A stretch of DNA of 40,127 bases from Trichlorobacter thiogenes (GTDB lineage Bacteria > Desulfobacterota > Desulfuromonadia > Geobacterales > Pseudopelobacteraceae), in the NCBI RefSeq assembly GCF_900167465.1, contig NZ_FUWR01000023.1, positions 1 through 40,127 of the forward strand, read 5' to 3'. The notes below the pieces were generated by a model that was given only the letters and a program-made list of their open reading frames with translations, searched no databases and was not told where the DNA came from. Within the stretch, counting starts at the first letter, position 1. Every line of letters begins with the position of its first letter. This document shows, piece by piece, positions 1-40,127 of the stretch. The translations under genes and the position numbers were made by a program.

Positions 1-177
1 CAAGGTGTCATAGCCGGGACCAGGTTTGCCGCATCTGGAACAGACAGGCTGCCTGTTCTTGCGGGGGCGGATCTCAATGTCAAGGACCGTGCGCTGTCCC
101 TTGTTTCGCTGGTGGACAGCGCCATACACAAAACCTTGATGCGGTTGAACGAAATTCAGTATAGACTTGAGCTGCAT
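1..177 (-). CDS. ISL3-family transposase, N-terminal part (cut by window edge)
   Basis: Reading the minus strand from an ATG at 175-177 gives 59 residues to the window edge without a stop. They begin MQLKSILNFV and contain a Cys-x-x-Cys pair (CSRCGKPGPGYDTL), which is the N-terminal zinc-binding region typical of ISL3-family transposases. A clear ribosome binding site (AAGGAGAG) lies just upstream. The catalytic DDE domain would lie outside the window, so whether the transposase is intact cannot be judged. The matching terminal inverted repeat at 305-319 supports the family call. Confidence 0.8.
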   Translation of the reverse strand, partial: MQLKSILNFVQPHQGFVYGAVHQRNKGQRTVLDIEIRPRKNRQPVCSRCGKPGPGYDTL

Positions 178-304
178 CCCGCTCTCCTTGTCTGTATTGG
201 GTTTCTTGGTCGAAACACACAATGACAGATTTGTAGGCGGGATGCTCTATTTCGTTCACCAGGTAGCTGCTCAGACCATCTTCGGCAGGTCAGTTACCCA
301 TAAA

Positions 305-319
305 TTCTGCGGAAGAACC
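305..319 (-). repeat. Terminal inverted repeat of the ISL3-type element
   Basis: On the minus strand the element begins GGTTCTTCCGCAGAA, matching the GG-x-TCTTC style ends of ISL3-family elements, 128 bases upstream of the transposase start. ISL3 elements usually duplicate 8 bases at the target. The next 8 bases (AAAAATAT, 320-327) are AT-rich and would be one copy, but the other end is outside the window. Confidence 0.65.
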
Positions 320-438
320 AAAAATATTATGATTTTGTTCGTTCCTTTGATGCCTGGAAGTGCAGTTGCTGCGGAGATGTCGTTGATTCAACCATACTTC
401 AGAACAGGGCCCGGTGCAGTAGCAGCTTTCTTGGCTGA
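320..438 (+). pseudogene. 3' remnant of a small zinc-ribbon-like protein
   Basis: In the frame 322-438 the bases next to the insertion sequence encode KYYDFVRSF, then WKCSCCGDVVDSTILQNR, ending at TGA 436-438. The Cys-x-x-Cys-Gly-Asp followed by an Asn-Arg pair resembles the end of short zinc-ribbon proteins seen in Geobacter relatives (recalled, not searched). No start codon with a ribosome binding site exists between the element end and the Cys motif, so the 5' part is probably on the far side of the element. The alternative is that this is non-coding and the motif is chance. Confidence 0.35.
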
Positions 439-468
439 CCGATAAACAGAATTTCAAGATTGATCACA

Positions 469-501
469 GGGGAATCCAGCTATGGGTTCCCCTTTTTGTT
501 T
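469..501 (+). terminator. Intrinsic terminator upstream of rph
   Basis: A 9-bp stem with one G-U pair (469-477 with 484-492) and a 6-base loop is followed by TTTTTGTTT. It ends whatever transcript comes from the left, probably that of the broken small gene, and isolates rph. Confidence 0.75.
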
Positions 502-528
502 GACAGCAGGTGCCGTAATCCGTACATT
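500..528 (+). promoter_or_regulatory. Putative sigma-70 promoter for rph operon
   Basis: TTGACA at 500-505 is a perfect -35 box. A 17-base spacer leads to TACATT (523-528), a 4/6 match to the -10 box. It directly follows the terminator and lies 32 bases before the rph start. Confidence 0.5.
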
Positions 529-560
529 TTCTCCACTTTAGACAGCCAAGGAGCATCATA

Positions 561-1277
561 ATGGTACGAGCAGGACGGAGTTTGCAGCAGTTACGCCCCA
601 TTAGTATAACACGTCACTTTATCAAGCACCCGGAAGGTGCTGTTTTGGTTGAGTTTGGAGACACCAGAGTCATCTGCACCGCCTCGATAGAGGAGTCTGT
701 TCCGCCGTTTCTGCGTGGTAAAGGTACCGGCTGGGTCACTGCTGAATACTCCATGCTGCCCCGTGCTACCCATACCCGTTCTTCCCGTGAGGCTGCCAAA
801 GGTAAGCAAAGTGGCAGAACACTTGAAATTCAGCGTCTGATCGGACGTTCTCTGCGGGCTGTGACTGACATGGCCAAGCTGGGTGAGCGCACCATCTATC
901 TGGATTGTGATGTGATCCAGGCAGATGGCGGCACTCGCACCGCCTCCATTACCGGCGCGTATGTGGCCTTGGTTGATGCAATTTCGTCTTTGCTGGCCCA
1001 GGGCAAGATTGCTGAAAGTCCGCTCAAAGAAGCTGTGGCTGCAGTCAGCGTGGGGATTGTAGATGGCCAGGCTCTGCTTGATCTTGATTATCAGGAGGAT
1101 TCCAGCGCTGAAGTGGACATGAACTTTGTTATGACATCCTCAGGCCGGTTTGTTGAGGTGCAGGGCACAGCTGAGGCAGAGCCATTTACTCTTGAGCAGA
1201 TGGATGCCATGCGTAACCTGGCCATGACAGGTATCAACCAGCTGTTTACCCATCAACAGGAGGCCTTGTCGCGATGA
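561..1277 (+). CDS. rph: Ribonuclease PH
   Basis: RNase PH is a phosphorolytic 3'-5' exoribonuclease that trims tRNA precursors and releases nucleoside diphosphates. The 238-residue product has the family length and its conserved blocks: [19 protein letters not shown], which carries a phosphate-binding Arg; [16 protein letters not shown]; and [17 protein letters not shown] with the acidic metal site. The ATG follows an AAGGAG ribosome binding site. The TGA overlaps the ATG of rdgB (ATGA), so the two are translationally coupled. It is the first gene of a run that continues through the dipeptide permeases. Confidence 0.97.
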
Positions 1278-1864
1278 AGCAGTTGCTGGTTGCCACCCGG
1301 AACCGGGGCAAGATCAAGGAGATCAGGGCGCTACTGGATGGCCTGGTGGAAGAGGTTATCTGTGGGGCGGATCTGCCGGATCTGCTGGAGACGGTTGAGG
1401 ATGGCGCCACCTTTAGTGACAATGCCTTGAAAAAGGCTCGTGAGGCCTGCAAGGCCACTGGTCTGCCAACCCTGGCCGATGATTCCGGATTGGTGGTAGA
1501 TGGGCTTGATGGTCGTCCAGGTGTGTTCTCTGCCCGTTTTGCAGGGCCTGATGCAGATGATGGCGCTAACAATCTCAAACTTTTACAGGAAGTAGCTGGT
1601 GTACCACAGTCTGAGCGCGGCGCAGCCTTTGTCTGCAGTATGGCCTATGTCAGCCCTGCTGGTGTTGAACAGCTGTTTGAGGGCAGGGTAGGGGGTACGA
1701 TTATTGATCAACCCAAGGGGGAGCATGGCTTTGGTTATGATCCCCTCTTTCTGGTGAATGGGTATCAGCAGACCATGGCAGAACTGCCGTTGGATGAAAA
1801 AAACCGGATCAGTCACCGAGGCCAGGCCTTGCAAGCCTTTAAGCAGTACCTTGGTGGAGCATAG
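1274..1864 (+). CDS. rdgB: XTP/dITP pyrophosphatase (RdgB/HAM1)
   Basis: This house-cleaning enzyme hydrolyses non-canonical purine triphosphates (dITP, XTP) to monophosphates, keeping them out of DNA and RNA. It has 196 residues, the normal length. Family motifs are [11 protein letters not shown] near the N-terminus (nucleotide contact), the metal-binding DDSG at residues 69-72 within [21 protein letters not shown] (the phrase has 21 letters in the protein; only its core is cited as a motif), HGFGYDPLF, and KNRISHRG near the C-terminus. It overlaps rph by 4 bases, a common pairing in bacteria, and its TAG abuts the ATG of the next gene with no gap. Confidence 0.96.
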
Positions 1865-2839
1865 ATGACCACCTACCTGCTCAAACGGATAGCCATGCTG
1901 GTACCATTGATGCTTGGGATCACCCTAATCACCTTTACGGTTATTCATCTGGCACCGGGTGAGCCGGTGGATATGCAGATGGCCATGAACCCCAAGGTTG
2001 GCAAAGAGGCCAGAGAGCGTCTGACCAAGTTCTACGGTCTGGATAAACCGCTCCATGAACAGTATTTTACCTGGCTGGGCAGGCTGGCCAGGCTTGATCT
2101 GGGCCGCTCCTTTTCCAGTGATAACCGTCCGGTACTGGACAAGATCAAGGAACGTCTGCCGATCACTCTTTCGCTTAATCTGGTGGCTCTGATTATTGAG
2201 TTTGGTCTTGCGATTCCGATCGGGGTGCTGGCTGCGCTCAAAAGAAATTCGCATTTTGATAAAGGAACAACTGTCTTTGTTTATTTGGGCATAGCTATGC
2301 CCAATTTTTGGCTTGCACTACTACTAATGTATCTGTTTGGAGTTAAGCTAAGTTGGTTGCCAATTTCAAATCTTCATACTCTCGGGTATGAGTCGTACTC
2401 GTGGGTTGCTCAGGTTTGGGATTTGGTAAAACATCTGATTTTACCCCTCATAGTCGCCTCATTTGGGTCTTTGGCTGGAGTTTCCAGATATATGCGATCT
2501 GGCATGCTGGGCGTGATTGGTCAAGACTACATTGTTACGGCGCGTGCTAAGGGCCTTTCTGAACGAGTGGTTATTTGGAAACATGCTCTTCGTAATGCGC
2601 TTTTACCATTAGTTACATTGCTTGGGTTTTCTGTGCCCGGTCTTATTGGTGGTAGCGTTATAATTGAAACAATCTTCTCAATTCCTGGTATGGGGCAACT
2701 ATTCTATCAGGGGGTCATGTCTCGTGATTACCCTGTGGTAATGGGTATACTTGTGATTGGTGCTTTTCTGACCTTACTTGGTAATTTACTGGCAGATATT
2801 GGTTATGCATTTGCTGACCCTCGTGTAAGGTTGAGGTGA
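1865..2839 (+). CDS. dppB: Peptide/nickel-type ABC transporter permease, DppB/OppB family
   Basis: This is an inner-membrane permease subunit of a dipeptide/oligopeptide (or nickel) ABC importer. The 324 residues have the usual architecture: an N-terminal transmembrane helix starting [12 protein letters not shown], a periplasmic loop, then a five-helix permease domain with the ATPase-coupling EAA-like loop [19 protein letters not shown]. The ATG directly follows the rdgB stop, with GGTGGAG inside rdgB as ribosome binding site. It pairs with the DppC gene 6 bases downstream. No substrate-binding protein is adjacent, so the substrate cannot be stated. From about residue 126 onward the DNA turns AT-rich and its codon use differs sharply from the first third. 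Confidence 0.93.
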
Positions 2840-2845
2840 CCTATA

Positions 2846-3697
2846 GTGATTAAAAACAGTTACTTAATATCAATCCTATGGCCAAGGATAAAATGTAACA
2901 GGTTAGCAGTGATGGGGATAAGTGTTGTCAGTATATTGCTGCTCTTAGCTTTACTTGCTCCAATAATTTCACCGTATAATCCAACAGAAATACATGCAGT
3001 GCATGTGCTTTCTCCACCCAATTGGTCACATTGGTGCGGTACTGATGAGCTTGGAAGAGATGTATTAAGTCGAATGCTGTATGGAGCTAGAATTTCTCTA
3101 ATGGTTGGTTTTGTAGCAATCGGTATTGCAGTTACTATTGGGTCATTGGTGGGGCTTGCATCCGGGTACTATGGTGGGTGGGTTGATACTCTCTTAATGC
3201 GTTTTGTTGATGTGATGCTATGTTTTCCTACGTTTTTTTTAATATTGGCAGTCATAGCATTTTTAAGCCCATCTATCTGGATCATCATGGCGGTGATCGG
3301 TCTGACCGGCTGGATGGGGGTGGCTCGCTTGGTCCGAGCGGAAGTACTCGTTATTCGTGAGATGGACTACATCCTGGCTGCCCGTTGCATCGGCTGCTCA
3401 GACTTGCGGATTATTCTGCGTCATATTCTTCCCAATGCCCTGTCACCGGTGTTAGTGGCAGCTACGCTGGGGGTCGCCGGGGCTATTCTGACTGAATCGG
3501 CCCTGTCGTTTCTTGGGATCGGTGTACAACCGCCAACCCCAAGTTGGGGGAATATTCTGACTTCTGGCAAGGACTATATTGAATTTGCCTGGTGGCTTTC
3601 CCTGTTTCCTGGACTAGCCATCCTGGTAACCGTACTTGCTTATAACCTGCTGGGTGAGGGGATCCGTGATGCCCTTGATCCGCGAACCATGAAATAA
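2846..3697 (+). CDS. dppC: Peptide/nickel-type ABC transporter permease, DppC/OppC family
   Basis: This is the second permease of the same importer, 283 residues. It starts at GTG 2846, which is preceded at the right distance by GAGGTGA. It has the N-terminal helix (LAVMGISVVSILLLLALLAP), the HWCGTDELGRDVLSRMLYG loop typical of DppC/OppC, and a coupling loop YILAARCIGCSDLRIILRH before LPNALSPV. The first ~145 codons are AT-rich (row 2881-2940 is 40% GC). The remainder switches abruptly at about 3280 to the local ~60% GC style. The boundary lies inside one uninterrupted reading frame. Confidence 0.93.
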   Translation: MIKNSYLISILWPRIKCNRLAVMGISVVSILLLLALLAPIISPYNPTEIHAVHVLSPPNWSHWCGTDELGRDVLSRMLYGARISLMVGFVAIGIAVTIGSLVGLASGYYGGWVDTLLMRFVDVMLCFPTFFLILAVIAFLSPSIWIIMAVIGLTGWMGVARLVRAEVLVIREMDYILAARCIGCSDLRIILRHILPNALSPVLVAATLGVAGAILTESALSFLGIGVQPPTPSWGNILTSGKDYIEFAWWLSLFPGLAILVTVLAYNLLGEGIRDALDPRTMK

Positions 3698-3709
3698 TAC
3701 GGGAGTTGT

Positions 3710-4198
3710 ATGACTGAGATTGTTTTTGATCATGAAGATTTTGATTTTGAGACCATGGAAGAGGAACTGAAGGCTGATGAGCAGTGCCAGAGGCTGCTTC
3801 AGCAGTTTTATATCTGGTTGCAGCAATCTGGCCTGACACCGGAACATGCCTCAGAGCTTGCTTACAGTGCAGATTACTATCTGCGGGATTATGTGCTTGA
3901 TTTTCTGCAGCGTAATGCTCTGCGGCCGCAAGCAGGCCAGGTACATTATTTTGCCAGTAACTGGTACATTACCCGTACTCTGGAACCTGAAATGGCGGTA
4001 CTTGAACGGCATCTTGAGGCAATTGCAGCCCTGTACCGTTTTATGCATGAGCTGAACCTGGTGAATTCTGATCAGCTTGATCAGATGCTGAAGGAAACCA
4101 CTCAGCTGGAATGTTACCAGCAACGGATAGCGTCTTTCCTTGCCCTGGCTGGTGAAGGCTACGAAGAGTGGGATCGTGCCTGCCAGCTCGAAAAGTAA
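3710..4198 (+). CDS. Unknown helical protein, 162 residues
   Basis: I do not recognise this family. The product is acidic at the N-terminus (DHEDFDFETMEEEL), has no signal peptide or membrane segment, and looks wholly alpha-helical, with many aromatic residues in the middle (YSADYYLRDYVLDFL, HYFASNWYITRTL). A GGGAG ribosome binding site precedes the ATG. It lies 12 bases after dppC and 14 bases before the methyltransferase, so it is probably co-transcribed with both. No catalytic motif is visible. A helical binding or adaptor role is possible but unsupported. Confidence 0.75.
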   Translation: MTEIVFDHEDFDFETMEEELKADEQCQRLLQQFYIWLQQSGLTPEHASELAYSADYYLRDYVLDFLQRNALRPQAGQVHYFASNWYITRTLEPEMAVLERHLEAIAALYRFMHELNLVNSDQLDQMLKETTQLECYQQRIASFLALAGEGYEEWDRACQLEK

Positions 4199-4212
4199 AG
4201 GAGTCAGTTTAC

Positions 4213-4842
4213 ATGACGCAACATATTCGCCCTGATTTTGATAGTCGTGCCAGCCAGTGGGATAATCTGCCCCGTCGAGTGGCTTTGGCCAGGGCCGTGG
4301 TGGAGGCAATCATTGCTGAAGCTGATCCGCAACCGGGTATGCGGATGCTTGATTATGGTGCCGGCACTGGATTAGTAACTCTGGGGCTTCTGCCATTAGT
4401 CAGGGAGGCGATTGCCGTTGACAGTTCCCGTGGTATGTTGGAGCAGCTTGAAACCAAGGCCAAAGAAGCTGGCATTACCAATCTGCAGACCTGTTTTATT
4501 GATCTGGATTCAGAATGGCATCTGCCCCAGGGGATTGACCTGCTGGTCAGCAGTATGACCATGCATCATGTGCCGGAACCGGCTCCGCTTATGGCCCACT
4601 TCAAGGAATGTATGAATCCAGGTGCGCAGCTCTGCATTGCTGATCTGGAGCTGGAGGATGGCAGCTTCCATGATGACGCAACCGGTATTCCTCACAAAGG
4701 CTTTAGCGTTAAGGATATGGAAGGCTATTTCCGTGAAGCCGGGTTTGTTGATGTTAGAACGGTCTTGGTGATAGCCGTGAAGAAAGAACGGGAAGGTGCA
4801 ATTCAGGAATATCCGGTTAACCTGACCATCGGGAAAGCTTGA
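4213..4842 (+). CDS. Class I SAM-dependent methyltransferase
   Basis: This soluble methyltransferase of 209 residues belongs to the UbiE/BioC-like Methyltransf_11/25 group. Motif I is LDYGAGTGL (residues 46-54). It is followed by the acidic VDSS after strand 2 (ribose contact), then SSMTMHHVPEP in the motif IV region and a KDMEGYFREAGF segment typical of small-molecule methyltransferases of this type. The start at 4213 is chosen over an upstream in-frame ATG (4168) because AAAGGAG lies 10 bases before it and the extra 15 residues would overlap the preceding gene. The substrate is unknown. Confidence 0.88.
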   Translation: MTQHIRPDFDSRASQWDNLPRRVALARAVVEAIIAEADPQPGMRMLDYGAGTGLVTLGLLPLVREAIAVDSSRGMLEQLETKAKEAGITNLQTCFIDLDSEWHLPQGIDLLVSSMTMHHVPEPAPLMAHFKECMNPGAQLCIADLELEDGSFHDDATGIPHKGFSVKDMEGYFREAGFVDVRTVLVIAVKKEREGAIQEYPVNLTIGKA

Positions 4843-4858
4843 GCATTCCTGCGATTGA

Positions 4859-4887
4859 TTGACATCTGGAGCAATTTAACTTAGAAA
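4859..4887 (+). promoter_or_regulatory. Putative sigma-70 promoter for the HDOD gene
   Basis: TTGACA at 4859-4864 is a perfect -35 box, followed by a 17-base spacer and TAGAAA at 4882-4887 (4/6 match). It lies in the 90-base gap before the HDOD start, which has an AGGAGG ribosome binding site. Confidence 0.5.
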
Positions 4888-4932
4888 TGACAAAATTTAA
4901 CATTTTCCGGATAGTTCCTGCAGGAGGGATGC

Positions 4933-5772
4933 ATGTCCCAGGTCGCATTGCCTGAAACCGTTAGAAAACTGCTGGCCTCACAACCGATTGAGCTGCCCAT
5001 CTTCCATCCGGTTGCGTTGAAGCTGCAGCGTATGCTGTCAGACTATGACTTTACCGTTGATGAGGTGGCGCAGATTGCCAATGAAGATCAGTCGCTGGCC
5101 AGCCAGATGCTGAAGATGGCCAACTCGCCCATGTATATGGGGCGTACCAAGGTGGCCACCATCAAGGAAGCGGTAATCAGGCTTGGTGCCCAGCAGGTTA
5201 TCAATATTGCCATCGCTGCTTCACAGGCATCGGCACATGCTTCAGATAACCCGGCCCTGAATGCCTATATGAAAGAGCTCTGGCTGCACAGCCATGGCTC
5301 TGCACTGGGAGCACGCTGGCTGGCACACAACTGCGGCATGCGTGGGATTGCGGATGAGATCTATCTTGCTGCCCTGTTGCATGACGTGGGTAAACTGTAT
5401 CTGGTAAAGGCGATTGAGCGACTGGTTAAGGCGGGTGTGATCAGCTCAATGTTTGATGATGACCTGATCATGGAGATCTTTGAGGCGATGCATGTTGAGC
5501 AGGGCTTTCGTCTGATGCAGCACTGGAACTTCCCATCCATGTACTGTGATGTGATCAGGGATCATCACCTGGAAGAATGGGATCCAGTCAACAAGATGCT
5601 GGCCATTGTCCGGTTTGTGAACCAGGCTTGTCATAAGGTTGGGCTTGGATTGAAGAAAGAGCCTGATTTGGCGCTTCATTTGACGTTAGAGGCAGAAGTG
5701 CTTGATATTGGTGAACTGCAGATTGCAGAGCTTGAGTCGCTTCTGATTGAGTCCCGTGAAGCAGAGTTTTAA
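4933..5772 (+). CDS. HDOD-domain signalling protein
   Basis: A stand-alone HDOD domain of 279 residues. HDOD proteins are HD-phosphohydrolase relatives abundant in deltaproteobacterial-type genomes and act in signalling, mostly without proven enzymatic activity. The sequence shows the N-terminal LPIFHPVALKLQRML start, EDQSLASQMLKMANSPMY, IKEAVIRLGAQQVINIA and an HD pair at residues 150-151 (LLHDVGKL). There is no receiver or GGDEF partner domain. AGGAGG lies 6 bases before the ATG. It has its own promoter and ends in a strong hairpin shared with pgi. Its target pathway is not visible from context. Confidence 0.92.
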   Translation: MSQVALPETVRKLLASQPIELPIFHPVALKLQRMLSDYDFTVDEVAQIANEDQSLASQMLKMANSPMYMGRTKVATIKEAVIRLGAQQVINIAIAASQASAHASDNPALNAYMKELWLHSHGSALGARWLAHNCGMRGIADEIYLAALLHDVGKLYLVKAIERLVKAGVISSMFDDDLIMEIFEAMHVEQGFRLMQHWNFPSMYCDVIRDHHLEEWDPVNKMLAIVRFVNQACHKVGLGLKKEPDLALHLTLEAEVLDIGELQIAELESLLIESREAEF

Positions 5773-5800
5773 CGAATAACGGTGCTTCTGGTGTTAAAAT

Positions 5801-5834
5801 AACGCCCCTTCAAGTGATCTTGAAGGGGCGTTTC
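5801..5834. terminator. Bidirectional terminator between HDOD gene and pgi
   Basis: A long near-perfect stem (about 15 bp, core CGCCCCTTCAAG with CTTGAAGGGGCG) and a tiny loop sit between two convergent genes. T-rich on the plus side (TTTCTGTT) and, on the minus strand, TTATTTTAAC follow the stem, so it can serve both transcripts. Confidence 0.85.
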
Positions 5835-5841
5835 TGTTGGT

Positions 5842-7359
5842 TTAATGGCTCTGCAACCGGCGTAGTATGGCATACACTATTTCCACCTGTTCCGGTACTC
5901 CAATCGCTTCAGCGACTTTTTCAGGCGATGGCAGATCAGCATGCCCTTGTACAAATGCCTGTACCTTCTTCTGTAACTCAATCACTGTCCCAGCTGCTTT
6001 TTTGCCTGCCTCAACCCCTGGCTGGTGATAGGCGTTGATATTGACTAATGACGCATATAGGCCAACTGTCCGCTCAAACAGGGCGATCAGGGCACCGATG
6101 GTGGCTGCGTCAATCCTTTCCACCGTGATGGTCATGGATTCCCGCCCCTTTTCTGACAAAGCCTGTCTGGTGCCGTACAGGAAACCAAACAGGAAATCAC
6201 CGCTGGTCACTCCCTGCTCAACCTGCATGGAGCTGCCCTGACGATCCTGCAGCACCTCAATAAAGGTCACAAAGAAGTTGTGTACCCCTTCACGCAACTG
6301 CTGCACATAGGCGTGTTGATCGGTAGAGCCTTTGTTTCCGTACACCGTCAGCCCTTGACCCACGACGTTGCCATCCAGGTCTAACTGTTTTCCGATTGAT
6401 TCCATGATCAGTTGCTGCAGATAGCGGGAGAAGAGCAGCAGGCGGTCTTTATAGGGCAGCATCACCATATCCTTATCGCCGTTTCCACCGGTGGCATGGT
6501 GCCACATCAGGGCCATCAAGCTGGCTGGATTAAAGGTGGCAATCCTGCTGCGGGTGATCTGGTCACAGGTCTGTGCGCCGCGTAGCAGCTCTCTGATGTT
6601 GATTCCCTGCAGTGCTGCCGGTAAAAGTCCCACAGCTGAGGTAACCGAGGTGCGGCCACCGACCCAGTCCCACATGGGAAAGCGGGTGATCCAGCCTTCA
6701 GCCACAGCCAGTTTGTCCAGTTGACTGCCATTGCCGGTAATGGCTACAGCCTGCTTGCTAAAATCAAGCCCGGCGCGTTGCCATGCTGCCTGGGCCTCCA
6801 GCATGCCGTTGCGGGTCTCTTTGGTGGAGCCACTTTTGGAGATTACAATCACCAGACAGTCAGAGAGGTTGCCGATCTGACTGAAGACCCGGTCCATACC
6901 ATCTGGGTCAGTGTTGTCCAGAAAGTAGGGTGTCATTTTGTCAGTACTGTTGCCTAGGGCATCAGCCACAAACTGGGGGCCCAGGGCTGAACCGCCAATC
7001 CCGATTATCAATAGTTTGGTAAAGGTCTTGTTACCTGGAGCGCAGATTTTGCCGGAATGAATGTCAGCGCTAAAAGACTCAATCAGGTCAACGGTGGATT
7101 CGATCTGCTGCTGGATTTCCGGTGTGGGAGCAAGGGTAGGGGTGCGTAGCCAGTAATGACCAACCATGCGGCCTTCATCAGGGTTGGCAATGCTGCCCTG
7201 TTCAAGGGCAAGCATTGCATCAAACGCCTGTTGCATGGCAGGTTCCATCCGGTTCAGGAACTCATCGTCAAAATTCATTCGGCTGATATCAAGCCAGAGG
7301 CCGATCTCAGGGCAGTGGCAGAGGTGCTGCTGAAAGCGGTTCCAGGTATTTGTCGGCAT
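5842..7359 (-). CDS. pgi: Glucose-6-phosphate isomerase
   Basis: Interconverts glucose-6-phosphate and fructose-6-phosphate in glycolysis/gluconeogenesis. The product has 505 residues, shorter than the ~549 of E. coli but within the range of the family. Motifs visible are GIGGSALGP (residues 120-128), SKSGSTKET (174-182, phosphate binding), [10 protein letters not shown], a [12 protein letters not shown] block carrying the catalytic Glu, [13 protein letters not shown] with the catalytic His, and a Lys in [10 protein letters not shown] near the C-terminus. AAGGAG precedes the ATG. It lies downstream of eno on the same strand, but a terminator intervenes, so it may have its own promoter in 7360-7430. 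Confidence 0.97.
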
Positions 7360-7429
7360 TGGTTTGCTCCTTCTGGTGGATGATGCTGTACCTATACCAC
7401 AGGCTGTTGGAAAATCCAGATCAGTGGCC

Positions 7430-7464
7430 CCAAAAACAAAGGGCGGGGATAACCCCGCCCTTTG
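7430..7464 (-). terminator. Intrinsic terminator of eno
   Basis: On the minus strand a perfect 12-bp stem (CAAAGGGCGGGG / CCCCGCCCTTTG, 7437-7448 with 7453-7464) closes a 4-base loop and is followed by TTTTTGG. It lies 26 bases after the eno stop. Confidence 0.9.
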
Positions 7465-7489
7465 AATACTTTTAATTGAAGCTTTAAAA

Positions 7490-8857
<1,368 letters not shown>

Positions 8858-8868
8858 TTACAACCAAC

Positions 8869-9750
8869 TTATAGTTTTGCAGGTGGCGCTGTTCCTGTTT
8901 CACCTGCCAGTTCATCATAGACCGCCAACGCCTTGATGGTATTGGTAATTCTTACTCCCTGGGTTTCAAAGGTCTTCAGTCGGGTATTAAACAGCTCGGT
9001 CTGGGTCTTGAGGTTGCCTGAGCTTTCAGTCAGAAAACTTTTTTCCTGTTGGCTGTCCTCTTTTTTCTTAAATACCCCTTTGACCTTGTGCAGGTACTCA
9101 TCGCCGGTGCTGAGGTAGTTGTTTAATCCAACCAGAAACGCCTGTGCGCTGGCAGAGAGATCTGCAATGCTGTTCAGTTGATGCTGTGCCTCAAGCATGC
9201 TCTTTAAAAAAGGACCATCGGCAAAGGCATGTACGTCAGCCAGAGCCTTGGGATCAGGCTGATTGGGATCAAGTGCTGATGCCTGGTTGATAAGTTGCTG
9301 CGAAGCTTGCAAGTAGCTGTTAAGTGATTTGGAAGTGCTGCCAAGGCTTAAGGTAAACTGAGCCACAAATTTTGAGAAAAACGCAGCCTGTCCGGCATAG
9401 GGGATCGGCAGAAATTTAGCAACGGTAGCCGCTGCAGAACCTGCCTGAATATAGCGGCTGTAGGATGCCAGATTGGTGTTCATCCAGGCGGCGTACCGTT
9501 CAAAATCACCGATCAGGGCTCGTTGGCCCTTGATGTCATCCATGGCCTGATGGAATTTTGCCAGTTTACGTTGCTGCAACAGGCTGAGGGTAAGGCATCT
9601 GGGCAGTTCACATTGGTGTGGCTTGCTGGTTACTTCCAACGGGTGCATGGTCGTGACAACCGGCTGGGCAACCGGTGCTGTCTCTGCTGCCAAAACCGCA
9701 GTGGCAACTGCAGCTATGAATGATACGGTTAATGCAGTGGTTCTGATCAT
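8869..9750 (-). CDS. Secreted protein of unknown function
   Basis: I do not recognise this family. The 293-residue product starts MIRTTALTV with a typical Sec signal peptide (hydrophobic 6-21, likely cleavage near AAE at 21-23). The mature part has two close cysteines (HQCELPRC, possible disulphide), a glycine/alanine-rich hydrophobic stretch (KFLPIPYAGQAAFFSKFV) and long helical, Gln/Ser/Lys-rich regions with coiled-coil character. The start is fixed by an ATGA overlap with the end of the upstream tgt gene; an in-frame extension upstream would be tgt antiframe sequence without a signal peptide. It is translationally coupled to a tRNA-modifying enzyme, which gives no functional clue. Confidence 0.75.
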   Translation of the reverse strand: MIRTTALTVSFIAAVATAVLAAETAPVAQPVVTTMHPLEVTSKPHQCELPRCLTLSLLQQRKLAKFHQAMDDIKGQRALIGDFERYAAWMNTNLASYSRYIQAGSAAATVAKFLPIPYAGQAAFFSKFVAQFTLSLGSTSKSLNSYLQASQQLINQASALDPNQPDPKALADVHAFADGPFLKSMLEAQHQLNSIADLSASAQAFLVGLNNYLSTGDEYLHKVKGVFKKKEDSQQEKSFLTESSGNLKTQTELFNTRLKTFETQGVRITNTIKALAVYDELAGETGTAPPAKL

Positions 9751-10889
9751 TTTGAATGTTTCTTTGATCCTTGAGTTTGTTTTTCTGAAGCCAGATAGTC
9801 GGCCAAAAAGGCCTGTTTGTAGGCCATGAAGCGGTTGTCGGCAATAGCCTGACGGATCTCTGTCATCATCTGCAGGTAAAACGTGACGTTGTGAATGGCT
9901 GACAGCACTGCCGAGAGCACTTCGTTTGCGGCAAACAGGTGGTGCAGGTAGGCCCGGCTGAAGTTCTGGCAGGTGTAGCAACTGCAGGATGGATCAACCG
10001 GGAAAAAATCACGTTTATAGTTTTTGTTGCTCACCCTGATCTTGCCCCGTCGGGTAAACAGGGTGGCGCTACGGGCATAGCGGGTGGGGATCACGCAGTC
10101 AAACATATCAATGCCCCGTTCAACGCTCTCCAGAATATCTTCCGGCAGACCAACTCCCATCAGATAACGCGGCTTGTCCTCTGGCAGATGGGGCGCGGTC
10201 CAGCCAACCACTTTTTTGAGCAGTTCCAGTCCTTCACCCACGCTGACCCCGCCAATGGCATAGCCGGGTAGATCCAGCTTGCGCATTTCTTTGGCGCACA
10301 TAATCCGCAGGTCTTCATACACGCTGCCCTGTACGATTCCAAACAACGCCTGGGTCTCACGGTTGGTCCAGGCGTTCTGGCATTCTTTCAGCCAGCGGAT
10401 GGTCTTCCTGGTGGACTGCTCAGCATATACCTTGTCGCAGGGGTAGGGGATGCACTCATCAAAGGCCATCATGATATCTGAGCCAAGTTCTTGTTGGATA
10501 TTGATCGCCTTGGCCGGATCAAGGTAGATCTCTTCGCCGGTCAGTTCATGCTTAAAGAATACGCCATCCTCGGTAATCCGTTTCTTGGGCAGGGAAAAAA
10601 CCTGAAACCCGCCGGAATCAGTCAGGATCGGCTTTTCCCAGGCCATGAATTTGTGCAAGCCGCCAGCCTTCTTGACCAGACCTTCACCTGGCTGCAGGTG
10701 CAGGTGGTAGGTGTTGGACAGGATAATCTGTGCCCCGGTATCGTGAATCTGGGCCGGTGTCAGCGGTTTCATGGCACCGTGGGTTGCCACCGGCATGAAG
10801 ATCGGGGTCTGGATTTCGCCATGGCTGGTTTGGAGGATGCCAAGCCGTGCAGCAGAATCTTTGTCTTTTTTAAGCAGGGTAAAGTTCAT
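9747..10889 (-). CDS. tgt: tRNA-guanine transglycosylase paralogue 1
   Basis: TGT exchanges G34 of tRNAs with GUN anticodons for preQ1 (or another 7-deazaguanine). This 380-residue copy keeps the catalytic features: DSGGFQ with D91, FDEC with D144, GIVQG (Q187), nucleophile D264 in MFDCVIPTR, and the zinc ligands C302, C304, C307 and H333. It differs from the common form after the nucleophile: PTRYARSATLF in place of [11 protein letters not shown]. The C-terminus is extended and Lys-rich. It lies 23 bases after oppF and overlaps the secreted-protein gene. A second, more conventional tgt lies at 15159-16292, so this copy may use another base or tRNA, or be redundant. Confidence 0.9.
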   Translation of the reverse strand: MNFTLLKKDKDSAARLGILQTSHGEIQTPIFMPVATHGAMKPLTPAQIHDTGAQIILSNTYHLHLQPGEGLVKKAGGLHKFMAWEKPILTDSGGFQVFSLPKKRITEDGVFFKHELTGEEIYLDPAKAINIQQELGSDIMMAFDECIPYPCDKVYAEQSTRKTIRWLKECQNAWTNRETQALFGIVQGSVYEDLRIMCAKEMRKLDLPGYAIGGVSVGEGLELLKKVVGWTAPHLPEDKPRYLMGVGLPEDILESVERGIDMFDCVIPTRYARSATLFTRRGKIRVSNKNYKRDFFPVDPSCSCYTCQNFSRAYLHHLFAANEVLSAVLSAIHNVTFYLQMMTEIRQAIADNRFMAYKQAFLADYLASEKQTQGSKKHSK

Positions 10890-10912
10890 GTGATGCTTTC
10901 TTGGTTGTGTGG

Positions 10913-11902
10913 TTACTTGCTGAAAATATTACTGCTCAGATGACAGGCCGCAAAATGGCCGGAACCTTGTGCAGCCAGTACAGGTGTTTCAGTACGGCAG
11001 ATATCCGCAGCATAGGGGCAGCGGGGATGGAAACGGCATCCTTTTGGTAGATCAGCTGCTGAGGGTAATTCATGGGAGCGGATAACTGGTTTCGGGCTGC
11101 TGTCCGATGACTTGTGCAGGCGTGGAATGGCTGCCAGCAAGGCCTGGGTATAGGGATGACGGCATTGGTTGAACAGATCCTGTGCCGGTGCCAGTTCTAC
11201 GATGCTGCCCAGATACATGACCGCTATCCGGTCACTGACATGACGCAGTACACCAAGGTCATGGCTGACCATCAGCATGGTCAGGCCGTGTTGCTGTTTC
11301 AACTCCTGTAACAGGTTGATAATCTGGGCCTGGATCGAGATATCAAGCGATGAGACCGGCTCATCAGCCACCAGTACAGCTGGTTGGGCTGCCAGGGCAC
11401 GGGCAATGCCGATCCGCTGACGCTGGCCCCCGGAAAATTCATGGGGGAAACGGTCATACTGATCACCAGCCAGTCCTACCTGTGTCATCAGTTTGATGGC
11501 GGTTTCGCGAACCTGCTGGTTATCGCAGAGCCCGTGAATCAAAAGCGGTTCTGTAATGGCATCGCCGATCCGCATACGGGGATTTAAGGATGAAAAGGGG
11601 TCCTGAAAGATCATCTGCACTGAACGCCGGAAAATAGACTGCTTTTCAGGGGGCAGTTCCTTGATATCAGTGCCTTGGAACCTGATGCTGCCGCTATCCG
11701 GCTGCAGGAGGCCGGTCAACAGCTTGGCCACCGTAGATTTGCCGCAGCCTGATTCACCGGCCAACCCCAGGGTTTCTCCCGCTTGCAGGCTCAGAGAAAC
11801 CTGATCTACTGCCTTGAGCATGGCCCTGGTCTGTTTGTCCGGGCCATTTCCCTTGAGCGGGAAACTTTTGTCTGCAGTATGGATGGAAAGGATATCGCTC
11901 AT
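10913..11902 (-). CDS. oppF: Oligopeptide/dipeptide ABC transporter ATPase, OppF/DppF type
   Basis: One of the paired ATPases that power a peptide importer, 329 residues. Walker A is GESGCGKST (49-57), the Q-loop is MIFQDP, the signature is SGGQRQR (157-163), Walker B is VLVADEP, and the H-loop is VSHDLG. The oligopeptide-transporter C-terminal extension with its Cys residues (GCRFHPRCPYAADIC) is present and typical of the family. The start at 11902 is chosen because its ATG overlaps the stop of oppD (ATGA); an ATG 18 bases upstream is possible. The matching permeases are probably dppB/dppC at 1865-3697, on the other strand. Confidence 0.93.
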   Translation of the reverse strand: MSDILSIHTADKSFPLKGNGPDKQTRAMLKAVDQVSLSLQAGETLGLAGESGCGKSTVAKLLTGLLQPDSGSIRFQGTDIKELPPEKQSIFRRSVQMIFQDPFSSLNPRMRIGDAITEPLLIHGLCDNQQVRETAIKLMTQVGLAGDQYDRFPHEFSGGQRQRIGIARALAAQPAVLVADEPVSSLDISIQAQIINLLQELKQQHGLTMLMVSHDLGVLRHVSDRIAVMYLGSIVELAPAQDLFNQCRHPYTQALLAAIPRLHKSSDSSPKPVIRSHELPSAADLPKGCRFHPRCPYAADICRTETPVLAAQGSGHFAACHLSSNIFSK

Positions 11903-12861
11903 AGCAGGTAGTTCCAGCATTTAACCAGGTGTCCATTCCCCTTGTCCAGCTCAGCAGGCATCTGTTCAAAACAGACTGGCTTTACATCAGGACAGCGATC
12001 TTTAAAGGGACAGCCAATGATCGGTTTGTCAAGCCGGGGAGGTTGGCCCGGTATGGTGGCCAGCGGTTGACCCGGCAGGGCGTTTTCCGGCAACGAGGCC
12101 AACAGCCCTCTGGTGTAGGGGTGCAGCGGGTTGTTGAGAAGTTGATCAGTTGCAGCAGTTTCCACAATCTGACCGGCGTACATGACATGCACCCGGTCAG
12201 CCCGTTGGGCCACAATACCCAGGTCATGGGTAATCAACAGCAGGGCCAGACCTTTGTCACGGCGCAGTTGATCAATCAGTTCAAGGATCTGGGCCTGAAT
12301 GGTGACATCAAGGGCGGTGGTCGGTTCATCGGCAATCAACAGTTGCGGATTACAGGCCAGGGCCATGGCGATCATGACCCGCTGACGCTGGCCCCCGGAG
12401 AGTTGATGGGGGTAGTCATTAATCCGTTGTTCAGGAGATGGTATTCCTACCTGTTGTAAGAGCTCAAGAGCTTCTGTCCGTGCTGCCTGCTTATCCAGCC
12501 TGCGGTGTAGCAGCAGCGGCTCCATCACCTGATCACCGATTTTCAGTACTGGATTCAGGGAGGTCATCGGCTCCTGAAAAATCATGGCAATCCGGTTACC
12601 CCGCAGCAGACGAAGTTCCTTTTCCGGCAGGTTTGCCAGCTCCTGACCATCAAAGCGGATTGAACCGCTCTCAATGCTGCCGGATGCCGGGATCAGCCCC
12701 ATGATGGAACGGGCGGTCATGCTCTTGCCAGAGCCGGACTCACCCACCAGGGCCACGGTCTGGCCATAATCAAGGCATAGGTCCGCGCTGTTGACGGCAT
12801 GCACAATGCCGTGGGGGGTGGGGATGGTAACAGTTAGATTGCTGATTTCAAGCAGTGCCAT
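11899..12861 (-). CDS. oppD: Oligopeptide/dipeptide ABC transporter ATPase, OppD/DppD type
   Basis: Partner ATPase of OppF, 320 residues. Walker A is GESGSGKSM (40-48), with Met where Thr is usual at the last position. The signature is LSGGQRQR (154-161), Walker B is LLIADEP (174-180), the H-loop is ITHDLG, and the Cys-rich C-terminal extension reads CPFKDRCPDVKPVC. It is the first gene of the minus-strand run oppD-oppF-tgt-secreted protein and starts opposite the spoIID-like gene across a 122-base divergent region. The ribosome binding site is weak. No periplasmic peptide-binding protein gene is in the window. Confidence 0.93.
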   Translation of the reverse strand: MALLEISNLTVTIPTPHGIVHAVNSADLCLDYGQTVALVGESGSGKSMTARSIMGLIPASGSIESGSIRFDGQELANLPEKELRLLRGNRIAMIFQEPMTSLNPVLKIGDQVMEPLLLHRRLDKQAARTEALELLQQVGIPSPEQRINDYPHQLSGGQRQRVMIAMALACNPQLLIADEPTTALDVTIQAQILELIDQLRRDKGLALLLITHDLGIVAQRADRVHVMYAGQIVETAATDQLLNNPLHPYTRGLLASLPENALPGQPLATIPGQPPRLDKPIIGCPFKDRCPDVKPVCFEQMPAELDKGNGHLVKCWNYLL

Positions 12862-12932
12862 GGTGCGGCAGTGTAGCCTGCTGTTTCCCGCCTGTCAAAC
12901 CTCGAAATGGTTATAGATAAACTTGAATCTGT

Positions 12933-12961
12933 TTGACACTCATACGGCTTTATGGTTCTAT
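12933..12961 (+). promoter_or_regulatory. Putative promoter for the spoIID-like/queA/sec run
   Basis: TTGACA (12933-12938) is a perfect -35 box, and a 17-base spacer leads to TTCTAT (12956-12961), a weak -10 (3/6). The ATG follows 22 bases after the -10. It lies in the divergent gap between oppD and the spoIID-like gene. Confidence 0.4.
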
Positions 12962-12983
12962 TTCAAACTTTCAATCGAAATTT

Positions 12984-14114
12984 ATGAACTATTTATATTC
13001 TTTTATCATAACCGTATGTTTGCTGCTGTTGGCCGGAGTCGCCCCGCAGGGAGCTGCAGCCATTGAGATCGCAGCTACTAACGAGCAGATCCGGGTTGCC
13101 ATCAGCAAAGGGGCTGATTCAGTTGCCATTGACGGTGACGGTATACTGGCCACCGATGAAACCGGCAAGCCTCTTACGCTTGAATTCCCTTTAACATTTC
13201 AAAACGAGCGGGGCAGGGTGCAGGCTGGAAGCAGTTCCAGCCGGCTGATACGTCTTGCTGCGGCTGGCAAGTTACGCATAAACGGTAAGTCTTACCGGGG
13301 AATGCTTGAGCTGTCAGTACAAAGCGGTAAGTTACTGGTGGTGAACCAGTTGCCCCTTGAGCAGTATCTGGTGGGGGTGATTAATAGCGAAATTTCCTCC
13401 ACCTGGCCGATGGAGTCGATCAAGACCCAGGCAGTGATTGCCCGTACTTTTGCGGTGGCTAAACGGAAGGAACGTAGCAAGGCTTTCTATCACCTTGAGT
13501 CAACGGTAATGGATCAGGCCTATGAAGGCAGTGATGAAGAGGATAGTCGGGCTGCCCGTGGTGTTGTTGAAACTCAAGGTGAGGTATTAACCTATAACGG
13601 TTCGGTGATACAGGCTTTTTATCATGCCAATAGTGGCGGCCGAACCGAGGCATCACAGAATGTCTGGGGCATCGCGTTGCCCTATCTGCAGGGGGTCGAG
13701 TGCCAGTATGGTTTGACCTCAACCACCAGCAGTTGGGAACAGAGTCTGCCGCTGTCAAAAATTGAAGCTGCCTTGAAATCATTCAAGATCTATGGGCTTA
13801 CTGATATTAAACTCGGTCCACGTAATAATCGCGGCAGATTGAAGAATCTGGTGCTGGTGACAGAGCGGGGCAACGTGATTCTGCTGGCAACCAAATTCAG
13901 GATGGCAGTTGGGTCAACAGTGATCAAAAGCACCAATTTTGCCGTGCGGGTTGATGGTGGCACGGTCTATTTTAATGGTTCCGGTTATGGTCATGGTGTG
14001 GGGCTGTGCCAGTATGGAGCCAAACAGCGGGCCCTGGATGGTTTCAGGTATAATGAAATCCTGTCCTACTATTATCCCGGCGCCAAACTGAGCAAGCTCT
14101 CTGAGCTTAAATAG
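12984..14114 (+). CDS. SpoIID/LytB-domain exported protein
   Basis: This is a SpoIID-family protein of 376 residues. In sporulators SpoIID is a lytic transglycosylase acting on denuded peptidoglycan; non-sporulating bacteria such as Geobacter relatives and cyanobacteria carry homologues whose role is less clear, presumably also in the cell wall. The ATG at 12984 gives a signal peptide (FIITVCLLLLAGVAPQGAAA); an upstream TTG lies inside the predicted -35 box and is rejected. The core contains LPLEQYLVGVINSEI, WPMESIKTQAVIARTFA, FYHANSGGRTE and the C-terminal GSGYGHGVGLCQYGA. It sits 10 bases before queA. Confidence 0.9.
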   Translation: MNYLYSFIITVCLLLLAGVAPQGAAAIEIAATNEQIRVAISKGADSVAIDGDGILATDETGKPLTLEFPLTFQNERGRVQAGSSSSRLIRLAAAGKLRINGKSYRGMLELSVQSGKLLVVNQLPLEQYLVGVINSEISSTWPMESIKTQAVIARTFAVAKRKERSKAFYHLESTVMDQAYEGSDEEDSRAARGVVETQGEVLTYNGSVIQAFYHANSGGRTEASQNVWGIALPYLQGVECQYGLTSTTSSWEQSLPLSKIEAALKSFKIYGLTDIKLGPRNNRGRLKNLVLVTERGNVILLATKFRMAVGSTVIKSTNFAVRVDGGTVYFNGSGYGHGVGLCQYGAKQRALDGFRYNEILSYYYPGAKLSKLSELK

Positions 14115-14124
14115 CCCTGCAGAT

Positions 14125-16292
<2,168 letters not shown>

Positions 16293-16296
16293 ATCA

Positions 16297-16632
16297 ATGA
16301 TGATGAGCATGTTTGGAGTAGCCTATGCAATGGCACCACCCGCAGGAGGTGCAGGCGCAGCAGCTGGCGGGCCAGCACAACTGTTAGGTACTTTTGGTCC
16401 CCTGGTTGCCATGTTTGCTATTTTTTATTTTCTGTTGATCCGTCCCCAGCAGAAAAAGGCTAAAGAGCATAAGGCCATGATTGATGCCCTTAAGGTTGGC
16501 GATAGTGTCAAGACCGCTGCTGGTATTCACGGTAAGGTTACTGCTGTGGAAGACCAGGTGGTAACCCTTGAGATTGCCACTGGCGTTAAGATTAAGATTG
16601 ATAAGCCGTTCGTTACCACTGTTGTAAAGTAG
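16297..16632 (+). CDS. yajC: Preprotein translocase accessory protein YajC
   Basis: Small inner-membrane protein that associates with SecDF and the SecYEG channel. From the ATG at 16297 it has 111 residues: a Gly/Ala-rich N-terminus, one transmembrane helix (LVAMFAIFYFLLI) ending in the signature RPQQKKAKEHKAM, and a cytoplasmic beta-rich domain (KVGDSVKTAAGIHGKVT). The start is set by AAGGAGGAG at 16281-16289; three ATG codons in a row follow. It is 4 bases after tgt2. Confidence 0.95.
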   Translation: MMMSMFGVAYAMAPPAGGAGAAAGGPAQLLGTFGPLVAMFAIFYFLLIRPQQKKAKEHKAMIDALKVGDSVKTAAGIHGKVTAVEDQVVTLEIATGVKIKIDKPFVTTVVK

Positions 16633-16671
16633 GGAAACGGTCTTTTTTCGCTCTGGCCCAGTCAAGCTGCG

Positions 16672-16717
16672 GTATGTCTTGTGCGGCGTACAATGGTGTA
16701 CGCCTCCGCGCCATACC
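16672..16717 (+). repeat. Structured inverted repeat in the yajC-secD gap
   Basis: The 167-base gap between yajC and secD holds nested inverted repeats: GGTATG (16672-16677) with CATACC (16712-16717), enclosing GGCGTAC/GTACGCC (16685-16691 with 16698-16704) around a 6-base loop. No U-run follows, so it is not a standard terminator. It could be an RNA processing site, an attenuator or a protein-binding palindrome. AAGGAG at 16786-16791 then serves secD. Confidence 0.5.
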
Positions 16718-16799
16718 TTGCTTGCCAGAACCAGAACAAAAAAATCCTCGTTTCAGAACGTAGTATTTCAGCATATTACACTCAGAAGGAGCCGTGCCA

Positions 16800-18392
16800 A
16801 TGCCTAAGGGAGCCGGATGGCGCATCGCCCTGATCGCAGCCTTTGTTGTCCTTTCCTGTATTTATCTGGTGCCAACCCTGTCCCCCAATCTGCCTGAGTG
16901 GTGGAAAGGGATGTTACCCAAGGACAAGATCCACCTGGGTCTTGACCTGCAGGGGGGAACCCATCTGGTGCTTGAGGTGGAGACAGCCAAGGCGGTTGAG
17001 GGAACTCTGGACCTGGTTGCAACCGATCTGGAAGACACCCTGAACAGCAAGAACCTGCGTTTCAAGCGGATCAGTCGTACTGGTAGCGACAAGGTATCGA
17101 TTGTCGTGTACGAAAAAGATACCGCTGCTGCGGTTCAGAAGCTGATCAAGGACAAATACCGCGACTATGAGATCATCCCCACGGTTGAAGAGGGGGGGAT
17201 GGTTGGTGTTGCCCTGCGGATGAAAGAGCAGGATATTCAGGATCGCAAGGACAAGGCAGTTGCCCAGGCCCTTGAGACCATCCGCAACCGGATTGACCAG
17301 TTTGGCGTATCAGAGCCGGTGATTGCCCGTCAGGGAATCAACCAGATCGTGGTGCAGCTGCCTGGTATCAAAGATCCTCAGCGCGCCATTGATCTGATTG
17401 GCCGTACGGCACGTCTTGAATTCAAGATGGTTAAAGAAGGGGTATCCCCCACTGGTGGCGCAATTCCTGAAGACAGTGAAGTGCTGTATGAAAAACACAC
17501 GGATCCCACCACCGGCGCAACCACGGAGATCCCGCTGGTGGTGCTGAAGAAGGCTCTGATCACCGGCGACCTGCTGACTGATGCCCAGGTGAGGATCGAC
17601 TCACAGTTTAATCAGCCCTATGTTGGGATTGAGTTTAACTCGCTGGGAGCGCGTCTGTTTGATCAGGTTACTGCTGCCAATGTGAACAAGCGTTTTGCCA
17701 TTGTGTTGGATAGAAATGTCTACTCTGCCCCGGTTATCCGGGAGCGGATCTCTGGCGGTTCTGCCCAGATCTCCGGTAACTTTACTGAAAAAACCGCCTC
17801 AGACCTGGCGATTGTACTGCGTGCAGGTGCCCTGCCAGCCCCGGTTAAGATCATCCAGAACGTCACTGTTGGTGCTTCGCTGGGTAAAGATTCAATCGAC
17901 AAAGGCCTAATGGCTGGTGGTATCGGTGTTGCGCTGGTAATCATCTTCATGGCGATCTACTACAAGCTGTCCGGTATGGTGGCAAACCTGGGTATGGTAT
18001 TGAACATCCTCTACCTGATGGGTGCCATGTCTGCCCTGGGCGCTACCCTGACTCTACCCGGTATTGCAGCCATCGTGCTGCTGGTTGGTATGTCAGTTGA
18101 CTCCAACGTGATTATCTTTGAGCGGATTCGTGAAGAGTTACGACTGGGCAAGTCGCCCAAGTCCGCCCTGGAGGCTGGCTATGACAAGGCGTTTTTGACC
18201 ATCATGGACTCCCACGTGACAGCCCTGATTACTGCTGCGGTGCTGTTTCAGTTTGGTACCGGCCCGGTCAAGGGTTTTGCGGTTTCCTTGAGTCTTGGTA
18301 TCATGATCAACCTGTTTACCTCGCTGATGGGTACCAAGGTTATCTTTGACCTGTTCCTGCACAAAGGGAACGTCAAAAAGATGAGCATATAA
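16800..18392 (+). CDS. secD: Protein translocase subunit SecD
   Basis: Inner-membrane subunit that uses the proton gradient to help pull proteins out of the Sec channel. It has 530 residues: a first transmembrane helix (IALIAAFVVLSCIYLVPTL), the signature GLDLQGGTHLVLEV, a large periplasmic region with FNSLGARLFDQVT and an ISGGSAQISGNFT segment, then a five-helix C-terminal block containing LLVGMSVDSNVIIFERIREEL. The ATG at 16800 is preferred over GTG 16794, since AAGGAG is 8 bases upstream of it. secF follows 13 bases later. Confidence 0.97.
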   Translation: MPKGAGWRIALIAAFVVLSCIYLVPTLSPNLPEWWKGMLPKDKIHLGLDLQGGTHLVLEVETAKAVEGTLDLVATDLEDTLNSKNLRFKRISRTGSDKVSIVVYEKDTAAAVQKLIKDKYRDYEIIPTVEEGGMVGVALRMKEQDIQDRKDKAVAQALETIRNRIDQFGVSEPVIARQGINQIVVQLPGIKDPQRAIDLIGRTARLEFKMVKEGVSPTGGAIPEDSEVLYEKHTDPTTGATTEIPLVVLKKALITGDLLTDAQVRIDSQFNQPYVGIEFNSLGARLFDQVTAANVNKRFAIVLDRNVYSAPVIRERISGGSAQISGNFTEKTASDLAIVLRAGALPAPVKIIQNVTVGASLGKDSIDKGLMAGGIGVALVIIFMAIYYKLSGMVANLGMVLNILYLMGAMSALGATLTLPGIAAIVLLVGMSVDSNVIIFERIREELRLGKSPKSALEAGYDKAFLTIMDSHVTALITAAVLFQFGTGPVKGFAVSLSLGIMINLFTSLMGTKVIFDLFLHKGNVKKMSI

Positions 18393-18405
18393 GGGGGATA
18401 CTGCA

Positions 18406-19347
18406 ATGATGGAACTTCTTGGAAAAACTAACATAGATTTTATCGGCAAGCGGAATATCTCGTTTGTCATCTCCAGTATCATTTCAATCATCGGCATTAT
18501 CGCCATTATCCAGATGGCCCGTGGTGTTGCCAATATGGGGATTGATTTTACCGGTGGCACCTCGGTACAGCTGATGTTCGACAAACCACTTGCTCTTGCT
18601 GATGCCCGTAAAGCCTTGCATAGTGGTGGCATTGCTGAATTTGAACTGCAGGAAGTAAAAGAAGGTAACAAGCTGCTGGTGAAATTGCCCCGCAAGAGTG
18701 CTCTGGCCGTGGGCAAGGCAGCTGAGATCGTGCCTGCTGCCTTTGTCAAGGCTCAGCCCGGCTTGAAGGTGACCGTTGACAGTACCACCGAGATCGGTCC
18801 CTCCATTGGTGAAAAGCTGCGTAAAGACACCATAATTGCGGTTGCCATCTCCATGTTGGGGATCATCTGCTACATTGCTTGGCGTTTTGACTTTAAGTTT
18901 GGTATCGGCGCTGTTGTGGCCACCCTGCATGACGTACTGGCCATGTTTGCTGCCTATTACCTGACCGGCCGGGAATTTAACCTGCTGTTCATTACCGCCG
19001 TGTTAACCATTGCCGGGTATTCGCTGACCGATACCGTCGTGGTATTTGACCGGATCAGGGAGAACTTGCACAAAGATCTGAAAGGTTCTTTGCACAAGAT
19101 ATTCAACACAAGTATTAATGAGGTTCTTTCCCGGAGTATTATCACCTCACTAACAACATTTTTGTCAGCAATTGCCCTTTTTGTCTGGGGTGGCGAGGTG
19201 ATTCACGACTTCTCCTTTGCGCTGCTGGTTGGTATCGTCGTTGGCGTCTATTCATCAGTTTATGTTGCCAGCCCGGTGGTGTTGCTGCTGGAACAACGGG
19301 CCATGAACAAAGGTGAGAGCGGAGCTGCGCAGCCTGTCAAGGCATAG
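18406..19347 (+). CDS. secF: Protein translocase subunit SecF
   Basis: Partner of SecD, 313 residues with the usual six-helix layout. Signature features are GIDFTGGTSVQL after the first helix, ITAVLTIAGYSLTDTVVVF in the membrane block, FDRIRENL, and SRSIITSLTTFL. AAGGGGG lies 7 bases before the ATG (two ATGs in tandem). The TPR protein gene follows 12 bases later, so the whole queA-to-TPR run is likely one transcript. Confidence 0.97.
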   Translation: MMELLGKTNIDFIGKRNISFVISSIISIIGIIAIIQMARGVANMGIDFTGGTSVQLMFDKPLALADARKALHSGGIAEFELQEVKEGNKLLVKLPRKSALAVGKAAEIVPAAFVKAQPGLKVTVDSTTEIGPSIGEKLRKDTIIAVAISMLGIICYIAWRFDFKFGIGAVVATLHDVLAMFAAYYLTGREFNLLFITAVLTIAGYSLTDTVVVFDRIRENLHKDLKGSLHKIFNTSINEVLSRSIITSLTTFLSAIALFVWGGEVIHDFSFALLVGIVVGVYSSVYVASPVVLLLEQRAMNKGESGAAQPVKA

Positions 19348-19359
19348 GGAGTATTAACC

Positions 19360-19932
19360 ATGAACAAGGAAACCACTATAGTTGGTGTTGCTGCCCTGAT
19401 TATCGGTTTTCTGATCGGTATTATGGTGGGTGGAAAATTCATGGCTGGTTCTAAGGCCTCAACCAGCCAGGCTACGGTGCAGCAGGGTAGCGGGGCCATG
19501 GTGAATCCCGGCCAGGCATCAGCCCGGATTGCCGAACTTGAACAACTGGTTGCCAAAGACCCTAAAAACCTGCAGGCCTGGATTACCTTGGGGAATGATT
19601 ATTTTGACTCCAACCAGGCACAAAAAGCGGTGCAGGCCTACAATAAGGCCCTGGAGCTTGATCCCAAGAATGTCAACGTGTTGACTGATCAAGGGGTTAT
19701 GTTTCGCGCACTTGGCTTTTATGATCGTGCGCTGAATAACTTTGAAAAGGCTAACAAGCTGGATCCCAAGCATCTGCAAAGCCTCTTTAATACCGGCATT
19801 GTCTATGCGGTGGATCTGAAACAGACAGCCAAGGCCAAGGCGACCTTTGAAGCGTTATTGCAAAAAGACCAAACCAGTGATCTGGCCAGACAGGCCAGAG
19901 AGATGCTGCAACAGCTTTCAACAACAAAGTAG
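19360..19932 (+). CDS. Membrane-anchored TPR protein
   Basis: 190 residues: an N-terminal transmembrane anchor (TIVGVAALIIGFLIGIMVGG), a Ser/Gln-rich linker, then three tetratricopeptide repeats from about residue 65 to 180 (for example AWITLGNDYFDSNQAQKAV, LTDQGVMFRALGFYDRAL, LFNTGIVYAVDLKQTAKA). TPRs bind protein partners. The topology suggests an inner-membrane protein with the TPR domain in the periplasm or cytoplasm; its N-terminus gives no clear orientation. GGGAG is the ribosome binding site. Its position after secF suggests an envelope-assembly role, but this is only inference. Confidence 0.88.
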   Translation: MNKETTIVGVAALIIGFLIGIMVGGKFMAGSKASTSQATVQQGSGAMVNPGQASARIAELEQLVAKDPKNLQAWITLGNDYFDSNQAQKAVQAYNKALELDPKNVNVLTDQGVMFRALGFYDRALNNFEKANKLDPKHLQSLFNTGIVYAVDLKQTAKAKATFEALLQKDQTSDLARQAREMLQQLSTTK

Positions 19933-19946
19933 TTGGAAAGGTTATG

Positions 19947-19978
19947 AAATCCCCCGCTTGCCGGGGGATTTCTGTTTC
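19947..19978 (+). terminator. Hairpin between the TPR gene and recJ
   Basis: A perfect 10-bp stem (AAATCCCCCG 19947-19956 with CGGGGGATTT 19962-19971), a 5-base loop and CTGTTTC after it. The T-run is poor, so it may be a weak terminator that lets some transcript continue into recJ. Confidence 0.55.
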
Positions 19979-19982
19979 TACC

Positions 19983-21701
19983 ATGCACAAACAGTGGATA
20001 CTTAAACAGACAGACCCAGCCGTGGTTGCCGACTTGTCAAAGGTAACCGGTCTTTCACCGGTTACTGCCGGTATTATGGTAAGCCGAGGGCTGACAGAGC
20101 CTGAACAGGTTACGTCATTCCTGAATCCAACCCTTGCAGGTATGCTTGATCCATTCCTGATGGCCGGGATGGAACAGGCGGTGGTGCGCCTTGTTGCTGC
20201 CCATGGCAATGCTGAAGTGGTCTGTATCTATGGCGATTATGATGTGGATGGCATCAGTGCCACAGCGCTGCTGGTGTCCGGTTTCAGGGCAATGGGTCTC
20301 AGTGTCGGTTACCACATTCCCAACCGGATGGAGGATGGTTACGGTCTGAATGGTGATGCGCTACGTCTGATCAAAGAACGGGGTGTCGATCTTGCCATCA
20401 GTGTTGATTGCGGAGTTACCGCCATTGAAGAAGCAGAACTCTGCCGCAGCATCGGGCTTGACCTGATCATAACGGACCACCACCAACCACTGGATCAACT
20501 GCCGGATGCCGTGGCAGTGATCAACCCCCATCGTCGGGATTGCAGCTATCCATTCAAGGGACTGGCCGGGGTAGGGGTGGCCTTTAACCTGCTGGTTGCG
20601 CTGCGTAGCCGCCTGCGTGACCAAGGGGCCTTTGGTGATAATGGACCGGATCTGAGGCAGTGGCTTGATCTGGTGGCCCTGGGCACCATTGCAGACCTGG
20701 TGCCGCTGGTGGAGCAGAATCGCCTGCTGACCGCAGCCGGTCTGCAACGGATGGGTGATGGCTGCCGGATCGGTCTGGCTGCCTTGAAACAGGTTGCCGG
20801 GGTAAAAGGTAGCGTGAGCAGTGGTCAGGTCGGGTTTCAGTTGGCTCCCCGCTTGAATGCTGCCGGACGCCTGGAAAGTGCAGTGCCCGGTGTTGAACTG
20901 TTGCTTACCGATGATCCGCAAAAAGCTGCTGCACTGGCTGAAGAACTTGATGGCGCCAACCTTGAGCGCCGACAGGTGGAGCGTTGCATCTTTGAGGAAG
21001 CCATTGCACTGATTGAGGCCCAGGGTGCGGTGGAACAGCGTAAAAGTATTGTGCTGTCATCACCAGACTGGCATCAGGGGGTGGTGGGGATTGTGGCCTC
21101 CCGGATGGTGGAGCGATATTATCGTCCCACCCTGCTGGTTGCTGAGCGTGAGGATGGCACCGGCAAGGGTTCAGGCCGCAGTATTAGCGGTTTTCATCTG
21201 CTGGATGCTCTGCATGACTGTTCCGCGCATCTGGAACGGTACGGCGGTCACCGTGCCGCAGCAGGGGTAACAGTTAAACCTGGTCAGATGCCAGCCTTTG
21301 CAGATGCCTTTGAGCAGGCAGCAGCTGACCGGTTGGGTGATCAGGAGCTGATGCCACAGCTAGTGCTGGATGCTGAACTGCAACCTAATCAGGTAACCCT
21401 GCAGCTGGTTCAGGAACTACAAAGTCTGGGACCTTTTGGCATGGCTAATCAGACACCGCTGCTGCTGCTGCAGGGAATGAAGGTGGGCGATCTGCGCTGT
21501 TTTGGTGAGAACCACCTTAATCTGCGGTTAGAGCGGGATGGGTATCAGTTCAGGGCAGTGGGTTGGGGCATGGCGGATCGCGACGTGCCGGCATCTATTG
21601 ATCTGGCCTGTACCGTAAAGATTGATACCTGGAACAATCGGGAACAGCTCAAACTTGAGCTGAAAGATTTTCGTGCCACAGAGGCAACCGATGCAGCGTG
21701 A
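19983..21701 (+). CDS. recJ: Single-stranded-DNA-specific exonuclease RecJ
   Basis: 5'-3' single-strand exonuclease of recombination and mismatch repair. From ATG 19983 it has 572 residues. DHH-family motifs: DYDVDG (85-90), VDCGVT (141-146), TDHH (164-167), then the DHHA1 nucleic-acid part with SGRSISGFHLLDAL and YGGHRAAAGVT, and an OB-like C-terminal region. The start is uncertain: 19983 gives the family-like MHKQWILKQTDP but has no ribosome binding site. An in-frame ATG at 19944 has GGAAAGG just upstream, but it would read through the terminator-like hairpin. The stop overlaps the cation-efflux gene by 11 bases. Confidence 0.93.
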   Translation: MHKQWILKQTDPAVVADLSKVTGLSPVTAGIMVSRGLTEPEQVTSFLNPTLAGMLDPFLMAGMEQAVVRLVAAHGNAEVVCIYGDYDVDGISATALLVSGFRAMGLSVGYHIPNRMEDGYGLNGDALRLIKERGVDLAISVDCGVTAIEEAELCRSIGLDLIITDHHQPLDQLPDAVAVINPHRRDCSYPFKGLAGVGVAFNLLVALRSRLRDQGAFGDNGPDLRQWLDLVALGTIADLVPLVEQNRLLTAAGLQRMGDGCRIGLAALKQVAGVKGSVSSGQVGFQLAPRLNAAGRLESAVPGVELLLTDDPQKAAALAEELDGANLERRQVERCIFEEAIALIEAQGAVEQRKSIVLSSPDWHQGVVGIVASRMVERYYRPTLLVAEREDGTGKGSGRSISGFHLLDALHDCSAHLERYGGHRAAAGVTVKPGQMPAFADAFEQAAADRLGDQELMPQLVLDAELQPNQVTLQLVQELQSLGPFGMANQTPLLLLQGMKVGDLRCFGENHLNLRLERDGYQFRAVGWGMADRDVPASIDLACTVKIDTWNNREQLKLELKDFRATEATDAA

Positions 21702-22590
21702 CGAACGATTTGATAAGGCTGAGCGGATTATCCAGGTTGGTTTCTGGGTCAATGCTGTGCTGATGGTTATGAAACTGTCTGCCGGATACTGGGGCAGATC
21801 TGATGCGGTCTTTGCTGACGGCATTGAATCAGCCTGTGATTTCATTGCCATTGGCAGTACCATGGTTGCCCTTAAACTTGGTCGGCAGCCCTATGATGAA
21901 CAACATCCCTATGGCCATGGCCGGGCAGAATCGTTGGCTGCTCTACTGATCTCGCTGGTGATCTGTGGAACCGGTATCTGGATTCTGGTCGATGCGGTAC
22001 AGGCTATCCTGCGCCATGACTTTAAATCACCTGGCTGGATTGCCGTTGCAGCGGCCGCCTTAACCATTGTAATCAAGGAATGGCTTTACCGTTTCTCAAC
22101 AGCCACCGGTAAACAGCTTGAAAGCCCGTCTCTACTGGCCATTGCCCAGGACCACCGCAAAGATGCCCTGACCTCAATTGCAACCCTGGCTGGCGTTGTG
22201 GGCGCGTTTCTGGGCTGGGGTATCATGGACCCGCTGGCTGCGGCGCTGACTTCATTCTTTATTCTGCATATCGGTTGGGAAACCTTTCGCGGGGCTGCCC
22301 ATGACCTGATGGATGGTTCGGTTTGTGGTGATTATATTCAGGAGGTTACTGAACTGGCTGAAGTGGTTGATTGTGTGGAGCATGTCCATGAAATCCGTGC
22401 CCGCAGATCAGGGCAGTACATCATTATTGACCTGAAGCTGGATATGGACCCGGAGATGACCGTCAAACAGTCCCATGATGTGGCAACCGAGGTAAAACGC
22501 CGCATCTTTGAACGGTTTCATAATGTCGGCGATGTGATGATCCATATCAACCCCCACGATGAAGAACATGAGGACCTGATCAGGCTGTAG
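21691..22590 (+). CDS. Cation diffusion facilitator (CDF) transporter
   Basis: Proton-coupled divalent-metal exporter of the inner membrane, 299 residues, with six predicted helices and a C-terminal cytoplasmic domain (VDCVEHVHEIRARRSG to the HINPHDEEHEDL end). At the intramembrane site, helix 2 carries E46xxxD50 (GIESACD) and helix 5 D154xxxD158 (QDHRKDAL). Zinc-type members usually have a His in these positions, so an Fe- or Mn-like specificity is possible, but I would not assign a metal. It also has a His-rich loop (QHPYGHG). The ATG at 21691 is preferred over an earlier GTG because GAGG precedes it. Confidence 0.92.
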   Translation: MQRDERFDKAERIIQVGFWVNAVLMVMKLSAGYWGRSDAVFADGIESACDFIAIGSTMVALKLGRQPYDEQHPYGHGRAESLAALLISLVICGTGIWILVDAVQAILRHDFKSPGWIAVAAAALTIVIKEWLYRFSTATGKQLESPSLLAIAQDHRKDALTSIATLAGVVGAFLGWGIMDPLAAALTSFFILHIGWETFRGAAHDLMDGSVCGDYIQEVTELAEVVDCVEHVHEIRARRSGQYIIIDLKLDMDPEMTVKQSHDVATEVKRRIFERFHNVGDVMIHINPHDEEHEDLIRL

Positions 22591-22593
22591 CGT

Positions 22594-25005
22594 ATGATAG
22601 ACCTTCCCATTACCCAGATCCTGCCTGAACTGCTTGCCACGTTGCAGACCACTACCAATGTTGTCCTCTCTGCTGCACCCGGTGCAGGCAAGACCACCCG
22701 TGTACCGCTTGAACTGCTTACCATCATCCCTGCTGAAGCTGGCCGCATCATCATGCTGGAACCGCGTAGAATTGCAGCTGCCTCGGCTGCCCGTTACATG
22801 GCCCAGAGTCTGGGGGAACAGGTGGGACAGACTGTGGGCTATACCATTCGCTTTGAAAGCAAGGTCAGCAATGCCACCAGGATTGAGGTGGTGACGGAAG
22901 GGGTGTTGACCCGCAGGATTCAGAACGATCCAGAGCTGTTTGGTGTGGCCTGTGTTATCTTTGACGAGTTCCACGAACGTTCCATCCAGGCGGATCTTGG
23001 TCTGGCTTTATGTCTGGAAACACAGGCTGCACTGCGGCCTGACCTGAAACTGCTGGTGATGTCTGCCACCCTTGATTGTGGTCCGATTGCACGCCTGCTG
23101 GGCGATGCGCCGGTTGTGGTGTCGCAAGGCCAGGCCTTTCCGGTGCAGGTCATCTATCCAGCGGTTTCTGATACACAATCCCTGACACGGCAGATGGCAG
23201 CAATCATCAAGACTGCCCTGACTGAAGAGGCTGGTGATCTGCTGGCCTTTCTGCCAGGCACCGGAGAAATCCGGGCAGTTGAGCGTGAGCTGGCAGGGCT
23301 GTCATCTGCTGTGGTCTGTCCCTTGTATGGCGATCTACCCTTTGAAAAGCAGCAGCAGGCCATACTACCAGGGCCACAGCGCCGGGTAGTACTGGCCACC
23401 AACATAGCTGAAACCAGTCTGACCATTGAAGGGGTGCGGATTGTAGTGGATAGTGGTCTGACCCGCCGACTGCAACTTGATCCTGCCACCGGACTGGAGC
23501 GGCTGGTAACGGTGCGGGCAGCAAAGGCATCGGCAGATCAGCGTACCGGCCGGGCAGGACGTACTGCTCCCGGAGTCTGCTACCGGCTGTATTCCCAGCA
23601 GACCTATCAGGCCATGACTCCTTTTACCCCACCTGAATTAATGACTGCTGATCTAGCGCCATTGCTGCTGGAGCTGGCAGCCTGGGGGGTGACTGATCCT
23701 GCCAGTCTTGCCTGGCTGGATCAGCCCCCTGCAGTGCATTTGGCAACAGCACAGGAGCTGCTGCAGATGCTGGGAGCACTTGATGCACAAGGGACCATTA
23801 CTGCACTTGGACGTCGCATGGTGCAGCTGCCGCTGCATCCCAGGCTGGCACGTCTGTTGCTGTCTGCCCAGGAACAGGGGCAGGCTGTTACCGGCTGTTA
23901 TCTGGCAGCGCAGCTATCAAATCGCTCAACCGCATTCAGGGCGATTGAGCAGACAGCGCAGCAGTTACTGCGACTGGTGGGAGAAAAACCTCAAAAATGC
24001 CCGGCTGTAGATCTGGATATGCTCCATAATACCCCTGAAATGGCAGTGGCAGCTTGGCCTGATAGAATCGCCATGCTACGTCAGGGGGGCGAGGGGAAAT
24101 ATCTACTTGCATCGGGCAGGGGGGCTGTGCTTTCAGCAAAGGCTGGCTGTACTGGTGCAGCGTTTCTGGTGGCCCTGCAGGTGGATGGTGGTGAAGGGGC
24201 TGATGGTCTGATACATCAGGCGGTTGGTCTGACAGAAGAACAGCTGCGACAGGCTGCTGGTCATCTGATCACCAAACAGCGCCAGGTTACCTGGGATGGG
24301 GCCGCTGGCCGGGTGGCTGCTGCAGAGCAGGAGAGGATCTGTGCCGTGGTTCTGGCATCACGCCAGATACAGGCTGATGATAGTGAAGCGATCCCTTTGC
24401 TGCTGGAGCAGGTTAAGCGCAACGGAATCGGGTGTTTAGGATGGAATGATCAATCCCGTCAACTGCAGGCCAGGGTAGGGCTGGCAGCCCGGTTACTGTC
24501 GGAGGATGGTTGGCCGGATATTTCTGATGCAGCGCTGCTGAATACTGTTGAGATCTGGCTGGGGCCGCACCTGTCTGGTATCCGTTCGCAACAGGGGGTG
24601 CAACAGCTTTCTGTACTTCATCTGTTGCAAGAGGTTGTTGGCTGGAACCTGCTGCAATCACTTGATACTGTTGCACCAACATACTTGACCATACCCAGCG
24701 GTAGAAAGGTTGCCCTGGATTATACAGATCAGGAAGGGCCGGTGTTATCGGTTAAGCTGCAGGAACTGTTTGGTCTGGCAACATCACCCACGGTCTGCAA
24801 AGGCAGGCGGGCAGTGCTGGTGCATCTGCTGTCTCCGGCTGGCAGGCCGGTGGCAGTCACCCGGGACCTGAAAGGGTTCTGGGAACGGAGCTATCTGGAG
24901 GTGCGCAAAGAGCTGCGGGGCAGGTATCCCAAGCATCCCTGGCCGGATGACCCCTGGAATGCGGTGGCGACCCACAAGACCAAGAAGGCTTTTGAGCGTT
25001 CATAA
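22594..25005 (+). CDS. hrpB: ATP-dependent RNA helicase HrpB
   Basis: DEAH/RHA-family helicase of 803 residues, typical HrpB length. Visible motifs: Walker A APGAGKTT (28-35), motif Ia LEPRRIAA, DEFHERS in place of DEAH (motif II), MSATLD (motif III), ATNIAETSLTI (motif V region) and QRTGRAGRTAPG (motif VI). The HrpB C-terminal domain ends with a conserved KHPWPDDPW segment. HrpB is a poorly understood RNA helicase; in some bacteria it influences surface attachment or RNA stability. It starts 3 bases after the CDF gene and is followed 14 bases later by the PHP-phosphotransferase gene, which has a very strong ribosome binding site. Confidence 0.96.
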   Translation: MIDLPITQILPELLATLQTTTNVVLSAAPGAGKTTRVPLELLTIIPAEAGRIIMLEPRRIAAASAARYMAQSLGEQVGQTVGYTIRFESKVSNATRIEVVTEGVLTRRIQNDPELFGVACVIFDEFHERSIQADLGLALCLETQAALRPDLKLLVMSATLDCGPIARLLGDAPVVVSQGQAFPVQVIYPAVSDTQSLTRQMAAIIKTALTEEAGDLLAFLPGTGEIRAVERELAGLSSAVVCPLYGDLPFEKQQQAILPGPQRRVVLATNIAETSLTIEGVRIVVDSGLTRRLQLDPATGLERLVTVRAAKASADQRTGRAGRTAPGVCYRLYSQQTYQAMTPFTPPELMTADLAPLLLELAAWGVTDPASLAWLDQPPAVHLATAQELLQMLGALDAQGTITALGRRMVQLPLHPRLARLLLSAQEQGQAVTGCYLAAQLSNRSTAFRAIEQTAQQLLRLVGEKPQKCPAVDLDMLHNTPEMAVAAWPDRIAMLRQGGEGKYLLASGRGAVLSAKAGCTGAAFLVALQVDGGEGADGLIHQAVGLTEEQLRQAAGHLITKQRQVTWDGAAGRVAAAEQERICAVVLASRQIQADDSEAIPLLLEQVKRNGIGCLGWNDQSRQLQARVGLAARLLSEDGWPDISDAALLNTVEIWLGPHLSGIRSQQGVQQLSVLHLLQEVVGWNLLQSLDTVAPTYLTIPSGRKVALDYTDQEGPVLSVKLQELFGLATSPTVCKGRRAVLVHLLSPAGRPVAVTRDLKGFWERSYLEVRKELRGRYPKHPWPDDPWNAVATHKTKKAFERS

Positions 25006-25019
25006 GGAGGTGTTTTGCC

Positions 25020-26525
25020 ATGCTGTTAGAGATGCACTGCCACACTGCTGAAAAATCATCCTGCAGCTCTGTTCCGGTGGTTGAGTTGATCCGTCGGGTA
25101 CAGGCCCGTGGTCTGCAGGGGATTGTGCTGACGGATCACCATGCGATCTGGTCTGATCAAGAGCTTACTGACGTTCGTCATCAGGCTGGTGTGCCGGGCC
25201 ATTTTCTGATCTTTAGCGCGCAGGAGGTCACCACAAAAGAACATGGTGACCTGCTGGTCTATGGGGCAACCGCAGCGATACCCAAAGGTACCCCGCTGGA
25301 ACAGATTCAGCAGGATTGGCCAACTGCTGCACTGGTATTGGCCCACGCTTACCGCAAGGGACGTTATCCGACTGACGAGCAGTTGCTGAATCCGTTGTTA
25401 CATGGTGTGGAGATTTTCAGCTCCAATCATGGCGTGGCAGAAAACAGCCGTGGTCTGTCAGACTGGCATCGTCTGCGCTTTACCGCCATCAGTGGCACTG
25501 ATACCCATGGCGTGCAGTATGCCGGTGCTTATCCAACTATTTTTGATCATCCGGTCCAGACCATCCAGGAGCTGGCCGATGAACTGCGGGCCGGGCGTTG
25601 TCGTCCGTTTTTCAAGGAGATCCCCCGTTCCGGTGCCAATGCTGTGGTGACTGAGGTGACCTTTGGCACCAAGGAAGGGGATGAAAATCGGGAGCGGATC
25701 ATTATTCGTACCCTGTACGATGATCATAAATGGAAAGGTACTGAGCGGGCCGAGCAGATTATGGCGGTGGTTGCAGATGCCGGTTTTGCAGAAGGTCGCT
25801 TTCGGGTGCCCAGACCGATAGAGATAGATGCAGAGCGGATGACCATTATCGAGCAGGGGATTCGTGGCCGTTCTTTGCATGACAAGCTGTTGGCAGCAGG
25901 GCATGACGATGCACGCTGGTATCTGGAGCTGTCTGGACGCTGGCTGGCCCGTCTGCATAAGGCGCGGCTGGCTGTAACAGCAGCGGATGAGTTCAGGCAG
26001 CGCGAAGAAGCCAGAATACGAAACTATCTGTCACGTTTTGAAACAATCAACCATCGTCATACCGGTCGGGCCAGACAGGTGGCCGAGGCGATTATTGCTG
26101 CGGAACAGGATCTGTCATGCGGGCATGACTGTCTGGTGCAGGGGCATGGTGATTTTCATCCCAAGAACATCATGATTGGCCAGGATATCCAGGATAATCG
26201 TGATACCGTCTTTGTGGCAGCCATTGATTTCGGCAGCTCGCTGATGTTGCCGCCAGCCTTTGATGTGGGCACCTTTATGGCTCAGTACCGCAATCAACTG
26301 TTCTGTCATACCGGGCTGTTGGATCAGCTGCCCGAGTCGATTTTTCTGGAGGCCTATCTGGATGAGGGCCCGCCGGTGGAAGATGATTTTCTCTGGCAGG
26401 TGGAACTGTTCCGGGCCCGTACCAATCTGAGTATTGCGGCGTTTTTCATTCGGGTAGGGATGGGGGAGAGTGAGGATCTCTGGCGGGTGCTGGTTGAGGC
26501 GGAACAGAGTTTGAGTCAGATATAA
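25020..26525 (+). CDS. PHP phosphoesterase fused to an aminoglycoside-phosphotransferase-like kinase
   Basis: 501 residues with two catalytic domains in one chain. Residues 1-200 are a PHP domain with a full-looking metal site: HCH (6-8), TDHH (38-41), E69, H75/D77, H109, E131, and GTDTHG (D161, H163). Residues 200-501 are an APH/ChoK kinase-fold domain: Brenner motif HGDFHPKN (376-383; catalytic D378, metal N383), IDFG (D403), and RWLARLHKARL before it. PHP domains hydrolyse phosphate esters, APH-like domains transfer phosphate to small molecules or act on sugars, amino alcohols or proteins. The substrate is not predictable from the sequence. AAGGAGGTG is a near-perfect ribosome binding site. 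The gene ends at the strong 26525-26559 terminator. Confidence 0.85.
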   Translation: MLLEMHCHTAEKSSCSSVPVVELIRRVQARGLQGIVLTDHHAIWSDQELTDVRHQAGVPGHFLIFSAQEVTTKEHGDLLVYGATAAIPKGTPLEQIQQDWPTAALVLAHAYRKGRYPTDEQLLNPLLHGVEIFSSNHGVAENSRGLSDWHRLRFTAISGTDTHGVQYAGAYPTIFDHPVQTIQELADELRAGRCRPFFKEIPRSGANAVVTEVTFGTKEGDENRERIIIRTLYDDHKWKGTERAEQIMAVVADAGFAEGRFRVPRPIEIDAERMTIIEQGIRGRSLHDKLLAAGHDDARWYLELSGRWLARLHKARLAVTAADEFRQREEARIRNYLSRFETINHRHTGRARQVAEAIIAAEQDLSCGHDCLVQGHGDFHPKNIMIGQDIQDNRDTVFVAAIDFGSSLMLPPAFDVGTFMAQYRNQLFCHTGLLDQLPESIFLEAYLDEGPPVEDDFLWQVELFRARTNLSIAAFFIRVGMGESEDLWRVLVEAEQSLSQI

Positions 26526-26559
26526 ACAGGCAGCAGAGTTTGTATCTCTGCTGCCTGTT
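26525..26559. terminator. Convergent terminator between PHP-kinase gene and chemoreceptor
   Basis: A perfect 14-bp stem (26525-26538 with 26546-26559, core CAGGCAGCAGAG/CTCTGCTGCCTG) closes a 7-base loop. It begins on the last base of the PHP-kinase stop codon and serves two convergent transcripts. Confidence 0.8.
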
Positions 26560-26580
26560 AGTAATTCAGGTTATGTTTGA

Positions 26581-28611
26581 TTACACCTTGAAGCGTCCCA
26601 CCAGTTGCTGCAGGGTGGTTGCCAGGCCGGAAAGCTGTAATGCTGCGGTGGCGGTCTCGTGGGCACCACGGTTTGTCTCCTGTACCGTGTCCGAGATGCG
26701 GGTGATGTTGGCGGTGATCTCGCCGGTGGTGGCGTTCTGCTCTTCTGCTGCGGTGGCAATCTGGTTGATCTGCATGGTGACATTGGAGATCTCCTCCAGA
26801 ATATCATCCAGGGCAGCACCGGAACTGGTCGCGTCGTTGGTTCCCTGCTCAACTTCCTGTACTGCCGCACTCATTGCGCTCACCGCATCACGGGTCTCAG
26901 TCTGAATCGCCTTAATCATCCCGCTGATCTCATGGGTGGCACGGGTGGTCCGTTCTGCCAGGGCACGTACTTCATCAGCAACCACGGCAAAACCTCGTCC
27001 CATTTCACCGGCTCGGGCCGCCTCAATGGCAGCATTCAGGGCCAACAGGTTGGTCTGATCAGCAATGTCTTCAATGGTGGCAACAATGGCACCGATCTGA
27101 TCAGAACGGGTTCCCAGTGATTCTACAGCACTGGCAGAATGGCTGGCCCGGTCGGCAATGCGTCCCATGGCAGCAACGGTATTACCTACCACCGCTTTAC
27201 CACGCTCTGCTGTTTCATTGGCCCGCTTTGCTGATTCAACCGCCTGGTGGCAGTTCATGGCGATATCATTACTGGTGGCTGACATCTCTTCACTGGCTGT
27301 GGCCACAGAGCCAACCTGTTGAGCCACCTGTTCTGCATTTTCTGACATGCTGCCGGAGGTTGCCTGTAACTGAGTGGCGGATGATGAAACTTCACCGGCA
27401 GTACCGGATGTCTGGCGCATGATTTCGGTCAGGTTTGCCACCATGGTATTAACATCATCCTGAATTTTTCCGATTTCATCCCCGGACTGCACGTTGAGCC
27501 GCACGGTCAGATCTCCTTGCGCCACCTGCTCAATGGCATGTGAGGTGTCTTTCAGCGGAGCAAGCGTCTTTTTAAGCACCAAAACTACTAATCCTGCCAG
27601 CAGTGCTGCACAAACTGCTGCAGCTGCCATCAGTATCCACTGAATCCGCACGGCTGACTCATACAACTCTTCAGAATAAGCGCCAGCTGAAATCAGCCAG
27701 TTCCAAGGGTTGTCAGCAGTAAAAATGGCGATCTTTTCCCTGGCTGTGGTTTCGCCTTCATTTTTCCAGTCATACAGGAAGCTGCCTTCCTTCTTCTCCA
27801 GCATATCCTTAAACAACAGCTTGCCATTGGCGTCCTTCATATCAAGTACATTTTTGCCTGCAACAGCCTTATTCGGGTGGATCAGCATAGTGCCTTTGGC
27901 ATCAAGCACATAGGCATAACCGGTGCTCCCTACCTTAATCCGCTGGACCGATTTAACCAACTGGTCAACATCCTTGTTGATGTTGGTACCGACAAACAGG
28001 GCGCCAATGATCTCGTTGCCCTGCTTGAGCGGTGTGTATTTGGTCATGTACCAGCTGCCGAACAGTTTGGCGATACCGTGATACACCTCTCCTGCCATCA
28101 GTTTTTTATGGGCTGGATGAGTTTCTCCCAGCATGGTGCCGATTGCTCTGCTGCCATCCTCTTTTTTTAGAGAGGTGGTGATTCTGGCAAAGTCATTACC
28201 TTTGCGCACAAAGATGGTTGCCACAGAGCCGGAGAACAGGTTACTGAACTCCTCCACCTTGGCCTCATTCAGGTTTTGGACGGTGTTGTTCAGCGTCAGG
28301 GTCGGGGTGTCCAGATCGCCTACCTTGACCGTGGCCTGGGTGTTCAGGGCAAATCCACTGACGCCGCCACACAGCTTGATCAGGGAGTCTGAACGCTCAT
28401 TGGCGTTGTTGATGGTGGCAGTGTTGATGGTGGTGATCATGTCGCTTAGCAGGCGGATATTAACCTGTAGCTGATTTTTGGTTTCAGTGTTCAGGGCTGC
28501 TTTAATCTCTGATGAGGCGTACAATCCCAGTGCTACAAAGATAACAAAGATGGTTGGAATCAGAGGTAGCAGGATCTTTGCACGAAGTGAGATCCGTTTG
28601 TAGAATGACAT
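26581..28611 (-). CDS. Methyl-accepting chemotaxis protein with Cache sensor
   Basis: 676-residue chemoreceptor. Residues 13-33 form transmembrane helix 1; 34-320 a periplasmic Cache_3/Cache_2-type ligand-binding region, with [19 protein letters not shown] marking the second Cache; 323-347 transmembrane helix 2; about 348-400 a HAMP linker; and the rest the cytoplasmic signalling rod with tip [19 protein letters not shown] (the conserved CheA/CheW-binding hairpin). The C-terminus LVGRFKV has no CheR-tethering pentapeptide. GAGGAGG precedes the ATG. It stands alone without che genes, so it works with a chemosensory array encoded elsewhere. The ligand is unknown; organic acids are frequent for this Cache type. 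Confidence 0.95.
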
Positions 28612-28972
28612 GAGAAGCCTCCTCTTTTCGCATTGATAACCTTTACAAACGTACTAGCAGATAGGCTCTAGCGCAACCGTAAAACGGCATATTTTTTCAG
28701 GAAGCAAATCAAATGTTTGATATCAGAAGAATTATTTAGGCTCGATTGCTGATTGTTTTGCTCTGTTTGCGTTGTTTACTGAATGTGTGTGAGTAACTGA
28801 TACGTGTTCGCCGGTGATCACGACCGTTGCTGAATCTGCTTTTAACGCGGCTTTATGAATAGTTTTGTCCGTTGTTTTTGTGTCGATTTGGGTTGTCTGA
28901 CAGGCTGGATTCCATTAAAACGATAGGTGGTATCTTCAGAGTCAACGCAAGAACTGTTTTACGGGGGAGACG
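28612..28972. other. 361-base divergent gap with promoter region and palindrome
   Basis: This gap separates the chemoreceptor (-) from the transporter operon (+). It holds the AT-rich leader of the chemoreceptor, a palindrome ATCAAATGTTTGAT at 28708-28721 that could be an operator, and a weak promoter-like pair at 28893-28921. No open frame with a ribosome binding site was found. I looked for a sigma-28 box upstream of the chemoreceptor and did not find a convincing one. Confidence 0.5.
28893..28921 (+). promoter_or_regulatory. Weak putative promoter for the YeeE-type operon
   Basis: TTGTCT (28893-28898, 4/6) with a 17-base spacer and TAAAAC (28916-28921, 4/6) lie about 50 bases before the GTG start of the transporter gene. 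Only the spacing and partial matches support it. Confidence 0.3.
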
Positions 28973-30085
28973 GTGTCCAGTATTCATCTGAGCATGATAG
29001 CAGGAGGTTTTCTGCTGGGGGCATTGGCCGGTTTTCTGATGCATCGCTCAGATTACTGTGTGGCCGGTATGTTCCGTGATCTGTTTCTGTTTCGTGCTAC
29101 CCGCATGTTGAAAACCCTGTTGCTGTTGATAACGGTCTCCCTGCCGCTGTTTGAACTGATCCGCCTGACCGGTTTTGTGTCTGTTCCGTTTCCCTTTTTC
29201 GGGCCACCTTCTCTAACCAATCTACTGGGTGGTTTCCTGTTTGGCATAGGTATGGTGCTGGCCGGTGGCTGTGTGGTTGGCACCCTGTACCGGCTGGGGG
29301 CCGGGAGTTTTCCCGGTTTGCTGGCTTTTCTGGGGTTGGTGGCCGGCAGTACACTCTTTGCCGGTCTGTATCCCCAATGGACGCATGTTTCCCGTGCACT
29401 AGCCCTGCCCACCAAGGCTGTGACGCTACCGCAGCTGCTTGGTCTGCCTTCCTGGCTGCTTGTTTTACTGCTGGTACCGGTTTTAGTTACTCTGATCTGG
29501 CGCTGGTTCAGGGATGGCAGCCTGTATCGTTCTGGTGTTGTTGATGGTTATCTGCAGCCATGGCAGGCAGCATTGGGGTTGGCGTTACTAGGAGGCGCCT
29601 CAGTTCTGTTGGTGGGGATGCCGTTGGGAATTACCACCTCTTATGCTAAATTTGGTGCCATGCTGCTGGCCCCTCTAGCGCCTGAGTATTATGCCTCTCT
29701 CAACTATTTTCAGCTGGTTCCTTTACGCTACACCCCGCCATTGGGGGGGGGCCTGATCAGCGGAGGCCCCGGCTTTGGACTTGATGCCGTTGCCCTGGTT
29801 CAGTTTCCACTGATTTTGGGTATCGTGGCAGGCTCTGCCTGGTCAGCCATCAGGCTGGGAGAATGGCGGCTGCAGATCAAACTGCCCTGGCGTCAGGTTA
29901 TCTCTGCTGTCTTGGGGGGTATCATCATGGGGTTGGCTTCCCGTATGGCACCGGCCTGTAATATCTGGCATCTCTTTGGCGGTCTGCCGATTTTTGCGCT
30001 GCAAAGTTTTTTGTTTCTGGCCGGTCTGTTTCCCGGTGCCTGGCTGGGTGGACTGTTACTTACCCGGCTGGTGATACCCCGTTAA
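28973..30085 (+). CDS. YeeE/YedE-family transporter (probable thiosulfate/sulfur uptake, TsuA-like)
   Basis: A 370-residue integral membrane protein with about nine to ten helices. YeeE/YedE (TsuA) proteins import thiosulfate, passing it along a line of conserved cysteines. Three are present at matching contexts: C29 in SDYCVAGM, C100 in AGGCVVGT, and C329 in MAPACNIWH. The GTG start at 28973 follows GGGGGAG. A TusA-like carrier gene follows 24 bases later, as in the yeeE-yeeD (tsuA-tsuB) pair, which supports a sulfur-uptake role. The substrate (thiosulfate or another sulfur species) is inferred from the family. Confidence 0.85.
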   Translation: MSSIHLSMIAGGFLLGALAGFLMHRSDYCVAGMFRDLFLFRATRMLKTLLLLITVSLPLFELIRLTGFVSVPFPFFGPPSLTNLLGGFLFGIGMVLAGGCVVGTLYRLGAGSFPGLLAFLGLVAGSTLFAGLYPQWTHVSRALALPTKAVTLPQLLGLPSWLLVLLLVPVLVTLIWRWFRDGSLYRSGVVDGYLQPWQAALGLALLGGASVLLVGMPLGITTSYAKFGAMLLAPLAPEYYASLNYFQLVPLRYTPPLGGGLISGGPGFGLDAVALVQFPLILGIVAGSAWSAIRLGEWRLQIKLPWRQVISAVLGGIIMGLASRMAPACNIWHLFGGLPIFALQSFLFLAGLFPGAWLGGLLLTRLVIPR

Positions 30086-30109
30086 CCTGCCCGAGAGGAG
30101 TGTTTAGCT

Positions 30110-30361
30110 ATGCCTGATGTACCTGTTTGCAAGGAGATTGACCTGCGTGGACAGATCTGCCCTTCAACATTGTTGACTGCCCTGCGTGAAACCAACACCA
30201 ATAAAACAGAGCTCAGATCAGGAGAACTTAAACTGGTTATTCTGACCGATAATCGTAACTCAACCACCCATATTAGTGAATCGATCGGCGCCATGGGGTA
30301 TCGTGTAGAGGTTGTAAAAGAACAGGAATACTACCGTATTACCATTGACAGGATCTCTTGA
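30110..30361 (+). CDS. TusA/YeeD-like sulfur carrier protein
   Basis: 83-residue TusA-fold protein (N-terminal IDLRGQICPSTLL). The active Cys C17 that carries persulfide sulfur is present, but the usual CPxP motif reads CPST, missing the second Pro. The second half (VILTDNRNSTTHISESIGAMGY) fits the TusA fold. It sits after the YeeE-type transporter, so it probably accepts sulfur at the membrane. AGGAG precedes the ATG. Its stop overlaps the start of the GGDEF/EAL gene (TGATG), so both are translated in a fixed ratio. Confidence 0.85.
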   Translation: MPDVPVCKEIDLRGQICPSTLLTALRETNTNKTELRSGELKLVILTDNRNSTTHISESIGAMGYRVEVVKEQEYYRITIDRIS

Positions 30362-32307
30362 TGGAACCTGAAAACAAACCATTACCAGCTATCAGCTCCA
30401 CTGGTTGCGGAAAAGAATTGAGTCAGCTGCAGACCAAGAACCAGGAGCTTGTCCAGTATATCCGCACCAAAACTGATCGCCTGTTGCAGGTTATGGGTAC
30501 GGTCCCCCTTAACCCTGATGAGCTTGATGATGAAACCCTGTTGGCGGTGGACCCGATCGGTATTGTGACTGAGGCTTTTGAACAGGTACTGGAACACCTG
30601 CATACGACCAACCGTGATCTGAGTGATACCAGGGATGAGCTGCAGGCTGTCTTTGATTCTGTTGGCGCTGGCATTATTGTGGTGAATGAACAGATGGAGG
30701 TGGTTGCCTACAACTATTACAGCCTGGGGGCGTTTTTTCCTGATCAGCTTGGGGTAATGGGCAGAAACCTGCGCGATCTGATCTGTGGTCATGAAGGAGA
30801 AGAGTGCATCCTTGATCAGATTCTGACCACTGGTCGCCGGGTTGAACAGTCCAATTTTATGCACGAAGGCCGTCACTACCATCTGGTTGGCACCCCTTTA
30901 AAAAGTGCTGATAACAAGATCTTTCGGATGGTACTGCTCTACACTGATATTACCGAGCGCCGGGCTGCAGCCCAGGAGATTGAACGGCTGGCCTTCTTTG
31001 ACAGCCTGACCGGTCTTCCCAACCGGGTACTGTTAAAGGATCGACTGAACCAGATGTTGACCAGGGCAGGCCGCCATAAAGAGAAGGTGGCACTGCTGTT
31101 CATTGACCTTGATCGTTTTAAGGAGGTCAACGATACCCTGGGCCATGGCTCTGGTGACCTGCTGTTGCAGATTGTGGCCGAGCGACTGACTTCTTGTCTG
31201 CGGACATCTGATACCGTAGCCCGGCTTGGCGGGGATGAGTTTGTCGTGTTGTTGGAGGGAGTTGAAGATCGTGAAGGGGTGATGGAGGTGGCCAGCAAAC
31301 TGCTGACAGCCATGTCCCAGCCGATTGAACTTTTTGATCGAGAGATCTACAGCGGTGGCAGTATTGGAATCTCGCTCTATCCCCATGACGGTAACGATGT
31401 CGACACCCTGTTCAAAAATGCCGACACCGCCATGTACTATGCCAAGGAACAGGGTAGGAATACCTTCCGTTTTTACTCATCGGATATGCATGCCTCTGCC
31501 CTGGAGCTGCTGACCTTAAGCAGCTATCTGCGCCACGCCCTGGAACGGGATGAGCTGTATCTGGTGTATCAACCTCAGATACGTTTAGTAACAGGTGAAA
31601 TGGTAGGGGTGGAAGCACTTCTGCGATGGAAGCATCCTGATTTGGGAGTGATAGCCCCTGATCGTTTTATTCCGTTGGCCGAAGAGACCGGCCTGATTGT
31701 TCCGATCGGTACCTGGGCACTGAAGGAAGCCTGTTTTCAGGCAGCACAGTGGATAAGCCGGGGGCTTCCGCCTATGCGGGTTGCGGTTAACCTCTCTGCC
31801 AAGCAGTTTCGTAATCCAGGGTTGGTGGCAACGGTACGAACCGCATTGGAACAGTCCGGCCTTCCGGCGCACCTGCTTGAGCTTGAGTTGACGGAGGGAA
31901 TGCTGATAGAAAATATCGCCAGCACCCATGAAACCCTGAAGGCACTGAAGGCAATGGGGGTTACCCTGGCGATTGATGATTTTGGCACCGGTTACAGCTC
32001 ACTAAGCTATCTGAAGCATTTCCCCCTGGATCGCCTTAAGATTGACAAGTCATTTGTTCTGGAAATGGCTGAAAAGTCAGGTGATTCAGCAGCTATTGTG
32101 CAGGCGATCATTGCACTTGCCCATAGCTTGAAACTGACGGTGATTGCTGAAGGGGTAGAGCGGCAGGATCAGGTTGCGTTTTTAAAGCAGCATTGTTGTG
32201 ATGAGATGCAGGGGTTTTTCTTCAGTCGTCCGCTCAAGTCTGAAGCCCTTGAAGAGTTATTGCAAAAATGTATGCAAGGGCCTGACTTCTGTCTGTTTAA
32301 TTATTAA
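30361..32307 (+). CDS. PAS-GGDEF-EAL c-di-GMP signalling protein
   Basis: 648 residues. An N-terminal helical part (1-95), a PAS-like sensor (95-199, ending in the typical YTDITERR), GGDEF (207-370; active site GGDEF at 290-294; inhibitory site RTSD at 281-284), then EAL (385-640; VEALLRW with E418, NLSAKQF, LELTEGML, IDDFGTGYSS, AEGVER). Both catalytic motifs look intact, so it could make and break c-di-GMP. The PAS has Cys residues (ICGHEGEEC), so a redox or metal cue is possible. No transmembrane segment, so it is cytoplasmic. The start overlaps the TusA-like gene, coupling a second messenger enzyme to sulfur uptake. Confidence 0.94.
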   Translation: MEPENKPLPAISSTGCGKELSQLQTKNQELVQYIRTKTDRLLQVMGTVPLNPDELDDETLLAVDPIGIVTEAFEQVLEHLHTTNRDLSDTRDELQAVFDSVGAGIIVVNEQMEVVAYNYYSLGAFFPDQLGVMGRNLRDLICGHEGEECILDQILTTGRRVEQSNFMHEGRHYHLVGTPLKSADNKIFRMVLLYTDITERRAAAQEIERLAFFDSLTGLPNRVLLKDRLNQMLTRAGRHKEKVALLFIDLDRFKEVNDTLGHGSGDLLLQIVAERLTSCLRTSDTVARLGGDEFVVLLEGVEDREGVMEVASKLLTAMSQPIELFDREIYSGGSIGISLYPHDGNDVDTLFKNADTAMYYAKEQGRNTFRFYSSDMHASALELLTLSSYLRHALERDELYLVYQPQIRLVTGEMVGVEALLRWKHPDLGVIAPDRFIPLAEETGLIVPIGTWALKEACFQAAQWISRGLPPMRVAVNLSAKQFRNPGLVATVRTALEQSGLPAHLLELELTEGMLIENIASTHETLKALKAMGVTLAIDDFGTGYSSLSYLKHFPLDRLKIDKSFVLEMAEKSGDSAAIVQAIIALAHSLKLTVIAEGVERQDQVAFLKQHCCDEMQGFFFSRPLKSEALEELLQKCMQGPDFCLFNY

Positions 32308-32322
32308 TCTTCGGTGGATAGT

Positions 32323-34299
32323 ATGGAATTTGGTTTACTAAAAGATCTGGTGCTGCTGTTTGGTCTGGCATTGGTAACTGTGGTGCTGTTCCGCCAGTTT
32401 AAGCTTCCTTCCATTATCGGGTTTCTCTGCACCGGTATTGTGGCTGGCCCCTACGCACTTGGTCTGATCAAGGATACCCATCAGGTTGAGCAGATGGCTG
32501 AGATCGGGGTGGTGCTGCTGCTGTTTACCATCGGGATCGAATTTTCGCTCAAAGAGTTACTTCGGATCAAACATCTGGTGCTGTGGGGCGGCGGTCTGCA
32601 GGTTGGGGTTACCATTGGAGCCGTGGCAGTACTGGGGTTGATGCTGGGTTTTCCGTGGCAACAGGCCACCTTCTTTGGTTTTCTAGTCTCCCTCTCCAGT
32701 ACCGCAATTTTGATGAAACTACTGATGGATGCCGGTGAGATGGATGCTCCCCACGGCAAGACCTGTCTGGGGATTTTGATTTTTCAGGATCTCTGCGTGG
32801 TGCCGTTGATGCTGTTTACCCCGTTTTTGGGCGGGGCAGGGGATGGTCTGACCGGGATTGTGATTGTTTCTGCCAAGGCGTTGGTGGTGGTAGTGGTTTC
32901 CCACTTTGGTGCCCGTTTTGCCGTGCCATGGATCTTTAATCAGGTGGTCAAGGCCAAGAGCCGCGAGCTGTTTATCCTGACTATTATCTTTGTCGGCTTC
33001 GGCACCGCTTTTCTCACTGCACAGGTTGGGCTTTCTCTGGCATTGGGTGCCTTTATTGCCGGTCTGGCCATCTCTGAATCAGAATACAGCCATCAGGTGA
33101 TGGGGGATATCATCCCGTTTCGTGATGCCTTCATGAGCCTGTTCTTTATTTCGGTGGGGATGTTGCTTGACCCGGCCGCAGTGCTGCGTAATCCGCTTGC
33201 CGTGCTCTTGATTGTGCTTGCCATCGTGTTGATTAAATGGCTGGTGGCTTCCGGTGCAGCCTTTGTTCTAAGGTTTCCACCGAAACCTGCCCTGATCAGT
33301 GGCCTGCTGTTGGCCCAGGTGGGTGAATTTGCCTTTGTGCTTTCCCATGCCGGCCAGAAATTTGGTTTGCTGAACAGTGAACAATATCAACTTTTTCTGG
33401 CTGCCTCTGTGGCCACCATGGCATTAACTCCGTTTTCACTTAAGTTTGCAGAGCCGCTTGCTAACCGGGTTGCAACCTGGTTGCCCACCTCCTTTAAGCG
33501 TGGAACACGAACAACAGGTACCAGTCACGACCGTTTCCCCATGGATGATCATGTGGTGATAGTCGGTTTTGGCGTCAATGGCAAAAACCTGGCCCGGGTC
33601 TTAAACGGCAACGGTATCCGCTACATTGCCATTGAAAGCAATCATCACACGGTTAAGGCTGAACGTAAAAAAGGCACCAGAATCATCTTCGGTGACGCTT
33701 CTAAACCTGAAATTCTGTCCCATGCCCTGATTGAGAAGGCGCGGATTGTCGTCATTGCGATCTCTGACGCCACTGCCACCCGTCGGGTGGCGGCCCAGGT
33801 CCGCCTGATGCGTCCCAGTATCCACCTGATTGTCCGTACCCGCTATGTGGCGGAGATGGAGCCGCTTTTCCAGTTGGGGGTCAATGATGTGGTGCCAGAG
33901 GAGTTTGAAACCTCGGTTGAAATCTTCTCACGGGTGCTGCGTACCTACATGATTCCCCATGACCAGATCGATCATTGTATTGCAGAGATTCGTCGTGATT
34001 CTTACCAGATGTTTAGAACTGTCAGTCGTCGTCACAGTCACGCCACCGGCATTTCCGGCTACCTTTCCGGGGTGGAGCTTGCCACCTTCAGGGTACAGGC
34101 CGGTTCAGATATCGCAGGCACCCAGCTGCGGGATGGTCTGCTGCGTGATCGTTGCGGTGCAACCGTATTGGTGATCAAGCGTGGCGATGAGGTCAGCTCT
34201 AACCCTGATCCGGTCTGGCAGTTTGAGGTGGATGATATTGTGCTGGTAATGGGTAAGCCTGATCAGTTGGTGTTTGCAGCCCACCTGTTTGAAACTTGA
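32323..34299 (+). CDS. KefB/KefC-type CPA2 monovalent cation antiporter with TrkA domains
   Basis: 658 residues. The first ~385 are a CPA2 Na+/H+-exchanger-type membrane domain of about 12 helices, with QDLCVVPLMLF and ALGAFIAGLAISES in the core. A TrkA-N (RCK) domain follows, with the nucleotide loop GFGVNGKNLA, and then a TrkA-C domain (ELATFRVQAGSDIAG to the end). Kef-type proteins exchange K+ or Na+ for H+ under control of NAD(H)/glutathione at the RCK domain. The ion is not determinable here. The ATG at 32323 is preferred over GTG 32314; GGTGGA is its ribosome binding site. It lies 15 bases after the GGDEF/EAL gene. Confidence 0.92.
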   Translation: MEFGLLKDLVLLFGLALVTVVLFRQFKLPSIIGFLCTGIVAGPYALGLIKDTHQVEQMAEIGVVLLLFTIGIEFSLKELLRIKHLVLWGGGLQVGVTIGAVAVLGLMLGFPWQQATFFGFLVSLSSTAILMKLLMDAGEMDAPHGKTCLGILIFQDLCVVPLMLFTPFLGGAGDGLTGIVIVSAKALVVVVVSHFGARFAVPWIFNQVVKAKSRELFILTIIFVGFGTAFLTAQVGLSLALGAFIAGLAISESEYSHQVMGDIIPFRDAFMSLFFISVGMLLDPAAVLRNPLAVLLIVLAIVLIKWLVASGAAFVLRFPPKPALISGLLLAQVGEFAFVLSHAGQKFGLLNSEQYQLFLAASVATMALTPFSLKFAEPLANRVATWLPTSFKRGTRTTGTSHDRFPMDDHVVIVGFGVNGKNLARVLNGNGIRYIAIESNHHTVKAERKKGTRIIFGDASKPEILSHALIEKARIVVIAISDATATRRVAAQVRLMRPSIHLIVRTRYVAEMEPLFQLGVNDVVPEEFETSVEIFSRVLRTYMIPHDQIDHCIAEIRRDSYQMFRTVSRRHSHATGISGYLSGVELATFRVQAGSDIAGTQLRDGLLRDRCGATVLVIKRGDEVSSNPDPVWQFEVDDIVLVMGKPDQLVFAAHLFET

Positions 34300-34301
34300 T
34301 C

Positions 34302-34331
34302 TTGACTCTATATCTTGTGTTGTGGTAGAAG
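34302..34331 (+). promoter_or_regulatory. Putative promoter of the riboswitch-nrdD transcript
   Basis: TTGACT (34302-34307, 5/6 match) with an 18-base spacer and TAGAAG (34326-34331, 4/6) lies just upstream of the cobalamin aptamer, at the place where transcription of a riboswitch leader would start. It begins 2 bases after the antiporter stop. Confidence 0.4.
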
Positions 34332-34364
34332 GCTTGCCACTACATATTCCGTTGTTGGTTGGCG

Positions 34365-34540
34365 GAAGCAGAATATACGATCAACGGTGCCCGCAAGGGC
34401 TTGATAGGGAAGTGAGGTGAAACTCCTCCACGGACCCGCCGCTGTAAGCGATGACAAAGGGCAACACAACCACTGGCTATAATGGCCGGGAAGGTGCCTG
34501 GAGGATGATTCGCAAGTCAGAAGACCTGCCTTGATCTTAC
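34365..34540 (+). promoter_or_regulatory. Cobalamin (B12) riboswitch aptamer
   Basis: The stretch matches the cobalamin aptamer architecture: P1 pairing GATCAA (34379-34384) with TTGATC (34531-34536); GGTGCCCGCAAGGGC; TAGGGAAGTGAGGTGAAA...CTCC; CCGCCGCTGTAAGCGATGAC; CCACTGG...GGCCGGGAAGGTGC; and the B12 box GCAAGTCAGAAGACCTGCC just before the P1 3' strand. It is followed by a short hairpin (34547-34570) and an intrinsic terminator. In this family adenosylcobalamin binding usually stops expression of the downstream gene, here nrdD. Confidence 0.93.
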
Positions 34541-34598
34541 ATCATGAAACTCTCCGGGGACTGGGAGTTGACACGAGATCAGGCGACTTTAAACACGG

Positions 34599-34637
34599 AA
34601 AGTCCGCATGCTGCGTAAGGCAGCTGCGGACTTTTTT
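34599..34637 (+). terminator. Riboswitch-controlled intrinsic terminator
   Basis: Perfect stem with one bulge: AAAGTCCGCA-T-GCTGC (34599-34614) with GCAGC-TGCGGACTTT (34620-34634), a 5-base loop and TTTTTT. It lies after the aptamer and before nrdD, so the OFF state would terminate here. Between aptamer and terminator a hairpin at 34547-34570 may act in the switching. Confidence 0.85.
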
Positions 34638-34663
34638 AGTTTCTGAAACATAAAACCGTTTTT

Positions 34664-34808
34664 ACCGCAGAGGACGCAGAGGAAAATCAAAAAAAGAAAA
34701 GTCAAAGGCAATGGCACGCGGATCAAATCTGATTCTGGCGGATTTGCGCTGATTCTTACTGGCAGATTGAAATCAGCGTAAATCCGCTCAATCCGCGTCA
34801 TCCGCGTT
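34664..34808. repeat. Palindromic intergenic repeat in the nrdD leader
   Basis: CGCAGAGGACGCAGAGG (34668 on) contains a direct repeat of CGCAGAGG. An imperfect inverted repeat follows: arm 34716-34754 and arm 34771-34798 (ends ACGCGGAT/ATCCGCGT, inner GCGCTGATT/AATCAGCGT). It finishes with a tandem 9-mer ATCCGCGTC-ATCCGCGTT (34791-34808). Sequences of this style recur between genes in Geobacter relatives and some other bacteria (recalled, not checked here). It lies between the terminator and nrdD, so it is inside the nrdD leader. Confidence 0.65.
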
Positions 34809-34864
34809 CTATCATCATGGCTTTTTATCATATTTTGTAAAGCTGAAGTCAAAGGAGTCATACC

Positions 34865-36871
34865 ATGCAACAGACCACAGCTGCACCGGTTTCCGTCATC
34901 AAGCGTGACGGCGAACGCGCCCCCTTTGAGGCATCCCGCATCAAGTCCGCCATCCAGCGGGCAGGTAAGGCCACCGCAGAATTTGGCGATGATGAGGCAA
35001 ACCTGATCACCAGCCAGGTACTGAAGGTGCTGCGCCATCGTTTTCCCCAGGAATCACCCACCATTGAGCAGATCCAGGATGTGGTGGAGCAGGCGCTGAT
35101 CTCTGCCAACCATTTTGCCACCCTACGGGCCTATGCAGTCTACCGCGAACAGCGCAGCCGTCTGCGCCAGGATCGCAAGACCGTGGTGGATGTAACCGCC
35201 TCAGTCAACGAATACCTTGATCAAAGCGATTGGCGGGTCAGCGCCAACGCCAACCAGGGCTACTCCCTGGGGGGCCTGATCCTGAACCTGTCCGGCAAGG
35301 TGATTGCCAACTACTGGCTCTCTCAGGTCTATCCGCCAGAGGTAGGGGAGGCCCACCGTGACGGCAGCGTGCATATCCATGATCTGGACATGCTGGCCGG
35401 TTACTGTGCTGGCTGGTCACTACGGATGCTGCTGACCGAGGGGTTTAATGGTGTGCCGGGCAAGGTGGAGGCTGGACCGCCCAGGCATCTTTCCAGCGCA
35501 GTGGGGCAGATCGTCAATTTTCTGGGCACCCTGCAGAATGAATGGGCCGGGGCCCAGGCCTTCAGCTCCTTTGATACCTATCTGGCGCCGTTCATCCGCA
35601 AGGATTCACTGACCTACGAGGATGTCAGGCAGCAGATGCAGGAACTGATCTTTAACCTGAACGTGCCGTCTCGCTGGGGCACTCAGACCCCCTTCACCAA
35701 CCTGACCTTTGACTGGACCTGCCCGGATGACCTGAAACAGCAGGTGCCGGTGATTGCCGGTGAGGAAATGCCGTTTAGATATGGCGATCTGCAGGCTGAG
35801 ATGGATCTGATCAACAAGGTCTATATTGAAGTCATGACCGCTGGCGATGCCAAGGGCAGGGTTTTTACCTTTCCGATCCCCACCTACAACATTACTCCGG
35901 ATTTCCCCTGGGAGAGCGAGAACGCGGAACTGCTGTTTACCATGACCGCCCGCTACGGCCTGCCGTACTTCCAGAACTTTGTTAATTCCGAGCTGACCCC
36001 CAACATGGTCCGCTCCATGTGCTGCCGCCTGCAGCTGGATCTGCGTGAGCTACTGAAACGTGGTAACGGCCTGTTTGGTTCTGCCGAGCAGACCGGCTCC
36101 CTGGGGGTGGTGACCATCAACTGCGCCCGCTTGGGGTATCTGCACCAGGGGGATGAGGCAGGGCTGCTGCAACGGCTGGATCAGCTGCTGGAGATCAGCC
36201 GCACCAGCCTGGAGATCAAGCGCAAGGTGATCCAGCGTCATATGGATAACGGCCTGTTTCCCTACACCAAACGCTACCTGGGCACCCTGCGCAACCACTT
36301 CTCCACCATCGGCGTCAACGGGGTTAATGAGATGATCCGTAACTTTACGGCTGATCAGGAGGATATCACCAGCCCGGCGGGTCACGGCCTGGCGGTGCGG
36401 CTGATGGATCACCTGCGGGGGCGGATGGTGCAGTTTCAGGAACAGACCGGCTCTATGTACAACCTGGAGGCCACCCCGGCAGAAGGCACCACCTACCGCT
36501 TTGCACGGGAGGACAAAAAGCGCTTTCCTGCGATTCTGCAGGCAGGCAGCCCGGAGGCGCCGTACTACACCAACTCATCCCAACTTCCGGTGGGGTTTAC
36601 CGATGATCCGTTTGAGGCACTACAACGTCAGGAAGAGCTACAGCGCAAATACACCGGCGGCACCGTGCTGCACCTGTATCTGGGGGAGCAGGTCTCCAGT
36701 GTGGATGCCTGCAAGCAGCTGGTCAAACGCTCGCTGGAACGGTTCCGGCTGCCCTATGTCACGGTGACGCCAACCTTTTCAATCTGTCCCAAGCATGGCT
36801 ATTTAAGCGGTGAACACCATTTCTGTCCGTTGTGCGATGAAGAAATCTCGCGCAGTCAATCCAAGCACTAG
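34865..36871 (+). CDS. nrdD: Anaerobic (class III) ribonucleotide reductase large subunit, lacking the glycyl-radical C-terminus
   Basis: Reduces ribonucleotides to deoxyribonucleotides without oxygen, using a glycyl radical. 668 residues: an ATP-cone regulatory domain (about 9-100; VIKRDGERAPFEASRIKSAI), the barrel domain with HIHDLDMLAGYCAGWSL and SMCCRLQLDL (conserved Cys), and a C-terminal zinc site CPKHGYLSGEHHFCPLC (the ligands are three Cys, perhaps with His). The chain stops 11 residues later. The RVxGY radical motif that normally follows is absent; it is encoded by the next gene. AAGGAG precedes the ATG. It is downstream of a B12 riboswitch. Confidence 0.95.
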   Translation: MQQTTAAPVSVIKRDGERAPFEASRIKSAIQRAGKATAEFGDDEANLITSQVLKVLRHRFPQESPTIEQIQDVVEQALISANHFATLRAYAVYREQRSRLRQDRKTVVDVTASVNEYLDQSDWRVSANANQGYSLGGLILNLSGKVIANYWLSQVYPPEVGEAHRDGSVHIHDLDMLAGYCAGWSLRMLLTEGFNGVPGKVEAGPPRHLSSAVGQIVNFLGTLQNEWAGAQAFSSFDTYLAPFIRKDSLTYEDVRQQMQELIFNLNVPSRWGTQTPFTNLTFDWTCPDDLKQQVPVIAGEEMPFRYGDLQAEMDLINKVYIEVMTAGDAKGRVFTFPIPTYNITPDFPWESENAELLFTMTARYGLPYFQNFVNSELTPNMVRSMCCRLQLDLRELLKRGNGLFGSAEQTGSLGVVTINCARLGYLHQGDEAGLLQRLDQLLEISRTSLEIKRKVIQRHMDNGLFPYTKRYLGTLRNHFSTIGVNGVNEMIRNFTADQEDITSPAGHGLAVRLMDHLRGRMVQFQEQTGSMYNLEATPAEGTTYRFAREDKKRFPAILQAGSPEAPYYTNSSQLPVGFTDDPFEALQRQEELQRKYTGGTVLHLYLGEQVSSVDACKQLVKRSLERFRLPYVTVTPTFSICPKHGYLSGEHHFCPLCDEEISRSQSKH

Positions 36872-36884
36872 AAAGGAATACAAC

Positions 36885-37061
36885 ATGCACTCAAAGCAAC
36901 AGAAAACAGCAATCCCACAGGAACAACGCCAGGCTTGCGAGGTTTGGACCCGCGTGATGGGCTACCACCGTCCGGTGGCATCATTTAACACCGGCAAAAA
37001 ATCCGAGTATGCCGAGCGTACCTTCTTCAAGGAAGTTGCATGTCCAACATCACTGACCTGA
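36885..37061 (+). CDS. Separate glycyl-radical subunit of the class III ribonucleotide reductase (NrdD C-terminal domain)
   Basis: A 58-residue protein, MHSKQQKTAIPQEQRQACEV..., whose core CEVWTRVMGYHRPVASF contains the RVxGY glycyl-radical motif of NrdD (Gly at residue 26) and a typical tail NTGKKSEYAERTFF. It begins 13 bases after the nrdD stop, in another frame, with its own ribosome binding site GAAAGGAA 6 bases before the ATG. A dedicated start and site argue for a true separate gene rather than a sequencing frameshift. NrdG would install the radical on this small protein, which must dock with NrdD. The last ~8 residues (ACPTSLT) are unlike the family and may be altered. Confidence 0.85.
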   Translation: MHSKQQKTAIPQEQRQACEVWTRVMGYHRPVASFNTGKKSEYAERTFFKEVACPTSLT

Positions 37062-37099
37062 TCAAGGCATCAGGCCAGCTACATTCTGGCGCTGCGTGA
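37040..37099 (+). pseudogene. 19-codon frame after the glycyl-radical gene, possible gene remnant
   Basis: ATG 37040 with AAGGAA upstream begins MSNITDLIKASGQLHS and stops at TGA 37097-37099, overlapping both the glycyl-radical gene end and the end of the minus-strand SDR gene. Its normal-looking ribosome binding site and start suggest the beginning of a former third gene cut off when the SDR gene came to lie here. It could equally be chance. Confidence 0.25.
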
Positions 37100-37840
37100 C
37101 TTACGCGGCGCCTTACTGAAAATCCGGTCATACAGCCAGTTTGGCAGGCGTTTCAATAGCCAGCCAATTACTCCCATCTGCCAGGGAACCACAGCAAAGG
37201 AGCTGCCTTTGTCTATGACGCGTGCCATCCGTGCTGCCGCATCATCCGCCTCAACAAGAAAGGGCATGGGATAGCTGTTGATGTCGGTCATCGGTGATCT
37301 GATATAGCCGGGCGCAATGGTTACCACCTTGATACCACTGCTGCGTAGTTCAACGCGGAGACTTTCCAGATATGAGATAGCTGCCGCCTTGGAGGCTGAA
37401 TACGCCTCAGAGCCAGGCAGCCCCCGGAACCCGGCAACACTGGCGATGCCCACCAGTCTGCCTTTGCCCGCTCTGCTTAACAGCGCGATAAAAGGTTGAA
37501 AGGTCTTGGCCATCCCCAGCACGTTGATATCCATCACCTGCTGGAAGACATCCAGATCCTCGGCATATTCGGTAAGTGTGCCGCGACTCACCCCGGCATT
37601 GGCAATAATGATATCCGGCAGACCTATCCGGCTGATCAGGTCATCTGCCGCAGCATGAATGGCAGCAGCATCACGCACATCAAGAATATAAGGAGTTACC
37701 TTGCCGGGATATTCCGCAGCAAGTTCCTCCAGCAGTTCGCCACGTCGTGCAAAGGCAGCCACGGTAGCCCCGCATTTCAGGTAGTGACGCGCAAGGGCAA
37801 GACCGATACCGCTTGAAGCGCCCGATATGACGACAATCAT
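37079..37840 (-). CDS. Short-chain dehydrogenase/reductase
   Basis: 253-residue classical SDR: dinucleotide loop SGASSGIG near the N-terminus (residues 6-13), NAGVSRG, catalytic Ser in GIASVAGFRG, and YSASKAA (Tyr-x-x-x-Lys). The basic C-terminus (SKAPRKSRSARM) is unusual. The start is MIVVISGASSG at 37840, because an upstream in-frame ATG would add 28 residues ahead of the Rossmann motif; GGGGA precedes this ATG. It lies on the opposite strand, between nrdD and the alcohol dehydrogenase, and shares no operon with either. The substrate is unknown. Confidence 0.9.
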   Translation of the reverse strand: MIVVISGASSGIGLALARHYLKCGATVAAFARRGELLEELAAEYPGKVTPYILDVRDAAAIHAAADDLISRIGLPDIIIANAGVSRGTLTEYAEDLDVFQQVMDINVLGMAKTFQPFIALLSRAGKGRLVGIASVAGFRGLPGSEAYSASKAAAISYLESLRVELRSSGIKVVTIAPGYIRSPMTDINSYPMPFLVEADDAAARMARVIDKGSSFAVVPWQMGVIGWLLKRLPNWLYDRIFSKAPRKSRSARM

Positions 37841-37972
37841 CTTTAATCCCCAAAAGTTGATGTTGCTCTGTTGAAAGGTTGAAAGATATACTTTTGAACA
37901 AGAATGTGCCATAGGCAAGTTCATGGCTGCCCCTAGCTGTTATCATCTCAGATGCAAAGGAGAACATACCTG

Positions 37973-39130
37973 ATGCAAAATTTCGTACTCCACAATCCAA
38001 CCAAAATTATTTTTGGCAAAGACCGCATCAAGGCGTTAGCCAGGGAAATTCCGAAAGAAGCCCGGCTGATGCTGGTTTACGGCGGCGGCAGCATCAAGCA
38101 GAATGGCGTCTATGATCAGATCAGACAGGCCCTTGAGGGGTACAGCCTGATCGAGTTTGGCGGTGTGGAACCGAACCCCGACTACGACACCCTGATGCAG
38201 GGTGTTGAGCTGGCACGCGCCCAGGGGGTAGATTACCTGCTGGCCGCAGGGGGCGGATCTGTTGCAGATGGTGTGAAATTCATGGCCGCTGCCATCCCGT
38301 TTCAGGGTGATCCGATGGAGATCCTGACCTCCTGGGGCAAAAGCATCAAGCAGGCAGTGCCGTTTGCTTGTGTACTGACCCTGCCCGGTACCGGGTCTGA
38401 GATGAACGACGGCAGCGTGATCTCCCGGCGTTCCCTTAAGGCAAAGCTGGTATTTTCCAGCCCGCTTGTCTTTCCGCAGTTCTCGATACTTGATCCGGTG
38501 ACCACCTTCAGTCTACCACCTGGACAGACCAGTAACGGCGTGGTGGATACCTTTGTGCATATTATGGAGCAGTATCTGACCTATCCCGTTGATGGCAAGG
38601 TGCAGGACCGTTTTGCCGAAGGACTGCTGCTGACCCTGCTGGAAGAAGGCCCCAAAGTGCTGGCCCAGCCGGAAAACTACGATGTCCGTGCAAACCTGAT
38701 GTGGTGCGCTACTCTGGGGCTTAACGGGCTGATCGGGGCCGGTGTTCCCCAAGACTGGGCCACCCATATGGTGGGCCATGAACTGACCGCGCTCTATGGC
38801 CTGGATCATGCGCAGACCCTGGCCATCCTGCTGCCGGGGATGATGAAGGTGCGCGCAGAGCAGAAACAGCAGAAACTGCTCCAGTATGCTGAGCGGGTCT
38901 GGGGTATCACCAGTGGTAGCGACGCAGAACGGATTGATGCAGCCATTGAAAAGACCAGCGCCTTCTTTGAACTGATGCAGGTACCCACCCGCCTTACCGG
39001 GTATGGCCTTACGCAAGAGTGTATTCCGGCTGTGTTGGAGCAACTGCAGGCGCACGGCTTAACCGCACTGGGAGAGCAGGCTGATGTTACCCCGGACCTG
39101 GCTCGAAAGGCCCTTGAAGCGCGGTTATGA
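37973..39130 (+). CDS. Iron-containing alcohol dehydrogenase (YqhD/BdhA group)
   Basis: Group III metal-dependent alcohol/aldehyde dehydrogenase of 385 residues, N-terminus FVLHNPTKIIFGKDRI. The NAD(P) loop is GGGSIKQNGVYDQI; GGGSVADGVKF is the second motif (YqhD has GGGSVLDG). Metal ligands are expected in GVVDTFVHIMEQY and in MVGHELTALYGLDHAQTLAI. The YqhD-type YGGGSIK motif suggests preference for NADPH and for reducing aldehydes. The ATG at 37973 is chosen over an earlier in-frame start, with AAGGAG 10 bases upstream. It sits between the nrdD genes and nrdG, 23 bases before nrdG. Confidence 0.93.
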   Translation: MQNFVLHNPTKIIFGKDRIKALAREIPKEARLMLVYGGGSIKQNGVYDQIRQALEGYSLIEFGGVEPNPDYDTLMQGVELARAQGVDYLLAAGGGSVADGVKFMAAAIPFQGDPMEILTSWGKSIKQAVPFACVLTLPGTGSEMNDGSVISRRSLKAKLVFSSPLVFPQFSILDPVTTFSLPPGQTSNGVVDTFVHIMEQYLTYPVDGKVQDRFAEGLLLTLLEEGPKVLAQPENYDVRANLMWCATLGLNGLIGAGVPQDWATHMVGHELTALYGLDHAQTLAILLPGMMKVRAEQKQQKLLQYAERVWGITSGSDAERIDAAIEKTSAFFELMQVPTRLTGYGLTQECIPAVLEQLQAHGLTALGEQADVTPDLARKALEARL

Positions 39131-39153
39131 TCGTTCTTGCGAGTTAAATAACC

Positions 39154-39741
39154 ATGCTCACCATCGGCGGCCTGACGCCATTCACCACCATTGATTATCC
39201 CGGCAAGCTGTCTGCCGTCATCTTCTGTCAGGGCTGCGCCTGGCGTTGTGGCTACTGCCATAACCAGCATCTGCTGGATGCCAGCCAGCCTGAAACCGTG
39301 TCGTGGCAGGAGGTCAGCAGGTTTCTTGAACAACGCCGTGGCCTGCTGGATGCTGTGGTGTTTAGCGGTGGTGAGCCAACATTGCAGCCAAATCTGGCAC
39401 AGGCTATTGCAACAGTACGGCAGATGGGATTTCTGACCGGCCTGCATACCGGCGGGCCGTACCCGGAGCGCTTAGCTGCCTGTCTGCCGCACCTAGACTG
39501 GGTGGGGATGGATCTGAAGGCGCCGTTTGACCTGTACGATGCAATTACCTGCGTAAAAGGTAGCGGCAAAGCTGCAGAGCAGAGTGCGGAACTGGTGAGG
39601 TCAAGTAGTGTAACTCACCAGTTCCGCAGCACTGTTGATCCGTTCTTACGTGTAGAGGGCAGGCTTGAAAGACTGCAGCAGATGGTTGCAGGGTGGGGCG
39701 AGCAGCTGGTACTGCAGGAGTGCAATTCGCATGTAAGCTAA
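39154..39741 (+). CDS. nrdG: Anaerobic ribonucleotide-reductase activating enzyme (radical SAM)
   Basis: Radical SAM enzyme that makes the glycyl radical on NrdD. 195 residues: GGLTPFTTIDYPGKLSAVI, then the cluster motif CAWRCGYC (Cys-x3-Cys-x2-Cys), FSGGEPTLQP, GLHTGGPYPERL, WVGMDLKAPFD. The gene ends LVLQECNSHVS, a short C-terminus; many members extend further, so it may be trimmed, although a clean stop is present. Its partner glycyl-radical protein lies 2.1 kb upstream, with an SDR and an alcohol dehydrogenase in between. The ribosome binding site is weak, so it may rely on readthrough from the dehydrogenase gene. Confidence 0.93.
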   Translation: MLTIGGLTPFTTIDYPGKLSAVIFCQGCAWRCGYCHNQHLLDASQPETVSWQEVSRFLEQRRGLLDAVVFSGGEPTLQPNLAQAIATVRQMGFLTGLHTGGPYPERLAACLPHLDWVGMDLKAPFDLYDAITCVKGSGKAAEQSAELVRSSSVTHQFRSTVDPFLRVEGRLERLQQMVAGWGEQLVLQECNSHVS

Positions 39742-39824
39742 AGATAAGATATCTTATGGCTGGAAAAATTATTCATTTATTCAGTTGTTAATGCACATTG
39801 ACTAATTGAAGGTTTTCAGTAAAC

Positions 39825-39841
39825 CACCGGCTCTGCCGGTG
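39825..39841 (+). repeat. Sub-terminal hairpin of the IS200-type element
   Basis: A perfect 7-bp stem (39825-39831 with 39835-39841) with a 3-base loop. Such imperfect or perfect hairpins near the ends are the DNA structures bound by the single-strand transposase TnpA. Confidence 0.65.
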
Positions 39842-39872
39842 AGACTTGAAAAGGCTCTGCCGTTCCAGCGAT

Positions 39873-39918
39873 AGTTCCTCCTGAGGAAAGCCCCTAAAGG
39901 CAATCAACAGGAGGAACT
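39873..39918 (+). promoter_or_regulatory. RNA hairpin masking the tnpA ribosome binding site
   Basis: AGTTCCTCCTG (39873-39883) and CAGGAGGAACT (39908-39918) are a perfect 11-base inverted repeat whose 3' arm contains the AGGAGG of tnpA. In the mRNA this would hide the ribosome binding site and keep transposase levels low, as described for IS200 of enterobacteria. Confidence 0.75.
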
Positions 39919-39921
39919 GCC

Positions 39922-40127
39922 ATGCGAGAGTGGCAAAGTTTAGCCCATGTAAAATGGGAGTGCAAATATCATGTTGTGATCGTGCCGAAATACCGTAAGA
40001 AGGTTCTTTACGGCAGGCTTCGAGGAGAAGTTGGCAAAATCATCCGTCAGTTATGTCGGCAGAAGGAAGTTGAACTTATCGAGGGTCATGCCATGCCTGA
40101 CCACATCCATCTGGTGTTGAGTATTCC
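39922..40127 (+). CDS. tnpA: IS200-type transposase TnpA, N-terminal part (cut by window edge)
   Basis: The 68 codons visible encode a TnpA of the HUH/Y1 single-strand transposase family: LAHVKWECKYHVVIVPKYRK at the N-terminus, RGEVGKIIRQL, then EGHAMPDHIHLVLSI, which contains the His-hydrophobic-His (HIH) metal motif. The catalytic Tyr would be further downstream, outside the window. AGGAGG lies 7 bases before the ATG but inside a hairpin. Confidence 0.9.
   Translation, partial: MREWQSLAHVKWECKYHVVIVPKYRKKVLYGRLRGEVGKIIRQLCRQKEVELIEGHAMPDHIHLVLSI

Follow-up and report, generated by a model that had tools for sequence, protein, structure and literature searches.

Class III ribonucleotide reductases (RNRs) are described in the literature, in the passages available to us, as one catalytic chain, NrdD, working together with NrdG. 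Family and fold link the locus analysed here to such one-piece enzymes (T4, T. maritima, Prevotella copri, S. thermophilus), and class III enzymes were its top matches by sequence as well as by fold. What sets it apart is a cut between the zinc module and the Gly loop, the latter being a gene of its own. The glycyl radical domain (GRD) of P. copri NrdD (residues 676–739) comprises the zinc site, the Gly711 loop and a tail, according to the passages available of that study (PMC11226230).

Separate radical-bearing pieces have precedents in other settings. YfiD (GrcA) of E. coli and Y06I of phage T4 are small proteins with a glycyl radical end, phage-borne in the latter case, that substitute for the damaged glycyl radical end of pyruvate formate-lyase (PFL), as stated in the available passages of PMC8683613. 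These proteins serve PFL, an enzyme that is itself made in one piece, whereas the small protein described here matches NRDD only, and the separate part is the normal form. Pseudomonas aeruginosa has a split class II RNR, NrdJa plus NrdJb, whose C-terminal cysteine-rich domain is likewise a separate gene; there, however, the piece encoded apart has its role in oligomerisation and terminal reduction instead of storing a radical (PMC5704485, in the passages available). Among phages, nrdD is the RNR gene most often split, with six cases arising from introns, inteins and fragmentation; the accessible passages of that survey concern interrupted or fragmented genes, in contrast to the conserved stand-alone domain gene reported here (PMC3653736). 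In the open-access literature, as far as its passages were available, we found neither a class III radical domain with a gene of its own nor phage genes consisting of the GRD only described; prior notice of either elsewhere is possible.

The nrdD locus of Trichlorobacter thiogenes

The window, i.e. the whole 40,127-nt stretch of Trichlorobacter thiogenes DNA that was analysed, carries a riboswitch, an nrdD gene, a small open reading frame (ORF) and an nrdG gene, all on the same strand (Table 1). Just as the original prediction had claimed, NrdD is 668 residues long, terminates 11 residues past the last Cys of its zinc site (FCPLCD) and lacks the RVxGY motif on inspection of its sequence; this motif occurs only in the next ORF, which starts 13 nt past the nrdD TAG in a different frame and has its own ribosome binding site.

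Table 1. Features of the nrdD locus in the window.
Feature	Positions	Strand	Evidence
Cobalamin riboswitch upstream of nrdD	34367..34547	+	RF00174, 110.3 bits, E 6e-27
Terminator-like hairpin followed by a U-run, between riboswitch and nrdD	34599..34637	+	Folding of 34590-34645
NrdD core: ATP-cone, catalytic barrel, finger loop SMCCRL, zinc-site motif CPKH...CPLC; without glycyl radical motif	34865..36871	+	Sequence, PF13597, PF03477, NF006126
Shine-Dalgarno-like GAAAGGAA of the GRD gene	36871..36878	+	Sequence
Glycyl-radical subunit (GRD protein), radical site TRVMGY	36885..37061	+	PF13597, alignment of 17
nrdG, radical SAM activase (NrdG2 type)	39154..39741	+	TIGR02495, 185.9 bits, E 4.8e-55

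The NrdD core matches the Pfam NRDD profile PF13597 over positions 2–532 of 562 (E 6.6e-173), as well as PF03477 (ATP-cone), and scores 1134.6 bits against NCBIfam NF006126. The small GRD protein, 58 aa in length (MHSKQQKTAIPQEQRQACEVWTRVMGYHRPVASFNTGKKSEYAERTFFKEVACPTSLT), takes up the same PF13597 profile where the match of the core ends (531–562 of 562, E 5.1e-8); NRDD is its sole Pfam match at E ≤ 1, and its NCBIfam matches are RNR models only. Because the two chains thus divide the NRDD profile between them, the chain break falls between the zinc module, a putative assignment from the CPKH...CPLC motif, and the glycyl loop. Profile coverage, ATP-cone, finger-loop cysteine, C-terminal zinc motif and an accompanying NrdG place the enzyme in class III; the one feature lacking on the same chain is RVxGY, which defines the variant. 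The PFL-type glycyl radical domain that marks the GrcA/YfiD spare-part family is not what the GRD protein carries. Finger-loop and zinc-site Cys/His positions are invariant across an alignment of 29 NrdD cores. AF2 models of the core alone and of a naturally fused relative (L088) reached moderate confidence (mean pLDDT 72.1 and 74.9), the GRD part of the latter about 56–71, and both gave class III RNRs as first matches.

A second NrdD in the same genome was considered and rejected: the PF13597 search of the genome returned no further match, leaving a single pair of core and GRD. Judged by its NRDD match and its recurrence in 17 of the 19 NrdD-bearing genomes of the order, the GRD ORF is not a chance ORF.

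What controls this locus? The segment 34,590–34,645 folds at −29.5 kcal/mol (z −6.9 vs shuffles); the hairpin there, which presumably forms the expression platform of the riboswitch, escaped a simple terminator scan and came to light on folding. Other Geobacterales share the riboswitch: at 11 of 14 further loci (L003–L016), nrdD is preceded by one. It was not found at L003, L008 and L012, nor at L045, L070 and L199 from other groups, and L250 has one. As the search came up empty at these three Geobacterales and three non-Geobacterales loci, the riboswitch is a local feature. The genome also encodes the B12-dependent reductase NrdJ, and riboswitch and NrdJ together fit a published proposal, as worded in the passages available, that B12 represses NrdDG in delta-proteobacteria (PMC545781).

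Two genes, for a short-chain dehydrogenase and an iron alcohol dehydrogenase, separate the GRD gene from nrdG in the window. Inside the end of the GRD gene (37,040–37,075), an ATG plus about ten codons resemble the nrdG start in L039, a relative in which the end of the GRD gene is overlapped by nrdG; in the window, nrdG sits 2 kb downstream. To judge from this sequence, an insertion seems to have opened the operon.

Distribution, layout and selection of the separate gene

The original prediction called for the split to be sought in Geobacter-type genomes, and there it recurs. NrdD is encoded by 19 of 141 genomes of the order, and in 17 of these an ORF of its own, 52–68 aa long, encodes the glycyl end; in one further genome (G058) this end is fused to NrdD and in another (G018) to the C-terminal part of a gene that is broken elsewhere. 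The prediction had allowed that all close relatives might turn out fused; instead, the one intact fused case, L003, lies nested among split ones. Core and GRD are spaced by −8 to +234 nt in the 17 split genomes and use all three relative frames, a pattern for which, at the level of sequence, a single indel or frameshifting fails to account. The starts listed for the GRD ORFs of the order are preceded by a purine-rich AAGG/AGGA-type site, and 25 positions are invariant among the 17 aligned proteins. The genome that contains L031 and L039 holds a second GRD copy of 135 bp at 92% identity (L039, 4,046–4,180 and 5,423–5,557), which follows a PEP-CTERM ORF, immediately precedes nrdG and has no ATG start. 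A group II intron was considered at the second GRD copy in G135 and discarded: L031 gave no Rfam match to such an intron. The PEP-CTERM ORF separates the copies.

The original proposal that the strand with the radical normally exists as a chain of its own finds support, and does so beyond the relatives of Geobacter, too. Queried with the 17 small proteins, a genome scan yielded at least 580 relatives, of which the best 80 were kept, a set that leans towards the query: 74 have a core in the locus and the GRD in another ORF, two are fused (L068, L088) and four have no core in the locus. Less biased are two samples of Pseudomonadota and Burkholderiales. Among 349 Pseudomonadota genomes, 45 had matches: 12 split (including the seed G199; seven of the 12 checked by sequence), 32 fused and one weak, below the cut-off. 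As one of the 12, G510, has another type of NrdD, the split is not confined to a single type. Its locus (L352, 486–2,748) shows a full ATP-cone unmatched by the core profile and a chain ending before the radical motif, which lies beyond a single stop in an open frame of 64 codons. In the Burkholderiales sample, 94 of 300 genomes had matches, and 75 of the 94 are split by profile match, 21 of these confirmed by sequence; for loci resting on the profile, a one-frame fusion with a long linker would look like a split. By the same profile, 70 cores end short, each with at least one further match in its genome among the matches listed, five more matches run across an in-frame stop, 17 genomes are only fused, one is partial and one has a lone weak match. 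Sequence checks of 27 Burkholderiales loci gave 16 split, nine fused and two without a GRD within the locus (G1289, G527). One Burkholderiales genome, G1477, has three GRD matches (contigs C3, C6 and C16), two of them on contigs other than that of the core.

Two samples were fetched for short-ending or stop-bearing matches, such that their counts are not frequencies: in the phylum of the window, 80 of 297 genomes exceeded the NF006126 cut-off and 13 of 13 fetched short-ending ones were split, as was L250; in the phylum sample around the genome of L088, 26 of 27 fetched loci were split. On the Actinomyces side (the phylum of G197), the forms were mostly fused, and one of the loci over the cut-off, L282, was split; the NrdD proteins of Actinomyces oris and of L205 (Actinomyces) are fused. 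Short-ending cores came with a further PF13597 match in their genome in 17 of 17 cases in the order and in 10 of 10 others, plus G426 and G510 by sequence check. The fused L068 (Bifidobacteriaceae) has a degraded CxxH...CxxC zinc motif and an intact radical motif; since it nevertheless keeps the Cys that is invariant in GRD proteins, the idea that this Cys is a further zinc ligand was dropped.

Common in Burkholderiales, the split is also present in Pseudomonas, Bradyrhizobium, Paracoccus and Sulfuricurvum, as well as on Cupriavidus necator pHG1. The pieces are already present in public annotation: on pHG1 of C. necator H16, core (H16_RS32680) and small ORF (H16_RS32675), followed by nrdG, are both annotated as RNR genes in RefSeq, as are both ORFs on plasmids of Bradyrhizobium ottawaense, Sulfuricystis multivorans and Sulfuricurvum kujiense. 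A 1999 paper on the pHG1 enzyme reportedly gives an NrdD of about 76 kDa, which we take to be the core. The plasmid layout is the same in C. metallidurans CH34 and Paracoccus denitrificans, where the genes are unlisted. A separate GRD gene is easily overlooked, as the CH34 genome paper illustrates: the passages available give NrdDG as Rmet_5137 and Rmet_5139, with one tag skipped, and by gene order Rmet_5138 is presumably the GRD gene.

The layout of the two genes is variable. Over 129 distinct split loci, the relative frames are distributed 53/42/34, with all three in use, and gaps in linked loci range from −46 to +415 nt. The chosen GRD start is ATG in all 129 and preceded by an SD-like site in 116, compared with 378 of 3,870 random ATGs in the same loci, although the choice of start itself favours SD. 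An nrdG gene lies within 400 nt after the GRD in 70 of 74 split loci. Linkage to the core can be lost altogether: G214 has GRD and nrdG on a different contig from nrdD, and in G527 the GRD, with an adjoining NrdG-like radical SAM gene, lies about 9.5 kb from nrdD. Across 43 independent pairs, the cellular split GRD shows 131.7 nonsynonymous and 413.3 synonymous differences (dN/dS about 0.06), a value that reflects purifying selection on the small gene.

A FastTree of 238 cores (140 split, 98 fused) requires at least eight split/fused changes, five of them forced by starred branches, vs a mean of 75.6 in shuffles, on a tree that was quickly built, carries a long-branch warning and reflects non-random sampling. 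One clade of 118 rows holds 112 split and six fused cores, and three further clades of five, eight and 15 rows are all split. The position of the fused L003 among split Geobacterales suggests a re-fusion.

Copies in predicted phages and prophage-like regions

GRD relatives are encoded by 182 stretches in IMG/VR, the best 80 of which were kept; one of these 80 has a core within the locus and none an NrdG match. The 48 contigs examined whole range from 8 to 212 kb and are predicted phages, possibly fragments; 47 of them contain no other PF13597 match, and NrdG2 exceeds the cut-off in none. The exception, G142, carries a core together with weak radical-SAM matches. Among the 136 flanking ORFs scanned are genes for portal, terminase, integrase, helicase and replication functions, and the GRD matches phrog_4132, whose function PHROG gives as unknown (E 5e-9 for the window protein, E 4e-11 for a phage one). 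A start codon is present in 71 of 73 phage GRD ORFs and an SD-like site for 53. In some (L136, L152, L172, L173, L189), CEVWTRVMGY is preceded by an N-terminal extension that is rich in Cys and may be a small zinc module. In 50,697 INPHARED records of cultured phages, tblastn with three queries matched 2, 3 and 0 records (three distinct ones, two annotated NrdD and one unannotated), and no GRD gene was recognised.

Extra GRD copies in cellular genomes sit in similar surroundings: beside endolysin, Rz spanin and integrase genes (L361), Rz spanin and tail fibre genes (L358), or RecE, RecT and a phage-type RNR large subunit (L360). The genomes of these three (G198, G202 and G195) also have a core. 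By sequence check, a separate GRD adjoins the core in G198 and G202; G195 has separate profile matches in one frame. The RNR large subunit in the phage-like region of L360 (7,718–9,976) is of class I type and encoded in part only.

The idea of an exchangeable part, put forward in the original prediction, gains weight from the unlinked and extra copies and from phage contigs with the small gene alone. Could the GRD, then, be a mobile subunit? We see about even chances that it is mobile and exchangeable: bacteria would have split and re-fused the enzyme several times, and phage GRDs would dock onto host NrdD and be charged by host NrdG, restoring or boosting dNTPs, also after oxygen damage. Alternatively, phage GRDs might be decoys that tie up host NrdG or NrdD instead of working parts, which their small size and the lack of core and NrdG on their contigs would suit. 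This we regard as unlikely, though, for the phage set keeps the radical motif at a dN/dS of about 0.11 (21 pairs), as expected for an active part, and more dNTPs are a gain for a phage.

A probable two-polypeptide enzyme and its alternatives

From the sequence evidence, we hold it highly probable that core and GRD protein bind to form a two-polypeptide class III RNR. The 668-aa core, with its ATP-cone, barrel, finger-loop cysteines and zinc module, would bind the 58-aa protein, whose RVMGY loop would take the place of the C-terminal radical loop of a one-piece NrdD; by homology to the P. copri enzyme, as presented in the available passages of PMC11226230, the small protein would supply both loop and tail. 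NrdG would make the glycyl radical on the GRD protein, probably within the NrdD–GRD complex, from where it would move to the finger-loop cysteine for the reduction of NTPs. The original prediction had NrdG activate the small subunit alone, a step that has found no support so far: in the PFL system, strong activation of YfiD depends on the presence of cleaved PFL (PMC8683613, in the passages available), so NrdG is expected to act on the NrdD–GRD complex, and by analogy activation of this complex is the better guess. Oxygen would cut the small chain only, which would then be replaceable. In T. thiogenes, the enzyme would probably substitute for NrdJ, as riboswitch and terminator-like hairpin ahead of nrdD suggest.

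Might the short NrdD instead work alone, with its radical elsewhere, and the small protein be merely a repair part? YfiD and Y06I set an example as small repair parts for a one-piece enzyme (PMC8683613, same passages), but the core here has no radical motif, and other cores that stop at the same place were accompanied by another match elsewhere in the genome, among the matches listed, rendering the suggestion very improbable. We give still less credence to the locus being a relic, a truncated nrdD fallen out of use in a cell that has NrdJ. The presence of NrdJ and the rarity of any NrdD in the order would agree with disuse; against it stand the invariant finger-loop and zinc-site residues, the low dN/dS of the GRD, the riboswitch kept in most relatives, the retention of nrdG and the split as the commoner form in the Burkholderiales sample. 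Least credible of all is an artefact or recoding (sequencing indel, programmed frameshift, stop read-through or split intein) that yields one joined chain, because the short gap and frame shift in the window, and the 34 of 129 split loci with both parts in one frame, at each of which read-through is conceivable, are outweighed by gaps that vary through all three frames instead of the fixed frame and short distance of programmed events, by the unlinked genes of G214 and G527, by stand-alone copies in phage contigs and by the lack of any intein domain among the Pfam matches of the small protein at E ≤ 1.

In many Pseudomonadota and elsewhere, the two-polypeptide enzyme would carry its radical on a small protein of its own. 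The authors of the YfiD study, in the passages available, raised the prospect of spare parts that serve further glycyl radical enzymes, with only YfiD and Y06I validated (PMC8683613). If the GRD is indeed mobile, spare parts for glycyl radical enzymes would extend beyond PFL, and the GRDs in prophage-like regions of core-bearing genomes make this question directly testable. The two-piece enzyme, moreover, would offer a ready means to swap radical subunits in vitro.
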